Shown here: positions 1 through 64,000 of the stretch, piece by piece | How positions within the stretch are numbered: the stretch's first letter is position 1 | Layout: every line of letters starts with the position of its first letter | Assembly: GCA_934183355.1 (NCBI GenBank) | Contig: CAKPST010000002.1 | Span: forward strand, 1 to 64,000 | Direction: 5' to 3' | From: an uncultured Prevotella sp. | GTDB taxonomy: Bacteria > Bacteroidota > Bacteroidia > Bacteroidales > Bacteroidaceae | DNA length: 64,000 bases | Made by a program: the position numbers and the translations under genes | The notes under the pieces: generated by a model | Told to the model about the DNA's origin: nothing | The model's input: only the letters and a program-made list of their open reading frames with translations | Databases searched by the model: none

Positions 1-51
1 TGCCGTCAGTGCCGTAATGGCAAAGAGGCATATCAGCATTAATTTCTTCAT
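1..51 (-). CDS. OmpH/Skp-family periplasmic chaperone, N-terminal fragment
   Basis: Only the first 17 codons lie in the window. They read MKKLMLICLFAITALTA, a lysine-rich start followed by a hydrophobic core, which is a Sec signal peptide. The gene follows bamA on the same strand with 87 bp between them. In Bacteroidota the gene directly after bamA is usually an OmpH/Skp periplasmic chaperone that carries unfolded outer-membrane proteins to BamA. The signal peptide is seen; the family is inferred from position only, because the mature part lies outside the window. Confidence 0.6.
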   Translation of the reverse strand, partial: MKKLMLICLFAITALTA

Positions 52-119
52 AGCCAAATTCTTAATTCTAAATTGAACAATTCCTAATCGGCATTAAGCC
101 GAAAATTCAAAATTCAAAA

Positions 120-144
120 TTCTAACAGCCGAGGGCTGTTAGAA
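120..144 (-). terminator. Hairpin overlapping the bamA stop codon
   Basis: An 11-bp perfect inverted repeat with a 3-nt loop (arms 120-130 and 134-144). The TAA stop of bamA at 139-141 is part of the stem. The minus strand after it is rich in T but has no clean U-run, so it may only reduce read-through into ompH or protect the mRNA end. Confidence 0.5.
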
Positions 145-2757
145 CTCCTGTCCGAGGATGAAGTGGAACTGCGAGCCGCCCTGTGTGCCGTAGGTCTTGT
201 CGAAACCATAAGCCCAGTCGATACCCATCAAGCCCACCATCGGGAGGAAGATGCGGACACCGATACCGGCAGAACGCTTCATGTCGAACGGATTGAACTT
301 CTTGGCATCAGTCCAAGCATTACCACCCTCGATGAATCCGAGTCCGTAGATGGTGGTGTTGCCCAGGAGGAACGGATAGCGAAGCTCAAGTGACATGCGG
401 TCGTAGGCGTAGCCCTCGTAGCCGTATGGTGTGAGCGAGCCGTTCTCGTAACCTCTAAGACCGATGGTCTCCTCGGCGTATGATGTAGAGTAGCCAGTCA
501 TACCGTCACCACCCATGTAGTAGGTCTCAAACGGTGACTTCTTCCACTTGTTGTATGATCCAAGAATACCAAACTCAAGTCGTGTCATGAGCACGAGACA
601 CTTCTGTCCGCTTGTGAGGGCAGTGAAGGTGCGTGCCTTGAACTTCCACTTATGATATTCCACCCAACGGTATTTCTCCTGCTGCTCGCGGCTGTATGAT
701 GGCGACTTGGGGTTGGTGGCGAGGTGTTCGTAGTCCTTGCCGTCCCATGCCGACCATGGCGGTGTGAGTGTGACAGAAGCCACAAACTCAGAGCCTCGAC
801 GTGGGAAGAGCTGGTTGTCGGTAGATGTACGCGACAACTGGATGCTGAGGTTGAGGTTGTTACAGTTGCCGTTGGTGACAAGGAAGTAGCTCCAGTTCTT
901 CAGCATGTAGCGTGTGTATGCCAGCGAGAGCGACAACTGGAAGTAGTCGTCAGGCCAACGCAGCTGCTTGCCCCATCCAAACGAGAATCCGAACAGCTTG
1001 ATGTATTTGTCCGGGTCGTAGTAGGACTCGTAGTTGTTGTAGTAGTTGCCATAGTTGCCGTAGCCATACATATAATTGTAGTAGTTGTTGAAGTAACCAC
1101 TATTATAGTAGTTGCTCGACACGTCGGTTTGCTTAGAGAAGTAGGCTCCTACAGAGAACTGTATTGGTCGCTTGCCTCCAAACCAGTTGGTAGAGTAAGA
1201 GGTGTTGTACGACTGATAGTAGGTGCCATTGGTCTGTGCTCCAATTGACAGTACCTCGCCGTCGCCGATAGGCATGATGCCACGGTGCTCCTTGTTCTTG
1301 TTGAAGAGGTTGCGCATGGAGAAGTTGTTGAGCTTGAGTCCGATGCGTCCGATGACACCTGTCTGTCCCCAACCGAGCGAGAACTCAATCTGGTCGTTCG
1401 ACTTCTGCTCAAGATTGTAGTTGATGTCCACCGTTCCGTTCTCTGGGTCTGGCTTAGGCTCTGGCACCACCTTCTCAGGGTCGAAGTGTCCCATTGATGC
1501 TATCTCACGAGCCGAACGCTGCAACGATTCCTTAGAGAAGAGGTCGCCAGGCTTGGTGCGGAGCTCACGGCGCACGACATTCTCGTAGAGACGGTCGTTG
1601 CCGTTGATGCGCACGTGATTGACGTGAGCCTGCGGTCCCTCGAATATGCGCATCTCAAGGTCGATGGAGTCGCCCACGATGTTCACCTCTGTTGGATGCA
1701 GCGAGTAGAAGAGGTAGCCGTTGTTCCAGTAGTTGTTGCCCACAGCGTCGTCGTCCTCAGATAGACGCTTGTTCATGAGCTTCTGGTTGTAGACGTCGCC
1801 ACGCTTCATGCCAAGCACAGCGTTGAGATAGTCGGAGTTGTACACCGTGTTGCCCACCCATGTGATGTTGCGCACGAAATACTTCTTGCCCTCGTCCACC
1901 TTAATATATATGCTGACGTGCTTGTCGTCGACATTCCATACAGAGTCGCCGAGGATGACAGCGTCGCGGTAGCCGTGCTCGTTATACTTATCGATGAGCT
2001 TCTGCTTATCTGCCTTCCAGCGTTCGGGAGTATACTTCTTTGACTTGAGGAACGAGCCGAATGTGCCAGCCTCATGAGTCTTGGCAAAGGCTCCCTTCTT
2101 GAGGAAACCACCCTTGATCTGGCTGTTCTTCAATGCCTGGTTGCCCTCGATGGTGATTTTGCGCACCTTCATCTTCTCCTTCTTGTCGATGATGACATCA
2201 AGAATCACCTGATTCTTCTGCGACACGTCGTCGCGCTGCACAATCTGTATGTCGGCATTCTTGAATCCCTTGTCGTCGAAATACTTCTTGGCAAGGATCT
2301 TGGCACGGTCAATCATGTTAGGTGTTATCTGTGCACCCTTGAGCAGTCCGAGTTTCTCCTCCATGTCCGAGCGCTCCGACTTCTTGAGTCCCACATAGTT
2401 GATGGTGGACACACGTGGACGCAACTGCAAGTGGATGTGCAAGTAGGCCTTGTCGTGTATGAGTGAGTCGACAGAGACAGACACCTCAGAGAAGAGTCCG
2501 TACTTCCAGTAGTGCTTCACAGCCTCCGTAATCTTGTCGCCCGGAAGCTCTATCTCCTCGCCAACGGTGAGTCCGGAGATGCCTGTGAGCATATAGTCCT
2601 CATAGCCTTCGGCACCCGACACAGAGAGTCCGCCGAGCGTGACGGTGCGTGGAGTGCCTGCATAAGAGATGTCGGGGTATACGATTTTGTCCTGCGCCTT
2701 CGCTATGACGCTGCATGCAAGGATGCAGAATGTGGTCAACACCTTGATTATGTTCAT
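139..2757 (-). CDS. bamA: Outer membrane protein assembly factor BamA
   Basis: BamA is the Omp85 barrel that inserts beta-barrel proteins into the outer membrane. The 872-residue product has a signal peptide (about 1-21, ending AKAQ), a run of POTRA repeats to about residue 445, and a C-terminal Omp85 barrel. The last residue is Phe, as usual for outer-membrane barrels. A Tyr/Asn/Gly-rich stretch at about residues 547-582 probably forms an extracellular loop and is unusually low in complexity. The gene lies 30 bp after uppS and before ompH, the normal Bacteroidota order. Length fits Bacteroidota BamA, which is longer than the 810-residue E. coli protein. Family assignment is firm. Confidence 0.95.
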   Translation of the reverse strand: MNIIKVLTTFCILACSVIAKAQDKIVYPDISYAGTPRTVTLGGLSVSGAEGYEDYMLTGISGLTVGEEIELPGDKITEAVKHYWKYGLFSEVSVSVDSLIHDKAYLHIHLQLRPRVSTINYVGLKKSERSDMEEKLGLLKGAQITPNMIDRAKILAKKYFDDKGFKNADIQIVQRDDVSQKNQVILDVIIDKKEKMKVRKITIEGNQALKNSQIKGGFLKKGAFAKTHEAGTFGSFLKSKKYTPERWKADKQKLIDKYNEHGYRDAVILGDSVWNVDDKHVSIYIKVDEGKKYFVRNITWVGNTVYNSDYLNAVLGMKRGDVYNQKLMNKRLSEDDDAVGNNYWNNGYLFYSLHPTEVNIVGDSIDLEMRIFEGPQAHVNHVRINGNDRLYENVVRRELRTKPGDLFSKESLQRSAREIASMGHFDPEKVVPEPKPDPENGTVDINYNLEQKSNDQIEFSLGWGQTGVIGRIGLKLNNFSMRNLFNKNKEHRGIMPIGDGEVLSIGAQTNGTYYQSYNTSYSTNWFGGKRPIQFSVGAYFSKQTDVSSNYYNSGYFNNYYNYMYGYGNYGNYYNNYESYYDPDKYIKLFGFSFGWGKQLRWPDDYFQLSLSLAYTRYMLKNWSYFLVTNGNCNNLNLSIQLSRTSTDNQLFPRRGSEFVASVTLTPPWSAWDGKDYEHLATNPKSPSYSREQQEKYRWVEYHKWKFKARTFTALTSGQKCLVLMTRLEFGILGSYNKWKKSPFETYYMGGDGMTGYSTSYAEETIGLRGYENGSLTPYGYEGYAYDRMSLELRYPFLLGNTTIYGLGFIEGGNAWTDAKKFNPFDMKRSAGIGVRIFLPMVGLMGIDWAYGFDKTYGTQGGSQFHFILGQEF

Positions 2758-2787
2758 TGGTCTTTATTATTGTATTGTTTTTTTGCT

Positions 2788-3528
2788 TTATTTTTTCTCT
2801 GCCTCTATCTGTGCGCCTGTCTTGCCGAAGCGGCGCTGGCGGTGTTGGTAGTCGGCGATGGCTTTGTGCAGTTCGTCCTCAGCAAAGTCGGGCCAGAAGG
2901 TGTCGCAGAAGTATAGTTCGGAGTAGGCTATCTGCCACAAAAGGTAGTTGCTGATGCGCTGTTCGCCTCCGGTGCGTATGAGCAAGTCGGGGTCGGGCAT
3001 GAACGATGTAGTCATGTGTTGGCTGACGAGCTGTTCGTTGATGTCGTCGGCAGATATCTTGCCAGCCTTGACATCCTCAGCTATCTCGCGTACAGCCTTG
3101 GTTATCTCCCAACGCGACGAATAGCTCAGCGCCACCACCATTGTCATGGCTGTGTTGTTGGCAGTGTGGTCCATCGTCTCCTGCAACTTATGCTGCACCT
3201 CTTCGGGCAGACGTGCTATGTCGCCCACAACCTGGAATCGCACGTTGTTCTTCATGAATATCTCGTCTTCGAGCGACGAGAGCACGAGTCCCATGAGTGC
3301 AGCCACCTCAGTGGCAGGTCGGTTCCAGTTCTCGGTAGAGAATGTGTAGAGCGTGAGATACTTCACGCCGAGGCGTGTACACTCTGACGTGATGCGGCGC
3401 ACTGCGTCTACACCAGCCTGGTGGCCAAAGCTACGAGGCTTGCCACGCTCGGCAGCCCAGCGTCCGTTGCCGTCCATGATAATGGCTATGTGCTGGGGTA
3501 TGTTGGTTGTATCAAGTTGGTCAGTCAT
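2788..3528 (-). CDS. uppS: Isoprenyl transferase (undecaprenyl diphosphate synthase)
   Basis: This cis-prenyltransferase adds isopentenyl units to farnesyl diphosphate to make undecaprenyl diphosphate, the lipid carrier for peptidoglycan and O-antigen units. The 246-residue protein has the family signature [10 protein letters not shown] near its N-terminus, with the catalytic Asp at about residue 19, and the C-terminal [15 protein letters not shown] segment that binds the diphosphate. It has no signal peptide and should be cytosolic or membrane-associated. It lies between the DUF6089 gene (36 bp) and bamA (30 bp), so carrier-lipid synthesis and outer-membrane assembly are probably co-transcribed. 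Confidence 0.96.
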
Positions 3529-3564
3529 ATCTTATTGTTACGTTTTTTATACTTAAGAGTGTCC

Positions 3565-4251
3565 TCAATCGTTGTCATTGTGGCATGTGCGACACTTGGG
3601 CATGAAGCTGTATGTCAGCGTAAGCTGTAGCATGGAGTAGCAGTCGGTGTTCTTAAAGAGTCCCGAGCTCTGTATGCCGTATGGGTCGGCGACCCCGTCG
3701 AGATTGTCGCTGAGCGTGAAGTGCATCGCCCATTCGATGCCTAAGTTGAGCCGTGGCGCTATCTTGTACTTGACGCCCACACCAAGTGGCATATTAGCTG
3801 TGAATACGTTGTCGCCAGAACCTGTGACGTATGTAGCACCGAGTCCGGCGAAGATGAATGGTGTCAGACGCTGCGCTCCACGATAGTCGTTGCCAGTGCC
3901 GTATGGCCAGAAGTTGTACTCATAGGTTGCACTGACGTCGACGAGAGTATTGGAGAAGTCGTATGGGTTGTCGACATATTCGGGCAGATAGGTGTTCACA
4001 TTCTTGGACGAACCTTGAAGCTTGCCATAGCTTGCAGCGAGGCGGATGTCCATATATGGATTGAGCACACGTCGTAACAAGGCTGATGCCATAGGCTGCA
4101 TGCCCGACGTGATGCTGCCGTTGAAGTCGCCCACATAGGCTGCCATGCCCACGCCTGCTCCTATCTCCATACGATATTCGTAGTCGGTCTGTGCCTGCAT
4201 AGTGGCAAGCCCAAGACTGAGGAGCGTAAATGTGGCGAATGACTTCTTCAT
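3565..4251 (-). CDS. DUF6089-type outer membrane beta-barrel protein
   Basis: The 228-residue protein starts with a signal peptide (about 1-20, ending MQAQ). The mature part has alternating aromatic/glycine strands of a small outer-membrane barrel, for example EIGAGVGMAAYVGDFNG and repeated strand-turn patterns. I recognise it as the DUF6089 family, which in Bacteroidota sits just before uppS-bamA. The C-terminus has two Cys near the end (MPKCRTCHND), which is odd for a barrel protein and could make a disulfide. The exact role is unknown; the conserved place beside bamA suggests envelope biogenesis. Confidence 0.75.
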   Translation of the reverse strand: MKKSFATFTLLSLGLATMQAQTDYEYRMEIGAGVGMAAYVGDFNGSITSGMQPMASALLRRVLNPYMDIRLAASYGKLQGSSKNVNTYLPEYVDNPYDFSNTLVDVSATYEYNFWPYGTGNDYRGAQRLTPFIFAGLGATYVTGSGDNVFTANMPLGVGVKYKIAPRLNLGIEWAMHFTLSDNLDGVADPYGIQSSGLFKNTDCYSMLQLTLTYSFMPKCRTCHNDND

Positions 4252-4279
4252 TTGTTGATTGGGTTGTTATATAATAATG

Positions 4280-5683
4280 TTACTCGGTGAAGTCGGTCTG
4301 TTCCTTCTTCCATCCGAGGCGGTTGATGCGACCACGCCATGTCATACCGTTCTGGGCATTGACAAGCCAAAGCACGTTGTCGCTGTCAACGGCAAACGAG
4401 ACAGCCTTGGGCAAAGCCTCGGCAGAGATGCCATCAGCAAATGTGGCAGGTACTGCAAATGTTGAGTCAGAGAACCATGTGATGCCGTTGTCGCGTGAGG
4501 TATAGTAGACGTGCTTGGCGTCGGCATTGGTTCCGAAGAGATAAACCTTGCTATCGTAGCGCACGAGACTTATGCCAGTGAGCTGCGGAGCAGTGTGACG
4601 ATTGTCGGCAGACACGTTGTAGTAAGCCCAAGGTTGGTTGTCACTATACTCTGCACCCTCGTCTATCTTGCCCCAAATGGTGATGTCCTTGTCAACAGAC
4701 GGACGTGTACCGAGGAAGAGAATGCGCTCGGTGAGCTGATTGGTAACGACAGGATAGGCTGTGTATGCAGTCTCGCCATTAGGCAACAACGAGAGTTCGT
4801 CGTCGATAGTAGACACTTCCCATGTTGTACCATTGTCAGCTGATGCCATCAGACGTCCGTCGGCTGCATAGCCATAGATACGGAAGCTGCTTGCAGCCAC
4901 AAGGCGAGTGATGCCAGTGGCAGACGCCATCAGTGTCCAGTGTGAACCGTCGGTGGTGGACATGATGTTGCCCTCGTCGCTTAGATAAGCCTTGCCCTCC
5001 TTAGCCACAACACCATTGTAGGCTTCGGCAGCGAGCGAGTGGTTGAAGTCGGGAGTACATGCAGTCCAACCGTTGCCATCACTGGCAAACACGAGAGTCT
5101 CATTGCCGTCAGTGCCGAAGAGCAGAGCCTTGTTGCCTACAGTCACAGTGCGCTGAGCCTTCAGACTCTTGAGTTCGTCGCATACGGGCATTGCTCGCCA
5201 TACGAAAGAGTCGGGATATTCCTTATGAATATTTACCTTGACGGTGTATTTGCGCACGGCAAGTCCTGAGTTGCTGTAGACATGCAACTGTCGATCGACA
5301 GAGAAGTCGACAGAGTCAGAGGATGTAATGTAGCCCAGTGTGTCGCTTGTGATGCTCTTGAGGAGTACCATGCCAGCTGTACCCGTTGTCGTACATACCA
5401 GTTTGGATGCGTCTACACCGCAAGGCAGTGAGTCGGGATTGTATATCTCGCCCTTCACCTGGTCGATATAAAACTTATAACCACTCAATGAGATGGTGTC
5501 TGACACGATGCTGTCTGCTCCGGTAGAAGACTTAAGATGGGTGTACTTTTTGCCACCAGTGATTTTGAAACTTGATAACGCACTATCATTGGTGTATGTG
5601 TAGTCGTCGTCGGTGCTGAGACAAGATGCCAGCACAAATACAGCAACGAACAACATGACAAAAGCTGCGAACTTACTTTTCAT
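4280..5683 (-). CDS. DUF6242-type lipoprotein
   Basis: The start at 5683 is chosen because it begins a clear lipoprotein signal, MKSKFAAF...VLASC, with the lipobox Cys at residue 21; an upstream in-frame ATG at 5743 would put 20 residues before the signal. A TAnnTTTG promoter at 5711-5718 also favours the shorter form. The 467-residue mature part opens with an acidic linker (STDDDYTYTNDSALSSFKI), then an Ig-like region to about 150, then repeats with SHWTLM/GTTWEVS/GITWFSD motifs resembling the Asp-box or BNR beta-propeller repeats of sialidases. I recognise the DUF6242 family. It is probably a surface or periplasmic propeller lipoprotein of unknown ligand and heads the uppS-bamA operon. Confidence 0.75.
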   Translation of the reverse strand: MKSKFAAFVMLFVAVFVLASCLSTDDDYTYTNDSALSSFKITGGKKYTHLKSSTGADSIVSDTISLSGYKFYIDQVKGEIYNPDSLPCGVDASKLVCTTTGTAGMVLLKSITSDTLGYITSSDSVDFSVDRQLHVYSNSGLAVRKYTVKVNIHKEYPDSFVWRAMPVCDELKSLKAQRTVTVGNKALLFGTDGNETLVFASDGNGWTACTPDFNHSLAAEAYNGVVAKEGKAYLSDEGNIMSTTDGSHWTLMASATGITRLVAASSFRIYGYAADGRLMASADNGTTWEVSTIDDELSLLPNGETAYTAYPVVTNQLTERILFLGTRPSVDKDITIWGKIDEGAEYSDNQPWAYYNVSADNRHTAPQLTGISLVRYDSKVYLFGTNADAKHVYYTSRDNGITWFSDSTFAVPATFADGISAEALPKAVSFAVDSDNVLWLVNAQNGMTWRGRINRLGWKKEQTDFTE

Positions 5684-5710
5684 TATACTCTGACTTATTG
5701 TTTTTAGCTG

Positions 5711-5718
5711 CAAAATTA
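5711..5718 (-). promoter_or_regulatory. Bacteroidota -7 element (TAATTTTG) for the DUF6242-bamA operon
   Basis: A TAnnTTTG match on the minus strand, 28 bp upstream of the chosen start at 5683. No TTG at the ideal 19-21 bp spacing was seen, so only the -7 box supports it. Confidence 0.45.
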
Positions 5719-5835
5719 TATAGAAATCCGCAAATACGACCATGTTTGCACCTTTAATTATGCAAATTATTGATTAATAGGGATATTTTTAAGGTTGTTT
5801 AGGGTTTGGGAGGGGGTGTTGTTTGTTAGTATAAA

Positions 5836-5871
5836 GGCAGTATGCTAACCAATCTACGTTAGCATACTGCC
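5836..5871 (-). terminator. Intrinsic terminator of the anchor-J protein gene
   Basis: A perfect 14-bp inverted repeat (5836-5849 and 5858-5871) with an 8-nt loop, lying 46 bp past the stop of the gene that ends at 5918. The flank is T/A-rich on both strands, so it may act in both directions. Confidence 0.7.
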
Positions 5872-5917
5872 CTTTATTTGTGTGTCCTGCCGTTGCAGGA
5901 CAGAGGCTATAGTTTAA

Positions 5918-7645
5918 TTATTTCAACACAACCTTTTTCACACTCTTGCCTGTGCGCACGATGTATGTGCCAGGAGCAGTGGGGCGGTTGATGCGTGTGC
6001 CCGAAACGGTGAAGTAGTCGGTGCATGCCTGACTATCGTCACTGGCTGTAACAGAGCTGATACCTGTCTCGGTAGTGGCTTCAACACAGATGTTGTCGAT
6101 AGTGATATTGACAATCGGACCATTGTGGCGTACAGCGTCAAGCTTGATGCGCAAGTCAGTGGTGCCTTCCATTGGCAGCACCTTGCTGTATTGCTCCCAC
6201 TGTGGCATACCCTCAGCCAAAGGCTTTGTGCTAAGTACGTTTTCCCACTCACCACCATCGCGGCTTACAGAGAGCTTCACTTCACTCTTGTTGCCCTCTT
6301 CCACTGCGTTCCAGTAGTAGAACGACACCTTCACGTTCTTAGTTCCACCAACAGCCATGCGTGGGCTAATGAGACTTTCGGTTTGTCCATCTTCAGAGTA
6401 GCCGTAGAACTTGCATGATGCAAAGCCCTCATCGTCGTCTTGCGGTGTGATATTGATGTAGGAGTCGTCGGGAAGGTAGTACATTGTTGCCTCGCTGGTG
6501 AAATACCATGCATCGTAGGTGTAGTACTCGTCGTCCTGTGTGGTGGCTTTCTGCCAGCCCTTATGTGCGAGTCCAGCGTTTGCAAACGACTCATTGAAAG
6601 GCAGTGTTGCAGCCTGTCCTGCTGTCACCTGTTCGCTCTCGGCACCTACTGTACACTCGCCAGCAGCGTTTACAGCAAAAAGCGAGAATGTCATAGTTGC
6701 CTCTTCTCCTGTGGCATTATACACATAAGATGTGCCTTCAATGCCTTCTGCAACGGTCTGCTCCTTGCCATCGTTGTATTTCATACGTAGAGTATAGGTG
6801 GCATTGTCATAGAGACCACCACGCTCGCCCTTTGCTGGAGCCTCCCATGTGAAGTTAACCTTGGCACCATCAGCAGTAGCTGTGAAGTTTTGCGGAGTTC
6901 CAGGGCGGTCAAGTCCCACGAATATGTCTGCCTCAGAGCTTTCGCCCTTGCCTGCTGTACCAATAAGTGCATAGGCAGCATAATGACAGTTGGTGTTGGG
7001 ATCAATCTCGGTGTGCTGCCATGTCACGGTTTCGCCGGGCTTCACATTCTCTATGGTGTGTATCGTCACGTAGTTGTACATGTCTCTAATCTGAATCACT
7101 ATGCTCATATTAGAGGTTAGTGGTGTGCCGGTAGCACTAGTCGTAGGCGCTGTAACAGAGAGATTGGTGGCTGTAGCTGATGATGATGCCACGCTTGCAC
7201 TGAACGCCTGCAACTTGCCAGGTGTCACGCCAGTATAGACAGAGATGAATGCTCCATAGCTCTCTTTGCCGTCAACGTCGACAATGAATTTGTACTCATA
7301 TTTCTTGTCTTTCTCTACTGTGGCATCTACATAAGAGATGTCCTTGCCCACTTCGGGATTTTCAACACGTGCAAGCTCTGTAGTGGGCCACTCTGTACCT
7401 GGCTCGTGACGGAAGATAGAGATGAATGAGATGTGATCGAGAGGGTAGTTGGTGTAAGTGTAGTCCCAATCATACTCAGTGTAGGATGGTGCCTTGCCTG
7501 TGAGTGTCACGGTGTTGTCGGCATCATTGTAGACTGCCGTAGTGTTTCGCACTGGTTCTGGATTTGGAATTTCTTGTGCCTTTGCTGTTACGGCACAGAA
7601 CATAATTGCCATTACGGCTAAGAGAAGGTGTAAAGTCTTTGTCAT
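5918..7645 (-). CDS. Secreted fibronectin III / choice-of-anchor J protein with probable T9SS tail
   Basis: The 575-residue protein has a signal peptide (1-24, ending AKAQ), one or more fibronectin-III-like modules (about 25-345, with an NFTATADGAKVNFTWEAP stretch), and a jelly-roll module at about 350-520 that opens with LPFNESFAN and contains SLISPRM, typical of choice-of-anchor J (MAM-like) domains. The last 45 residues match the type IX secretion sorting pattern: YFTVSGTRI, then GTYIVRTGK and KKVVLK. It is therefore probably exported by T9SS and attached to the cell surface or released. Ligand unknown; adhesion or substrate binding is inferred. It is a single-gene unit with its own promoter and terminator. 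Confidence 0.75.
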   Translation of the reverse strand: MTKTLHLLLAVMAIMFCAVTAKAQEIPNPEPVRNTTAVYNDADNTVTLTGKAPSYTEYDWDYTYTNYPLDHISFISIFRHEPGTEWPTTELARVENPEVGKDISYVDATVEKDKKYEYKFIVDVDGKESYGAFISVYTGVTPGKLQAFSASVASSSATATNLSVTAPTTSATGTPLTSNMSIVIQIRDMYNYVTIHTIENVKPGETVTWQHTEIDPNTNCHYAAYALIGTAGKGESSEADIFVGLDRPGTPQNFTATADGAKVNFTWEAPAKGERGGLYDNATYTLRMKYNDGKEQTVAEGIEGTSYVYNATGEEATMTFSLFAVNAAGECTVGAESEQVTAGQAATLPFNESFANAGLAHKGWQKATTQDDEYYTYDAWYFTSEATMYYLPDDSYINITPQDDDEGFASCKFYGYSEDGQTESLISPRMAVGGTKNVKVSFYYWNAVEEGNKSEVKLSVSRDGGEWENVLSTKPLAEGMPQWEQYSKVLPMEGTTDLRIKLDAVRHNGPIVNITIDNICVEATTETGISSVTASDDSQACTDYFTVSGTRINRPTAPGTYIVRTGKSVKKVVLK

Positions 7646-7723
7646 GTTCTCTCTCCTTTAATAATTGTGTGATAAATAATGTTTTTAATCGTGTATTAGA
7701 TATACAACACGGTATTTCGGTTG

Positions 7724-7754
7724 CAAAGATATAAAAAAAATATTCTTACAACAA
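7724..7754 (-). promoter_or_regulatory. Promoter of the anchor-J protein gene
   Basis: On the minus strand a -7 box TATCTTTG (7724-7731) is preceded by TTG (7752-7754) with 20 bp between them, the Bacteroidota sigma-ABfr spacing. The leader to the start at 7645 would be about 70 nt. Confidence 0.6.
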
Positions 7755-7824
7755 TAAAGTGTAAATATTTTTTGAGTTTTTATGTCGTTTTGTATTTTAG
7801 GTGTTTTAGATGGAATAAATAAAA

Positions 7825-7865
7825 AACTCCCCCTCTTTCGCACTTTATGCAAAAGAGGGGGAGTT
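7825..7865 (-). terminator. Intrinsic terminator of the M16 protease gene
   Basis: A perfect 14-bp G/C-rich stem (7825-7838 and 7852-7865), followed on the minus strand by TTTT and further T residues. It begins 20 bp after the stop at 7885. Confidence 0.85.
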
Positions 7866-7884
7866 AGAGAAAAAGATATTAGAA

Positions 7885-10701
7885 TTACTCTGGCAGCATC
7901 ATTACAGTGATATGATTGCCAGCCTTGTTGAATTCCTTCATGAAGTTGCAAATGTCTTGCGGTGTCAGAGCCTCAACAGTCTTGACATAGTCAGAATGAT
8001 TGTTGAAAGCGTGGAGAACGTTCTCGGAGATGGTGTTAATCCAATAGTCGTTGGTCTTCACCTGGTCGCCTATCTGCTTGAGCACAAACTCCTTGCACTT
8101 CTGGAACTTAGCTGCGTCGCATACAGTCTCAAGAGTCTTGGTCTCGTCGTTCATGATGCGGATGGCAATATCCTTCTTCTCAGGTTTCATCGGACAATAG
8201 CCAACAAACTGGAAGATGTGGAAGTTGTCGTCATAAAGAACGGCTGCGCCCTGTGCACCCACTGAGTAGGCTGCGCTTTCCTTCTCGCGAATCTTGTCGA
8301 GATACTCCATTGAGAGCACCTGTCCTGCGATGTCGGCACAGATGGCGTTCTTCAGAGTGAATGGCATTGTAGAGTTGTGCCAAATCATGTAGGCTGTCGA
8401 CTTAGGAGTCTCCTGCTTGCGCTTGAAGATGTTCTGCACCTCACCGCTTACAGGATTAATCTCACGCTTGCCCTTAACAACCTTGCCCTTAGCTACTGGC
8501 AAAGCACCGAGATACTGGCAGATGAGAGGACGGATTGTAGCCTCGTCATAGTTGCCGACGATGAAGAATGTCCATGCCTTGGCGTTGGCTGTACGATCCT
8601 TGGCAATCTGCAGGATGCGGTCGTAGCTTACATCCTTCAGACGGTCGATGGTCATTGGCTCAACGCGTGGGTTGTGAGCGTAAAGAGTCGCTGTGATAGA
8701 GTCGCTCAGAGCAATCTCAGGATTGAGTGAACGGTTCTTGAGCTGCACCTCGTACTGCGAGATGAGGTTGTCGTACGACTTCTGGTCCTTGTTGATAGCA
8801 GTGAAGTAGAGATAAGCGAGCTGAAGCATTGTCTCAACATCCTTAGGAGTAGAGCTACCCGAAATGCTGGTATTGGTCTGTCCAATAGACATGTTGACAT
8901 TGGCTATCTTGCCAGCGAGAGCCTTCTGAAGCTCTGTAGCCGAGAAGTTGCCGAGACCGCTGCTATTGATAACATTGTCAAACATCTGGAGATTGGCGAA
9001 GTCCTTAGCACCATAGAATGTTGTGCCACCGAAACCAGAGCCAGAGAGGAGCACCTGATCCTTCTTGAAGTCGGTCTTCTTGAGCACTACAGTGGCTCCG
9101 TTAGAGAGGGTGAGAGTGGTGTAACCGAGCACGTCGTTCTTCACTTCCTTCTTGATGGTGCCAACCTTAGGCATCTGAGTCATGAGAGGCTCGTCCTTAA
9201 CGTTGTCCACATAGGCAGTGATTTCAGATGTGCGGGCTGCCTTGATAGCACCGAGAAGCTGCTCCTTAGACGGATAAACATTGCCCTCTGCCTCGTTGCA
9301 GAAAGCAAGCACTACGAGGTTGCTGTCGTTCTCTGGCACAAACTCCTTCATCATGGCGTTGACAGCGTCAACAGGAATCATCGGCACAATCTGCTTCATG
9401 ACAGGATAGGTGAACTCGATTGACGGCATCGGCTCGTTGTCGAGGAAGTTGTCGACAAGTGCACGATAGAGCTGAGAGTTAGGACGCTTGTCCTTATTGC
9501 TGTACATCTTGTCGAGCGAACTGAGATAGTCCTGCTTGTAGCGTGCGAACTCAGTAGCAGTGAAGCCAAACTTAGCAGCACGCAGAGCCTCTGTGTACAC
9601 AGCCTTGAGCGACTCAACAGCCTTGCCAAGCTCCTTTGGTGATGCGCTTACAGAGAAGGCATCCTTGGTCTTAGCGAAGATATACTGTCCATCGCCTGCA
9701 CCTGCCGAAACGTATGGGCAGTTGGCGTCGAGAGCCTTCTCACGCAGACGGTCGTTGAGCATGCTCATAGCAGCATTCTTGGCATACTCATAGATGAGAT
9801 AGCTCACATCGTGCTTGAGCGAGTCGGGATAGACATCGTGCTTGATCATAAAATCTATCTCTGTAGCCTCCATCTCCTTGTCCTTGTCAATGATGACAAT
9901 AGGCTCGGCGTTGTCGGGCACAAGCTCGTCAACAACTGGAGCTGCGTTCTGGGGATTGGTATAACCAGAGAAGAGTTTCTTAATCTCAGCCTCGGTGTGG
10001 TCGACATCAACATTACCTACAACCACAATAGCCTGATTTGTAGGATGATACCACTTGTGATAGTAGTCGGAGAGCTCCTTATACTTGAAGTTGTCGATGA
10101 CCGACATCAAACCGATAGGATAGCGTACGCCATACTTAGAGCCTGGATAGAGAGCTGGCAAATTGCGTTCGAACATACGGCTCGAAGCACTTGTGCGCAG
10201 ACGCCACTCCTCGTGGATGACACCACGCTCCTCGTCAATCTCCTTAGGGTCGAGAGTGAGGTTGCCAGCCCAGTCACTGAGGATGAGCAGACATGAGTCG
10301 AGTGCTGTCTGACGTGTTGTTGGCACGTTAGAGATGTTGTATACAGTCTGGTCGATGGATGTGTAGGCGTTGAGGTCGCGACCGAACTGAACGCCGATGC
10401 TCTCGCAGAAACGGATGACAGCATTGCCTGGGAAGTGCTTGGTACCGTTGAAGCACATGTGCTCAAGGAAGTGTGCCAAGCCACGCTGTGACTCTTCCTC
10501 CTGAATGGCACCCACCTTCTGCGCAATGTAGAAGTCGGCTCGATTCTCCGGCCAGTTGTTGTGGCGGATGTAGTAGGTCAGGCCGTTGTCCAACTTACCG
10601 ATGCGCACGTCGGGATCAACGGGAATCGGCGGCATCTGCTGTGCCTGGGCAACCCCAGCAAGGAGCATGAAGGCTGCCACTAAAAGATTTCTTAGTCTCA
10701 T
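7885..10701 (-). CDS. M16 (insulinase/pitrilysin) family zinc metalloprotease
   Basis: The start at 10701 is chosen because it begins a signal peptide, MRLRNLLVAAFMLLAG...AQAQ; the open frame extends further upstream but through the promoter. The 938-residue product has the inverted zinc motif HxxEH (HFLEH, His77, Glu80, His81), followed by a distal EERGVIHEEW segment that supplies the third ligand. Two M16 halves follow each other, the second without the zinc motif, as in one-chain pitrilysin-like enzymes. It is exported, so it should degrade peptides in the periplasm or at the surface. It is transcribed alone, between its own promoter and a strong terminator. Confidence 0.9.
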   Translation of the reverse strand: MRLRNLLVAAFMLLAGVAQAQQMPPIPVDPDVRIGKLDNGLTYYIRHNNWPENRADFYIAQKVGAIQEEESQRGLAHFLEHMCFNGTKHFPGNAVIRFCESIGVQFGRDLNAYTSIDQTVYNISNVPTTRQTALDSCLLILSDWAGNLTLDPKEIDEERGVIHEEWRLRTSASSRMFERNLPALYPGSKYGVRYPIGLMSVIDNFKYKELSDYYHKWYHPTNQAIVVVGNVDVDHTEAEIKKLFSGYTNPQNAAPVVDELVPDNAEPIVIIDKDKEMEATEIDFMIKHDVYPDSLKHDVSYLIYEYAKNAAMSMLNDRLREKALDANCPYVSAGAGDGQYIFAKTKDAFSVSASPKELGKAVESLKAVYTEALRAAKFGFTATEFARYKQDYLSSLDKMYSNKDKRPNSQLYRALVDNFLDNEPMPSIEFTYPVMKQIVPMIPVDAVNAMMKEFVPENDSNLVVLAFCNEAEGNVYPSKEQLLGAIKAARTSEITAYVDNVKDEPLMTQMPKVGTIKKEVKNDVLGYTTLTLSNGATVVLKKTDFKKDQVLLSGSGFGGTTFYGAKDFANLQMFDNVINSSGLGNFSATELQKALAGKIANVNMSIGQTNTSISGSSTPKDVETMLQLAYLYFTAINKDQKSYDNLISQYEVQLKNRSLNPEIALSDSITATLYAHNPRVEPMTIDRLKDVSYDRILQIAKDRTANAKAWTFFIVGNYDEATIRPLICQYLGALPVAKGKVVKGKREINPVSGEVQNIFKRKQETPKSTAYMIWHNSTMPFTLKNAICADIAGQVLSMEYLDKIREKESAAYSVGAQGAAVLYDDNFHIFQFVGYCPMKPEKKDIAIRIMNDETKTLETVCDAAKFQKCKEFVLKQIGDQVKTNDYWINTISENVLHAFNNHSDYVKTVEALTPQDICNFMKEFNKAGNHITVMMLPE

Positions 10702-10781
10702 GAATGTATAAATTAATGTTTGTAGTAAAGTCTGCATGAACAATGCTTGCGAATGTTTAGAACACACATTAAGCATGTATG

Positions 10782-10789
10782 CAAAAGTA
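10782..10789 (-). promoter_or_regulatory. -7 element (TACTTTTG) for the M16 protease gene
   Basis: TAnnTTTG match on the minus strand, 80 bp upstream of the chosen start at 10701. No convincing -33 TTG was seen. Confidence 0.4.
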
Positions 10790-10878
10790 GTGTATTTCTT
10801 TCTAACTTGCAGATAATGACTGATGTTTTTTCTCAGAACATGTGAAAATAGTGCTTTTATGACATAAAAAAACGAAAT

Positions 10879-10924
10879 AACGGGGCTGACAGATATACCT
10901 ATGCGGCATTCTGTCAACCCCGTT
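10879..10924 (-). terminator. Intrinsic terminator overlapping the xerD stop codon
   Basis: Arms 10879-10892 and 10911-10924 pair over 14 bp with one G-T wobble; on the minus strand the stem is followed within a few bases by a run of T (10864-10872). The xerD TGA at 10914-10916 lies in the first arm. Confidence 0.75.
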
Positions 10925-11816
10925 TCATGTTGCGTGGATGATGATTGAGTATCTCATCGCGCAATGTGGTGACGTCGATATGTGTGTATATCTGTGTAGT
11001 CTTAATGTTCTCATGACCAAGCATGTCCTGTATGGCACGCAAGTTGGCACCACCTTGCAGCAAAGCTGTGGCAAAAGAGTGGCGGAGGGTGTGAGGAGAG
11101 ACTGTCTTCTGTATTCCAGCCTCCTCAGCCACACGCTTTATCATGATGAGAATCATGGTGCGTGTGAGATGGGCACCACGACGGTTGAGGAATACATATT
11201 CCTGCTCACCAGGCTTTATCTTCATCAGATTGCGGTCGTATAACCATAGTTTTATCTCGTGCAATGCGGTGTCGGAGATGGGTACAAGGCGTTCTTTGTC
11301 GCCCTTGCCGAGTATGCGCAGATACTTGTCGGTGGCGAAGATATCGCCAAACTTCAGATTGACGAGTTCGGACACACGCAGTCCACAGGAGAAAAGCACC
11401 TCGATGATAGCACGATTGCGCTGTCCCTCCCATTTAGAAAGGTCGATGGCTTCCTCCATGCGGTCAATCTCTTCAAGTGTGAGTACCTCTGGCAGATGCT
11501 CGCCGACGGACGGCGACTCAAGGAGTTCGGACGGATTGTCCTCCAAGACTCCATCGAGTTCGAGGAAGCGGAAGAACGACCTCACGCCACTCAATATTCT
11601 CGCCTGTGAGCGAGCCGACACACCAAACTCGTGTATAGTGGCAGCGAAGGTCTGCAAATGACATAGACGCACGTCGGCTATCTGCAGTCCTTCACCACGG
11701 AAGAACTGTAGCAGATAGTCGAGGTCGTGTGCATACGCCTCTATGGTGTTGGGGCTGAAGTTGCGCTCTAGCTTGAGATAGCGTATGTAGCGCCGCTTGA
11801 GATTGTCCATATCCAT
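10914..11816 (-). CDS. xerD: Site-specific tyrosine recombinase XerD
   Basis: XerD with a XerC partner resolves chromosome dimers at dif during division. The 300-residue protein has an N-terminal SAM-like core-binding domain (about 1-100) and a catalytic domain with all active-site residues visible: Arg147 (CGLRVSEL), Lys171 or 174 (GKGDKERLVP), His242 and Arg245 (HTLRHSFAT), His268 (LGHENIKTT) and nucleophile Tyr277 (QIYTHI). Length and motif spacing are standard for XerC/D and unlike transposon integrases. It starts 18 bp after the helicase stop, so both are probably on one transcript ending in the terminator at 10879-10924. Confidence 0.93.
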   Translation of the reverse strand: MDMDNLKRRYIRYLKLERNFSPNTIEAYAHDLDYLLQFFRGEGLQIADVRLCHLQTFAATIHEFGVSARSQARILSGVRSFFRFLELDGVLEDNPSELLESPSVGEHLPEVLTLEEIDRMEEAIDLSKWEGQRNRAIIEVLFSCGLRVSELVNLKFGDIFATDKYLRILGKGDKERLVPISDTALHEIKLWLYDRNLMKIKPGEQEYVFLNRRGAHLTRTMILIMIKRVAEEAGIQKTVSPHTLRHSFATALLQGGANLRAIQDMLGHENIKTTQIYTHIDVTTLRDEILNHHPRNMKRG

Positions 11817-11834
11817 AGTGTCTGAAAAGAATTG

Positions 11835-13817
11835 TTATTTCTTCTTGCGTGGCTTGCGACGTGCCCATCCTTCCTCAGAGAAGTCAGGCTCCTCGCCAAC
11901 AAGTTGTATATTAGGATTGTCGATAAATTGACGCCAGTCGTCCTGACGACCACTCTCGTAACGAGCCGAACCACGCTTGCCGCGCTGTGAACGGTTGTTG
12001 CCCTCATCGTCGTTGCGACGCTTTGAGCGCTTCTCGTAGCGAGAGAAGTCGTCGTCAGAACCACGGCGCGAGCGACGATCGGTCGGACGGTCAGACTGGC
12101 GACGTGTGCGCTTGCCGTCAGATGCAGCAGATGTGTCGTCGGCATCGTTGCAGCGCACGGTGCGTCCACGATAGGTAGCACCGTTGAGAGCACGCATCAC
12201 CTTCTCGGCATCATTCTCGGGCACCTCAATATAGGCTATGCGAGCTAAGAGGTCGATGTGTCCAACGTCCTGACGACCATGCACGTTGCGGTTGAGGAAC
12301 TGCATAACCTCGCCAGGATAGAATCCGTCGTCCTTGCCAAGATTGATGAAGAGACGGCGGTAGCCTGCCTCGGGAGCACGCTTTTCACGTTTCTTACCAT
12401 CAGTACGGTCCTTGCGGTCGCGCGAAGTGGACGGCTTGACAATCTCTGGAGCATTGGCATAGTACTTGAGGAACTTACCGAACTCCAGAGACACTATCTT
12501 CTTCAAGATATCCTCCTTGTCAAAATATTCGAAGTGGCGGTTGATGTCCTCCATAAACGGAGCAATCTGATCCTCGTCGACATCCACCTTCTCTATCTCG
12601 TCAATAGCCTTGAAGAGCTGCTTAGAGCATATCTCTTGCGGTGTAGGCAGAGTGCCGTCGACAAATTGCTTGCCGATAATCTTCTCTATATCGCGTACAC
12701 GTCCGCGCTCCTTAGTATGTATGATGCTGATTGACGTACCCTTCTTGCCTGCACGACCTGTTCTGCCCGAACGGTGAGTGTAGCTCTCTACGTCGCCTGG
12801 CATGCCATAGTTGATGACATGCGAGAGGTCGTCGACATCAAGACCACGTGCTGCCACGTCGGTAGCAACAAGCAACTGGGTGATGTGCTGACGGAACTTC
12901 TGCATGGTGATGTCGCGCTGCTGCTGCGAGAGGTCGCCATGCAGTGGCTCGGCATTGTAACCATCGCGTATGAGTTTGTCTGCCACTTCCTGTGTCTCAG
13001 CTTTGGTGCGGCAGAACACGATGCCGTAGATGCGTGGATAGAAGTCGACAATGCGCTTCAGGGCGTGATACTTGTCCTTGGCGTTGACCATATAATAAAT
13101 GTGGTTGACGCTCTCGGCACCCTCGTTGCGCGAACCTACGACAATCTCCTTATGGTCGTGCAGATAGCCCTTGGCGATGCGCTCTATCTCCTTGCTCATA
13201 GTGGCAGAGAAGAGCAGCGTGTTGCGGTCGGTTGGAACTCCCTCAAATATCTCGTTGATGCTGTCGGAGAAACCCATATTGAGCATCTCGTCAGCCTCGT
13301 CGAGCACCACGTTCTTCACCTCAGAAACCTTGGCGGCACCGCGGTGCATGAGGTCGATGAGACGACCTGGTGTGGCTACAATTATCTGTGCACCACGCTT
13401 GAGGGCGTGAATCTGTTCAATGATGGATGTGCCACCGTATACAGCGACAATATTGATGCCCTTGATATACTTGGCAAACGACTTCAAGTCGTCGGCTATC
13501 TGTAGACAAAGCTCACGTGTTGGCGAAATGACAATGGCCTGTGTGGTGCGGTCGGTGGGGTCGGTGCGCTGCAAGAGTGGAATGCCGAAGGCGGCTGTCT
13601 TGCCCGTTCCGGTCTGAGCGAGAGCAATGACGTCATTGCCGTTGCCGAGCAGATAAGGGATAACTTCTTCCTGGACTGGCATAGGATGCTCGAAGCCCAG
13701 TTCTTCAATGGCGCGGCGAATGTCCTCGCTTACGCCCAATTCTTCAAATGTCTTCAATGTAAAAAAGTTGTTTCTAAAATAATAAAATGGGATTCTACTC
13801 TCCATTGTCGCTGTCAT
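11835..13817 (-). CDS. DEAD-box RNA helicase with DbpA-type RNA-binding domain
   Basis: An ATP-dependent RNA helicase for ribosome assembly or cold adaptation, of the CsdA/DeaD type. Visible motifs: motif I AQTGTGKT (67-74), PTREL (100-103), TPGR (149-152), DEAD (173-176), SAT (204-206), HRSGRTGRAG near 350. A DbpA/CsdA-like RNA-binding fold spans about 485-560 (YRRLFINLGKDDGFYPGEV), and a basic Arg/Ser/Asp-rich disordered tail ends in RKPRKKK. The ATG at 13817 gives 660 residues, but the conserved protein begins at KTFEELGVS. A TTG at 13758 just before that sequence is an alternative and perhaps the real start, since residues 1-20 look unlike the family. Confidence 0.92.
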   Translation of the reverse strand: MTATMESRIPFYYFRNNFFTLKTFEELGVSEDIRRAIEELGFEHPMPVQEEVIPYLLGNGNDVIALAQTGTGKTAAFGIPLLQRTDPTDRTTQAIVISPTRELCLQIADDLKSFAKYIKGINIVAVYGGTSIIEQIHALKRGAQIIVATPGRLIDLMHRGAAKVSEVKNVVLDEADEMLNMGFSDSINEIFEGVPTDRNTLLFSATMSKEIERIAKGYLHDHKEIVVGSRNEGAESVNHIYYMVNAKDKYHALKRIVDFYPRIYGIVFCRTKAETQEVADKLIRDGYNAEPLHGDLSQQQRDITMQKFRQHITQLLVATDVAARGLDVDDLSHVINYGMPGDVESYTHRSGRTGRAGKKGTSISIIHTKERGRVRDIEKIIGKQFVDGTLPTPQEICSKQLFKAIDEIEKVDVDEDQIAPFMEDINRHFEYFDKEDILKKIVSLEFGKFLKYYANAPEIVKPSTSRDRKDRTDGKKREKRAPEAGYRRLFINLGKDDGFYPGEVMQFLNRNVHGRQDVGHIDLLARIAYIEVPENDAEKVMRALNGATYRGRTVRCNDADDTSAASDGKRTRRQSDRPTDRRSRRGSDDDFSRYEKRSKRRNDDEGNNRSQRGKRGSARYESGRQDDWRQFIDNPNIQLVGEEPDFSEEGWARRKPRKKK

Positions 13818-13925
13818 TCATTGTCTTCCCCAGCCATGCAAGCAGAACCTATATTGGATATAAGAAACTTGATTGAAGACATTAATACAGCTTACGCGTA
13901 AAAATATAAATCCTGAATTTGAATG

Positions 13926-13955
13926 CAAAGGTACTGCTTTTTTTGCAAAATCAAA
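13926..13955 (-). promoter_or_regulatory. Promoter of the helicase-xerD operon
   Basis: Minus-strand -7 box TACCTTTG (13926-13933) with TTTG (13952-13955) 18 bp upstream. It is divergent from the coaD promoter and the two overlap head-to-head. Confidence 0.6.
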
Positions 13956-13972
13956 TAAAAATATTACTTTTG
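13942..13972 (+). promoter_or_regulatory. Promoter of the coaD-ybeY-araC operon
   Basis: TTTG (13942-13945), 19 bp spacer, then -7 box TACTTTTG (13965-13972). The leader to the coaD ATG at 14011 would be about 30 nt. Confidence 0.65.
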
Positions 13973-14010
13973 CATACAGATATCTACATATTATTATACA
14001 ATAAACGCAA

Positions 14011-14478
14011 ATGACATCAACAATAAAGCAGAGAATAGGCATTTTCGTCGGCTCGTTCGATCCGTTCACTATCGGACACGACTCTGTAGTGAGACGAGCT
14101 GTGGCTCTGTTCGACCGCCTCATCATCGGTGTGGGGGTGAACGAAAGCAAGCGATATATGCTGTCTGCCGAAGAGCGCGTGGCTGCCATCAAGGCTATAT
14201 ATGCCGACGACGAGCGCATTGACGTAGAGCAATATAGCGACCTAACAGTGGACTTCGCACGACGCATGGGGGCTAACTTCATTGTCAAGGGAGTGCGCTC
14301 GGTGAAGGATTTCGAGTTTGAGCGCGATCAGGCAGACATCAACCGTCGGTTGACAGGTGTGGAAACCGTACTGCTATACGCCGAACCGGGCATGGACTGC
14401 ATCTCGTCGTCAGTAGTGAGAGAGCTGACACACTTCGGACGCGACTGTAGCATGTTCTTGCCAAAACCACAACATTAA
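14011..14478 (+). CDS. coaD: Phosphopantetheine adenylyltransferase
   Basis: CoaD transfers AMP from ATP to 4'-phosphopantetheine, the step before the last in coenzyme A synthesis. The 155-residue cytosolic protein has the nucleotidyltransferase core GSFDPFTIGH (the TxGH motif that binds ATP phosphates) near its start and the ISSSVVREL motif in its last third. Length is typical (about 160). It heads a short plus-strand operon with ybeY 28 bp downstream. Its own promoter is visible at 13942-13972. Confidence 0.96.
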   Translation: MTSTIKQRIGIFVGSFDPFTIGHDSVVRRAVALFDRLIIGVGVNESKRYMLSAEERVAAIKAIYADDERIDVEQYSDLTVDFARRMGANFIVKGVRSVKDFEFERDQADINRRLTGVETVLLYAEPGMDCISSSVVRELTHFGRDCSMFLPKPQH

Positions 14479-14506
14479 ACATTGAACATAAAATATTCCA
14501 AGCATT

Positions 14507-14920
14507 ATGATAACATACAATGTAGAAGGCGTGAAAATGCCAAAGATAAAGAAGCGTGAGACAACGGCATGGATACGCGCCGTTGCAGCTACATACGGAT
14601 ACAAGGTGGGCGAAGTGGGATACATGTTCGTCGACGACGAGAAGATTCTCGAAGTGAACAACGAGTATCTCGGACACGACTACTACACGGACGTGATTAC
14701 GTTCGACTATGACGAGCCGGGCATCGTCAGCGGAGACATCGTAATCTCGCTCGACACCGTGCGCACCAACGCCGAGAAATTCGGCAAGGAATATGACGAC
14801 GAGTTGAGACGTGTCATCATACACGGCATCCTCCACCTCTGTGGCATCAACGACAAGGGACCTGGAGAACGCGAAATAATGGAAGCTGCCGAGAACAAGG
14901 CGCTAGCTATGCACCCATAA
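14507..14920 (+). CDS. ybeY: Endoribonuclease YbeY (16S rRNA maturation)
   Basis: YbeY is a metal-dependent RNase that matures the 16S rRNA 3' end and takes part in ribosome quality control. The 137-residue protein has the family motif HGILHLCG. The three metal ligands in E. coli are His-x3-His-x5-His; here the third position is Asp (in CGINDK), which I believe is usual for Bacteroidota but cannot check. It follows coaD closely and precedes an AraC-type gene in the same direction. Assignment is firm from motif, length and conserved VDDEKILEVN and YYTDVITFDY segments. Confidence 0.93.
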   Translation: MITYNVEGVKMPKIKKRETTAWIRAVAATYGYKVGEVGYMFVDDEKILEVNNEYLGHDYYTDVITFDYDEPGIVSGDIVISLDTVRTNAEKFGKEYDDELRRVIIHGILHLCGINDKGPGEREIMEAAENKALAMHP

Positions 14921-14984
14921 AAGGCATAACAAAACAGAAAAATGTTGCGCAGACAAACGCGCAACGAATACAAAACAACAACAA

Positions 14985-15863
14985 ATGAGTTTACCCGAAT
15001 TCAAGGCTGTCACCGTAGAGCAAGCTGCACGTATGTGCGACGGAAGCCACATAGATGGCGATATTCTGCTACTTGACGAGATAGCCAAAATGCCTCTGCC
15101 TAAAGAACCAAGACGCATGGAAAGCCTCTTTCTTGCCTTGTGTCTGAAGGGGTCGGCACACTACTTTGTCGACTCGGTGGAACATGTAGTGGAATCAGGT
15201 GACCTGATTATCATCAACCGAGGACGAGTGACATACGACTGCACTATGTCGCCCGACTGCCGAGGCATAGGCATCATTATCAACTACGACTTCTTCAAAG
15301 AGACAGTGAAGAGTGTGCACGAACTGTCGGCACTCTTTCTATTTGCACGCAACCACCCCGTGTTCCGCATTCCACAAGAGAAAGCCGACTTCATACACGA
15401 CATCTTCTTCAGAATGAAGGCGAAGATTGACGACAAAGACAACCACTTCAAGCGAAAGATGATACAGTCGCTGTTCCTTGCCATGATATACGAGATGTGC
15501 AACGTCATATATTCTATGCAGTCGCAGAACAATGGATGCAATACACGAGCAGAGGAAATATTCACCCAATTCTTGCTGCTTGTGGAGAAAAACTTCCGAA
15601 ATGAGCGACGTGTGGGATGGTATTCCGAACAGTTGTGCATTTCGCCAAAGTATCTGTCGGAGACGGTGAAAACGGTGTCAAAGCGCACACCAAACGATTG
15701 GATAGACTCATACGTGACGATGGAACTGCGCATGCTGCTGCGCAACACGCAGAAGAGCATTAAGGAAATAGCACAAGAGCTGAATTTCTCAAATCAGTCG
15801 TTCCTCGGAAAATATTTCAAGGAACACGTAGGCATGTCGCCATCCGAATACAGACGTAGCTAA
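14985..15863 (+). CDS. AraC-family transcriptional regulator
   Basis: The 292-residue protein has an N-terminal cupin-like sensor half (about 1-185, with SGDLIIINRGRVTY) and a C-terminal AraC DNA-binding domain (about 190-292) with two helix-turn-helix units: WYSEQLCISPKYLSETVK and IKEIAQELNFSNQSFLGKYFK, ending in the GMSPSEYR signature. It starts 64 bp after ybeY, so it may share that transcript. Targets cannot be read from the sequence; no catabolic genes are next to it. Ligand unknown. Confidence 0.88.
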   Translation: MSLPEFKAVTVEQAARMCDGSHIDGDILLLDEIAKMPLPKEPRRMESLFLALCLKGSAHYFVDSVEHVVESGDLIIINRGRVTYDCTMSPDCRGIGIIINYDFFKETVKSVHELSALFLFARNHPVFRIPQEKADFIHDIFFRMKAKIDDKDNHFKRKMIQSLFLAMIYEMCNVIYSMQSQNNGCNTRAEEIFTQFLLLVEKNFRNERRVGWYSEQLCISPKYLSETVKTVSKRTPNDWIDSYVTMELRMLLRNTQKSIKEIAQELNFSNQSFLGKYFKEHVGMSPSEYRRS

Positions 15864-15903
15864 ATCTGCTCTCGCTGTATTAAAATCGCTCACGCTGTAT
15901 TAA

Positions 15904-15928
15904 AAATGCCTATAAAAAATAGGCATTT
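15904..15928 (+). terminator. Hairpin after the AraC gene, overlapping the dapB -33 region
   Basis: A perfect 10-bp inverted repeat (15904-15913 and 15919-15928) with a 5-nt A loop, 40 bp after the regulator stop. Its last bases form the TTTG that would serve as the -33 box of dapB. Confidence 0.5.
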
Positions 15929-15959
15929 GTAAGAAAACCGCGCTTTTTCTGTAACTTTG
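15926..15959 (+). promoter_or_regulatory. Promoter of the dapB-lepB operon
   Basis: TTTG (15926-15929), 22 bp spacer, -7 box TAACTTTG (15952-15959). The start codon of dapB is 58 bp further on. Confidence 0.6.
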
Positions 15960-16017
15960 CAACAAAATAAAAAGTAAGGTTAATAGCGAATAAACAAGAC
16001 ATTAAAATAATACAATA

Positions 16018-16773
16018 ATGAATATAGCACTTATCGGCTACGGCAAGATGGGCAAGATGATTGAGTCTATCTGCAAGGAGCGTGGCCACAACATCGTGAG
16101 TATCATTGACATCAACAACCAGCAGGACTTCGACTCTCCGGAGTTTGCTTCTGCCGACGTGGCTATAGAGTTCACATCGCCCACTGCTGCATACGGCAAC
16201 TATATGCGTGCATTCAAGGCTGGAGTAAAGGTGGTAAGCGGTTCGACAGGATGGATGAAAGATCATGGTGACGACGTGCGTCGCATGTGTACAGAGGAGG
16301 GCAAGACACTGTTCTGGGCCTCAAACTTCTCCATTGGTGTGGCTATCTTCTCTGCTGTCAACAGATACTTGGCACGCATAATGAACCAATTCCCGCAGTA
16401 TGACGTGCGCATGGAGGAGACACACCATATACACAAACTCGACGCTCCGTCGGGAACTGCCATTACACTTGCCGAAGAAATACTCAATGACATCGACCGT
16501 AAGAACGAATGGGTGAAGGGCGAGCAGCATCTTGCCGACGGCACTGTAGAAGGTACCAACAACGTGGCTCCCGAACAACTTGCTATAGAGAGCATCCGTC
16601 GCGACGAGGTGCCGGGCATACACAGCGTCATCTACGACTCAGATGCCGACTGCATCACTATCACACACGATGCTCACTCACGCAAGGGTTTCGCACTCGG
16701 TGCTGTGCTCGCTGCCGAATACACTAAGGACCACCAGGGATTGCTCACAACAAGCGACCTCTTCAAGTTCTAA
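16018..16773 (+). CDS. dapB: 4-hydroxy-tetrahydrodipicolinate reductase
   Basis: DapB reduces the cyclic product of DapA with NAD(P)H in the diaminopimelate/lysine pathway, feeding peptidoglycan synthesis. The 251-residue protein has the Rossmann start GYGKMGKMI (residues 6-14), the STGW segment, and the substrate motif EETHHIHKLDAPSGTA with the catalytic His and Lys. Length is in the normal range. It heads an operon with signal peptidase I 70 bp downstream. Function is certain from motifs. Confidence 0.96.
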   Translation: MNIALIGYGKMGKMIESICKERGHNIVSIIDINNQQDFDSPEFASADVAIEFTSPTAAYGNYMRAFKAGVKVVSGSTGWMKDHGDDVRRMCTEEGKTLFWASNFSIGVAIFSAVNRYLARIMNQFPQYDVRMEETHHIHKLDAPSGTAITLAEEILNDIDRKNEWVKGEQHLADGTVEGTNNVAPEQLAIESIRRDEVPGIHSVIYDSDADCITITHDAHSRKGFALGAVLAAEYTKDHQGLLTTSDLFKF

Positions 16774-16843
16774 AGGAGAGTAAAAGGATTTTATCTATTC
16801 ACTCTATCCCATATAAAAAGCCTATAAATAATAAAAGAAAAAA

Positions 16844-18295
16844 ATGATTGACAATAAAAAGAAAGCCCTAAACCCAGCGGTTCAGTGGACAAAATTTGCC
16901 ATAGTCACGGTGCTCTACCTGCTCTTCCTCTACTGGGTGAAGAGTATTTGGGGGCTCATCGTCGTGCCATTCATCTTCGACGTGTACATCACCAAGAAGA
17001 TAAAGTGGCAGTGGTGGCGAGAAACTGAGAATCCTACACGATTCATCATGTCGTGGGTGGATGCTCTCGTATTCGCTCTCGTGGCTGTATACTTCATCAA
17101 TCTGTTCTTCTTCCAGAACTATGTAATTCCATCATCATCACTCGAAAAGTCACTTCTGACGGGCGACTATCTCTTCGTGTCGAAGGTGAGCTATGGTCCG
17201 CGCAAGCCTCAGACCCCTCTCACATTGCCGCTGACACAGCACACAATGCCAGTGTTCGACTGCCGTTCGTACATCGAGTGGCCTCAGTGGAAGTACGAAC
17301 GCGCCAAAGGTCTCGGCAATGTACAGCAGAATGACATCGTGGTATTCAACTATCCTGCTGGCGACACTCTCTGTTCAGCACCCGAATATCAAGCACGCGA
17401 CTTCTATCAGTTAGCTTACGGACTTGCTGAAGGAGCCTATGCCGAGAAGCACGGAGGCTATCTGCCTAATATCTCCGAGATGGAGCCACAAGCACGCTAC
17501 GACTTTTACGCACAGCTATATGCCGACGGACGCAAGATTATCAATGATAACCAGATGACATACGGAGAGGTGACAACACGCCCAGTTGACCGTCGCGAGA
17601 ACTATGTGAAGCGCTGTGTGGGTGTACCTGGACAAACTCTTCAAATTAAGAACCACGTCATCTACACCGATGGTAAGGCTAACAAGGAACCGGACAACGT
17701 ACAGTATTGCTACAATGTGAAGCTGCGCGGACAGTTGCCTATCGACCTTATCGATGAGTTGGGCATCTCGCAAGAAGACCTCATCTCGCTCAACCAGCAG
17801 GGCTATCTGCCTCTCACCAACGCTTCGGTCAAGGCACTGCGTGCAAGAAAAGACCTCGTTGAGAGTGTGACTTTCGTCAACGACCCTACTACATGGGACA
17901 TCTATCCACTCAACGGCAACACGGGATGGACACGCGACAACTATGGTCCAGTGTGGATTCCTAAGAAGGGAGCTACCTTGAAGCTCACAATGGACAACAT
18001 CGCTATATACGAACGTCCTATCAAAGTGTATGAGGGCAACGACTTGAAGGTAAGTGGAGGAAAGATATACATCAACGGCAAGCAGACATCTGAGTACACA
18101 TTCAAGATGGACTACTACTGGATGATGGGCGACAATCGCCACAATTCGCTCGACTCACGCTATTGGGGATTTGTGCCTGAAGACCACATTGTGGGCAAAC
18201 CGATATTCATTTGGTGGAGCCACGACCCCGACCACATGGGATTCTCGGGCATCAGATGGAACCGTCTGTTCCGCTTTGTGGACGATATCAAGTAA
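16844..18295 (+). CDS. lepB: Signal peptidase I
   Basis: LepB cleaves signal peptides from exported proteins at the inner membrane. The 483-residue protein is longer than the E. coli enzyme (324). Hydrophobic segments lie at about 17-47 and 70-90; the catalytic Ser is Ser99 (IPSSSLEKSLLTGDYLF), the general-base Lys is in ENYVKRCVGVPGQ near 252, and the C-terminal MGDNRHNSLDSRYWGFV box is intact. About 130 residues lie between the Ser and Lys boxes and another insert lies after the Lys box, as in large Bacteroidota LepB. It is between dapB and a small membrane protein. Confidence 0.93.
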   Translation: MIDNKKKALNPAVQWTKFAIVTVLYLLFLYWVKSIWGLIVVPFIFDVYITKKIKWQWWRETENPTRFIMSWVDALVFALVAVYFINLFFFQNYVIPSSSLEKSLLTGDYLFVSKVSYGPRKPQTPLTLPLTQHTMPVFDCRSYIEWPQWKYERAKGLGNVQQNDIVVFNYPAGDTLCSAPEYQARDFYQLAYGLAEGAYAEKHGGYLPNISEMEPQARYDFYAQLYADGRKIINDNQMTYGEVTTRPVDRRENYVKRCVGVPGQTLQIKNHVIYTDGKANKEPDNVQYCYNVKLRGQLPIDLIDELGISQEDLISLNQQGYLPLTNASVKALRARKDLVESVTFVNDPTTWDIYPLNGNTGWTRDNYGPVWIPKKGATLKLTMDNIAIYERPIKVYEGNDLKVSGGKIYINGKQTSEYTFKMDYYWMMGDNRHNSLDSRYWGFVPEDHIVGKPIFIWWSHDPDHMGFSGIRWNRLFRFVDDIK

Positions 18296-18322
18296 ATAAT
18301 CACTTCTTAACACTTCGTCTTT

Positions 18323-18565
18323 ATGATAGGCAAGATTCTCTCGAAAAACTCAAAATATGAAGATAAGCACAGGAAACTGGTCTTCTTCCTGTATTTTGCA
18401 CTGCTTACAGTGTCACAAATCTTGTTTTGGCTCATAGGCTATAAACTTGGAAACCAAGAGGGCTATTGGCTGGTGCTATACTTCGTATTATTGAACTTAG
18501 CAGCATCGGTGATGTATCATTCGGTGATATATGCTATAATAAAGCGGAAGGAAAAAAAGCAGTAG
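18323..18565 (+). CDS. Small two-helix membrane protein, unknown function
   Basis: Not recognised. The 80-residue protein has a basic N-terminus (KNSKYEDKHRK), two hydrophobic helices (about 20-42 and 48-71) and a very basic C-terminus (KRKEKKQ), so both ends should face the cytoplasm. It starts 27 bp after lepB and is followed by a terminator, so it belongs to the dapB-lepB transcript. It may assist the signal peptidase, but that is only a guess from position. Confidence 0.65.
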   Translation: MIGKILSKNSKYEDKHRKLVFFLYFALLTVSQILFWLIGYKLGNQEGYWLVLYFVLLNLAASVMYHSVIYAIIKRKEKKQ

Positions 18566-18573
18566 CAAGATAT

Positions 18574-18628
18574 ACGCCCTGTAAGAACAAAAGTAATGAA
18601 TCAGAACGCTTTTGTTTTTACAGGGCGT
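18574..18628 (+). terminator. Terminator after the small membrane protein gene
   Basis: Arms 18574-18584 and 18618-18628 pair over 11 bp, with a further pairing of the ACAAAAG/CTTTTGT type inside. A short T-rich stretch follows. It ends before the WbqC-like gene starts at 18659. Confidence 0.6.
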
Positions 18629-18658
18629 TTCATATATATATTATGTCACTAATCAACA

Positions 18659-19330
18659 ATGTCTGAACTTACAACAACTAACAGCATGCTTACCACAGAA
18701 AACGAACAGAACGTTGCAACAACAGCAGTGTTGTCGTCGGCTTATTTTCCGCCCGTGCAATGGATGCAGAAGTTGCATAGATATAACAAGGTATACGTCG
18801 AACGCAACGATAACTTCTGTAAACAGACCTATCGCAACCGCTGTGTCATTGCCACTGCCAATGGCATACAGGCTCTGACGGTGCCTATAGAACGCTTTGA
18901 TGGAGCCAAGTGTCCGATGCGCGACATACGCATCAGCGACCACGGCGAATGGCGACACCTGCATTGGAACGCTATTGTGTCGGCTTATGGCGAAAGTCCT
19001 TTCTTCGACTATTATGCCGACGACCTACATCCGTTCTTTGAACGTAAATGGGAGTTTCTTTTCGACTTCAACATGGAGATTACGGAGACACTGTGCTCAC
19101 TGCTTGATGTGCGCCCATCCATTCAATTCTCCGACACCTATATCGATGCAGAGGCAATACAAGCTGACGACTTCCGCGACGCAATACGCCCAAAACATCC
19201 CCTACCCGACCCCTCGTTTGAGCCACGTCCCTATTACCAGGTATACGCCTTACGACACGGTTTTCAGCCCAACATGTCGGTGCTCGACTTGTTGTGCAAC
19301 GAAGGTCCCGAAGGAATCTTTTACTTATAA
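18659..19330 (+). CDS. WbqC-like family protein
   Basis: The 223-residue protein starts its conserved part at SSAYFPPVQWMQKL (about residue 26), which with the later QALTVPIERFDG and HLHWNAIVSAYGESPFF segments matches the WbqC-like family. Some members are in O-antigen clusters, but a biochemical role is not known to me. No signal peptide or membrane segment. The start could be this ATG or the next at 18686. In related Prevotella genomes it follows lepB, as here. The next gene begins 14 bp after it. Confidence 0.8.
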   Translation: MSELTTTNSMLTTENEQNVATTAVLSSAYFPPVQWMQKLHRYNKVYVERNDNFCKQTYRNRCVIATANGIQALTVPIERFDGAKCPMRDIRISDHGEWRHLHWNAIVSAYGESPFFDYYADDLHPFFERKWEFLFDFNMEITETLCSLLDVRPSIQFSDTYIDAEAIQADDFRDAIRPKHPLPDPSFEPRPYYQVYALRHGFQPNMSVLDLLCNEGPEGIFYL

Positions 19331-19344
19331 ACATCAATTATCAC

Positions 19345-19749
19345 ATGCAACCACAATACGTCTTTGAAACAGAAATGGAAGTTCGCGACTACGAATGCGA
19401 CATCCAAGGCATTGTCAACAATGCCAACTATCTACACTATACCGAACATACACGCCATCTCTACCTCACCTCGCTTGGTGTCAGCTTCGCCAAACTGCAT
19501 GAGCAGGGCATCGACCCAGTCGTTGCACGTATGAATCTGCAATACAAGACACCTCTGCGCAGCGATGATATCTTTGTATCAAAGCTTGGTGTGCGCAAGG
19601 AAGGCTTGCGCTATGTCTTCAATCAAGACATATTCCGCAAGTCAGACGGTCGCCTGTCGTTCCGTGCCACTGTCGAACTCGTTTGCCTCATCAACGGACG
19701 ATTGGGCAATAGCATCGACTATGACAGAGCATTCAGTTTTGCTGAATAA
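19345..19749 (+). CDS. Hotdog-fold acyl-CoA thioesterase
   Basis: The 134-residue protein from the ATG at 19345 has the 4HBT/YbgC-like pattern VRDYECDIQGIVNNANYLHYTEHTR; the Asp in ECDIQG is the usual catalytic residue. A farther upstream in-frame start at 19294 would overlap the previous gene and adds a basic stretch unlike the family, so it was rejected. It hydrolyses acyl-CoA or acyl-ACP thioesters; the exact chain length is unknown. It ends the operon, followed by a very long hairpin. Confidence 0.85.
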   Translation: MQPQYVFETEMEVRDYECDIQGIVNNANYLHYTEHTRHLYLTSLGVSFAKLHEQGIDPVVARMNLQYKTPLRSDDIFVSKLGVRKEGLRYVFNQDIFRKSDGRLSFRATVELVCLINGRLGNSIDYDRAFSFAE

Positions 19750-19755
19750 ATAATA

Positions 19756-19836
19756 AAAGTACAACAACGTCAACTACAAATCAACATCTTTAATACTCTA
19801 AAAGTTGTTGATTTGTAGTTGACGTTGTTGTACTTT
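19756..19836. terminator. 31-bp perfect inverted repeat between convergent genes
   Basis: Arms 19756-19786 and 19806-19836 are perfectly complementary over 31 bp with a 19-nt AT-rich loop. It begins 7 bp after the thioesterase stop and ends 15 bp before the glycosyltransferase stop at 19851. It has A/T-rich ends on both strands, so it should stop transcription from both sides. Confidence 0.8.
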
Positions 19837-19850
19837 CTGAATAGATTACT

Positions 19851-20858
19851 TTATTTTTCTCCCACTTTCTTCTCCACAAAATATCTTGGACGTCGTTTCA
19901 CCTCAGTGTATATCTTTCCGATATATGTACCAGTGATGCCAACACCCGTAGTTATCACACCACCGATAAACCACATTGACACCATAAGCGATGTCCATCC
20001 CACAATGGTGTGTCCCATGAAGTGTTCATAGAGTCCGTATAGGATGATGAGCAGCGAGATGAGTGTCATGGTGAGTCCTGCGAAGGTGATGAACTTCAAC
20101 GGAGCTGTCGAAAACGACGTGATGCCGTCGATGGAGAATGCCAACATCTTCTTAAGCGGATACTTCGACTCGCCTGCTGTGCGTGCCGTGCGGTCGTAGT
20201 AGACATACCCCTCGGGGAAACCCAACTGACGCACCATACCACGTAAGAACATGTTACGCTCAGGATATTCCATCAATGCATGCACTGTACGCGCACTCAT
20301 TAGGCGGAAGTCGGCATGATTGTATATTATCTCGGGGTCGGCTGTCTGCATAAGTCGATAGAAACCCTGTGCCGACACACGCTTGAACCATGTGTCTGTA
20401 CGGCGCTCCTTGCGCACACCATATACTATATCCTTGCCTTTGAGAAATTGACGTGCCATATCAATGATGGCGTTTTCGTCGTCCTGAAGGTCGGCATCTA
20501 TCGACACCAGAGCGTCAAACGAGTCTACACACTCCTGTAATCCAGCCCAAAGAGCACCTTGATGTCCCTCATTGTGCGACAGTTTGATGCCCGTTACATT
20601 AGCATGCACATTGACAAACTGCTCTATAAGGGTCCAAGTCTGGTCGCGACTGCCATCGTCGACAAGCACAAGCCTACCTTCTACACCTGTCTCTAACTTC
20701 AGTCTTGAGAGCATTGTCTGCAACTTGCCCATCGACCATGCCAGCACCTCCTCCTCATTATAACAAGGAATAATTACAGCAAGCCGCACTGGCACACCGC
20801 TTTTGACTGCTGTCTCTTCCACATTGGAAAGAGATTTCATATCTTCGGATTGATTCAT
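19851..20858 (-). CDS. Polyprenyl-phosphate glycosyltransferase, GT2 family
   Basis: The 335-residue protein has a GT2 domain: IIPCYNEEEVL (about 30-40), VDDGSRDQTW, and the acceptor-metal motif DADLQDDENAI. Two hydrophobic helices near the C-terminus (about 252-320) anchor it, as in ArnC/GtrB/DPM1-like enzymes that load a sugar on a polyprenyl phosphate at the cytoplasmic face. The sugar is unknown. It starts 31 bp after the MscS gene stop, so the two may be co-transcribed. An ATG six codons later is a possible alternative start. Confidence 0.88.
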   Translation of the reverse strand: MNQSEDMKSLSNVEETAVKSGVPVRLAVIIPCYNEEEVLAWSMGKLQTMLSRLKLETGVEGRLVLVDDGSRDQTWTLIEQFVNVHANVTGIKLSHNEGHQGALWAGLQECVDSFDALVSIDADLQDDENAIIDMARQFLKGKDIVYGVRKERRTDTWFKRVSAQGFYRLMQTADPEIIYNHADFRLMSARTVHALMEYPERNMFLRGMVRQLGFPEGYVYYDRTARTAGESKYPLKKMLAFSIDGITSFSTAPLKFITFAGLTMTLISLLIILYGLYEHFMGHTIVGWTSLMVSMWFIGGVITTGVGITGTYIGKIYTEVKRRPRYFVEKKVGEK

Positions 20859-20889
20859 AATATTATTGTTGATTAAATTACAGCCTATT

Positions 20890-23466
20890 TTACGACAAGT
20901 CTGGAGCTGAGTTTGGCATACTTATTATATGCAGGTCGCGTTGCGGGAACGGTATCTCTATGTGATGCTCGTTGAGCGTGTTGTAGATTGCCTCCTTTAC
21001 ATCACCCGTCTTGCCGAACTTCTCCTCTACAAGCACCCAGTAGGTGACAAAGAGATTAACGGAGTTGTCACCAAACTCGTCAAACACCACATTGATGGGC
21101 TTACTTGTGTCTATGATATCTCGTCCGTCAGCAGTCTTGGTTGCCTGCGACTTGACAGCAACGATGAGCATCTGCCGTACTTCGCCGACATTTGAACCGT
21201 AGGCTATGCCCACAGGCACCTTCACCAACTCGTATGAATGGTTCTTAGTGATGTTCTTGAAATTCTTGCTGAATAGCGAACTATTCAAGAAAGCTATCAC
21301 GCAACCATCAGCCGTTAGCACCTGCGTACTCTGATAGGTGATGCTGTCCACCTTGCCTCTAATGCCATCACACTCTATAAAGTCGCCCACTCTCACACGT
21401 CCTGTCATAAGCGATATACCGTAGAAGAAGTTCTCAAGCAAGTCCTTCATGGCGAAGCCGACACCAGTAGCCAAACCAGCCGATATGACAGAAACTGCTG
21501 TTGACGGAATCTTCAGCATCTTCACCGAGATGATGGCGTATAGTCCCCAGCAGCAGATAGCAATGATGTTGTTGGCAAGAGTGAAGTTGGGTTTGCCATT
21601 GACAACAATTCTCGACTTATGATACTTATGGTAGAGCGACTTGATGAGATAGTTCAGATAGCGGAACACAAAGAACTGCGACATCACCATGACAAGTTTC
21701 TCTATAGACAGCTGCACCACTCCCTGCACATTGAGGAAGTTGAACTGGAATATACGCCACACCGTGTCTGTCAAGTCGAACACATCGGCAGCCCACCAGA
21801 TAGACAATATCACCGAGAACACACTCAATACAGGCACTATTGCCATATAAATCATGTCGTAGAACCATGTCACATTGATGTGCTTGTCATGGCTTACGGT
21901 GATTACGCTCAGCAGTGAACCGCGCTTTGCCTTCTCCACTTCCTTCTCAGAATGTATTCTGTGCGACAACCAACGGCGTTCATATACTTCGAGGAAGTCG
22001 TATACACAAGTGATTGTCTGTATGCAACTGAGCTGGAACATCCACCATATAAGCACCTGCACCGACAATAGCACATAGCCATAGAGGGCAGAAACAGTAG
22101 AAAATGCCATGAGCAACAGCGAAATCCATGTGTAGAAGATGTCCGAACGCGGTATGTTGTTGTTGTGTCGTCTAATGACATTCCACTGCCACAAGGTGAA
22201 CACAAGCAGTATCGGCGGGAAGATAAGTGTCACCAGATTGTTGGGGATGAACATTATACGGAACGAGATGACGATGAACGACATGAGCATCACTGGTGTG
22301 TAAATGCGGAATCCACTCTTTATCTGGTCGCCCGTCAGTCGCACAAGCAGCGAGAAGAATATGGCACACAACAGCCACGCATACTCTATGAGCAGTTTTG
22401 ACGCCATGAGGAAGAAGTTGTGATACATGAACGTGCGTGCCACCATTATCGATACGGCGAAGATGAACATTGCCACGAAGAGTATTAGGCACACTTTCTT
22501 CTTCATGAAGTTCTCTGTGCGGAATCGCTTTGGCACAAGCCAGCGCACAAGCACATTGCTCAACAGGGCTGCCACCATGATGTAGAAGAGCACAAATACA
22601 GATAATCCTACCACTATCGGACCACGCCATTGCGAATACACCTGACGCTCTCTGCCATCAGCAGTCTTCACCTTCTCGGTGTTATACTTCTCGTTGACAT
22701 CAGCCTTGGCGTTGTGATACGACATAGGCATTGAGGCTATCACCTCCAGATAATTCTGGTCGCCGTTTATGAAGATGTTATGCTGTATGTCATAATAGCG
22801 ATGTAAGGCATAGTCGTTCACCTTCTTCAGCTTGTTTGCCATGCGCTTGTAGTGCTCGTTGTCCTTCACCACCGAGGCACGCATATTGGTGAGATTGCGA
22901 CACAAGGCTGTGGCATAGTCAAGACATGCTTTGCGGTCGGCTCGCCCTGCTGCGTCGAGCATGAAGGGCAGCTGTCGCTGTTTGCCATTCTTGTCAAGCA
23001 CAAACTTTGGTTGCTTTCCCTCCTTTGCCTCCTTCTGCATGCTAAGCGAGGGTGGTATGTTTGACAGCGTCTCCATAAGATACTGATAGCGCTCTATCTC
23101 GGCATCCATACGCTTCATAATACGGTCGTAAGGCACACGTCGCTGACTAAACTCTCGGTACATCTCTGTAGCTTCATGACAGGCATAAGTCATATCAAAC
23201 GTGAAGTCTTGCTTCTGCGAATAGAGCATCAGGGCTATCTGGTCGCTCCGTTGCATGAGCGAAATCATCTGTTTGTGCTGAGCCTGATTGTACGCCGTAT
23301 AGCGTGCCATGTTCTGTCGCTGCTCGCTAAAAGCGGTCTCAAGTTCGGCACGCAACACAGAAAGCGTCGACTCAAGATTCTTCTCTTTAAGCACTGCGCC
23401 CGCATCTAGACACAGACACAATGTTATGACGAGGCAAACGAGCCGCCTCAATAATCTTTTCTCCAT
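20890..23466 (-). CDS. Large MscS-family mechanosensitive channel
   Basis: The 858-residue protein has a signal peptide (1-24), a periplasmic coiled-coil-prone region to about 280, several hydrophobic helices (about 280-610), and an MscS pore and beta domain at about 660-830. The pore segment ISAGLATGVGFAMKDLLENF and the RVRVGDFIECDGIRGKVDSI segment are diagnostic. It resembles the large MscK-like members of the family rather than the short E. coli MscS. It should release solutes on hypo-osmotic shock. It precedes the GT2 gene on the same strand. Confidence 0.9.
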   Translation of the reverse strand: MEKRLLRRLVCLVITLCLCLDAGAVLKEKNLESTLSVLRAELETAFSEQRQNMARYTAYNQAQHKQMISLMQRSDQIALMLYSQKQDFTFDMTYACHEATEMYREFSQRRVPYDRIMKRMDAEIERYQYLMETLSNIPPSLSMQKEAKEGKQPKFVLDKNGKQRQLPFMLDAAGRADRKACLDYATALCRNLTNMRASVVKDNEHYKRMANKLKKVNDYALHRYYDIQHNIFINGDQNYLEVIASMPMSYHNAKADVNEKYNTEKVKTADGRERQVYSQWRGPIVVGLSVFVLFYIMVAALLSNVLVRWLVPKRFRTENFMKKKVCLILFVAMFIFAVSIMVARTFMYHNFFLMASKLLIEYAWLLCAIFFSLLVRLTGDQIKSGFRIYTPVMLMSFIVISFRIMFIPNNLVTLIFPPILLVFTLWQWNVIRRHNNNIPRSDIFYTWISLLLMAFSTVSALYGYVLLSVQVLIWWMFQLSCIQTITCVYDFLEVYERRWLSHRIHSEKEVEKAKRGSLLSVITVSHDKHINVTWFYDMIYMAIVPVLSVFSVILSIWWAADVFDLTDTVWRIFQFNFLNVQGVVQLSIEKLVMVMSQFFVFRYLNYLIKSLYHKYHKSRIVVNGKPNFTLANNIIAICCWGLYAIISVKMLKIPSTAVSVISAGLATGVGFAMKDLLENFFYGISLMTGRVRVGDFIECDGIRGKVDSITYQSTQVLTADGCVIAFLNSSLFSKNFKNITKNHSYELVKVPVGIAYGSNVGEVRQMLIVAVKSQATKTADGRDIIDTSKPINVVFDEFGDNSVNLFVTYWVLVEEKFGKTGDVKEAIYNTLNEHHIEIPFPQRDLHIISMPNSAPDLS

Positions 23467-23570
23467 ATATATATATTGCTGTTATTATTTTATACTTATT
23501 ATTTTTGGTTTGCATGCAGATAGGCAAAGACTTTATAATAATATGCAAAAATAGATTTTTTTTTTCACAT

Positions 23571-23644
23571 AATAAGGCTTGTACGCCATGAATTTCATCC
23601 CCATTCAACCAATGATGGATAAATCCAAGCATACAAGCCTTATT
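23571..23644. repeat. Inverted repeat with 48-nt loop downstream of the micro-genes
   Basis: Arms 23571-23583 and 23632-23644 pair perfectly over 13 bp. It sits between the micro-gene stop (23692) and the MscS start (23466). The minus strand after it is A-rich rather than T-rich, so it is not a standard terminator there. Confidence 0.5.
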
Positions 23645-23691
23645 TAAATATGTATAATGTATCGAAAGTTATAGTATGTGAGAATATATGC

Positions 23692-23811
23692 TTAGAGACT
23701 AATCACAATTCTCGTCGAAGTGCTGACAACAATCAATATGACCACTATCACAAGTATGATGTCAAACATCTGTAGCACAATCAACACTGTCTCGCTCTGA
23801 CTACTTATCAT
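23692..23811 (-). CDS. Candidate 39-residue membrane micro-protein
   Basis: Not recognised. The frame begins MISSQSETVLIVLQ and continues with one hydrophobic, Ile/Val-rich helix ending STSTRIVISL. Its ATG lies 6 nt after AAGGAGG in the smalltalk coding sequence, a strong Shine-Dalgarno that is unusual for Bacteroidota, and its first bases overlap the smalltalk stop region by 11 bp. This suggests translational coupling. In many Bacteroidota the gene after smalltalk is a muramoyl amidase; none is here. Small size makes the call uncertain. Confidence 0.5.
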   Translation of the reverse strand: MISSQSETVLIVLQMFDIILVIVVILIVVSTSTRIVISL

Positions 23812-23914
23812 TTTCGTCCTCCTTTCCAGCGCCTATGGCACCAAGAATGGTTGTAGCAATGGCTATGATTACCTTTATAATTACTCGCCAGTCGGATGAA
23901 TTAAATTTGCTCAT
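23801..23914 (-). CDS. Smalltalk-family small protein
   Basis: The 37-residue protein (MSKFNSSDWRVIIKVIIAIA start) has a short polar N-terminus with a Trp, one hydrophobic helix with a GAIGAG end, and an acidic tail. This is the pattern of the annotated smalltalk family, which in Prevotella and Bacteroides follows an HU-type gene. It lies 44 bp after the HU-type gene on the same strand. Function is unknown. The tail codons contain the ribosome-binding site for the next micro-gene. Confidence 0.8.
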   Translation of the reverse strand: MSKFNSSDWRVIIKVIIAIATTILGAIGAGKEDENDK

Positions 23915-23958
23915 GGTTAAATTAAGGTTTTGTTAGTTTTGTTTATTAAATAAATAGT

Positions 23959-24402
23959 CTACTCTCCATCATGCGTGTCCTTTATGTCCTTAAGGCTCTC
24001 GTAGCTGTCAGCCTCCTTCACCTTCATACCTGCGAGGAGCGACTTCACACGCTTGCCAGTGGCATCCACCGTTCCTTCGGGCAAGAATAGAACACGAGTG
24101 TTGGTGATATTGGCTGCGGTGAACTCCTTGGCAGAATCTGCCGCACGGGTTGAGATGCCCACCTTGAAGGTGCCCAGTCCGTCAATCTTCACCTTGTTGC
24201 CACGCTGAATCTCGTCCTTCATCACCTCCGAAAGCTCGGTTAGCACAGCGAGGATGTCCGAATACTTGACGGTACAGTTTGCCTGCATTATTTGTGCAAT
24301 TTTCTTGATGTTGACCGTCTCGTTGTGAGCCACCTTTGCATAGAACTTACCCTTAGTGTCGTCGTTACGCTTGCTCTGATAAACTTTGTAATTTACTGCC
24401 AT
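23959..24402 (-). CDS. HU-family DNA-binding protein, long form
   Basis: The 147-residue protein has an HU/IHF fold: an N-terminal extension MAVNYKVYQSKRND, then helices and the KIDGLGTFKVGISTR segment at about 80-95, followed by a C-terminal extension of about 40 residues. This long form differs from the 90-residue HU at 30797-31069 and is the Bacteroidota type found next to smalltalk. It should bind DNA; whether it is a nucleoid protein or has a special role is not known. Promoter visible at 24495-24525. Confidence 0.85.
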   Translation of the reverse strand: MAVNYKVYQSKRNDDTKGKFYAKVAHNETVNIKKIAQIMQANCTVKYSDILAVLTELSEVMKDEIQRGNKVKIDGLGTFKVGISTRAADSAKEFTAANITNTRVLFLPEGTVDATGKRVKSLLAGMKVKEADSYESLKDIKDTHDGE

Positions 24403-24494
24403 AATTTTAGTGTGTTTTTAATGGTTAAATACTGATTAGATGCATCTTTTCCTTAGGTTTTGTATCAGTTTCCATGGGTTTCTGATTACGGTTG

Positions 24495-24525
24495 CAAAGG
24501 TATAACATAGCGCATGCGATGTCAA
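24495..24525 (-). promoter_or_regulatory. Promoter of the HU-smalltalk operon
   Basis: Minus-strand -7 box TACCTTTG (24495-24502) with TTG (24523-24525) exactly 20 bp upstream. The rest of the 300-bp gap to acpP holds only the divergent acpP promoter. Confidence 0.65.
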
Positions 24526-24615
24526 TAGTTTTGACAAAAAAATTCAAAAAACCTTCAAAAAAATGCACATCTATAGGGTGTTTGTGCACACAGGATGGCT
24601 TTTTGTACTAAATTA

Positions 24616-24647
24616 TTTGCCCATATAAATAAAAATTTGTTCCTTTG
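24616..24647 (+). promoter_or_regulatory. Promoter of acpP
   Basis: TTTG (24616-24619), 20 bp spacer, then TTCCTTTG (24640-24647), which misses the consensus only at the second base of the -7 box. The ATG is 55 bp further on. Confidence 0.55.
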
Positions 24648-24702
24648 CAGACGGTTTTTAAAAGCGAAACAAATATTATAAACATTTTAAAATTAGAAAA
24701 TT

Positions 24703-24939
24703 ATGTCAGAAATCGAATCAAAAGTAAAGGCAATCATCGTTGACAAACTCGGTGTAGACGAAGCAGACGTTAAGCCAGAAGCAAGCTTCACAAACGACCT
24801 CGGTGCTGACTCTCTCGACACTGTAGAGCTCATCATGGAGTTCGAGAAGGAGTTTGGCATTTCTATCCCTGATGACAAGGCTGAGAAGATCGGCACTGTT
24901 GGCGATGCTATCGCTTACATCGAGGAGAACGCAAAATAA
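24703..24939 (+). CDS. acpP: Acyl carrier protein
   Basis: The 78-residue acidic protein has the four-helix ACP fold and the phosphopantetheine attachment site at Ser in [10 protein letters not shown] (about residue 38). It carries growing acyl chains in type II fatty acid synthesis and donates acyl groups to lipid A and phospholipid enzymes. fabF follows after a terminator-like hairpin, which would allow much more acpP than fabF mRNA. Length and motif are standard. Confidence 0.97.
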
Positions 24940-24943
24940 ATAA

Positions 24944-25030
24944 GGTTTATGGTTTATAGTTTATGGTGCGCATGATGGCAACAAGCATTTCTTTGTAATT
25001 AATCCACTTGTGCCACATAAACCATAAACC
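24944..25030 (+). terminator. Partial terminator between acpP and fabF
   Basis: Arms 24944-24957 and 25017-25030 pair perfectly over 14 bp around a 59-nt loop and are followed by a run of six T. The GGTTTAT motif is repeated within the arm. It lies only 5 bp past the acpP stop, with no promoter evident before fabF, so it should act as an attenuator rather than a full stop. Confidence 0.6.
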
Positions 25031-25062
25031 ATTTTTTAACCATGAACTGAATTTTTATTTAA

Positions 25063-26325
25063 ATGGAATTAAAAAGAGTAGTAGTTACAGGTCTTGGAGC
25101 CGTTACCCCGTTGGGCAACAACCCTGAGGAAACCTGGAACAACCTTGTCGCCGGAGTTAGCGGCGCAGCACCTATCACACAATTTGACGCTTCAAAATTT
25201 AAGACTCAGTTCGCTTGCGAGGTAAAGAACCTTAAGGTCAACGACTATATCGACCGCAAGGAAGCACGCAAGATGGACCGCTATGCACAGTTGGCTATGA
25301 TTTCAGCTATGCAGGCAGTACAAGATTCTGGTATGGATCTCGAAGCAGAGGACAAGAATCGCATTGGCGTTATCTTTGGTGTAGGTATCGGCGGTATTAA
25401 GACTTTCGAGGAAGAAGTGGGCTATTATGCACAGCATCAGGAGAACGGTCCTAAGTTCAATCCTTTCTTCATCCCGAAGATGATTGCCGACATCGCATCA
25501 GGCCTTATTTCAATCCAGTACGGATTCCACGGTCCTAACTATACCACAACATCAGCTTGTGCGTCTTCAACCAACGCTCTTGCTGACGCTTTCAACCTTA
25601 TTCGTCTCGGCAAAGCAAATATCATCGTAAGTGGCGGTGCAGAGGCAGCTATCACTCCTGGCGGCGTGGGCGGCTTCAACGCTATGCACGCTCTCTCTAC
25701 ACGCAACGACGACCCTGAGCACGCTTCACGTCCGTTCAGCGCTTCACGCGATGGATTCATCATGGGCGAGGGCGCAGGCTGCCTCATCCTTGAGGAGCTT
25801 GAGCATGCCAAGGCACGCGGAGCTAAAATCTACGCAGAGATGGTTGGCGAAGGCATGTCTGCTGACGCTCACCACATCACAGCTTCTCACCCAGAGGGTC
25901 TCGGCGCTCGCCTCGTAATGGAGAACGCTCTCGAAGACGCAGGTCTGAAGCCTGAGGACATCGACTATATCAACGTACACGGCACATCTACCCACGTGGG
26001 CGACATCTCTGAGGCTAAGGCCATCAAGCAGGTGTTCGGCGAGGCTGCCTACAAGCTCAACATCAGCTCTACAAAGTCAATGACTGGTCACCTGCTCGGT
26101 GCAGCTGGCGCTGTAGAGGCTCTTGCTTCGGTGCTTGCAGTGAAGAACGACATCGTTCCGCCTACTATCAACCACGCAGAAGACGACCAGGATCCAGAAA
26201 TCGACTACAACCTCAACTACACCTTCAACAAGGCGCAGCATCGTGAGGTTCGTGCTGCTCTGAGCAACACATTCGGCTTCGGCGGTCACAATGCATGTGT
26301 AATATTCAAGAAATATGCTGAGTAA
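25063..26325 (+). CDS. fabF: Beta-ketoacyl-ACP synthase II
   Basis: FabF condenses malonyl-ACP with acyl-ACP in fatty acid elongation. The 420-residue thiolase-fold protein shows the catalytic Cys in TTSACASSTNAL (about 164), the first His in NVHGTSTHVGD (about 305) and the second in KSMTGHLLGAAGA (about 340). It has the usual acpP-fabF-rnc context for Bacteroidota and overlaps the start of rnc by 11 bp, indicating coupled translation. Confidence 0.97.
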   Translation: MELKRVVVTGLGAVTPLGNNPEETWNNLVAGVSGAAPITQFDASKFKTQFACEVKNLKVNDYIDRKEARKMDRYAQLAMISAMQAVQDSGMDLEAEDKNRIGVIFGVGIGGIKTFEEEVGYYAQHQENGPKFNPFFIPKMIADIASGLISIQYGFHGPNYTTTSACASSTNALADAFNLIRLGKANIIVSGGAEAAITPGGVGGFNAMHALSTRNDDPEHASRPFSASRDGFIMGEGAGCLILEELEHAKARGAKIYAEMVGEGMSADAHHITASHPEGLGARLVMENALEDAGLKPEDIDYINVHGTSTHVGDISEAKAIKQVFGEAAYKLNISSTKSMTGHLLGAAGAVEALASVLAVKNDIVPPTINHAEDDQDPEIDYNLNYTFNKAQHREVRAALSNTFGFGGHNACVIFKKYAE

Positions 26326-27433
26326 TCTCATCGACAGAATGAAGCTCCCTTTCCGCAAGGACAAGGAGCTTTATTTGTCTTTACGTAAAATAATCGGTTT
26401 CTATCCTCACGACATCAGCTTCTACAAGCTCGCACTGATGCACAAGAGCATGTACAAGCGCAATGCCAAGGGACGCCCAGTCAACAACGAACGACTTGAA
26501 TTCTTGGGCGACGCCATTCTCGACGCCACTGTGGGCGACATTGTCTACCGCCACTTCCCCGGCAAGCGTGAGGGATTCCTCACCAACACACGCTCCAAAC
26601 TCGTGCAGCGTGACACTCTCAACCGACTCGCCCAGGAAATGGGCATCAACCAACTTATCCTCTCCAGCGGACGCTCCTCGTCGCACAATTCCTATATGGG
26701 AGGCAATGCTTTCGAGGCTCTTGTCGGAGCCATCTACTTGGATCGTGGCTACGACGCATGCATGGAGTTCATGCGCAAGCGCATACTGGCACAAATGATA
26801 AACATCGATAAGGTTGCTTACAAGGAAGTCAACTTCAAGAGCAAGCTCATCGAATGGAGCCAGAAGAATCGTGTGCGCATAGACTTCCGCGTCTTGATGC
26901 AGGAAAAGGACAAGACAGGCTCACCAATATTCAAATATCAGGTGATGCTTGAGGGCTTGGAGGGATGTTCAGGTACTGGCTACAGCAAGAAGGAGAGCCA
27001 ACAGTTAGCTTCCAAACTAACACTGGAGAAACTGCGCCGCGAACCGCAGTTCATCGACTTGGTGTTTGCAGCCAAGACCAACCGCACTAAGATGGAGGAA
27101 GAACCAGTAGAAAACGTGCCTTCTACAGAACAGACTGCCGACGACTTCATCATCCTCAGTCCTGAGGTGGAGGCAAACGCCGAGGCCGCGGTCGAGGCTC
27201 TCAACCGCAGCAACAAGTCGAAGCGCAACCGTCGCTCGCCAATGTATCGTGCCGAGACTGATGCCAACAATAGTAAGGACAACACTGACAACAGCGACAA
27301 CACTGTGACTGATGAAACCACTGCGTCGCTCAATCTTGACGACTCAGAGTTCGACCTCAGTCATATCTCTGCACGCAAACAGAGTCGCGAGGACATCATA
27401 GCAGCAGCAGAGGCTGCGGCATTCGGCGACTAA
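26315..27433 (+). CDS. rnc: Ribonuclease III with C-terminal extension
   Basis: RNase III cuts double-stranded RNA during rRNA maturation and mRNA decay. The 372-residue protein has the endonuclease signature NNERLEFLGDAILDATVGDIV (about 55-75) and a dsRNA-binding domain (about 165-235, SKLIEWSQKNR to KKESQQLASK). About 125 further residues form a low-complexity tail rich in Glu, Asn and Asp with one basic patch (NKSKRNRRSP), absent from E. coli RNase III (226 residues). Such tails are common in Bacteroidota but vary. It starts inside the fabF stop region. Confidence 0.94.
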   Translation: MLSNLIDRMKLPFRKDKELYLSLRKIIGFYPHDISFYKLALMHKSMYKRNAKGRPVNNERLEFLGDAILDATVGDIVYRHFPGKREGFLTNTRSKLVQRDTLNRLAQEMGINQLILSSGRSSSHNSYMGGNAFEALVGAIYLDRGYDACMEFMRKRILAQMINIDKVAYKEVNFKSKLIEWSQKNRVRIDFRVLMQEKDKTGSPIFKYQVMLEGLEGCSGTGYSKKESQQLASKLTLEKLRREPQFIDLVFAAKTNRTKMEEEPVENVPSTEQTADDFIILSPEVEANAEAAVEALNRSNKSKRNRRSPMYRAETDANNSKDNTDNSDNTVTDETTASLNLDDSEFDLSHISARKQSREDIIAAAEAAAFGD

Positions 27434-27490
27434 TCGCCGAACGCTGGAATCCACAGAATTTATATTCACAGATAATAAACTAACAATCAA

Positions 27491-27533
27491 CGGGCATTAA
27501 CGACCTCCTTTTAAATATAGTCGTTAATGCCCG
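27491..27533 (+). terminator. Terminator after rnc
   Basis: A perfect 14-bp stem (27491-27504, 27520-27533) with an AT-rich loop and partial pairing of the flanking CAATCAA/TTGATTG. The stem carries ATTAACGAC, also found in the repeat array after metG (40261-40363). Confidence 0.7.
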
Positions 27534-27578
27534 TCTTGTTGATTGCAACCATAATTTAAGACACTAAACATCTGTCAC

Positions 27579-28244
27579 ATGAACGTAAAGATAGAACCTT
27601 CGTGGCACGAGCACTTGCAGCAGGAGTTCGAACAGCCCTACTTTGCCCGGCTATGCGACTTTGTACGCCACGAATATGCCACACAGACATGCTATCCTCC
27701 TGGCAAACTCATCTTCAATGCCTTCAACCTATGTCCTTTTGACAAGGTGAAGGTGGTCATCATCGGACAAGACCCCTACCACGAACCGGGTCAGGCTTTG
27801 GGTCTGAGCTTCTCTGTTGCCGACGGCGTGCCATTCCCACCGTCGCTTCAAAACATCTTCAAGGAGATACAGCTCGACCTCGGCACTCCCATTCCCTCAT
27901 CGGGCGACCTCTCGCGCTGGGCTCGTCAGGGTGTGTTGCTGCTCAACGCCACACTCACTGTACGTGCCCATCAGGCTGCCTCACACCAGCGACAGGGGTG
28001 GGAAACATTCACCGATGCCGCCATTCGCGCCATTTCTGCACAGCGCGACCACATCGTGTTCATCCTCTGGGGTGGCTATGCACGCTCCAAGGCATCGCTC
28101 ATCGACCGTTCGCGCCACCTCATCCTTGAGTCGGTACATCCCTCACCACTGTCTGCCAACCGTGGTGGATGGTTTGGCAATCATCACTTCTCACGCTGCA
28201 ACGCCTATCTGCAAGAGCATGGCGAGGAGCCTATAGAGTGGTGA
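27579..28244 (+). CDS. ung: Uracil-DNA glycosylase
   Basis: Ung removes uracil from DNA in base-excision repair. The 221-residue family-1 enzyme has the water-activating motif GQDPYHEPGQA (Asp at about 64), the ILWGGYA segment, and the uracil-binding loop HPSPLSANRGGWFG. Length fits E. coli Ung (229). It is transcribed after the rnc terminator, with the DUF3109 gene 34 bp downstream. Confidence 0.96.
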   Translation: MNVKIEPSWHEHLQQEFEQPYFARLCDFVRHEYATQTCYPPGKLIFNAFNLCPFDKVKVVIIGQDPYHEPGQALGLSFSVADGVPFPPSLQNIFKEIQLDLGTPIPSSGDLSRWARQGVLLLNATLTVRAHQAASHQRQGWETFTDAAIRAISAQRDHIVFILWGGYARSKASLIDRSRHLILESVHPSPLSANRGGWFGNHHFSRCNAYLQEHGEEPIEW

Positions 28245-28278
28245 CAAGAGTATTAATAAATAATGAAATAAACACAAT

Positions 28279-28866
28279 ATGATATTAGAAATTTCCAATA
28301 TCCTGGTAGCCAGTGACATCATCACTGAGCAGTTCTGCTGCGACCTTGACAAGTGCAAGGGCATCTGTTGTGTCGAGGGCGATGCCGGCGCTCCCGTTAC
28401 AATCGAAGAGATAGCCGGAATAGAAGATGCGCTCGACACCGTATGGAGCGACATGTCAGCCTCGGCGCAGGCTGTTGTCGACCGCCAGGGCGTAGCCTAC
28501 ACCGACCGCGACGGCGACCTCGTGACAAGCATCGTCGGCGGCAAAGACTGTGTGTTCACATGCTACGAGAACGGTTGTTGCCTCTGCGCCCTTGAGCGAG
28601 CCTACCGTCAGGGCAAAACATCATTCGTCAAACCTATCTCGTGCGCCCTCTACCCCATTCGCGTCAAAACATTCAAGGACGGCACCATCGCCCTTAATTA
28701 TAATAGGTGGGACGTGTGCCGCGACGCCGTGCAGAAGGGTCGCGAGTTAGGTCTGCCAGTATACAAATTTCTTGAGGGTCCGCTTGTGCGTCGTTTCGGT
28801 CAAGAATGGTATGACGAACTTTGCACCGTAGCAGAGGAATATCTCAAGACTATAAATCGTCAGTAG
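28279..28866 (+). CDS. DUF3109 family Cys-rich protein
   Basis: The 195-residue cytosolic protein contains many Cys in conserved spacing: CCDLDKCKGICC (about 16-27), CVFTCYENGCCLCALE (about 93-108) and CALYPI (about 121). This matches the DUF3109 family, related to the YkgJ-type Cys-cluster proteins, which probably bind zinc or an iron-sulfur cluster. Function unknown. Its last 17 bp overlap the end of the convergent GT9 gene. Confidence 0.82.
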   Translation: MILEISNILVASDIITEQFCCDLDKCKGICCVEGDAGAPVTIEEIAGIEDALDTVWSDMSASAQAVVDRQGVAYTDRDGDLVTSIVGGKDCVFTCYENGCCLCALERAYRQGKTSFVKPISCALYPIRVKTFKDGTIALNYNRWDVCRDAVQKGRELGLPVYKFLEGPLVRRFGQEWYDELCTVAEEYLKTINRQ

Positions 28867-29920
28867 GCTTAGGACGGCACAGCACACGCTCCACATGGTC
28901 GGCAATGCTGTTTGGAGTGACTGCTGTCATACATGCATAGTCGCCCCTCATACACGGCTTGTTGCCGTATATCGAGCACGGGCGACACGGCATGTCTGCC
29001 TGTACGACATCCTCCTCGCGCTGGTTCCAACCGAGGAACCCAGCGTAGGGATGCGTAGCTCCCCACACACTCACCACTGGCGTTCCGCAGATGGACGCAA
29101 GGTGCATGTTGGCACTGTCCATAGACACCATTACATCGAGGTGGCTCATCACCACCATTTCTTGCTGCAACGAGCCGAGCACAGCCGACACGTTGATGCA
29201 ATTCTTATAACGTGCACACCATTCGTTGAATACGGCAAACTCCTTCTCGCCGCCTCCAAATAGGAATATGCGGCATGATGGGTGGCGGCGTATCAATTCG
29301 GCAACCACTTGCTCCATGCTCTCTGTGGGATAAATCTTGCCCTTGTGTGCAGCGAATGGAGCAATGCCTATCCACTGTTGGAACATCTTCTTCTCACCCA
29401 CACTTTCCGAGATGAGCCTTAGGTTGCCCCCTTGCGGCCCAAACACCGAACTAAACTCCATCCGTATAGGATAACCCAAACGGCTCAGCACGTCGGCATA
29501 GTTCTCGAACGATGTTGGTATCTGTTTCAGTTGTCTACCTTTCTGCGCCACAAGCAGGCTTCTCTCATGTCGATGTTTGTCAATATGTTCTACACGATAG
29601 TGTCCCAGGTTGAAACGCATGCGCAGATACGACGAGCGCAGAATGTTGTGCATGTCGGCAATAGCCGTAAAATTCTTAGCAACTAGCCGCCGGTAAAGGG
29701 CATTCAAGCCCTTTACGCCGCGGTATTCGCCTTTGATGTCCGCCTCCATGAAGCCCACGTTTGGGGCGAGTCCGTCAAAAAACGGACGCGCAAAAGGACG
29801 GCTCAGCACAGTGATGCGCAGGTCGGGATACTGACTCGCGAGCGAGCTGACCACCGGCACGAGCATCGCCACGTCGCCGAGAGCCGAGAAGCGCATTATC
29901 AGGAGATGGTCTGTTTTCAT
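28850..29920 (-). CDS. GT9-family glycosyltransferase (heptosyltransferase-like)
   Basis: The 356-residue protein has the GT9 start LLIMRFSALGDVAMLVPVV (about 6-24), and the C-terminal donor-binding part with GGGEKEF and MVSMDSANMHLASICGTPVVSVWG (about 262-285). Such enzymes add heptose or another sugar to the LPS core. The DUF4254 gene lies directly upstream with no gap between its stop and this start, an arrangement I associate with LPS core loci. Its end overlaps the convergent DUF3109 gene by 17 bp. Confidence 0.88.
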   Translation of the reverse strand: MKTDHLLIMRFSALGDVAMLVPVVSSLASQYPDLRITVLSRPFARPFFDGLAPNVGFMEADIKGEYRGVKGLNALYRRLVAKNFTAIADMHNILRSSYLRMRFNLGHYRVEHIDKHRHERSLLVAQKGRQLKQIPTSFENYADVLSRLGYPIRMEFSSVFGPQGGNLRLISESVGEKKMFQQWIGIAPFAAHKGKIYPTESMEQVVAELIRRHPSCRIFLFGGGEKEFAVFNEWCARYKNCINVSAVLGSLQQEMVVMSHLDVMVSMDSANMHLASICGTPVVSVWGATHPYAGFLGWNQREEDVVQADMPCRPCSIYGNKPCMRGDYACMTAVTPNSIADHVERVLCRPKPTDDL

Positions 29921-30523
29921 TTATTTCTTGTAGAGTACAGGGTTGGTTGACGGGTCGTTGTACATCTTCATCTGACGGTACACCTTCATATACTTACGTC
30001 CAGCCTGTATATCGTCGAGCAACTGGTCGATAGCGAGCGACAGGTCTACCTGCTGCTCAAGGAGCACTTGTAGCTTGGCTGCACACTTCTGGCGATGTTC
30101 TTCAGTAGCGTCAGTGCGCTCAGCCTGCTCACGCATGTGATAAATCTTGAGTGCAAGTATAGAGAGACGGTCGACAGCCCATGCTGGGCTCTCGGTGTTG
30201 AGACGTGCATCTGGCTGCACGTTCACATCACTGTATTTCTGGCGGAAGTACGAGTCAATCTGCTCTACAAGGTCTGTGCGGTCTTGGTTCGAACGGTCAA
30301 TGCGACGCTTCAGCGACAGAGCCTCTGTAGGATTGATGTGCGGGTCGCGGATGATATCCTCAAAATGCCACTGCACGGTGTCTATCCAACATTTGAGATA
30401 GAGTCGGTTCTCAATCTCGTCACGCTCATAAGGATTGTTGATAGGAGTCTCTATGTCGTCCTTGATGTGATAGTCGGCTATCGCCTTGTTAAAAATTTTG
30501 TTGCAAAGTTCTGAGAATGACAT
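29921..30523 (-). CDS. DUF4254 family protein
   Basis: The 200-residue protein, mostly helical with many charged residues (NNPYERDEIENRLYLKC), matches DUF4254, a family found beside GT9 transferases in Bacteroidota. No signal peptide, membrane segment or known catalytic motif is visible. Its stop codon touches the start of the GT9 gene, so the two are translationally linked. A role in LPS core synthesis is inferred only from context. Confidence 0.78.
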   Translation of the reverse strand: MSFSELCNKIFNKAIADYHIKDDIETPINNPYERDEIENRLYLKCWIDTVQWHFEDIIRDPHINPTEALSLKRRIDRSNQDRTDLVEQIDSYFRQKYSDVNVQPDARLNTESPAWAVDRLSILALKIYHMREQAERTDATEEHRQKCAAKLQVLLEQQVDLSLAIDQLLDDIQAGRKYMKVYRQMKMYNDPSTNPVLYKK

Positions 30524-30648
30524 AATCTTATATTGTTTTTGTTAATATTAGCGTTTAGGGTGTAACAAAATATGCATGGTCTTACAAATACATGCAAATA
30601 TAAAAGAAAAAGACCGAACAGCCAAGAAACAAGCCGTTTTTTTTGAAA

Positions 30649-30701
30649 AGAGGGTGTGCCAAACCCAAATTCAAAACGAATTATGGTTTGACACACCCTC
30701 T
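30649..30701 (-). terminator. Terminator after the HU gene
   Basis: Arms 30649-30665 and 30685-30701 form a 17-bp stem with one wobble pair. On the minus strand it is followed by TTTTC then A-rich sequence; on the plus strand by ATTTTG. It lies 96 bp past the HU stop. Confidence 0.6.
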
Positions 30702-30796
30702 ATTTTGTTTTTATTGTTTTAAAAGCCTTAGCCAACTGATGACCATCAGCCTGTCAACTCGCCTACTTGTCGACTCGTCAACTTTTCAGTTAGCCC

Positions 30797-31069
30797 TTAC
30801 TTGATAGCGTCAGCCAACTCTGCACCTGGCTTGAACTTGGCAACCTTCTTTGCAGCGATGGTGATCTTCTCCTTAGTAGCAGGATTGATGCCCTCACGAG
30901 CAGGACGCTCGCTCACGCTGAATGTGCCAAAACCGATGAGCTGAATCTTGTCACCCTCTACAAGTGCGTTCTTGATTGCCTCGATAGTTGTCTCCAAAGC
31001 CTTCTTTGCCTTAGCCTTGTCCAACTCAGCACCTACTGCTATCTTCTCGATAAGTTCTGTCTTGTTCAT
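30797..31069 (-). CDS. HU nucleoid DNA-binding protein
   Basis: The 90-residue protein is a standard-length HU: two N-terminal helices (MNKTELIEKIAVGAELDKAK), the IQLIGFGTFSVSERPAREG beta segment at about 41-59 with the Arg/Pro DNA-intercalating arm (ARxGxNPxT pattern), and a basic C-terminus. HU bends DNA and packs the nucleoid. Single gene with its own promoter (31176-31206) and terminator. Confidence 0.95.
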   Translation of the reverse strand: MNKTELIEKIAVGAELDKAKAKKALETTIEAIKNALVEGDKIQLIGFGTFSVSERPAREGINPATKEKITIAAKKVAKFKPGAELADAIK

Positions 31070-31175
31070 AATTCTTATAAGTATTTTTAATTGTTATTGT
31101 TATTATTCTCGCTCTCGCAGCGGCATTAATCGCCTCAAAATGCGTGTAAATCACGTGGTTAACGCATTCAAAACA

Positions 31176-31206
31176 CAAATTTAGACTATTCCATTGACAA
31201 ATCAAA
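31176..31206 (-). promoter_or_regulatory. Promoter of the HU gene
   Basis: Minus-strand -7 box TAAATTTG (31176-31183) with TTTG (31203-31206) 19 bp upstream. The leader is about 100 nt. Confidence 0.55.
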
Positions 31207-31288
31207 CAAAAAAGAGAAAAAAGTTTATAAAATGCCGAAAAAAAGCGCTGCATCCCCCCTTTTTATGCTATATGACGGGATTTTTTAG

Positions 31289-31296
31289 TACTTTTG
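31289..31296 (+). promoter_or_regulatory. -7 element (TACTTTTG) for the rhomboid gene
   Basis: TAnnTTTG match 34 bp upstream of the chosen ATG at 31330. It overlaps a TTG that could begin a longer reading frame, which argues against that longer start. Confidence 0.5.
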
Positions 31297-31329
31297 CATA
31301 AACAACATTTATACACACTAAATAATTTT

Positions 31330-32268
31330 ATGCAAAACATTCCGACGGTTACACGCAACCTCCTTATCATCAATGTTATCGTCTTCCTTGCCACTATGGT
31401 GCTGGAACCGATAGGTCTGAAGCTCAACTCCTTGCTTGGACTGCACTTCATTCTCGCCCCTGATTTCCAAATATATCAACTCTTCACCTACATGTTCGCC
31501 CATGGCGGATGGAGCCATATATTCTTCAATATGTTCGCATTATGGATGTTTGGTTGCATCGTGGAGCGCACATGGGGTCCGCGCAAGTTCCTATTCTACT
31601 ATCTCGTGTGCGGTGTAGGTGCCGGACTTTTCCAGGAGTTGGCTCAGTTTGTGCAGTTCTACATGCTCGCAGCTGAGCAGATTGACGGCTTCAGCATCAC
31701 ACAGACCATGCTCGTGGCTAAAGCCAATGCGCCATTCCTCAATCTCTGGACCACCGTAGGAGCGTCTGGAGCCATCTACGGCATCCTGCTCGCCTTCGGC
31801 ATGCTCTATCCCGAGGAACGCCTGTTCATCTTCCCTCTACCTGTACCCATCAAAGCCAAGTGGTTTGTAGTGATATATGCAGCCATCGAGCTGTTCATGG
31901 CGTTCTCTACATCTGGCGACGGCGTGGCTCATCTTGCCCATCTTGGTGGCATGGTGTTCGGATTCTTCCTCATACGCTACTGGCGCCAGCACCCTTCCAT
32001 AGGCTACAATCGACGCAGTGGTCAGCAGTTCTTCGACTCTCTGCGCTCGTCGTGGGAGCGCCGCACCCACCGTTCGGCAGGCTCATTCGGCAATCAGCAT
32101 CGCACAGACAGCACACAGACTAGACGCGAGTCCGACTGGGACTACAATGCTCGCCGCAAGGCTGAGCAGGAAGAGGTAGACCGCATCCTCGACAAGATAC
32201 GCCGTTCGGGCTATGACAGCCTGACACGCGAGGAGAAACAACGACTGTTTGACAACAGCCGAAAATAA
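31330..32268 (+). CDS. Rhomboid-family intramembrane serine protease
   Basis: The 312-residue protein has six hydrophobic helices in the first 215 residues, the catalytic Ser in GASGAIYG (about 143) and the catalytic His in HLAHLGGMVFGF (about 200). It also has the NMFALWMFG segment of the oxyanion-hole helix. It cleaves membrane proteins inside the bilayer. About 100 C-terminal residues (RSGQQFFDSLRSSWERR to DNSRK) form a polar, cytosolic tail. The ATG at 31330 follows the promoter; the longer TTG start was rejected. The EEP gene follows by 16 bp. Confidence 0.9.
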   Translation: MQNIPTVTRNLLIINVIVFLATMVLEPIGLKLNSLLGLHFILAPDFQIYQLFTYMFAHGGWSHIFFNMFALWMFGCIVERTWGPRKFLFYYLVCGVGAGLFQELAQFVQFYMLAAEQIDGFSITQTMLVAKANAPFLNLWTTVGASGAIYGILLAFGMLYPEERLFIFPLPVPIKAKWFVVIYAAIELFMAFSTSGDGVAHLAHLGGMVFGFFLIRYWRQHPSIGYNRRSGQQFFDSLRSSWERRTHRSAGSFGNQHRTDSTQTRRESDWDYNARRKAEQEEVDRILDKIRRSGYDSLTREEKQRLFDNSRK

Positions 32269-32284
32269 AACTAACGACTTATAT

Positions 32285-33346
32285 ATGAAGGACTTCACTC
32301 TCCGCATCATTGCCGGAGCCAACATCGCCGTCATCATTGCCATGCTTGCCGTGGGATACATCGACCGCCTCAATCCCGTTGACCATCCACTCCTTGCCAA
32401 CCTCGGATTATTGTTCCCCGTATTCCTCGTTGCCAACATAGCCTTTCTTGCCTTTTGGCTCACGTTCAAGAAGTTGTGGGCTTCCATACCATTTGTAGGT
32501 CTTGTGCTGGCATTCGGTCCGGTGCGTGTATACACACCACTCAACATGTCACAGGATGTACCCGACGGAGCCATCAAGGTGATGTCGTACAACGTCTTCA
32601 GCTTTTCGACATGGCACGACACCAGCGAACCGAGCGACATCCTCGACTACATCAAGAGCGAGCAGCCCGACATCCTCTGCATGCAGGAGGCATGGGCAGG
32701 CGGACGCAAGCAGGAAATCATCGACTCGACACTGCACATGTCGCTCGCCTACAGCGACACTATCAACTCTGGGTCGCTCGCCGTATACAGCAAATTCCCC
32801 ATCGTGGGCAAGCAACACATAGCCTATCGCTCCAACACATCCAACTCGTCGGCAGCCTTCTTCCTCAAGACGGACAGAAAAGACACCACAATCGTCATCG
32901 TCAACCACTTCGAGTCGACTGGCATATCGCTTGAGCAGAGAGCACAGTTCAAGGCTATGCTCAAGGGCAAACTTGAGAAAGACTCTGCCGAGATAGAGTC
33001 GCGTGCACTGTGGCACAGCCTCGCTACATCGGCAGCTATACGTGCACCGCAAGCCGACGCCGTGGCTGAATTTGTGGCACGCCATAAGGACAAGAGCATC
33101 ATCCTCACGGGCGACTTCAACGACTCGCCCATTTCCTACGTGCGCCGACGCATAGCCGACGGACTCACCGACTGCTATGTAGCCACCGCCAATGGTCCTG
33201 GCATCAGCTATCACTACAGCGGATTCTATGTGCGCATCGACAACATCATGTGCTCCGACGCATGGACTCCATACGGTTGCCGCGTCGACAACAGCATAGG
33301 CGCATCCGACCATTATCCCATCGTATGTTGGCTAAAACGCAACTAA
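32285..33346 (+). CDS. Membrane-anchored endonuclease/exonuclease/phosphatase (EEP) protein
   Basis: The 353-residue protein starts with two or three hydrophobic helices (about 5-85), then an EEP fold: VMSYNVFSFSTWHD (about 99), CMQEAW with the catalytic Glu, TGDFNDSP and the final SDHYPIV with catalytic Asp-His. The domain should sit outside the inner membrane. The family covers DNases, sphingomyelinases and inositol phosphatases; the substrate cannot be told. It pairs with the rhomboid gene, a common order in Prevotella as I recall. Confidence 0.85.
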   Translation: MKDFTLRIIAGANIAVIIAMLAVGYIDRLNPVDHPLLANLGLLFPVFLVANIAFLAFWLTFKKLWASIPFVGLVLAFGPVRVYTPLNMSQDVPDGAIKVMSYNVFSFSTWHDTSEPSDILDYIKSEQPDILCMQEAWAGGRKQEIIDSTLHMSLAYSDTINSGSLAVYSKFPIVGKQHIAYRSNTSNSSAAFFLKTDRKDTTIVIVNHFESTGISLEQRAQFKAMLKGKLEKDSAEIESRALWHSLATSAAIRAPQADAVAEFVARHKDKSIILTGDFNDSPISYVRRRIADGLTDCYVATANGPGISYHYSGFYVRIDNIMCSDAWTPYGCRVDNSIGASDHYPIVCWLKRN

Positions 33347-33447
33347 GAAATTGCCTTCAAACGACGCATAACCAAAGAATTAGCATATTAAACTATCCTG
33401 TAAAGAAGAAATAAAGCTATAAATTTCGCAAAACGAGAGAAATTCTG

Positions 33448-33455
33448 TAACTTTG
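33448..33455 (+). promoter_or_regulatory. -7 element (TAACTTTG) for secDF
   Basis: TAnnTTTG match 53 bp upstream of the secDF ATG. No TTG at ideal spacing was seen. Confidence 0.45.
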
Positions 33456-33507
33456 CACGCTAACTGGCTAAGCAATAAATAAATAACAAAAATAAAAAAT
33501 CAAAAAA

Positions 33508-36500
33508 ATGCAGAACAAAGGTATTGTAATTGTAACTGCCGTCCTTCTGACGCTTGCAAGCATCTTCTATCTCTCGTTCTCGGCTGCCACTAGATACTAT
33601 GACAGCCAGGCTGCGAAGATTCAGGATCCTATTGCACAGCAGGACTACAAGGACTCCGTGAAGTTCCTCGGACTCTACTCTTACCAGAAGTGTCTTGAGA
33701 CTCAGATCGGCTTGGGCCTTGACCTCAAGGGCGGTATGAACGTCATCCTCGAAGTGAGCGTTCCCGACGTAGTGGAGAACCTCGCCGACCACAAGACTGA
33801 CGTAGCTTTCACTAAGTCGATGAAAGAGGCTCGTGCCGAGCACGAAGTGTCGCAGAGCGACTTCATCACTCTCTTCATCAACGCTTACAAGAAGAACGCT
33901 CCGGGACATCATCTCTCTGAGATCTTCGCTACACAGCAGCTCCAGGGCAAGGTTTCGCCCAACTCAAGCGACAAGGACGTGGAGAAGGTGCTCCGCGACG
34001 AGGTGCAGGCTGCCATCGACAACTCGTTCCTTGTGGTACGTACACGTATCGACAAGTTCGGTGTTGTTCAGCCTAACATCCAGAAGCTTGAGGGTCAGCA
34101 GGGCCGCATCATGGTTGAGATGCCTGGTATCAACGAGCCTGAGCGTGTGCGCAAGCTCCTCCAGGGTAGCGCCAACCTTGAGTTCTGGGAGACATACAAC
34201 GCCGACGAGGTGATTCCTTATCTCCAGCAGCTCGACATGCGTGAGGCTGCAGCCCTCTCTGGCAAGAAGGAGGAGGCTGACACTACAGCTGCCGACACTG
34301 CCGCTACAGCTGCTAAGGCTACAGCAGGCAAGTTCCAGGTGAAGAAGAACGCTGACAAGGCTGCAGACAAGGCTTCAGCAAACCAGCTTGAGCAGGCTAA
34401 GAAGGAGCATCCTCTCTTCGCCATCTTCCAGCCCACAGGCAACGGCGCTTTGAGCATTGTAGGTTATGCTTCGGTACGCGATACAGCTGCCGTAAACAAG
34501 ATTATCTACTCACAGCTTGCCAAGCAGGTGCTTCCTTCTGACCTCCGCCTCCTTTGGAGTGCCAAGCCAGCCGACGGCATCCAGGCAAAGAATATCTATG
34601 AGCTTCACGCCATTAAGGTGACATCTGCCAACGGCCGCGCTCCTATCGAGGGTGACGTTGTGACAGACGCCAAGGACCAGTTCAACAACATGAGTGGCGC
34701 TCCTGAAGTTTCTATGACTATGAATTCTGACGGTGCCCGCCGCTGGGCTGCCCTCACCAAGGCAAACGTAGGCAAGGCTATCGCCATCGTTCTCGACGGC
34801 ACAGTTTACTCAGCACCTCGCGTTAACGGCGAGATTTCTGGTGGACAGTCGTCTATCTCTGGTAACTTCACCATTGAGGATACAAAGGACTTGGCAAACA
34901 CATTGAAGTCGGGTCGTATGCCGGCTCCTGCCCACATTGTTCAGGAGGAGGTTGTAGGTCCTACACTCGGTGCCCAGTCAATCCAGCAGGGCTTCATCTC
35001 GTTCATCATCGCCTTCGTCATCTTGATGATCTACATGGTTGTGATGTACGACTTCATCCCGGGTATGGTTGCCAACGGCGCATTGCTCTTGAACCTCTTC
35101 TTCACAATGGGTATCATGGCATCGTTCCAGGCAGCATTGACAATGCCAGGTATCGCCGGTATCGTGCTTGCCTTGGGTATGGCTGTGGATGCCAACGTGC
35201 TTATCTACGAGCGCACCAAGGAGGAACTTAAGAAGGGTCTCGGCACCAAGCAGGCTTTGGCTCAGGGCTACAGCAATGCTTTCTCAGCCATCTTCGACTC
35301 CAACTTGACATCTATCATCACAGGTGTGATTCTCTACGTGTTCGGTACAGGTCCTATCCGTGGCTTCGCTACCACACTTATCATCGGTATCTGCTGCTCG
35401 TTCTTCACCGCTGTGTTCCTCACACGTCTCGTTTACGAGAACCGTCTGGCTCACGACAAGTGGACAAAGCAGACCTTCACAACCAAGATCTCACGCAACT
35501 TCATGGTGGGCAAGAGCTTCCGCTTCATGTCGTCTTACAAGACCTCATTCACCGTATTCGGCATAGTTCTCCTCGTGATGATTGGCAGCTTCTTCGTTCG
35601 TCGTTTGAGCAAGGGTATCGACTTCACCGGTGGTCGCAACTATGTAGTGGTGCTTGAGAAGCAGACAGAGCCTGAGCAGGTGAAGGAAGCTCTCCTTCCT
35701 CTCTTCAAGGGTGCTACAGTCAACGCTCTCGCACTTGGTACCGACGGCAAGACCATCCGTATCTCTACCAACTACAAGATTGAGTCTAACAATCCTGCTA
35801 TCGACAACGAGGTAGAGGACATCCTCTATAAGGGTCTGCATGGTGCAGGTCTTGTTACTCAGAGCAGCGTAGAGGCATTCAAGAATCCAGACGTTCGTGC
35901 AGGTGGCTCTATCGTATCTTCTACCAAGGTAGGTCCGGCAGTGGCTAAGGACATCACTCACGGTGCTATCATCTCAGTGTTTATCGCCCTCGCCGCCATC
36001 TTCCTCTACATCTTGATACGTTTCCGCAACGTGGCATTCTCTATCGGTTCTACCGTAGCGCTCGCCATCGACGCCACAATCGTCATCGGCTTCTTCTCAT
36101 TGCTTTGGGACGTTGTTCCATTCTCGCTTGAGGTAGACCAGACATTCATCGGCGCCATCCTTACCGTTATCGGTTACTCTATCAACGACAAGGTGGTAGT
36201 ATTCGACCGTATTCGTGAGAACCTCCAGTTGCACAAGAAGGATCACTTGCAGGACATCTTCAACAACTCGTTGAACGAGACCCTCGCACGTACCATCAAC
36301 ACCTCGTTCTCAACATTCATCGTGTTGCTCTGTATCTTCTGCTTCGGCGGTGAGAGCACACGCAGCTTCTCATTCGCTATGTTGCTCGGTGTTATATTCG
36401 GCACACTGTCGTCTATCTTCATCGCTGCTCCTGTAGCCTACATCACTCTCGGTCACAAGATCAAGAATGAAGAGGCTGCTCTTGAGACAGAGGCTGTAGA

Positions 36501-36510
36501 AGTGAAGTAA
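33508..36510 (+). CDS. secDF: Protein translocase SecDF (fused)
   Basis: SecD and SecF are fused in one 1000-residue inner-membrane protein, as is usual in Bacteroidota. It uses the proton gradient to help Sec export. The SecD half (about 1-640) has a first helix, the GLDLKGGMNV motif (about 69-78), a large periplasmic P1 region, and the helix bundle with AVDANVLIYERTKEE. The SecF half (about 660-990) has GIDFTGGRNY, GYSINDKVVVFDRIREN and TINTSFSTF. An Ala/Thr/Lys-rich low-complexity insert lies at about 255-295 in the periplasmic part. Single gene with its own terminator. Confidence 0.96.
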   Translation: MQNKGIVIVTAVLLTLASIFYLSFSAATRYYDSQAAKIQDPIAQQDYKDSVKFLGLYSYQKCLETQIGLGLDLKGGMNVILEVSVPDVVENLADHKTDVAFTKSMKEARAEHEVSQSDFITLFINAYKKNAPGHHLSEIFATQQLQGKVSPNSSDKDVEKVLRDEVQAAIDNSFLVVRTRIDKFGVVQPNIQKLEGQQGRIMVEMPGINEPERVRKLLQGSANLEFWETYNADEVIPYLQQLDMREAAALSGKKEEADTTAADTAATAAKATAGKFQVKKNADKAADKASANQLEQAKKEHPLFAIFQPTGNGALSIVGYASVRDTAAVNKIIYSQLAKQVLPSDLRLLWSAKPADGIQAKNIYELHAIKVTSANGRAPIEGDVVTDAKDQFNNMSGAPEVSMTMNSDGARRWAALTKANVGKAIAIVLDGTVYSAPRVNGEISGGQSSISGNFTIEDTKDLANTLKSGRMPAPAHIVQEEVVGPTLGAQSIQQGFISFIIAFVILMIYMVVMYDFIPGMVANGALLLNLFFTMGIMASFQAALTMPGIAGIVLALGMAVDANVLIYERTKEELKKGLGTKQALAQGYSNAFSAIFDSNLTSIITGVILYVFGTGPIRGFATTLIIGICCSFFTAVFLTRLVYENRLAHDKWTKQTFTTKISRNFMVGKSFRFMSSYKTSFTVFGIVLLVMIGSFFVRRLSKGIDFTGGRNYVVVLEKQTEPEQVKEALLPLFKGATVNALALGTDGKTIRISTNYKIESNNPAIDNEVEDILYKGLHGAGLVTQSSVEAFKNPDVRAGGSIVSSTKVGPAVAKDITHGAIISVFIALAAIFLYILIRFRNVAFSIGSTVALAIDATIVIGFFSLLWDVVPFSLEVDQTFIGAILTVIGYSINDKVVVFDRIRENLQLHKKDHLQDIFNNSLNETLARTINTSFSTFIVLLCIFCFGGESTRSFSFAMLLGVIFGTLSSIFIAAPVAYITLGHKIKNEEAALETEAVEVK

Positions 36511-36531
36511 TAAAATTAATTTATATGTATT

Positions 36532-36564
36532 AAGCGCAGCTCCTTAATGGAGTTGCGCTTTTTT
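36532..36564 (+). terminator. Intrinsic terminator of secDF
   Basis: A 12-bp stem with one wobble (36532-36543, 36549-36560), a 5-nt loop and a T run, 22 bp after the stop codon. Confidence 0.9.
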
Positions 36565-36593
36565 GCCTCTATTTGGTTAATTAATCCAAATCT

Positions 36594-36646
36594 AAGCTAT
36601 CCAATTCTTTCCAATGTTTGCAAAATTGGAAAGAATTGGATAGCTT
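36594..36646. repeat. Palindrome copy 1, containing the fic promoter
   Basis: A perfect 22-bp inverted repeat (36594-36615 and 36625-36646) with a 9-nt loop. Its central 39 bp (36601-36639) recur exactly at 37984-38022. The loop contains the TTTG of a -33 box, and the -7 box TAGCTTTG begins in the right arm, so a protein bound here would block the promoter. Confidence 0.85.
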
Positions 36647-36648
36647 TG
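36617..36648 (+). promoter_or_regulatory. Promoter of the Fic gene, embedded in the palindrome
   Basis: TTTG (36617-36620), 20 bp spacer, -7 box TAGCTTTG (36641-36648). The leader to the ATG at 36674 would be about 20 nt. Confidence 0.65.
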
Positions 36649-36673
36649 CATTTGAATATCAGTGATAAAGATT

Positions 36674-37981
36674 ATGTCAATAGAAAAGGTTCCTCACATA
36701 CAGCAATCTGATTTGCTTTCAGCCGTTATAACGCCCCCAAATGAACAAGTGGAAGAAATAGTCAACGCCATTAACTCCACTTTTGACTATTGGGATAGTG
36801 TGAAGTATAAGGAGTGTCCAGATGGAATCACTCCAATACAGTTGTGGACTTATGTGAAGGCTGCAAGATTGAAAAACACTATTATGGTATGGAAAAAATA
36901 TGGAATCACTTTGAGCCTTACCAACTCCATGCAGCGCATGTGCCATGAGTTTGACATGAACTGGGGTGGTAGCTGGGGTGCAAGCTCCATTATTGACGAC
37001 ACCAACAAGGAGCAGTATCTTGTAGGGTCGCTGATGGAGGAGGCAATATTCTCCAGTCAGATGGAGGGAGCCGCAACAACACGTAAAGTGGCAAAGGAAA
37101 TGTTGCGCAAAAAGATGACTCCAAAGGACAAGTCGCAGCAAATGATAGCCAATAACTATCAGACGATACAATTTATAGTATCACATAAGGACACCCCTTT
37201 GTCGCCAGAGATGTTGATACAAGTGCATCGTCTTATGACTGAACACACAATGCCTAATCCAGAAGATGCTGGACGTTTCCGACAAAACGACGATGTGGTT
37301 GTAGAGAATGGCATAACCCACGAAATAGTACACACTCCACCCACATTTGCCGAGATACCTTGTTTTATCGATGATTTGTGCAAGTTCTTCAATGACACCA
37401 ACTCCCACCAGTTTATACATCCTATAATCCGTGGCTTTATCATTCATTTCATGATTTCGTATGTGCATCCATTCACCGATGGCAACGGACGCACAGCAAG
37501 AGCCTTATTCTATTGGTATATGCTAAAACGTGGTTATTGGCTTACAGAGTATTTGTCTATTTCTCGAGTTATTGCAAAGTCGAAGAAGTCTTATGAAAAG
37601 GCATTCCTTTATTCCGAAGCCGACAATATGGACATTGGTTATTTTGTAGCTTACAACATGAAGGTGCTTCAGCAATCGTTCAAGCAGTTGCAGCAATACA
37701 TCAAGCGCAAGCAAGAAGAGAAGAAGGCTGCCAACATATTCTTGCATATTGGCGATATAAACAGCCGACAGGCTCAGATAATAAAGATTTTTGCCGACGA
37801 CCCGAAGGCTGTTATCACCGTAAGCGATATACAGGCTAAGTTCCTTGTAAGTCCGACAACCGCCAAAACCGACATAATTGGACTTATGAAAAGAGGTATA
37901 CTAACGGAGATTTCTTTCAACAAAGTGAAGAAAGGGTATGTCAAAGGCGATAGTTTTGAAGATGTTCTCGCCTCGGTTTAA
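36674..37981 (+). CDS. Class II Fic-domain protein with C-terminal winged helix
   Basis: Fic proteins transfer AMP or a similar group from a nucleotide to a target protein. The 435-residue protein has the N-terminal inhibitory helix motif SSQMEG (S/TxxxEG, residues 127-132), making it class II, then the active site HPFTDGNGRTAR (265-276) with catalytic His265. The C-terminus (about 370-435, VTVSDIQAKFLVSPTTAKTD) looks like a winged helix-turn-helix. The ATG at 36674 fits the promoter; a GTG four codons earlier is possible. No separate antitoxin gene is adjacent. Codons look more AT-rich than the neighbours. Target unknown. Confidence 0.9.
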   Translation: MSIEKVPHIQQSDLLSAVITPPNEQVEEIVNAINSTFDYWDSVKYKECPDGITPIQLWTYVKAARLKNTIMVWKKYGITLSLTNSMQRMCHEFDMNWGGSWGASSIIDDTNKEQYLVGSLMEEAIFSSQMEGAATTRKVAKEMLRKKMTPKDKSQQMIANNYQTIQFIVSHKDTPLSPEMLIQVHRLMTEHTMPNPEDAGRFRQNDDVVVENGITHEIVHTPPTFAEIPCFIDDLCKFFNDTNSHQFIHPIIRGFIIHFMISYVHPFTDGNGRTARALFYWYMLKRGYWLTEYLSISRVIAKSKKSYEKAFLYSEADNMDIGYFVAYNMKVLQQSFKQLQQYIKRKQEEKKAANIFLHIGDINSRQAQIIKIFADDPKAVITVSDIQAKFLVSPTTAKTDIIGLMKRGILTEISFNKVKKGYVKGDSFEDVLASV

Positions 37982-37983
37982 TT

Positions 37984-38022
37984 CCAATTCTTTCCAATGT
38001 TTGCAAAATTGGAAAGAATTGG
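37984..38022. repeat. Palindrome copy 2, downstream of the Fic gene
   Basis: An exact copy of the 39-bp core at 36601-36639, beginning 2 bp after the Fic stop codon. Here the flanks differ and there is no TAnnTTTG, so it could act as a terminator-like hairpin or a second binding site. Confidence 0.85.
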
Positions 38023-38123
38023 AGCCTTCATGTTTTGCGGCATTTCACCACCTTTATAATATATAGGTGGCATAGAATCAACAAAAACAAGCTCGCTTGT
38101 TTCAAATTATATTGATTTTTCCG

Positions 38124-38131
38124 TACCTTTG
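38124..38131 (+). promoter_or_regulatory. -7 element (TACCTTTG) for metG
   Basis: TAnnTTTG match 35 bp upstream of the metG ATG. A TTG lies upstream, but at 24 bp, longer than ideal. Confidence 0.45.
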
Positions 38132-38165
38132 CACCCAGAAAACAAATAAAAATCACATTATATAA

Positions 38166-40232
38166 ATGGAAGAGAAGAATTTCAAACGCACCACCGTCAC
38201 TGCGGCTTTGCCGTATGCCAACGGTGGAGTACACATCGGCCACTTGGCTGGTGTGTATGTTCCTGCCGACATCTACGTGCGCTATCTGCGCCTGAAGAAG
38301 CAGGAGGTGATGTTCATCGGCGGTAGCGACGAGCACGGTGTACCCGTGACCATCCGCGCTCGCAAGGAGGGCATCACTGTTCAGGAGGTGGTAGACCGCT
38401 ACCACTCACTCATTAAGAAGTCGTTCGAGGACTTCGGTATTTCGTTCGACATCTATAGCCGCACGACATCCAAGATTCACCACAAGTTTGCCAGCGACTT
38501 CTTCCGCACTCTCTACGACAAGCACGAGCTGGTGGAGAAGACCGAGGAGCAGTTCTGCGACGAGGTGACTGGCGAGTTCCTCACCGACCGCAACATCGTG
38601 GGTACATGTCCGCGCTGTGGTGCAGAGGGCGCTTACGGCGACCAGTGTGAGAAGTGTGGCGCCACACTCTCGCCCGAGGAGCTTATCAACCCCACTAACA
38701 AGAACAATCCTGGACACGGACTCATAAAGAAGGCTACCAAGAACTGGTATCTGCCTCTCAATAAGTATCAGGACTGGCTGAAGCAGTGGATTCTTGAGGA
38801 CCACAAGGAGTGGCGCTCTAACGTATACGGACAGTGCAAGTCGTGGCTCGACATGGACCTGCAGCCACGCGCTATGACACGCGACCTCGACTGGGGTATC
38901 CCCGTTCCTGTAGAGGGAGCCGAGGGCAAGGTGCTCTACGTATGGTTTGACGCTCCTATCGGCTACATATCTAACACTAAGGAGCTGTGCGACGCTCAGC
39001 CCGAGAAGTGGGGCACATGGCAGACATGGTGGCAGGACCCATCATCACGCCTCATCCACTTCATTGGCAAGGACAACATCGTGTTCCACTGCATCGTGTT
39101 CCCAACTATGCTCAAGGCTCACGGCGACTACATCCTTCCGGATAACGTTCCGTCGAACGAGTTCCTCAACCTTGAGAACGACAAGATTTCTACATCACGC
39201 AACTGGGCTGTATGGCTCCACGAGTATCTCGTCGACTTCCCAGGCAAGCAGGACGTACTGCGCTATGTGCTCACTGCTAATGCTCCTGAGACCAAGGACA
39301 ACAACTTCACATGGAAGGACTTCCAGGACCGCAACAACAACGAGCTTGTGGCTGTTTACGGCAACTTCGTGAACCGTGCTCTGCAGCTCACTAAGAAGTA
39401 CTTCAACGGTATCGTGCCTGAGTGCGGCGAGCTTCAGGACGTAGACCGCGCAGCCATAGAGGAATTCAAGGACGTAAAGCAAAAGGTGGAGGCTCTGTTG
39501 GACGCTTTCAAGTTCCGCGACGCTCAGAAGGAGGCTATGAACCTTGCCCGCATTGGCAACAAGTACATCACCGACTGTGAGCCTTGGCATGTTGCCAAGA
39601 CCGACATGGAGCGTGTCAAGACCATCCTCTACATCTCATTGCAGCTCGTTGCCAACCTTGAGATTGCATTCGAGCCGTTCTTGCCATTCAGCTCGGCTAA
39701 GCTCCGCGAGATGCTTAATGTGGCTGAAACTGAGTGGGATCAGCTTGGCAGCACAGAGCTTCTCAAGCCAGGACATCAGCTTGGCGCTCCTGCCCTACTC
39801 TTCGAGAAGATTGAAGACGACGCTATCAACGCACAGCTCCAGAAACTTGAGGACACCAAGAAGGCTAACGAAGCTGCCTCATACGTTGCAGCTCCTATCA
39901 AGGAGAATGTTGACTTCGATACTTTCGAGAAGATGGACATCCGTGTGGGTCATATCAAGGACTGCCAAAAGGTGAAGAAGTCGAAGAAGCTCCTTCAGTT
40001 CACCATCGACGATGGTTCGGGCAAGGATCGCACTATCCTCAGTGGCATCGCTGCCTACTACGAGCCGGAGCAGCTCATCGGCAAGGACGTTCTGTTTGTT
40101 GCCAACTTCGCTCCGCGTAAGATGATGGGCATCGAAAGCCAGGGTATGATTCTCTCGGCTGTCAACTTCGATGGTACACTCAATGTCACATCGGTACTCG
40201 GAAATGTTAAGCCGGGTTCGCAGGTGGGATAA
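38166..40232 (+). CDS. metG: Methionyl-tRNA synthetase
   Basis: MetRS charges tRNA-Met. The 688-residue enzyme has the class I ATP site [14 protein letters not shown] (HIGH-like, about 18-31), a zinc knuckle with two CxxC pairs ([18 protein letters not shown], about 145-162), KISTSRNW (KMSKS-like, about 341), an anticodon-binding helical domain and a C-terminal tRNA-binding OB domain (about 580-688, [20 protein letters not shown]). The fused OB domain is present in many but not all bacterial MetRS. It is followed by a long palindromic A/T-rich region. Confidence 0.97.
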
Positions 40233-40260
40233 AAAAGAAAATTAAGCTTAATTAACGGAT

Positions 40261-40363
40261 AAATTAACGGCTTAATTAACGAGTAATTAACCGGTATTAA
40301 CGACTATATTATTTTCTTTGTCGTTAATTCCCGTTAATTATCCGTTAATTAAGCCGTTAATTA
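40261..40363. repeat. Long imperfect cruciform of TTAACG/CGTTAA repeats after metG
   Basis: Arms 40261-40304 and 40320-40363 pair over about 44 bp with some five mismatches, made from repeated TTAATTAACG-like units; more CGTTAATT units follow to 40378. It presumably terminates metG and may also serve the convergent genes. The rest of the 296-bp gap to 40528 holds the 26-codon frame listed separately. Confidence 0.75.
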
Positions 40364-40400
40364 TTTCGTTAATTATTTCGTGAATTACACGTTATTGTTT

Positions 40401-40481
40401 TTACTTCACGATCTTGATACTTGCGGCATTGGCATTCATCGCAATGGCAATGCTGAACACTGAAAATAAGATTCTCTTCAT
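40401..40481 (-). CDS. 26-residue signal-peptide-like frame, possible remnant
   Basis: Not recognised. The frame starts MKRILFSVFSIAIAMNANAA and ends SIKIVK, which looks like a complete signal peptide with an Ala-x-Ala cleavage site and only a few mature residues. It lies 47 bp after the barrel protein gene on the same strand. It could be the remnant of an exported-protein gene, or a genuine micro-gene. Its small size makes it uncertain. Confidence 0.35.
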   Translation of the reverse strand: MKRILFSVFSIAIAMNANAASIKIVK

Positions 40482-40528
40482 TTCTTTTGTTTGTATAATA
40501 ATAGGATTATTGAGTATTGTTCTTTATC

Positions 40529-41281
40529 TTATAGCTTATACATCAGTCCGATGCTGCCATATATGGGATAGAGTTTTTGCTCGATAGTCTTAAAATCCTT
40601 CTTGAATACAGCAGACAATCCCCACGAGAGGTCAGCGTATGCGCCCAGTCGCTTGGAGAAAAACCAGTCGACACCTACGTCCACGCCAAACTGCCAGTGG
40701 CGCAGGTCGTCAGTGAAGTCATACTCTCCACGCTCGCCCTCGTTGTGTCCCAGCTCCACCTTCTGTCCCACTGGCGAACCGTCGCGCAAATAGCCATCAT
40801 AGGCATAGCCCGAAAACTCGTTTGACATGACATACGAGAAGTAGGGTCCTGCCTTCAGCCTCACGTTCTGCGCCACGTCGTATGTGGCTTGCAGAGGCAT
40901 TGTCACCATCCATTCCTGCACATTGGTCACCACATTTCCTGTGAACATGCCCGTGAGCACATCGTCGCCACGGCGCATCTCCATGTGATAGTTCTTCACC
41001 TTGGCATCGGTCTCCATGCCCTTGTTCTCGTAGTGGAACCCTGCCATCATGCCCCACTTGCCTTGCAGAGACTTGTAGGCATCAAGACCAAGCAGCGTAT
41101 TGTTCTTGGGTTTAAACTTGTCGAGCGAGCGTATCTCTGGCGGCATGCCCACAGGAGCCGTACCACCAAGGTTGTAGCCCAGGCGCACCTGATAGCGCAG
41201 GTCGCCAAAGATATCTATGGCTTGCATGCCCTGCACACAGCTTAGGGCAAGCAAAACTATCGTGATGATTCTTTTCTTCAT
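40529..41281 (-). CDS. PorT-like outer membrane beta-barrel protein
   Basis: The 250-residue protein has a signal peptide (1-21, ending MQA) and about eight to ten amphipathic strands with aromatic residues and glycine turns (MMAGFHYENKGMET, MPLQATYDVAQNVRLKAGPY, GADVGVDWFF-like). It fits the PorT-family OMP_b-brl barrels common in Bacteroidota; I cannot say whether it is part of T9SS. It follows the PCMD lipoprotein gene by 33 bp, so the two are probably co-transcribed. Confidence 0.78.
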   Translation of the reverse strand: MKKRIITIVLLALSCVQGMQAIDIFGDLRYQVRLGYNLGGTAPVGMPPEIRSLDKFKPKNNTLLGLDAYKSLQGKWGMMAGFHYENKGMETDAKVKNYHMEMRRGDDVLTGMFTGNVVTNVQEWMVTMPLQATYDVAQNVRLKAGPYFSYVMSNEFSGYAYDGYLRDGSPVGQKVELGHNEGERGEYDFTDDLRHWQFGVDVGVDWFFSKRLGAYADLSWGLSAVFKKDFKTIEQKLYPIYGSIGLMYKL

Positions 41282-41314
41282 TTTGCTGATATGTTATGTG
41301 TTGCGGGGTATTTA

Positions 41315-42505
41315 TTATTTGTTGTATTTGGGACGTTCGTAGTCCACTCTCACCTTGTCAACAAGCAGCGTGCTGCCGATGGCTCCCTCAAAGACGTCGC
41401 CCTTGCAACTCGATGTGAAGACAAGGGTGAGGCTGTAGCCATAATTGGCAAGTCGGGCAAGATCCATATCCTTGATATAGTCAAACTCTATGTCAAACTG
41501 CTTCCATCCGCCCTCGGTCTTGCCTACATGTCCCGACAGAGCCTTAGCCACGATGAGGTCGCTTGTCAACACGTTAGATCCATCGAGATATACAGCGTTG
41601 CCGTTCTGGTCGGTGTTCTTGTACACAATGGCGTAGATGTCGCCCTCGTCTATACGTCCCTCAATGGGCTTGCCTGCCTTGTTCTGGAATGTCTCGCCCG
41701 GAGTATACTGATACCAACCCGATATGCGCAACGGGCGCACATTGATTTTGTTCTTAGCTCCGTCGCCAAAGTGGGTGGCTTTGAGCGCTCCCGACACGCC
41801 CATCACAGCAGCCTGAGCGTCAAAAATGCCAGTGAACAAGTTGCCAGCAGCAAGTCGCATCTGCATCATTGCGCCCAAATCGCCCGTAGAGCAGGTAGTC
41901 AGCTTCACGCCCTTGCCGTCATATCCATCAGCAATAGGCGACGTGGGATATTCGTCGGGCTTGGCAGACGGACGCGCTATAGAGAAACCGGGGTTGCCAG
42001 TTGCCCAGTTGTTTTCGTCATCAAAGTCGCTCCACATATAATATTTGCCCTTGACAGGCTCAAGCGAGCACTGCTCGAAGTCGTAGCAGAGGGTGCCCTC
42101 CTCCATCTCTCCTGGCTCGCTCTGCGGCATGGCTTTGATGTATACCAAGTATTTGCGGTTCCATGCGCCGTCCTCTGATGTGACGGTGTATTCCACTGGT
42201 CCATTTGAGAAGTCGTGCACCGACCCATTCTCAGGACTAATCTTGGCTCCCGGAGTGAGTCGAAAGCATGGAGCAAGACGTGTCAGATCTGACCCCGGAC
42301 GCAGTGGCGAGAAATTGACGGTATGCATAGCCGACGTCACCTTGACAAGCGAGTCGGACAACTGAAAGAATACATTCCCAGGATTGTCAGCATGCAGATA
42401 TGCCTCCTCTATGTCGCATTCAGCATTGAGTGGCTCATCCTTAAAACATGATGTGAACAGCATGCACACGGCAGCTGCAAACGTAAGGAGATAGGATTTT
42501 GACAT
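41315..42505 (-). CDS. PCMD domain lipoprotein
   Basis: The start at 42505 gives a clear lipoprotein signal, MSKSYLLTF...LFTSC; an in-frame ATG at 42598 would put 31 residues in front of it. The 396-residue product has an N-terminal Ig-like region (about 20-130), a linker, and a C-terminal beta-sandwich with WSDFDDENNW, GWYQYTPGETF and the closing STLLVDKVRVDYER, typical of the PCMD (putative carbohydrate metabolism) domain. It probably binds glycans at the outer-membrane surface. The next gene encodes a barrel protein. Promoter at 42624-42654. Confidence 0.78.
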   Translation of the reverse strand: MSKSYLLTFAAAVCMLFTSCFKDEPLNAECDIEEAYLHADNPGNVFFQLSDSLVKVTSAMHTVNFSPLRPGSDLTRLAPCFRLTPGAKISPENGSVHDFSNGPVEYTVTSEDGAWNRKYLVYIKAMPQSEPGEMEEGTLCYDFEQCSLEPVKGKYYMWSDFDDENNWATGNPGFSIARPSAKPDEYPTSPIADGYDGKGVKLTTCSTGDLGAMMQMRLAAGNLFTGIFDAQAAVMGVSGALKATHFGDGAKNKINVRPLRISGWYQYTPGETFQNKAGKPIEGRIDEGDIYAIVYKNTDQNGNAVYLDGSNVLTSDLIVAKALSGHVGKTEGGWKQFDIEFDYIKDMDLARLANYGYSLTLVFTSSCKGDVFEGAIGSTLLVDKVRVDYERPKYNK

Positions 42506-42623
42506 TGAAAAAATAACAGTTAGATAATCATTCTTTACTATCACGTTCACGAACAATATAGTCATCACTTTAGGGCGTTCGAGAACGTTGATATACATTA
42601 TATTATAAATATATTAGTGCGTG

Positions 42624-42654
42624 CAAAGATAAAATTTTTCCATGTATTCGCCAA
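42624..42654 (-). promoter_or_regulatory. Promoter of the PCMD-barrel operon
   Basis: Minus-strand -7 box TATCTTTG (42624-42631) with TTG (42652-42654) 20 bp upstream. The start of transcription would lie about 20 nt before the in-frame ATG at 42598 and 110 nt before the chosen one. The 342-bp gap otherwise holds only this and the divergent promoter. Confidence 0.6.
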
Positions 42655-42771
42655 AACTTTGTTGTTGTTTTTCGTTTTCTTGCGAAACAATGAACAATCT
42701 ATAGGTAAATACAATTATATTTATTTAACTGTGATAATTGGATATGGAAATATGGTTTCCACGTTTCTTCC

Positions 42772-42779
42772 TACCTTTG
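42772..42779 (+). promoter_or_regulatory. -7 element (TACCTTTG) for the M15 peptidase gene
   Basis: TAnnTTTG match 69 bp upstream of the ATG at 42848. No clear -33 box. Confidence 0.45.
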
Positions 42780-42847
42780 CACCATGAAAAGACACTAACA
42801 CAGAAATACGATAATATAATTACTTAATTTCTTAAACCTTAATTGAA

Positions 42848-43402
42848 ATGGAAAATACGATGAAAAACACAAACAAGGTTGCCGCTGTAGCGGCAACCGC
42901 ACAGTATTCAACTGCCACTGCTGCCGAGCAGCCGAAAATAGTGAGTGGCGCAGTCACCGTGTACGACACGTTGCCCAACACGCGTCTCACCGAGCATTTC
43001 AGCCTGCGCGAGTTTGTCATCTCTGCCACAGCCATACGCCACGGTATCATCAACATGCCTCCCGCGGAAGCTCAGCAGCGCTTGGAGGCTCTGTGTCGCG
43101 AGGTGTTGGAGCCGTTGCGACGCCGTTTTGGTGTGATACGCATCACCAGTGGCTATCGCTCGCCTGAGGTCAACCGACTCGTGGGTGGCTCTGCCACGTC
43201 GCAGCATCTGCGCGGCGAAGCTGCCGACATCAGCATTGGCAGCCTTGAGGTGGGACACAAGATGTATGAGTTCATACGCACTCACCTCGACTTCGACCAA
43301 CTCATACTCGAACGCAAACGCAAGACTGGAGCACGATGGCTACATGTCAGCTATCGTATGGACGGACGAAATAGACGACAGGCGTTTGAAATGAATACTT
43401 AA
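42848..43402 (+). CDS. M15-family D-Ala-D-Ala carboxypeptidase-like peptidase
   Basis: The 184-residue protein has the M15A metal-binding pattern: SQHLRGEAADI (SxHxxGxAxD, about 117-127) and WLHVSYR (WxHxS, about 168), preceded by ITSGYRSPEVNRLVGG. The fold cleaves peptidoglycan peptides. No signal peptide is visible; about 40 Ala/Thr-rich residues precede the domain, so export is unexplained. Similar small M15 proteins occur in phages and mobile elements, but no phage genes are near. It is followed by a terminator and tRNA-Gln. Confidence 0.82.
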   Translation: MENTMKNTNKVAAVAATAQYSTATAAEQPKIVSGAVTVYDTLPNTRLTEHFSLREFVISATAIRHGIINMPPAEAQQRLEALCREVLEPLRRRFGVIRITSGYRSPEVNRLVGGSATSQHLRGEAADISIGSLEVGHKMYEFIRTHLDFDQLILERKRKTGARWLHVSYRMDGRNRRQAFEMNT

Positions 43403-43415
43403 GAGGAATCATCAA

Positions 43416-43449
43416 AAAAGCCTTCTCCCTTGTTAGGAAGAAGGCTTTT
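43416..43449. terminator. Bidirectional terminator, M15 gene and tRNA-Gln
   Basis: Arms 43416-43426 and 43439-43449 pair over 11 bp. On the minus strand it is followed by a T run, so it fits best as the tRNA-Gln terminator; on the plus strand it lies just after the M15 gene. Confidence 0.75.
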
Positions 43450-43452
43450 CTG

Positions 43453-43523
43453 TTGTCCCAGGCGGACTCGAACCACCACAAACAGAACCAAAAACTGTTG
43501 TGCTACCATTACACCATAGGACA
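43453..43523 (-). tRNA. tRNA-Gln (TTG anticodon)
   Basis: A 71-nt cloverleaf on the minus strand: acceptor arms TGTCCTA and TGGGACA, D-loop TGGTGTAATGGTAGCA-type, anticodon loop TTTTGGT giving anticodon TTG, and T arm with GGTTCGAGTCC. CCA is not encoded. Predicted from the fold by eye. Confidence 0.93.
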
Positions 43524-43639
43524 ATTTGCGGATGCAAAGTTAAACATTTTTTGTTCTACTACCAAATTTTTTACGTGAAAAAAGGTACCACATCTGCCAC
43601 AAACCTTACAACCATCTTAATATCAGCACTATACAGCAT

Positions 43640-43895
43640 GGCAGATGAATGGCAGATAAACGAAATGAAGGGTTTATCTACCATAATCAGGCCCTTCATC
43701 TACCAGCAAAATTTTTATGACATCGCAACTAAGGCTTGTTTGCATTGCAAGTAAGGCTTGTTTGCATTACAACTAAGCCTTACTTGCACACCAAACAAGC
43801 CCTGTTTTGAATACACCTGTCACGCATGCATGGCAGATGCAAGGCTTCGTATGGCAGATACCCCCTTCATTTCGCTTATCTGCCAGCCATCTGCC
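43640..43895. repeat. Large imperfect inverted repeat with TGGCAGAT units
   Basis: Outer arms 43640-43672 and 43863-43895 match at 30 of 33 positions when inverted. An inner perfect 14-bp pairing (TGCAAGTAAGGCTT with its complement) lies around 43746-43790. It looks like a MITE-like insertion or a structured RNA; no target-site duplication was identified. Confidence 0.65.
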
Positions 43896-43996
43896 AGCCG
43901 CTATATCATTGACACTTAATGACTTATCACTATTTATGGTTGATTGGCAGATATTTCACACAAAACATTTTGTATAAGACATTAAATCCCAATAAG

Positions 43997-44029
43997 TCAT
44001 TAGAAAAGTTTCTTGTCATTTTCTAATGA
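43997..44029 (-). terminator. Hairpin downstream of patB
   Basis: A perfect 11-bp stem (43997-44007, 44019-44029), 67 bp past the patB stop. Its right-hand bases also belong to another 10-bp pairing (43917-43926 with 43993-44002), so only one can form at a time. Confidence 0.5.
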
Positions 44030-44095
44030 CCGCCATTATAAAAAATACTTTGACTCCGATTTGGGTTTATTAATGTAGGCTTTGTGCAATTTCGT

Positions 44096-45310
44096 TTATT
44101 TTAGTCCTTCAGCCACTCGTTTCAATCCTTCCACAAGTCGTTCCTGAGGGCACGCCATGTTGATTCGGATGAAGTGTTCGCCCTCTGTGCCATACATTTC
44201 ACCAGCGTTCACCCACACCCTATGCTGCTCCATCAATCGTTGTTCTATTTCGTCGGATGTCTCATTGAGCACAGAGCAATCTACCCAAGCAAGATATGTT
44301 CCCTCCATGCGCATGACGGGGAACTCGGGCAGCTGCTTGGCGAAGAACTCAAGCAGCATGTCATAATTGGCTGAGATATACTGGCGCAGTTCGGCGAGCC
44401 ACTCCCCTCCCCCATCAGTATACGCAACTTGCAGAGCCTCAACGCCAAAGAGATTGACATCGCACACCTCATTGATGTTGATGGCACGGTCGATGCGCTC
44501 GCGTATGGCAGCGTCGCGACACACGATATTGGCTATCTGAAGTCCGGCAATGTTGAACGCCTTGGAGGGCGAGCAGCATGTTACGGAGCCAAACGACAGT
44601 TCGTCAGGCAGTGAGCCGAACGGCACATAACGATTGTCGTGCAGCGTCAGCTCGCAGTGAATTTCATCAGAGATGACACGCACGCCATGCTTGCGACACA
44701 GTTCGGCAACACGTGTCAGTTCGTGGAGCGTCCACACACGTCCGCCTGGGTTGTGAGGATTGCAGAGCAGCAAAAGACGTGCACGCTCATGAGAGAGTTT
44801 GCGGTCTAAGTCCTCAAAATCCATCTCATATCTCAGCATCTCCTTATTATATATAAGCGAGTTGCTCACCATCTCGCATCCATTGTTGCGTATAGACGAA
44901 TAGAAACAGTTGTAGACAGGACCTTGCACTATCACCTGGTCGCCAGGCAGCGTCAGTGCCTTGATGATAGCCGATATGGCAGGCACCACACCCGATGTAT
45001 ATATGATGTCGCTCCTATTGATGGTCCATCCATGCTGCTTGTCAAACCACTGGCACACAGCCTCATAGTAAGAATCGGGCACACGTGTATAGCCAAAGAT
45101 ACCATGAGACACACGACGCTGCAGAGCCTCGGTGATGGCAGGATAGGTCTCGAAGTCCATGTCAGCCACCCAAAGAGGTATGATGTCGTCGGCTGTGGCA
45201 GAATCCCATTTGTAGGAGTTGGTGCCACGGCGGTTGGTGGGGGTAGAAAAAAAGCCTCTTCCCCATCCCCTCCCCAAAAGGGAGGGGCGTGATGTGTATT
45301 GATTGCTCAT
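44096..45310 (-). CDS. PatB/MalY-type cystathionine beta-lyase (PLP C-S lyase)
   Basis: A fold-type I PLP enzyme that splits cystathionine or cysteine-like C-S bonds. The ATG at 45310 gives 404 residues. The conserved protein begins at TNRRGTNSYKWDS; before it lie about 23 odd residues (MSNQYTSRPSLLGRGWGRG...), encoded by a G/C hairpin repeat (see 45247-45291). PLP motifs: CNPHNPGGRVW (about 205), ISDEIHCELTL and the Lys in SFGSVTCCSPSKAFNIAGLQ (about 240). The enzyme is cytosolic. A methionine pathway role is usual for the family but not shown here. Confidence 0.87.
   Translation of the reverse strand: MSNQYTSRPSLLGRGWGRGFFSTPTNRRGTNSYKWDSATADDIIPLWVADMDFETYPAITEALQRRVSHGIFGYTRVPDSYYEAVCQWFDKQHGWTINRSDIIYTSGVVPAISAIIKALTLPGDQVIVQGPVYNCFYSSIRNNGCEMVSNSLIYNKEMLRYEMDFEDLDRKLSHERARLLLLCNPHNPGGRVWTLHELTRVAELCRKHGVRVISDEIHCELTLHDNRYVPFGSLPDELSFGSVTCCSPSKAFNIAGLQIANIVCRDAAIRERIDRAININEVCDVNLFGVEALQVAYTDGGGEWLAELRQYISANYDMLLEFFAKQLPEFPVMRMEGTYLAWVDCSVLNETSDEIEQRLMEQHRVWVNAGEMYGTEGEHFIRINMACPQERLVEGLKRVAEGLK
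45247..45291. repeat. G/C-rich hairpin repeat inside the patB 5' end
   Basis: A 45-bp segment with an 8-bp stem (45267-45274 and 45280-45287) and an A-rich loop, preceded by AAGCCTCTTCCCC. I recall such GGGAGGGG repeats being widely dispersed in Bacteroidota genomes. Here it is read in frame as residues 8-22 of PatB. Confidence 0.6.
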
Positions 45311-45330
45311 ATATAATAAAGTTATAAGGA

Positions 45331-46176
45331 TTAGCTGCGTGTAACGATTTCGCAATCAGCGGGCTTCTTGATATTCTCGTCAAGAATTATTTCGCCAATG
45401 CTGTCGGCTACAATCTTGCCAGATGCAGGATTCTTGATGCTCTTGATGTGGCCACGGATGTCAGCCTGAAGAGTGGAATACTCGAAGGCGCGGTCGCACT
45501 CGGGGTCGAAGGTGCAGTTCTCAATCACAAGATCCTTGGCATAGCAGAGAGGCTGCTCGCCAGAGATGTGGCAGTTGACGAGGCGCAGACCGCGAGAATG
45601 CCAACCCAGGAACTCACCGTTGAGTTCAGAATCGTAGACAGTGACGTTGTCAACCTCCCAGAACGAGTCCTTGGTATCTATCTTGGCGTTGCGTATCTCT
45701 ATGTCGCGAGAATACTGGAACACATACTTTGAGTCCGACTGCAATCCGTCTACCTTTATGTTACGGCAGTGCATGAAGGGATAGGTGCCGTCGTGCAGCA
45801 CAACATTCTCCAATGTCAGTCCGTCGATGCCCCAGAAAGTTTCGTCGGCATCGTTGATAGTGACGTTCTTGAGCGATAGATTCTTCATCTCGCGGAAGAA
45901 CTTAGGACCGTTGATGACACAGTCCTCCATGTGTATGTCGTCCGAATACCAGATGGCAGAGCGCGAACCCGGCGCAAAATAGCAGTTGCGTATGTCCGAA
46001 CCCTTGACATGCCACAGCGGATACTTGCCCTCGAAATAGCAGTTGCGGCACACGATGTTGCTACACTCCTTGATGCCCGATTCACCAAATGTGATGCGAA
46101 CGTGGTCGAGCTCCACGTTGTGGATTTCGAAGAGAGGACGCTCTCCGCCGAAAACCTTGTTAGTTATCTTTTCCAT
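45331..46176 (-). CDS. DUF3737 family right-handed beta-helix protein
   Basis: The ATG at 46176 is chosen because the upstream part of the frame is read across the MATE gene in another phase. The 281-residue protein is a chain of short repeats of beta-strand type (LDHVRITFGESGIKEC, IRNCYFAPGSRSA, LENVVLHDGTYPF) typical of a right-handed parallel beta-helix, and matches DUF3737. No signal peptide. Function unknown; the fold is shared with pectate lyases but the catalytic residues are not visible. It overlaps the MATE stop by 13 bp. Confidence 0.82.
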   Translation of the reverse strand: MEKITNKVFGGERPLFEIHNVELDHVRITFGESGIKECSNIVCRNCYFEGKYPLWHVKGSDIRNCYFAPGSRSAIWYSDDIHMEDCVINGPKFFREMKNLSLKNVTINDADETFWGIDGLTLENVVLHDGTYPFMHCRNIKVDGLQSDSKYVFQYSRDIEIRNAKIDTKDSFWEVDNVTVYDSELNGEFLGWHSRGLRLVNCHISGEQPLCYAKDLVIENCTFDPECDRAFEYSTLQADIRGHIKSIKNPASGKIVADSIGEIILDENIKKPADCEIVTRS

Positions 46177-47570
46177 AATTTCAATTTTACTAAGAATATC
46201 ACTCCCCTGAACGTCAGCTCCATACACATGGCGAGCCATACACCACGCAGTCCCATGCTCGGCGCAAGCAAAGCGGCAAGCGTGATGCGCACACCCCACA
46301 TCGAAACGAGGTTCATGATGCTCGGTGCAATAGTCTTGGCAGCACCCACGAACACACCGTAGCATATTATGGCAGCGCCAAACATAGGTTCGGCAAAAGC
46401 TTCGATGCGTAGCACCTCCACACCAAGCTGGCGCACTGCCTCCGAAGGCGTCATCATAGACATAGCAAACGGAGCACCAACATACATCACGATGCCCATA
46501 AGAGTCATGATGCCCATGCCGAGAGCCACCGACAACCATGCGAAACGCTTCATCAACTCGTATCTGCCGGCTCCCATACTCTGACCTACAAGCGTAGTGG
46601 CAGCGTCGCTGACGCCGTAGCCTGGCATATAGCACAGACTCTCAACAATGATGCCAAACGAGTTGGCAGCAATGGCTATGGTGCCGAGAGGCGCAATGAT
46701 GATGGTAGTGACGATGTATGCCGAAGTCATGATGGTCTGCTGGATGCCCATCGGTAGTCCGATGTGCAGAGCATTCTTCACAACACGCCATGTGGGGAGA
46801 AATCTGCCACTGTCTATCTTCAGATTGAGTTCCTTGTTGCGGAAGCAGAGGATGTACATTGTTATCGACGCTGCCACAAACTCTGCCGAGGCTGTGCCGA
46901 TAGCTGCTCCTACTACTCCCATGCCAGCTCCTGGAATGGTAAGCGGCATACCGAGAAGGTCTATGGTGCGCGTCTCGAAGATGAGGAAGAAGTTGAAGAT
47001 GACGTCGAGCGTCATCATCACCACGCTCATAATGCTTGGCACCACCATATTGCCCGAACTACGGAGCATGCCGCTGCCGAACATCGAGAACTGGAACACT
47101 GGCAACGCTGCCGCTACAATGGCAAAATAAGCCGATGACGTAGGCGTTATGCTTGAGTCGCCGCCAAGCCATGTAGGCAGAAACGGACTGATTGACACTG
47201 CAATAAACGCAAGCGTAGCACTGACCATGAGCACCGACATGATGCCCTGACGAAGTGTGGAGCGAGCCTGAGCTGCATCGTTGGCACCAAGCTGATGGCT
47301 CACCTGCACATAAAAACCAGCTGCAGCAGCCGAACAGATGCTGCCCAACAGCCACATAGTAGTCTCTATCAAGCCTATTGATGCCGATGCCTCAGCACCG
47401 AGGCTGCCCACCATCGACGCGTCGATATACTGCATCATCGTCGTTGTGAGCTGCGCCAGGATGGCGGGCGTAGCAAGGCTAAGCACGAGACGCGCCTGCT
47501 CGCCGAGAGTCATCGGCGTGCCCTTGCGTATCATGGAGAGTAGTTGGTCTTTTTGTTTGTTGATTTTCAT
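46164..47570 (-). CDS. MATE-family multidrug/sodium efflux transporter
   Basis: The 468-residue protein has about 12 hydrophobic helices with the MATE pattern (ATPAILAQLTTTMMQYIDASMVGSLG near 35-60, SAYIVTTIIIAPLGTIAIAANSFG near 300). It should export cationic drugs or metabolites with a Na+ or H+ gradient. It shares a transcript with DUF3737, whose start is inside its last codons. Three GTATAC-centred palindromes upstream may be operators for this gene. Confidence 0.92.
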   Translation of the reverse strand: MKINKQKDQLLSMIRKGTPMTLGEQARLVLSLATPAILAQLTTTMMQYIDASMVGSLGAEASASIGLIETTMWLLGSICSAAAAGFYVQVSHQLGANDAAQARSTLRQGIMSVLMVSATLAFIAVSISPFLPTWLGGDSSITPTSSAYFAIVAAALPVFQFSMFGSGMLRSSGNMVVPSIMSVVMMTLDVIFNFFLIFETRTIDLLGMPLTIPGAGMGVVGAAIGTASAEFVAASITMYILCFRNKELNLKIDSGRFLPTWRVVKNALHIGLPMGIQQTIMTSAYIVTTIIIAPLGTIAIAANSFGIIVESLCYMPGYGVSDAATTLVGQSMGAGRYELMKRFAWLSVALGMGIMTLMGIVMYVGAPFAMSMMTPSEAVRQLGVEVLRIEAFAEPMFGAAIICYGVFVGAAKTIAPSIMNLVSMWGVRITLAALLAPSMGLRGVWLAMCMELTFRGVIFLVKLKLWKR

Positions 47571-47588
47571 AGGATCCTAATTTCACTG

Positions 47589-47619
47589 CGAAGTTACAAA
47601 AGAAAGGCGAGATGTGCAA
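47589..47619 (-). promoter_or_regulatory. Promoter of the MATE-DUF3737 operon
   Basis: Minus-strand -7 box TAACTTCG (47589-47596, one off consensus) with TTG (47617-47619) 20 bp upstream; 19 bp to the start codon. Confidence 0.5.
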
Positions 47620-47664
47620 CCACGACCTATGATTATCCGTAATTAGGATTAGAAAAACAGGAAT

Positions 47665-47757
47665 TAGTATACTAAGCCGACTTGTATAAACAGAATCATT
47701 TGTAAGTATACTTTCAAATAATTCGTTATTTTTGCAAAGTATACTTACAAATAATTC
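47665..47757. promoter_or_regulatory. Cluster of GTATAC palindromes, candidate operators
   Basis: TTAGTATACTAA (47665-47676), and two copies of a 21-bp direct repeat containing the palindrome AAGTATACTT (47704-47724 and 47737-47757, 20 of 21 identical). A TATTTTTG -7-like box lies between them on the plus strand (47727-47734). Confidence 0.5.
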
Positions 47758-47782
47758 TAACAGGGGTTAATCATATCATTTC

Positions 47783-47941
47783 TTATAGAGGAGAAAACTC
47801 ATCCTTGCCTACTGAGCAAAGCGGACACTCGAAATCATCGGGAAGCTCCTCGAATGGTGTACCTGCTGGGATGCCAGCCTCTGGTAGTCCTACAGCTGGG
47901 TCGTACTCCCAACCGCATACGTCGCATACATACTTCTTCAT
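47783..47941 (-). CDS. Rubredoxin
   Basis: The 52-residue protein has the two CxxC pairs that bind a single iron: [10 protein letters not shown] near the N-terminus and [11 protein letters not shown] near the C-terminus, with the Tyr, Pro and Gly pattern of rubredoxins. It passes electrons, here probably to rubrerythrin, whose gene lies 29 bp upstream on the same strand. It is cytosolic. Too short for gene finders that use a high length cutoff. Confidence 0.95.
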
Positions 47942-47970
47942 AGTTTATTGTTTTTTAGGGGTTTATATAC

Positions 47971-48510
47971 TTAGAAATTATCTACATGTACCTCAAAGTA
48001 AGACTTTGGGTGTGAGCATGTGGGGCAAATCTCAGGAGCCTCAGTTCCTACTACGATATGTCCACAGTTGCGGCATTCCCATACCTTCACCTCACTCTTC
48101 TTGAACACTTCCTGAGCCTCAACGTTGCGCAGGAGAGCACGATAACGCTCTTCGTGACGCTTCTCGATGGCAGCTACAAGGCGGAACTTCTGTGCCAATT
48201 CTGTGAAACCTTCCTCTTCAGCTGTCTTGGCGAAGTCTTCGTACATATCAGTCCACTCGTAGTTCTCGCCTTCGGCTGCTGCAGCAAGGTTCTCGGCTGT
48301 GCTGCCAATGCCACTAAGCTCCTTAAACCACATCTTGGCATGCTCCTTCTCGTTGTCGGCAGTCTGCTGGAAGATGGCAGCTATCTGCTCAAAACCGTCC
48401 TTCTTGGCGCGTGATGCGAAGTAAGTATATTTATTACGAGCCTGTGATTCGCCTGCAAAAGCTGCTGCGAGGTTCTTCTCTGTCTGTGTGCCTGAATATT
48501 TATTTGCCAT
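47971..48510 (-). CDS. Rubrerythrin
   Basis: Rubrerythrin reduces hydrogen peroxide in anaerobes. The 179-residue protein has an N-terminal four-helix di-iron domain with Glu and Glu-x-x-His motifs ([33 protein letters not shown]) and a C-terminal rubredoxin-like iron site with two CxxC pairs (CRNCG, CPTC). It is co-transcribed with rubredoxin. Promoter at 48556-48586. Confidence 0.95.
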
Positions 48511-48555
48511 AGTCGTATTTTTTAATTATAATGTTATTGTTTTCTTTATCTGATG

Positions 48556-48586
48556 CAAAAGTACTGATAATCATCTGATTAGCAAA
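48556..48586 (-). promoter_or_regulatory. Promoter of the rubrerythrin-rubredoxin operon
   Basis: Minus-strand -7 box TACTTTTG (48556-48563) with TTTG (48583-48586) 19 bp upstream. The leader is about 45 nt. Confidence 0.6.
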
Positions 48587-48698
48587 ATAAATATCGGCAA
48601 ACAGATGGCTAATTTCGGCACGCATACGTATTTATACGCTTTATTTGCTGAAATTTACCATTTGTTTTGTAATTTTACACCCAAATAACAAATGTATT

Positions 48699-49589
48699 AT
48701 GACAACAGAAGAACTCAATAGCAAGTATTCCAACGTGTGCAATATGTCACGTGGCAATGGATTCAGGGTGGAACGTATGCCCGACCTTTTTGAGACAAGC
48801 GAGATAGACGACTGTATGGCGCATGTTCATTCGTTCTATGAGATACTATGGTTTCAAGAAGGAACGGGCGTTCACACCGTCGACTTCAATGATTATGAAG
48901 TGGCACCAGGCACAATATTTTTCCTTGCGCCGGGTCAGGTACACCATTTTGACAGAAAAGAAGGATATAAAGGTGTGGCTATAAAGATGTGTACTGACTT
49001 GATGAAGGACAATAAGTCGGGAGGAAATGCCGACAACTTTTTCCTGAAATACAACTCATTCCATACTTATGACTCTACACCTTATTATACAATAGACGAG
49101 AAGACGGCACAAATGATTATGCCATTGGTGGACGATATGGAGGAGGAAGCAAGGCATTACGACGAAGTGGGCAATGTGGATATACTGAAATCGCTGCTTT
49201 GCATATTTCTTGTCAAGATACAGAGGTACGGCATGCATGAAGCTGGCAAGGACCTTGACATGCTCAAACCGTCGCACAGACTATTTATACAGTTCCGCCG
49301 CATGGTGGAGAAAGAATATCACAGTCTGCATACCGTGCAAGAATATGCCGACCGACTGAATGTGGCTGTGCGCACGCTGAACAAGAGCGTGAACGAATGT
49401 TCGGGCAAGTCGCCACTCGCCTTCATCAACGAGCGCATCATTCTGGAGGCAAAACGAATGGCCAAGTACACCAATATGATGATAAAGGAGATAGCTGCCA
49501 GTTTGGGATATGACGACCCTTCATACTTTGTGAAGCTCTTCAAACGCCAAACTGGCTTTCTACCATCGGAATTTCGTGACTTACAGTGA
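48699..49589 (+). CDS. AraC-family transcriptional regulator
   Basis: The 296-residue protein from the ATG at 48699 has an N-terminal cupin-like domain (FDEIL-type HSFYEILWFQEGTG, about 40-60, and PGTIFFLAPGQVHHF) and a C-terminal AraC DNA-binding domain (about 190-296, ending TGFLPSEFRDLQ) with two helix-turn-helix units. A longer TTG start was rejected because a TAATTTTA box lies just upstream of 48699. It is divergent from rubrerythrin, so it may respond to oxidative or nutrient signals, which is only an inference. It ends 6 bp before mutS. Confidence 0.88.
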   Translation: MTTEELNSKYSNVCNMSRGNGFRVERMPDLFETSEIDDCMAHVHSFYEILWFQEGTGVHTVDFNDYEVAPGTIFFLAPGQVHHFDRKEGYKGVAIKMCTDLMKDNKSGGNADNFFLKYNSFHTYDSTPYYTIDEKTAQMIMPLVDDMEEEARHYDEVGNVDILKSLLCIFLVKIQRYGMHEAGKDLDMLKPSHRLFIQFRRMVEKEYHSLHTVQEYADRLNVAVRTLNKSVNECSGKSPLAFINERIILEAKRMAKYTNMMIKEIAASLGYDDPSYFVKLFKRQTGFLPSEFRDLQ

Positions 49590-49595
49590 AAATAA

Positions 49596-52238
49596 TCACG
49601 ACCTTCCAGTGACTATTTTCTTTATCTCATTGAGTTTGTTGAGTGCCTCAACAGGGGTGAGATTGTTGATATCGAGACCAAGTATCTCGTCGCGTATCTG
49701 GCAGAGCACTGGGTCGTCGAGCTGGAAGAAGGACAGCTGCATGCCACTCTGACCCACCGAACTGGCAAGACGTGACGTGGCTGGCTGATCTACTCCGACG
49801 CTGGCATTGTCTGCCTCAAGTTGCTTGAGAATGGTGTTGGCACGGCTTACGATAGACTTAGGCATACCTGCTATCTCTGCCACATGAATACCAAAGGAGT
49901 GCTCTGAACCGCCACGCATCAACTTGCGCAAGAATATCACCTTACCGTTCAACTCCTTTACACTCACGTTATAGTTCTTGATACGCGAGAAATTCTTCTC
50001 CATCTCATTAAGTTCGTGATAGTGGGTGGCAAAGAGCGTGCGTGCCTGTGCGCCCTGATGCTCGTGCAGATACTCCACTATAGCCCAGGCTATGGAGATG
50101 CCGTCGTAGGTGGAGGTGCCTCGTCCAAGCTCGTCGAAGAGCACGAGCGAGCGCGGAGTAACGTTGTTGAGGATGTCAGAAGCCTCGGTCATCTCGACCA
50201 TGAAGGTAGACTCACCCAAGGAGATATTGTCCGAAGCTCCCACACGAGTGAATATCTTGTCGACAAGTCCCACACGTGCCGACTCGGCAGGCACGAAGCA
50301 TCCCATCTGTGCCATAAGCGTGATGAGGGCTGTCTGGCGTAGGAGGGCTGACTTACCAGCCATGTTAGGACCCGTGATTATCACTATCTGCTGCTGCTCA
50401 TTGTCGAGCATGATGTCGTTGGGCACATACTCCTCACCCATCGGCAACTGAGTCTCGATGACAGGATGGCGACCCGACTTTATCTCAAGCACACAGTCGC
50501 CAGCCACAACGGGGCGCACATAGCGGTGCTCCTCGGCTGTCTTGGCAAAGGAGAGCATGCAGTCGAGACGAGCAATGATGTTGGCGTTGATTTGTATCTG
50601 GGGGATAAACTCAGCCATGTCGGTGACAAGCTCCATGAAGAGGCGAGTCTCAAGTGAGAGTATCTTCTCGTCGGCTCCCATTATCTTCTCCTCGTATTCC
50701 TTGAGTTCCTGTGTGATGTAGCGCTCGGCGTTGGCGAGTGTCTGCTTGCGTATCCACTCGACAGGCACCTGATTCTTGTACGTATTGCGCACCTCAAGAT
50801 AATATCCGAACACATTATTATATCCCACCTTCAGACTCTGGATGCCAGTTTTCTGCGCCTCATCCTCCTGAATCTTGAGCAGATAGTCTCTGCCGCCACG
50901 TGATATGGCACGGAGTTCGTCAAGTTCTGGCGAAAAACCGGCGGCAATGACATCGCCCTTGTTGACAAGCTGAGGAGGATCGGACTGTATCTCGCGCTCA
51001 ATGCGGTCGCGCAGCGACTCGCAGAGATTGAGTCGCTCGCCAATGGAGCGTATCTCCTCGTTGTCGCTGTAGAGACAGGCGGTCTTGATAGGCACTATCG
51101 ACTGCAAGGCAAGCTTGAGTTGCACCACCTCACGAGGCGACACACGTCCCACAGCAACCTTAGAGATGATGCGTTCCATGTCGCCAATGCGGTGCAGATT
51201 GTCGTCGACAACCTGGCGGAAGTCGGGCTTGCGGAAGAATGTCTCCACAACATCGAGGCGCTTGTTGATTGACGCAACATCCATCAATGGGAAGACTGTC
51301 CAGCGTTTAAGCATACGTGCTCCCATAGGAGTGACGGTGCGGTCGATGACATCAAGCAGCGACACTCCGTCGTCTTGCATCGACTGCAATAGCTCCAAAG
51401 AGCGTATAGTGAACTTGTCGAGACGCACATAGCGGTCTTCCTCGATGCGTCGAAGCGATGTGATATGACCCAGATGGGTGTGCTGAGTCATCTCAAGATA
51501 CTGCAATATGGCTCCGGCAGCCACAACGCCGAGCTTCAGATGCTCAACACCGAAACCCTTCAACGACTTTGTACCAAAGTGTTTCAATAGCTTTTGGCGC
51601 GAACTCTGCTCCGTGAGCATCCAGTCGTCGAGCTGGAATGTGCACCATTTGTTGCCAAAATGCTCCTCAAACAAGGCTTTCATCTGACGGTCGTGCAACA
51701 CTTCCTTGGGCTGAAACGAGGCAAGTAGCTTCTCAACATAGTCGAATGTGCCCTCGCCAGTGAGAAATTCGCCAGTAGAAATGTCAAGGAAAGCCACACC
51801 ACAGAGAGCCTTGGTCATGCACACAGCAGCCAGGAAGTTGTTCTCCTTGTAATTAAGCACATTGTCGCTCATAGCCACACCAGGAGTCACAAGCTCGGTG
51901 ATGCCTCGCTTGACGAGAGTCTTGGTGAGCTTAGGGTCTTCAAGCTGGTCGCAGATGGCGACACGTTTGCCAGCACGGATGAGCTTGGGCAGATAGGTGT
52001 CGAGGGCATGATGCGGAAATCCTGCCATCTCGGTTGCCGCACCATTGGCATTCTTGCCATTAGAGCGACGTGTGAGCGTGATGCCAAGAATCTTGGCTGC
52101 CTCTACAGCATCGTCGGCATAAGTCTCGTAGAAGTCGCCGCAGCGGAAGAGAAGCAGCGCATCAGGATGCTCGTGCTTGAAGTTGTAAAACTGACGCATC
52201 ATCGGCGTGAGTCCGTCGTCGGTCTTTTTCTGAGCCAT
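49596..52238 (-). CDS. mutS: DNA mismatch repair protein MutS
   Basis: MutS recognises mismatches and starts repair with MutL. The ATG at 52238 gives 880 residues and begins the conserved part [20 protein letters not shown]; an upstream frame extension was rejected. The mismatch-binding Phe-x-Glu is in GDFYETY (FYE, about 36), and the ATPase has Walker [16 protein letters not shown] (about 630), Walker [14 protein letters not shown] and the [12 protein letters not shown] segment. Length is as in E. coli MutS (853). Convergent with the AraC gene. Confidence 0.97.
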
Positions 52239-52403
52239 ATATTGAGTTTGTATATAATATGTGTTATTGTATTTAATCGTTGTTAGCGGCAGATTGATGC
52301 CGCAAACTACAAAAGAAATAAAAAAAATCGGGATTTCCAAAACTACGGAACAAAAAATATCGAATAGAATGCAATATCCGAATAGTTTACCAATTATTAG
52401 GTA

Positions 52404-52434
52404 TTGCATAAAACACTTATTCTGAGTAACTTTG
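52404..52434 (+). promoter_or_regulatory. Promoter of the candidate small RNA
   Basis: TTG (52404-52406), 20 bp spacer, -7 box TAACTTTG (52427-52434), a good match to the Bacteroidota promoter. Confidence 0.6.
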
Positions 52435-52440
52435 CAAGCG

Positions 52441-52566
52441 TAATAAAAACCAAGACATGCCGCGTCAACACAATGACGACATGTCAAGCTAAATAGCCAC
52501 TATTAAAATTCATAATGTTATTGTATAAAAAGCAAAGGAGCCGGCTGAGAAGTCGGCTTTTTGTTT
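52441..52566 (+). ncRNA. Candidate small RNA (or leader) between mutS and the sulfatase gene
   Basis: It runs from the predicted transcription start to a strong terminator. Inside is a bulged hairpin (52454-52459 with 52480-52485, and 52463-52467 with 52474-52478). The terminator is an 8-bp stem with GAGA tetraloop (52539-52546, 52551-52558) and six T. The only frame is about 11 codons. It could be an independent sRNA or an attenuator of the following gene. Confidence 0.55.
52539..52566 (+). terminator. Intrinsic terminator of the candidate small RNA
   Basis: An 8-bp stem with one wobble, GAGA loop, then a T-rich tract; the classic rho-independent form. Confidence 0.8.
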
Positions 52567-52596
52567 GTTAGCCAGAAAAACAAACAAAAAATTGTG

Positions 52597-52604
52597 TACC
52601 TTTG
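52597..52604 (+). promoter_or_regulatory. -7 element (TACCTTTG) for the sulfatase gene
   Basis: It ends 5 bp before the ATG at 52610. If it is the real promoter, the mRNA would begin at or near that ATG (leaderless), or translation would start at the next ATG, 52634. No -33 TTG at good spacing. Confidence 0.45.
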
Positions 52605-52609
52605 CATTC

Positions 52610-54601
52610 ATGCAAACAAACAAACGATTTCTTATGTCTGCGACGTGGATTGTGTCTCTGCATGCGCTCACGCTCGCTTTTCTGTCGCTCTTCCGCATCG
52701 TCGAGTTCGTTGCGTTGCGCGGCATGGTAGCCGACTCGTCGGCAAGTGTTTTGCCTGCCTTTGTGCGTGGCGTGTGGTTTGACAACGTGATAGCTTGCTA
52801 CATCACTATCCTACCCCTCGTCGTGACATTGCTGGCAGCGGTATTCGGACTGGCACCCAAGGCATCGCGCAAGGCGACGGTGTGGTGGTATGGCATTCTG
52901 GGCTCGATTGCATTCATGGCATCGGCTGCTAACATACCCTACTTTGCCTATTTCTTCAAGAACATCAACTCCTCGATATTCGAATGGTTTGGCTATGCCG
53001 GAACAACGGCTGGCATGGTGACAGGCGAGAAATCCTACTTCCTGTACATTGCCCTGTTCTTTGCCTGTGTAGCTGGCTATGTATATATTATGGTGAGAAT
53101 GCGCCGACGTTTCGACAGCATTATCTCTAAGACTAAAACCTGTGGCTCGGCTGCCTGTGGCAATATCAAACGCAACATACTACAAGGCTCGATACGCTTT
53201 ATTGCACTGGCACTGACAGCTGGCCTGTGTGTGTTTGGCATACGTGGCAGGACAGGATACAACCCTATCAAGATTTCACAGGCATACTATTGCGACGACG
53301 CTTTCCTCAATCAGCTCGGCATCAACCCGGCATTCAACCTACTTACGTCGGCACTCGACGACATGCGCAAGGAAAACCGCGAACTCCACCTTATGCCCTA
53401 CCCCACTGCCATCAGCCTGGCACGCCAAAGTTTGGGCATAACAGGCAAATGCGACTCGCTACATGTGCTGAGAAGATATGTGGATAACTCAGTGGATAAC
53501 TCGGTAAAAGGCAGTGTATCAGCTAATAAGAAGAATGTGGTGGTGATACTGATGGAGTCGATGTCAGCCAACTTCATGCAGACATTCGGACAGGGCGAAC
53601 GACTCACCCCTACCCTCGACTCACTCTACAACAACTCACTGGCATTCATGAACTGCTACTCAGCCGGAATACACACCAATCACGGCATGACAGCATCGCT
53701 CTACTCGTTCCCGGCTCTGATGTTCCGCAACCTGATGAAGGGAACTGTGACACCTCACCGCGACGGAATACCAACCGTATTGAAGCAACAGGGCTACCAC
53801 AATATGTTCTTCATGACTCACGAGGCGCAGTATGACAACATGAAGGCGTTCTTCGCAACTAACGGATATGACGACATATATGCACAGGAGAATTATCCTA
53901 AGGAGGAAGTGGTCAACTCGTTCGGAGTATCCGACCACTTCCTGTTTGGCTACGCTCTCGACAAGATAAACAGGCAAGCGGCAACAGGAAAGCCCTTCCT
54001 CGCTACCCTACTCACCATAAGCAACCATCCACCATATATTATACCAGAGTGGTTTAAGCCCAAATCGAAGGAACCTGAGACCCAGATTGTGGAATATGCC
54101 GACTGGGCTATAGGCGACTTCCTCAGACAGGCACGCCAACAGGAGTGGTACAGGAACACCATATTCGTAATAATGGCAGACCACGGAAAGATAGTTGGCA
54201 AGGTGAACGGAATACTTCCGCAATCGTACAACCATATACCGCTGATAATGTTCGGACCGGGCATAAAGACGGGCAAGAACGAACAGCTTGCTACACAGGT
54301 GGACGTGATGCCTACACTGCTGTCGATGCTCGGCATAAGCTACGAATATGACGGATTTGGAGTGGACCTGACAAGCCAAGAACGACCACTCGTGTTCTAC
54401 TCTGCCGACAACCAGATTGTGGCTCGCTCGCACGATTTGTGCTATATCTATGAGCCTAAGACCGACCGATCGTTCTACTATCGCACCACTCCTGGATGGG
54501 GACTCAAAGAGACTGAAGCCACACAGGAGTTCCAACCACTCAAACAATATGTATTCTCTATGATACAGACAGCGCAATATATGCTCAAACAACAAAACTA
54601 A
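52610..54601 (+). CDS. LTA-synthase-like membrane sulfatase
   Basis: The 663-residue protein has about five hydrophobic helices (about 10-190) and an extracytoplasmic alkaline-phosphatase/sulfatase fold from about 290. The metal-binding VVVILMESMSANFM motif (Glu) is near 293, the nucleophile Thr or Ser is in HTNHGMTASLYS, and IMADHGKIVG supplies Asp-His. It resembles LtaS and the phosphoglycerol transferase family, which in Gram-negatives modifies periplasmic glucans or lipids. The DnaA-box-rich region starts right after it. The start may instead be 52634. Confidence 0.87.
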   Translation: MQTNKRFLMSATWIVSLHALTLAFLSLFRIVEFVALRGMVADSSASVLPAFVRGVWFDNVIACYITILPLVVTLLAAVFGLAPKASRKATVWWYGILGSIAFMASAANIPYFAYFFKNINSSIFEWFGYAGTTAGMVTGEKSYFLYIALFFACVAGYVYIMVRMRRRFDSIISKTKTCGSAACGNIKRNILQGSIRFIALALTAGLCVFGIRGRTGYNPIKISQAYYCDDAFLNQLGINPAFNLLTSALDDMRKENRELHLMPYPTAISLARQSLGITGKCDSLHVLRRYVDNSVDNSVKGSVSANKKNVVVILMESMSANFMQTFGQGERLTPTLDSLYNNSLAFMNCYSAGIHTNHGMTASLYSFPALMFRNLMKGTVTPHRDGIPTVLKQQGYHNMFFMTHEAQYDNMKAFFATNGYDDIYAQENYPKEEVVNSFGVSDHFLFGYALDKINRQAATGKPFLATLLTISNHPPYIIPEWFKPKSKEPETQIVEYADWAIGDFLRQARQQEWYRNTIFVIMADHGKIVGKVNGILPQSYNHIPLIMFGPGIKTGKNEQLATQVDVMPTLLSMLGISYEYDGFGVDLTSQERPLVFYSADNQIVARSHDLCYIYEPKTDRSFYYRTTPGWGLKETEATQEFQPLKQYVFSMIQTAQYMLKQQN

Positions 54602-54640
54602 CAGGCATACACAACATTATAAACACTACTGATTACGCAG

Positions 54641-55374
54641 TTATCCGCAAGTTATCAACAAAACTGTGGATAACTGCGTAATTCGTTGATAATCAACCTG
54701 TAGTTATCCACAAGAACCTGTTTATACGTCTATGACAGCATTGTTTATAAACAACGGTTGCTAATAACTACAAAACAAATATAGGAGGGTAGGGCATCCC
54801 TGTCCTGTCTACTCTGAATATATCATCAAGTTGCAGAGTGGATATGGTAGGTATGCCCTACCCTCCTATATTTATTTGCATCAAAACAAGCCTGTTGGCT
54901 TATAAATAGGCTAGTTTTGTGATGAACAGGTTATTACATACTATAACAAATAACAAACCGGAGGTACACTTAACAGCATATACAGGCAGTAGACGAATAC
55001 GACATCCTGTAGCCTGTATTGTTCGATATATATCCTGTGAGTTATCCACAGGGTTGTGGATAACTCACTAAAACCTGTTGAAAACATGTGGATAACCCTG
55101 TTGATAACTTGCCACTTATCAACAGGCAAACAGGAGTAAAGGGGCAGATGTGGATAACTAACATGCTTATTAAATAGTTATACAAAAGTTTTCCACAATT
55201 TATGAAAGGAAAAAGATATAAACTTATTAACTTTGCATGTGTTTCACATAAAGTGTGGATAAGTGACATATCTCGCTCATTATCAGCAGGAAGATATTAA
55301 ACAAACCTGTTGACAACTTGCCTGTGAATGTGGATAACGCAAAAGGCGGCTAAAACAGCCAAAAGTTATCAACA
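54641..55374. other. Candidate chromosomal replication origin (oriC), DnaA-box cluster
   Basis: A 969-bp gap without genes. Perfect TTATCCACA boxes: plus strand at 54704 and 55042, minus strand at 54665, 55055, 55087, 55149, 55254 and 55329 (nine bp each). Near-matches: TTATCCGCA at 54641, TTATCAACA at 54652, 55099 (minus), 55116 and 55366. AT-rich DNA follows at about 55375-55440. No dnaA or dnaN gene is adjacent; genes are an LTA-synthase-like gene and nadA. The cluster far exceeds chance. Confidence 0.8.
54777..54873. repeat. 21-bp inverted repeat within the candidate oriC
   Basis: Arms 54777-54797 and 54853-54873 are perfectly complementary over 21 bp around a 55-nt loop, which contains a shorter inner pairing (TACTCTG with CAGAGTG). 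It lies between the first and second groups of DnaA boxes. Confidence 0.8.
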
Positions 55375-55570
55375 TATTAACACTACATCATACTCATCAT
55401 ATTCTTTTTCTTTAAGAAAAGAAATAAAAAGATATATATAAGATGACGTTGACAACTGGGGCTAAACATGGTGTTCGAAAAGTAGAATAGGAGTTTTAGA
55501 ACACTAAACAAAAAGCGAGAAAAATGGAACAACAACAAAAAGACAGGAAATAACATTAAAACAATAAGCT
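55375..55570. other. AT-rich flank of the candidate oriC
   Basis: No gene or DnaA box. The first part (55375-55440) is very A/T-rich and could be the DNA unwinding element. A small hairpin (GTGTTC with GAACAC) lies at about 55472-55503 before nadA. Confidence 0.45.
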
Positions 55571-56560
55571 ATGAAAAAGGAGTGGATTGAAAAGGGTTAT
55601 GTCGACGAACAGGTCGATAAGTCATTGGATCTGAAACAGGAGATACGCCGACTCTGCAAGGAGAAGGGTGCAATAATACTTGCCCATTATTACACAGTGG
55701 GTGACATACAGGATATAGCCGACTTTGTGGGCGACTCACTGGCACTGGCACGCAAGGCTGCCGAGACTGATGCCAAGGTGATGGTGATGTGTGGTGTTCA
55801 CTTTATGGCTGAGACCTGTAAGCTCCTGTCGCCTGACAAGACGGTGCTATGTCCCGACTTGAACGCTGGATGCTCGCTTGCCGACTCATGTCGTGCCGAG
55901 GACCTGAAGAAGTTTAAGGAGGAGCATCCTGGATATAAGGTAGTGAGCTATGTCAACACAACGGCTGCTGTGAAGGCTCTGACCGACTGTGTCGTGACAT
56001 CTGGCAACGCCGAGAAGGTGATGGCATCGTTCCCGAAGGACGAGAAGATAATCTTTGGTCCCGACTACAACCTCGGCAACTACATCAACAGCGTGTCGGG
56101 CAGAAACATGCTCCTGTGGAATGGTGGATGTCATGTACACGAAAAGTTCTCGGTAGAGGCTATAATGAAGCTCAAACAGGAACACCCTGAGGCGGTGGTG
56201 ATGGCTCACCTCGAATGCAAGGCTCCTGTTCTTGCAGCAGCCGACATCAAGGGCTCGACAGCAACCATGCTCAATTATGCCAAGGCTCATCCCGAAACCA
56301 AGGAATATATCATCGCTACTGAGGCTGGAATATTGCACGAACTGGAGCGCGGTTGTCCCGGCGTGAAGTTCTATCCTGTTCCGCCAGAAGTGTCAGAGGG
56401 TGGAGTAGGGTGCTCATGCAACGAGTGTGAGTATATGAAGATGAACACACTTGAGAAGATATACAACACACTGAAGTACGAATGGCCCTCTGTAGAGGTT
56501 GACCCCGAGATAGCACGCGAGGCTGTCAAGCCTATAGAAAAGATGCTGTCACTGTCGTAG
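55571..56560 (+). CDS. nadA: Quinolinate synthase A
   Basis: NadA condenses iminoaspartate with dihydroxyacetone phosphate to quinolinate in NAD synthesis. The 329-residue protein has the conserved start IILAHYYTVGDIQDIADFVGDS (near 35-56), and the three Cys that bind its [4Fe-4S] cluster are visible in VMCGVHFMAE, HLECKAPV and GCSCNECEYMKMN. Length is in the normal range. No nadB or nadC gene is beside it. It follows the DnaA-box cluster. Confidence 0.96.
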   Translation: MKKEWIEKGYVDEQVDKSLDLKQEIRRLCKEKGAIILAHYYTVGDIQDIADFVGDSLALARKAAETDAKVMVMCGVHFMAETCKLLSPDKTVLCPDLNAGCSLADSCRAEDLKKFKEEHPGYKVVSYVNTTAAVKALTDCVVTSGNAEKVMASFPKDEKIIFGPDYNLGNYINSVSGRNMLLWNGGCHVHEKFSVEAIMKLKQEHPEAVVMAHLECKAPVLAAADIKGSTATMLNYAKAHPETKEYIIATEAGILHELERGCPGVKFYPVPPEVSEGGVGCSCNECEYMKMNTLEKIYNTLKYEWPSVEVDPEIAREAVKPIEKMLSLS

Positions 56561-56613
56561 AGAAATGATGCATTAGTATAATTTAAGACAACACTAATAT
56601 TATTAGAAGAACT

Positions 56614-57744
56614 ATGGAATGTAAGACTATTGCCATATCAATGACAAATTCTCATTTGCTTAATACCGGACTCGGAGAATTTGAGAACAGCATTGCTATA
56701 CGCCTTGCCCAAAGAGCGCCCATGCTGTTTGAAAAGTACGGCATCAAGTTGCTCTTCATTGTTGTGAAGGAGCAAGTGGGAGCCTATGGCGACACGGTGG
56801 GCTATCATGTCATTAGCAAGTGGCATCGCGGTTTTCTCAAGCAGAGTTTGTTGTCGCCGTTTCGTCGTCTGCTGCTTCCTAAGGTCGACTTGCTGCACTG
56901 GACCAATCAGTTCTATAAGTTTCGTGTGCGCATCGCCCCTAAGCAGTTGATAACCGTACACGACTTCAACTTCATGCACAACGAGATATCCGACCTACAT
57001 AAGCAGAAGAAACTGTTCGTGATAAGCCGTCGTCTCAACCAAGCCACCCATCTGGCATTCATCTCCAACTTCACCGACCAGGATGTTGCACGTCATTATG
57101 AAATGAAGCAACCATCACGTGTGATATTCAATGGTGTGACAAATCTCAACACTCAGCCACAGGAAGCCTATGACAAGGTGCTTGAGGGTATGGGAGTTCC
57201 AGAGACTTTCCTGTTTCACATATCACGTTGGTCGCGCAAGAAGAATGTGATTTTGCAGCTTGAGATGATGCAGTATCTGCCCGACGAGCATCTTGTGTTG
57301 GCAGGTACGGCTGGTGAGAAGTTTGAAAAACTCGTCTACGACACGATAGAACGCCTACAGTTGAAGAACGTCACCGTAGTGGGTAGAGTGTCTGGCGAGC
57401 AGAAAGCAGCTCTTCTGAGCCACTGTAAGGGGCTTCTTTTCCCATCAATGTCTGAAGGATTCGGTCTGCCTGTGGTGGAGGCAATGTGTTTCGGCAAGCC
57501 TTCGTTCCTTACACGTTTGACTTCTTTGCCCGAGGTGGGAGGCGACATCAGCTACTACTTCGACACGCTTGAAGCCAAGGACATGGCTGACACCGTGCGT
57601 CGTGGACTCGCCGACTTTGCAACTGCACCACAGCAGAAGGCGCAGAAACTGATGGAACGTGCCGCTACATTCAACTGGGACCGCGCTGTTGACGAATATA
57701 TACAATATTATATAGACATATTGAACGACAACGTCAACAAATAA
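56614..57744 (+). CDS. GT4-family glycosyltransferase
   Basis: The 376-residue protein has the GT4/GT1 retaining transferase pattern: ISRWSRKKNVILQLE (about 206-220) and the donor-binding FPSMSEGFGLPVVEAMCFGKP (about 272-292), with PSRVIFNG in the middle. It probably adds a sugar to an LPS, capsule or exopolysaccharide acceptor. It precedes the acyltransferase-like gene by 37 bp, forming a small plus-strand unit that reads towards the LPS operon. Confidence 0.87.
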   Translation: MECKTIAISMTNSHLLNTGLGEFENSIAIRLAQRAPMLFEKYGIKLLFIVVKEQVGAYGDTVGYHVISKWHRGFLKQSLLSPFRRLLLPKVDLLHWTNQFYKFRVRIAPKQLITVHDFNFMHNEISDLHKQKKLFVISRRLNQATHLAFISNFTDQDVARHYEMKQPSRVIFNGVTNLNTQPQEAYDKVLEGMGVPETFLFHISRWSRKKNVILQLEMMQYLPDEHLVLAGTAGEKFEKLVYDTIERLQLKNVTVVGRVSGEQKAALLSHCKGLLFPSMSEGFGLPVVEAMCFGKPSFLTRLTSLPEVGGDISYYFDTLEAKDMADTVRRGLADFATAPQQKAQKLMERAATFNWDRAVDEYIQYYIDILNDNVNK

Positions 57745-57781
57745 AAAACAGTAAATTAACACAAACTGCTATATCATACTG

Positions 57782-58840
57782 ATGGCAAACAACATTTCTT
57801 TCGCACGCTATATCAACATACGTGACATCAAGCAGCAATGGCTACAGCTCGACAAGGTGGCTGAGAGCATTATTGGCGAATACATCAACTACACCTATTA
57901 TCAGACCTACGAATGGAACGAGTTTCTGTTCGATCATCTGACAAGGGGGCTGTCGGGGCTTACCACCACCATGTGCTACGACCTCGTAACAGTGTCGGGC
58001 AAGCCATTCGGCATCATTCCGCTTACGGTGACTCGCCTGTCCAAGAAGGCGAGGATTCCGTCGTGTCGTGTCGCCGGTGTGCTCAACATGGTGTGTCCGT
58101 ATGTCGAAGACTGTGGCGAGGACATAGTGTCGGCTATTGCCGACCATCTAAAGAGGGCTTACAAGGGCATGAAACTGAGCCTTGCTGATGTGCCATGTCG
58201 TTCGCCTTTTGCCAAGGTTATGAGTATGGTGTGCGACAATGTGCATGAGCGCACAAGCTATCATGTGCCGCTTTCGCAGTTTGCCTCGCATGAGGAGTAT
58301 GTGTCGTCGCTGCCTAAGAATATCTATAAGAACATACGCAAGGCTTACAATCATCTGAAGACTGATGGTAAGTCGATGCAACTGAGAGTGTTTGGCAGAC
58401 ACAACATGCCGTCCGAAGGCTACATGCGCATCCTGTGGACGCTCTATCTAAGGCGCAAGATGGCTTGGCGCAACAGAAAGATAAATGCTGTTGAGTCGCT
58501 AAAGATACAGATGAAGGCGATGTTTGAGACTCGCAGCGGATGTGCCGGAGCCAGTTTGAGGTTGCTGGATGCCGCCGAATTATATGTCTTGGAGATAGAC
58601 GGCATCCCAGCTGCTTTCATGATTGTGTACAGACATCACAATCGTCTGCTGATGCCCAAGCTCGCCATCGACACCGCATTCAGCCGCTATTCGCCTGGTA
58701 TATTGCTCATTTTGGAGGCTTCCAAGATGTGGATAGACGAGGGAATAGCCGACTTTGACATGTGTCGAGGCGACGAGAGATATAAAAAGGAGATGGGCGG
58801 CATCAACGAACCGTTGTGCCGCATAGACAAACGTCTGTAG
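57782..58840 (+). CDS. GNAT/FemAB-like acyltransferase domain protein
   Basis: The 352-residue protein resembles the acetyltransferase-fold proteins of the FemAB/BioF2-like group: LPKNIYKNIRKAYNHL (about 180-195) and the C-terminal LLILEASKMWIDEGIADFDMCRGDERYKKEMG (about 305-336). Such proteins add an acyl or aminoacyl group to a sugar or peptidoglycan unit. The substrate is unknown; it follows the GT4 gene and so may decorate the same glycan. Its end is 14 bp from the convergent phosphoethanolamine transferase gene. Confidence 0.75.
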   Translation: MANNISFARYINIRDIKQQWLQLDKVAESIIGEYINYTYYQTYEWNEFLFDHLTRGLSGLTTTMCYDLVTVSGKPFGIIPLTVTRLSKKARIPSCRVAGVLNMVCPYVEDCGEDIVSAIADHLKRAYKGMKLSLADVPCRSPFAKVMSMVCDNVHERTSYHVPLSQFASHEEYVSSLPKNIYKNIRKAYNHLKTDGKSMQLRVFGRHNMPSEGYMRILWTLYLRRKMAWRNRKINAVESLKIQMKAMFETRSGCAGASLRLLDAAELYVLEIDGIPAAFMIVYRHHNRLLMPKLAIDTAFSRYSPGILLILEASKMWIDEGIADFDMCRGDERYKKEMGGINEPLCRIDKRL

Positions 58841-58854
58841 AAAAAGTTGTCTCC

Positions 58855-60663
58855 TTAGTGCTGGTCGAGGTCGTCGTCCTCTATACGTATGCGTCCGTCG
58901 TAGGTCATCAGGTCCTCGCGGCGGTATTTGTATAGTGGCGACGCTATCGACTGTGTTGGGTCGTAGTGGTTGGAGCGTATGTCAAAAATGCCGCACATAA
59001 GCTCGTAGACCAGGTCGTTGGTGAAATACTTGTCCTTGTTTGTTACAAGTGCTTCAGCAGTTGCCGAATGTTCTTTGCGGTAATTATCTGACAGATACAC
59101 CCACATAGGTATGCGCACCATCTTGAATCCGAGGAATCGCGGCGAGCGTCGCATGTCGGGAATGCCGCCGTGGTCGGAGAAGTAGACCATCGACTGTAGG
59201 TTGAGTCGGCTGTCGGCGTAGTCGAACACGCGGTGGAGTAGGGCATCGGTGTAGTGTATCGAGTTGCGATAGCACTCTACATCGCCGAGGTCGGTGCGCA
59301 GATTGTGCTTGTCGGCATACGACAAGGGGTAGCGGTTCTCGTAGTTGAAGTGCGAACCCTTGAGATGCAGCACCACAAAGTTGTCCTCCTCTGGATTTAT
59401 TTCGTCGAGGAATGTCAGCAGCGATTCGTCAAATTGCTGCACACCGCCTTCCTTCTTCACCCACTTGGCAGTGTCGGCAGTCTGTGCCACGAGTGTCACC
59501 GACGTGTCGTTGATGCCTATGTAGCTCTGATTGCTATACCATTTGACACGATATCCAGCTCTGCGTGCAATGTCCACGATGGAGCATGAGTCGCAGAAGG
59601 GCTTGTTATTGTACTGATTGCGCTCTGTGAGCACACGTTCGAGCGACGGCACGGTCTGCATAGCACACGAATAAGCGTTGGGGAAGAAGATGAATCCTGA
59701 GTTCTCATCGTCCTTCTTCTCTGTCTCCCAGGGTGTTGTCTGCCATGGCTGATTGGGCTGGAATGCCGACATATAGTCGCGACAAGCCGACTCGCCAATC
59801 ACCATTATTATTGTTTTGCCCTGACGTTTGCCAGTTTTCTCAGTCACATTATTCTCCACAGTCAGCGACTCAAGTCGTTGTTTCATTCCCGAACGATAGA
59901 GCATCACCTCACGGTTGTAGTTGCGTGTGTCGATGTATAGCGTCATGATGCCAGTGCGCACAAACAGTCCGTGGCGTTTCTTCCATATATATATGGTGAA
60001 GTAGGCAAACAGAGCTGCTACGAGACCTGTTATGGCAGTCTGCGCTGTCGTGTTGCCATCGGTTATGATGTGCTCTATGCCGCAGCTATTGGCTGCTATG
60101 CACAGTGCTGTTGTGGCTACTGTAGCCAACAGGATGGCAGCCGACTTCCATACGGCAAACGAGCGCACAAACTCCACAGCTTCAGTGAAATAGGTATTGA
60201 GCAGCGGTTGCATGCCCGCCTCGTCTACACAGGTGTGGTAGGTGGCATAGTATACAGCCTGTGCCACAGGCAGCAGTATGAGCAATGTCTCTATAATGCC
60301 AAATACAATTCCCGCCGCAACAGGGCTAAGTGTTGACAGTACGGCCTGTCCTGCGGTGAGCCATCCGAACAGGTAAATGCCAAAAGCAATGTCCATGTGG
60401 TTGTCGTAGTCGGGCGATGTGGCTCGGTGGGCAAGATGATATATCACGTTGTATGTCACAATCCACAGTGTGGCGGTGAGCAAGGCGGCAGCCAAAGTGG
60501 CTGTGTTTGGTTGCAATAGACACATTGGGACGACGGCTTGCAGCGCTGCCAATAGATAGCGTCTCAACTGCTGTCCGCGTGAGTTGCGAGCCAGTCCTCG
60601 GTTAAATCGTCTGAATATGAAGTTGCCTATTGCCGCGAGATAAATGAATATAAGTATTGGCAT
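58855..60663 (-). CDS. EptA-like phosphoethanolamine transferase
   Basis: The 602-residue membrane enzyme has about five N-terminal helices and a periplasmic sulfatase-fold domain from about 285: IMVIGESACRDYM (metal Glu), nucleophile Thr in SCAMQTVPSLERV, VLHLKGSHFNYENRYP and YFSDHGG (Asp, His). This matches the EptA/B/C group that adds phosphoethanolamine to lipid A or LPS core, reducing sensitivity to cationic peptides. It is the last gene of the minus-strand lipid A cluster. The acceptor is not known. Confidence 0.87.
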   Translation of the reverse strand: MPILIFIYLAAIGNFIFRRFNRGLARNSRGQQLRRYLLAALQAVVPMCLLQPNTATLAAALLTATLWIVTYNVIYHLAHRATSPDYDNHMDIAFGIYLFGWLTAGQAVLSTLSPVAAGIVFGIIETLLILLPVAQAVYYATYHTCVDEAGMQPLLNTYFTEAVEFVRSFAVWKSAAILLATVATTALCIAANSCGIEHIITDGNTTAQTAITGLVAALFAYFTIYIWKKRHGLFVRTGIMTLYIDTRNYNREVMLYRSGMKQRLESLTVENNVTEKTGKRQGKTIIMVIGESACRDYMSAFQPNQPWQTTPWETEKKDDENSGFIFFPNAYSCAMQTVPSLERVLTERNQYNNKPFCDSCSIVDIARRAGYRVKWYSNQSYIGINDTSVTLVAQTADTAKWVKKEGGVQQFDESLLTFLDEINPEEDNFVVLHLKGSHFNYENRYPLSYADKHNLRTDLGDVECYRNSIHYTDALLHRVFDYADSRLNLQSMVYFSDHGGIPDMRRSPRFLGFKMVRIPMWVYLSDNYRKEHSATAEALVTNKDKYFTNDLVYELMCGIFDIRSNHYDPTQSIASPLYKYRREDLMTYDGRIRIEDDDLDQH

Positions 60664-60706
60664 TGTCGTTGGTGTGAAGTGTTTTGTTGTTTTTTATTGC
60701 TTCAGA

Positions 60707-61462
60707 CTACAGGTCGAGTTCGAAGCTAACGTTGTGTCGCTTCGAGTATTTGGTCCAGAACAGCTTGCGCTCTTCGAGAATGGTGTCAATACATTCGTCG
60801 ATGCTGAATCCGCGTTCTTGTGCATACACCTTTGCTATTGTCGTGAAGAACTTCTTTTTTCCCCACAGACGTGCGAAGTTGGCGCATCCCATTTTCAGCG
60901 GTACATTGCCAAAGTGCATGCGATTGATGTCTACTACAGAGAAGTGGAAGTTGCCATTGTCGTCGCGTTGCCACAGAATATTGCCCGGCGAATAGTCGCG
61001 GTGTAGCATTCTGGCGTTGTGCATACGTGCCGTGAACTTGGCAAACGCCTCGGCAAGTGGTGTGTAGAAATCTTCGTCAGCGTCTATCACCTCATAGAAT
61101 CGGTTGGGGTAGGGGCATTGTATGCTTATGAAATACGACTCCTGGAGTATTCCCATCTGTCGGTTTTCGATGTAAGCCACAGCCTCTGGTGTCTCCACTC
61201 CAGCCTTCAGCAGCAGCGAAGGATATTCGTAAGCGCGTCGTCCCTTGGGCTGGCGTATTGCGAGCGAATATATGATGGCGTTGAGGAAGTGGGGTGCGTG
61301 GTAGCGTTTGACGTTGAGGCTCAGTCCGTCGGGTGTGGTGAACACCTTTATAAGGTTGCGTCCATTGTGTATGGTCTCTCCCTCGTCGGCCATGCGCGAC
61401 GGCAGCGACTCGATGAAAGGACGCAAGTGTGAGTATTTCTCTTGGATTTCTATTCTTTGCAT
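60707..61462 (-). CDS. LPS kinase (InaA/Kdo-kinase family)
   Basis: The 251-residue protein has a eukaryote-like kinase core: catalytic loop HRDYSPGNIL (about 158-167) and metal Asp in SVVDINRMHFG (about 180). It matches the InaA/KdkA/WaaP-like group that phosphorylates Kdo or heptose of LPS. The ATG at 61462 is chosen because the longer frame includes a basic, non-conserved stretch. It lies between a GT4 and the phosphoethanolamine transferase, consistent with adding phosphate that EptA-like enzymes can modify. Confidence 0.85.
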   Translation of the reverse strand: MQRIEIQEKYSHLRPFIESLPSRMADEGETIHNGRNLIKVFTTPDGLSLNVKRYHAPHFLNAIIYSLAIRQPKGRRAYEYPSLLLKAGVETPEAVAYIENRQMGILQESYFISIQCPYPNRFYEVIDADEDFYTPLAEAFAKFTARMHNARMLHRDYSPGNILWQRDDNGNFHFSVVDINRMHFGNVPLKMGCANFARLWGKKKFFTTIAKVYAQERGFSIDECIDTILEERKLFWTKYSKRHNVSFELDL

Positions 61463-61496
61463 GGTTGTCTGGATATAGTTGTGGGGTGACTTTTTT

Positions 61497-62627
61497 TTAT
61501 AGTTTGCTGTATATCTTAGCCACTTGCAGCGCGGTGTCGTTGTTTTCAAACCGCTTGACGTATTCTCGGCTGCGCTCTATGCGCTGCTCGCGTCCTTCGG
61601 CTCCGCTGAGAGTAAGTTTGATGGCATCGGCAAACGATTGGTGATCGTCGGGCGCCACATATAGGCAGTCGGCGCCACCTGCTTCTTCAAGACACGAGCC
61701 TGTGCAAGCCACTACGGGCAGTCCGCTTTGTATAGCTTCGATGATGGGTATGCCGAATCCTTCGTAACGCGAAGGGTAGACAAATGTCTCGGCGAGCTGG
61801 TATATGGCTTGCAAGTCGTCGTCGCCTATACCCGACATGATGTGCAGTCGGTGGCTTACGCCGAGTTGCTTGGCTGTCTTCTCCACTATAGATGTGTATT
61901 TGGTGCGACGTCCTACGATGACGAGGTGTATGTCGTCGGGCAGCGATGGCAGTGCCTTGACAGCAAGTGCAGCATTCTTGCGCTCTTCGATGGTGCCCAC
62001 GTTCAGCACAAATCGCTTGGGCAGTTGCAGTCGTTGTTGTGCTGCCTTGATTTGTGATGGCGACAGAGTGTTGGCAAAGCGTCCCGAGCAACTCTGATAT
62101 ACCACGTCGATGCGGTCGGCTGTGACACCGCCATATTCCATGATGTCGCGTTTGGTACACTCGCTGATGGCTATGATGCGGTCTGCCTCGCGACATGTCA
62201 GATGAAACTTGGCTTTGTAGAATGCCACGTCTATAGGATTGTAGTATTCGGGATGGCGCAGAAAGATGAGGTCGTGTATGGTGACGACGGTCTTGATGCC
62301 AGCAGCCTTCACGCCAATGGGCAGTTCTCCCGACAGTCCGTGGAATATGTCCACGTTGTCACGTCTCAGGTCCTTGACGATGCCCCACGAGCGCCACACG
62401 GCACGTGCTATGCCACTGCGTGCCTTGGATGGGTATACGTAGTGCATGCGTTGTGTCTCAGCCACTTGCGAGCGCAGCGTGTCGCGTCCCTTGTCTGGGG
62501 CATATAGCAGCATGGTGCAGTTGGCAGGCAGTGTGCGCTGTAGGTCGTTGACAAGTGTTCGTGAGTAGTTGCCCAGTCCGGTATTGTTGCGCACCAGTCG
62601 TTTGGCGTCGTATGCTATTGTCGTCAT
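61497..62627 (-). CDS. GT4-family glycosyltransferase
   Basis: The 376-residue transferase starts IAYDAKRLVRNNTGLGNYS and has the retaining GT4 donor motif YPSRYEGFGIPIIEAIQSGLP (about 283-303) and LNVGTIEERKN in the middle. It probably extends the LPS core. The ATG at 62627 gives the conserved start; the longer frame adds 12 residues that overlap the acyltransferase stop. Gap to the acyltransferase gene is 7 bp, to the kinase gene 34 bp. Confidence 0.88.
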   Translation of the reverse strand: MTTIAYDAKRLVRNNTGLGNYSRTLVNDLQRTLPANCTMLLYAPDKGRDTLRSQVAETQRMHYVYPSKARSGIARAVWRSWGIVKDLRRDNVDIFHGLSGELPIGVKAAGIKTVVTIHDLIFLRHPEYYNPIDVAFYKAKFHLTCREADRIIAISECTKRDIMEYGGVTADRIDVVYQSCSGRFANTLSPSQIKAAQQRLQLPKRFVLNVGTIEERKNAALAVKALPSLPDDIHLVIVGRRTKYTSIVEKTAKQLGVSHRLHIMSGIGDDDLQAIYQLAETFVYPSRYEGFGIPIIEAIQSGLPVVACTGSCLEEAGGADCLYVAPDDHQSFADAIKLTLSGAEGREQRIERSREYVKRFENNDTALQVAKIYSKL

Positions 62628-62634
62628 TCTTAGT

Positions 62635-63546
62635 CTATTTATTGATGTTAACCACCTTTCCATTCTCTATCCTGTACATCCTGTTGAACTCCTCGTGGGT
62701 GCGTTTCCAGCGGTTGTGAGTCCACAGATAATACTCTGGATGTCGGCGTATGGTCTGTTCGAGCAGCACGAAGAATCGGCTTGTCAGCTCGTTTTCGGGC
62801 ATTGATTTGGGGTCGTCTGTGAGCAGATGGAAGGTCACGGTGTAGTAGCCGCGTCGTGGTCGCTCCATCTCGGCATAATACACGGCGTTGTTCATCTTGC
62901 GTATGATGCGCTCCGAACCTGTGAACACTCCCGTGTCGTGATTGAGGAAGGGCAGCCACAGATGGGTGTTGATGTAGCGTGGTCCCTGGTCGGCTATATA
63001 TCCGAAGAGCGAGCGCACTCCGTCGCGGCGCAACTTGACGAGTTCGCGCAGAATGTCGTTCTTAGGTACTACGATGCCCGACGGTTGCGACGAGCGTATG
63101 CGTCTGAATAGCTTGTCCATTGACTTAGAGCGCAGCGGCTTGTAGACCAGTCCCATCTTGCGTCCTTCGTGGAATGCTATACCAACGCACGACAGCCACT
63201 CCCAGTTGCAGTAGTGTCCGAGCAGCGCAGCGCAGTCTTGTCCAGCCTTGAAGTGTCCTTCTATCTGTTCTGCCCCCACCACCTTGAGTCGTCTGCGCAG
63301 CTGTTTGTCGCTGATGCTGAGCAGCTTGATGGTCTCCACAAAGTAGTCGCAGAGCCAGTGATAGAACTTGCGCTCAATGCCCTTAATCTCACTCTCCGTC
63401 TTTTCGGGAAACGAAGTAGTGAGATTCTTACGCACTACGTCGCGGCGATAGCCCACGACGTAATACATTATTATATAGGCTAAGTCGCTCAGCACATATA
63501 GAATGCCGAATGGCAAGAGCGACAGAAGGTATATGGGGTAGTACAT
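62635..63546 (-). CDS. Lipid A biosynthesis lauroyl-type acyltransferase (LpxL-like)
   Basis: The 303-residue protein has one N-terminal hydrophobic helix and the HtrB/LpxL HX4E motif (GHYCNWEWLS, about 109-118), with later DQGPRYINTHLWLPFLNH typical of this family. It adds a secondary acyl chain from acyl-ACP to lipid A at the inner membrane. Bacteroidota lipid A usually has fewer chains than E. coli; which chain is added here is unknown. It follows the ABC exporter gene by 16 bp. Confidence 0.9.
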   Translation of the reverse strand: MYYPIYLLSLLPFGILYVLSDLAYIIMYYVVGYRRDVVRKNLTTSFPEKTESEIKGIERKFYHWLCDYFVETIKLLSISDKQLRRRLKVVGAEQIEGHFKAGQDCAALLGHYCNWEWLSCVGIAFHEGRKMGLVYKPLRSKSMDKLFRRIRSSQPSGIVVPKNDILRELVKLRRDGVRSLFGYIADQGPRYINTHLWLPFLNHDTGVFTGSERIIRKMNNAVYYAEMERPRRGYYTVTFHLLTDDPKSMPENELTSRFFVLLEQTIRRHPEYYLWTHNRWKRTHEEFNRMYRIENGKVVNINK

Positions 63547-63562
63547 ATCGTTGTGATTAGTT

Positions 63563-64000
63563 TTACTTCTGCATTTCGTGCAGTTTCTTATAGTATCCTC
63601 CCTGAGCTATCAGCTCGTCGTGTGTGCCACGCTCCACAATCTCGCCTTCGTGCATCACGCATATCTCGTCGGCGTTCTTGATGGTAGAGAGGCGGTGGGC
63701 TATAGCCACGGTGGTGCGAGTCTTCATCAGGCGCTCCAGTGCATCCTGCACCAGACGCTCGCTCTCGGTGTCGAGAGCCGATGTTGCCTCGTCGAGGATG
63801 AGGATAGGCGGATTCTTGAGAATAGCACGTGCAATGCTCACACGCTGACGCTGTCCGCCAGACAGACGTCCACCACGGTCGCCAATGTTGGTGTCGTAGC
63901 CGTGCTCGGTCTGCATGATAAATTCGTGAGCGTTGGCAATGTGTGCCGCCTGCTCTATCTGTTCCTCTGTAGCGCTGTCTACGCCGAAGGTGATGTTGTT
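63563..64000 (-). CDS. ABC transporter, MsbA type, C-terminal part (5' end outside window)
   Basis: The 145 visible residues are the end of an ATPase domain: ABC signature [15 protein letters not shown], Walker [13 protein letters not shown], the D-loop and the switch His in [11 protein letters not shown], ending [12 protein letters not shown]. The frame is open to the window edge. The layout is that of an exporter half-transporter such as MsbA, which flips lipid A; adjacent LpxL and LPS genes support this. No internal ATG in the open part should be taken as the start. Confidence 0.85.

Follow-up and report, generated by a model that had tools for sequence, protein, structure and literature searches.

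A candidate chromosomal replication origin beside nadA in a Prevotella/Segatella-type bacterium, with a conserved 27-bp block

Bacteria of the genera Prevotella and Segatella abound in the gut and the rumen, and metagenome growth-rate estimates depend on the position of the origin. In Escherichia coli, oriC has several DnaA boxes in one intergenic region, including a TGTGGATAA box beside an AT-rich element; the DNA unwinding element (DUE) adjoins box R1. In the Bacillus subtilis-type BUS, tandem boxes are followed by a 12-bp spacer, at least three NAN trios and then AT-rich DNA, and the published model for such origins is that DnaA on the boxes opens the trio-bearing, AT-rich DNA (PMC8287927). 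The published search rule takes a box with up to two mismatches, a spacer of 0–16 bp and three or more trios (PMC8287927). For the first chromosome of Prevotella intermedia OMA14, Ori-Finder placed oriC at 1,498,452–1,498,927, which is not near dnaA (PMC4755523). Little was found in the literature on the biochemistry of Bacteroidetes origins.

Here, a 64-kb stretch of DNA (the window) is shown to contain a region, 54641–55444, which is very probably the chromosomal oriC of a Prevotella/Segatella-type bacterium, as assigned computationally. Its conserved core spans about 55040–55444. Like the E. coli origin, the region has several boxes in one intergenic region and an AT-rich element next to an equally oriented TGTGGATAA box, and it differs from that origin in its box layout, its phased array and the presence of a 27-bp block. 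It shares with the BUS the order of tandem boxes, 12-bp spacer, trios and AT-rich DNA, but plain T-rich sequence makes up part of the nine NTN triplets found in the window, the trio runs of relatives are often short and dnaA is unlinked. It resembles the predicted oriC of P. intermedia OMA14 in having multiple DnaA boxes within a few hundred base pairs away from dnaA and, on the minimum within the window and the rough agreement in relatives, probably a GC-skew transition; the accessible text of that account gives no block, unwinding module or gene neighbour, and neither nadA nor quinolinate occurs in it (PMC4755523). An oriC away from dnaA is thus known in this phylum; less expected is that the 27-bp block is retained when the neighbouring genes differ. 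The literature was not found to describe this block or an origin linked to nadA, which is weak evidence of absence as the search was made without the letters of the block, the DoriC tables and most subscription papers.

The region lies in an intergenic stretch, 54602–55570, with a GC content of 0.35 and a longest stop-free run of 84 codons. There is no ORF of 100 aa in this stretch, in agreement with the original prediction, which was made from the sequence of the window and described a dense DnaA-box cluster in gene-free DNA. The predicted neighbours, an LTA-synthase-like sulfatase gene and nadA, are confirmed by Pfam as a sulfatase-domain gene and nadA, with MutS farther to the left. The closest relatives of the NadA protein are found in Segatella copri (best identity 90%) and other Prevotella/Segatella genomes. 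The absence of dnaA nearby was also correctly foreseen, as a tblastn search with the DnaA of S. baroniae returned no DnaA homologue in the window at E≤1. In the 734 bp from 54641 to 55374 there are 14 DnaA boxes, out of 28 with at most one mismatch in the entire window. Eight of the 14 are perfect, exactly as had been claimed, and six carry one mismatch, where five near-matches had been counted. Past 55042, the minus-strand majority that had been described is found for six of nine boxes. Shuffling the 64 kb 100 times gave a mean of 14.8 boxes (sd 4.0, largest 25) versus the 28 observed, and elsewhere in the window the maximum is two boxes in any 500 bp. The coordinates of these and the remaining features are collected in Table 1.

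Table 1. Positions in the 64-kb window of the candidate origin, its parts and adjacent features
Feature	Position	Strand	Details
Perfect TTATCCACA boxes	54665, 54704, 55042, 55055, 55087, 55149, 55254, 55329		
One-mismatch boxes	54641, 54652, 55099, 55116, 55189, 55366		
Left accessory box group	54641..54712		Four boxes: 54641 (+), 54652 (+), 54665 (-, perfect), 54704 (+, perfect)
Inverted repeat	54773..54877		Arms 54773-54816 and 54834-54877, 44 nt each, 17-nt loop, 84% complementary
Left box array of conserved core	55042..55124		55042 (+), 55055 (-), 55087 (-), 55099 (-), 55116 (+)
Boxes just left of block	55149..55197		55149 (-, perfect); 55189 (+), TTTTCCACA
Conserved block of candidate origin	55211..55237	+	AAAAGATATAAACTTATTAACTTTGCA; at most 6 mismatches in 74/81 sequences
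Candidate sigma-ABfr -7 element towards nadA	55228..55235	+	TAnnTTTG (TAACTTTG); inside block
Fixed-distance perfect box	55254..55262	-	+37 from TATAAACTT core of block
Perfect box	55329..55337	-	Box scan
Tandem boxes of unwinding module	55366..55383	+	TTATCAACA, then weak TATTAACAC
Nine consecutive NTN triplets (3'-NAN-5' DnaA-trios on other strand)	55387..55413	+	12-bp spacer after 55366 box
AT-rich stretch, candidate DNA unwinding element	55395..55444		Nearest-neighbour energy
nadA (quinolinate synthase), downstream neighbour	55571..56560	+	Pfam NadA, E 8.2e-117

The box cluster is conserved upstream of nadA in related bacteria. Among the best 80 of 158 confirmed nadA loci, 74 have at least three boxes in the upstream 1.2 kb or the available part of it. 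Six have no upstream boxes (L009, L011, L049, L051, L057 and L058), with L057 and L058 each offering less than 100 bp of upstream sequence. When the window and the 80 loci are taken together, the two 200-bp bins covering the 400 bp before nadA contain a mean of 3.54 and 1.62 boxes with at most one mismatch (78 and 79 sequences, respectively), and the remaining bins listed, from -6 kb to +3 kb, contain no more than 0.39. When 24 of the 81 sequences are aligned, the following parts are fixed: the left box array, a TTTTCCAC column to the left of the block (present in the 75% consensus), the 27-bp block, a box, tandem box-like sequences, ATCAT and an AT-rich tail. The geometry is evident in the 68 sequences with an exact block, which include the window. 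In 65 of these, a minus-strand box is positioned +33 to +38 from the TATAAACTT core, and in 47, minus-strand boxes 11–12 bp apart are present to the left of the block, with three in a row in 27. The boxes are biased to the minus strand on both sides of the block (180/247 on the left and 119/147 on the right). The window fits this shared plan, with the boxes at 55087 and 55099 separated by 12 bp and that at 55254 placed at +37, and it has approximately 120 extra bp before nadA.

At the right edge, the layout is DnaA box, spacer, DnaA-trio and AT-rich DNA. By the BUS-type rule, the window has TTATCAACA at 55366, a 12-bp spacer and nine trios, and a run of this length was seen in 0 of 500 single-base shuffles. 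Trio runs exceed those of shuffles at the 0.05 level in 32 of 71 sequences; as the sequences are related, this count and those that follow are not independent. In 66 aligned sequences, the frequency of T is 0.70 in the trio phase versus 0.44 and 0.43 in the other phases; 41 of these have at least three triplets from the same anchor and the other 25 have only the two that are fixed by the anchor. Two box-like sequences are seen, by inspection and without a count, at the place of 55366–55383 in the alignment of relatives. When the 64 kb are ranked for stability in non-overlapping 50-bp windows, the adjoining stretch, 55395–55444, is third from the bottom, and the AT-rich region ranks fifth with 30-bp windows and sixth with 100-bp windows. 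The AT-rich flank that had been predicted is present and extends past its claimed end, to about 55444.

Observed here are the boxes in a conserved geometry, a run of trios, low stability and a rough agreement of the skew in relatives, from which DnaA binding, opening and firing would be expected at this region. DnaA would bind to the left, 12-bp phased array and to the fixed box next to the block. Starting at the tandem boxes (55366–55383), it would extend onto the trios at 55387–55413, the AT-rich stretch before nadA would be opened and the helicase would be loaded there.

Genome-wide tests were run on relatives and not on the genome of the window itself. The cumulative G-C curve of the window reaches its minimum at 54892, within the cluster. 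In 2-kb steps, the skew is below zero between 16 and 48 kb, of mixed sign up to 54 kb and above zero from there to 64 kb, but it is also positive over the first 16 kb. In relatives, the skew was taken from 20 spaced stretches per chromosome, giving steps of about 125–176 kb, and the best half/half step was sought. The predicted coincidence of the skew minimum with the cluster was found in two of four evenly sampled relatives. In S. baroniae (G001), the best step is in the interval holding the locus and the GC and AT skews agree; at a fine scale, there is a local sign change approximately 10 kb from the cluster, on the side of nadA. In G090, the best GC step is at the block and the AT step is one off (0.50 versus 0.49). 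The prediction missed by one step in G012, where the best GC step is adjacent (1.26 versus 1.22 at the block) and the AT step is at the block, and it failed in G126, which has weak skew and where the best GC position misses the block by three steps (about 0.4 Mb; 0.63 versus 0.45) and the AT position by three in the opposite direction. In P. lacticifex (G002), which was less evenly sampled and also has weak skew, the sign changes near 310 kb and the block is at 313.7 kb. Averaged over the window and the 80 loci, the profile is negative on the left, at -0.03 to -0.06 in the 1-kb bins, and beyond the first kilobase only +0.015 to -0.028 on the nadA side. The skew supports the region and not an exact base.

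The density of boxes was compared across the same five relatives. For the locus, the count of near boxes per 500 bp is 5 in S. baroniae, 9 in P. lacticifex, 7 in G012, 8 in G090 and 7 in G126. In 117 other stretches of these genomes (116 of 20 kb and one of 10 kb, or roughly 10–20% of each genome), there are never more than three per 500 bp, so that equally dense clusters, which would have spoken against the original prediction, were not found in this sample. As the S. baroniae locus has one perfect box only, and perfect boxes do not stand out in that genome (55 versus 46 for the reversed control), the one-mismatch density was used instead of the perfect-box count. The second contig of S. baroniae B14 (1.14 Mb, L133–L144) has no clear skew step and no cluster exceeding three per 500 bp in twelve 20-kb stretches; the origin of the second chromosome of P. 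intermedia is likewise reported as unclear (PMC4755523).

A dnaA-adjacent origin was rejected, as dnaA is 0.37–1.1 Mb from the block in seven relatives. The distance is about 368 kb in S. baroniae, 592–841 kb in G012, G090 and G126, 786 kb in G110, 978 kb in G227 and 1.08 Mb in P. lacticifex; in G062, dnaA and the block are on different contigs. This is not surprising because, according to DoriC, Bacteroidetes commonly have their oriC far from dnaA (PMC4755523).

The 27-bp block is located about 230–410 bp upstream of nadA in 73 of the 81 sequences and 2.1 kb away in L051. With up to six mismatches allowed, it was not found upstream of nadA in L009, L011, L013, L014 and L049, and L057 and L058 have too little upstream DNA to hold it; the column counts include one chance row, from L057. 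Within the block, TATAAACTT is conserved upstream of the -7 motif. The variable positions are the first six, positions 16–17 and the two n positions of TAnnTTTG, and the fixed positions of this motif hardly vary. The block core, TATAAACTTNNTANNTTTGCA, has exact matches in 107 of 200 genus genomes, against 0 of 200 for the reversed control. It occurs once in 104 of the 107, twice in G062 and G076, and three times in G109. No match was found in 81 of the 200 genomes by blastn and in 93 by exact pattern. As the core is rare in the wider family group, being present with at most two mismatches in 6 of 61 genomes (exact in 4), the block looks like a trait of the clade. For seven genomes with odd or missing blocks, the core was found with at most one mismatch in four, and not in those of L013, L014 and L046. 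In L013 and L014, near boxes are scattered before nadA with no recognisable block; on this sequence evidence, the origin plan of these two is diverged or moved.

The block was also used by itself to retrieve loci, independent of the gene that follows. At least three near boxes are present in 29 of 30 such loci, compared with a background of 0.31 for the same length, and the fixed minus-strand box (+33 to +38) is present in 28. The downstream gene is nadA in 21 of the loci, DUF3108 in seven (L273, L275, L276, L280, L281, L282 and L284) and neither in two; nrdB was detected upstream in L280–L282. In G062, the block–box unit is between the gene for the ribonucleotide reductase small chain and DUF3108, and a different contig carries the sole NadA match of this genome (59% identity). 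The unit in G282, the genome of L011, is flanked by genes matching those of G062. Boxes are absent upstream of nadA in the genomes of L009 and L011, where the block, with one mismatch in the genome of L009, is found elsewhere with 7 and 10 near boxes, respectively. In the wider family, NadA was found in 68 of 81 genomes, and 26 of the 30 such loci that were fetched have no block and at most three near boxes per 500 bp. Judging from these comparisons of loci, the block–box unit is a part of the candidate origin and not of nadA, and the predicted origins of the clade occur in at least two gene contexts (nadA and DUF3108). L269, one of the two block-fetched loci with neither gene downstream, is one of the two core copies in G076 and has no boxes around it. 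The extra core copies in G076 (L269) and G109 may be ordinary promoters of similar sequence.

The reading as a chromosomal origin, which the original prediction had put forward and which the box density, the conserved geometry and the near-invariant block in many relatives support, has to be weighed against three others. Dense boxes alone would fit equally well with a DnaA-titration or reservoir site (datA-/DARS-like), where the boxes bind DnaA and replication starts elsewhere, and the skew gives no exact base and disagrees in G126. Such a site is improbable, because, of the four evenly sampled relatives, two have a skew that agrees with this place and a third misses it by one step, the cumulative minimum of the window is within the cluster, a trio run with an AT-rich stretch is expected of an origin and no denser cluster occurs in the 117 sampled stretches. 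That the region is instead a DnaA-dependent control region of nadA is suggested by the similar distance of nadA downstream in 73 of 81 sequences and by the -7 promoter motif in the block. This is highly improbable and was rejected, as the unit precedes DUF3108 in 7 of 30 loci, is away from nadA and retains its boxes in the genomes of L009 and L011, whose nadA is without them, and is lacking from most of the wider-family NadA loci described above. Least credible of all is the origin of a plasmid or integrative element captured in the window, for which nothing speaks beyond the origin-like look. Here, there were no matches among 72,556 plasmid records at E 1e-5, the locus has an orthologous place in many genomes, two of which are long chromosome records, and the neighbours are ordinary chromosomal genes.

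Within the origin reading, what the block itself does is a separate matter. TAnnTTTG is the consensus of the Bacteroidetes sigma-ABfr -7 promoter element (PMC7366714), and a promoter built into the origin, with its activity predicted from sequence features, has somewhat less than an even chance of being correct. This is favoured by the -7 consensus, by the variable n positions and by the near-constant start of the co-oriented downstream protein match (nadA or DUF3108), between +229 and +284 in 27 of 28 loci and at +499 in one. The block would then fire a rightward transcript that crosses the unwinding region and enters the following gene, which is nadA or, in some relatives, DUF3108, and a transcript across the origin would couple transcription to initiation. 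The alternative, that the block is no promoter and serves instead as a second melting site or as the binding site of a lineage-specific initiation factor, also has somewhat less than an even chance. Consistent with this, TATAAACTT is conserved upstream of the -7 motif where no -33 element is seen by eye, and the block is AT-rich and beside the fixed box, much as the E. coli DUE adjoins R1. Against a melting or factor site are the variation of the n positions next to nearly constant ones (other block positions vary too) and the common direction and distance of the downstream matches.

There is about an even chance that the broader proposal holds, namely that origins in this clade carry a lineage-specific, 27-bp promoter-like element which is near-fixed to a DnaA box, is the origin's own, stays across neighbours (nadA, or DUF3108 beside nrdB) and either drives an origin-crossing transcript or recruits an initiation factor. 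If true, the block would be a one-line sequence marker of the origin in draft genomes and metagenomes of the clade. As it is near-invariant and usually present once per genome, it would place oriC in drafts where the skew is weak and dnaA is no guide. In addition, a conserved promoter-like element inside an origin would make the role of transcription at oriC testable.

Two features of the window, the left group at 54641–54712 and the inverted repeat at 54773–54877, are outside the shared plan. The left group looks particular to the window, as relatives have few boxes so far from nadA. The inverted repeat is located between this group and the conserved core and is predicted to form a hairpin of -30.6 kcal/mol (z -9.3). 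A cruciform had been noted here and is present, with arms of 44 nt in place of the claimed 21 bp. The exact 14-nt core of the repeat is in 0 of 260 loci, and the repeat was not kept among the elements of the conserved origin; possible identities are a terminator and a small mobile repeat. Farther out, about 1.1 kb to the left of the cluster, the sulfatase ORF contains two minus-strand boxes at 53479–53499, one perfect and one near, which are 12 bp apart.
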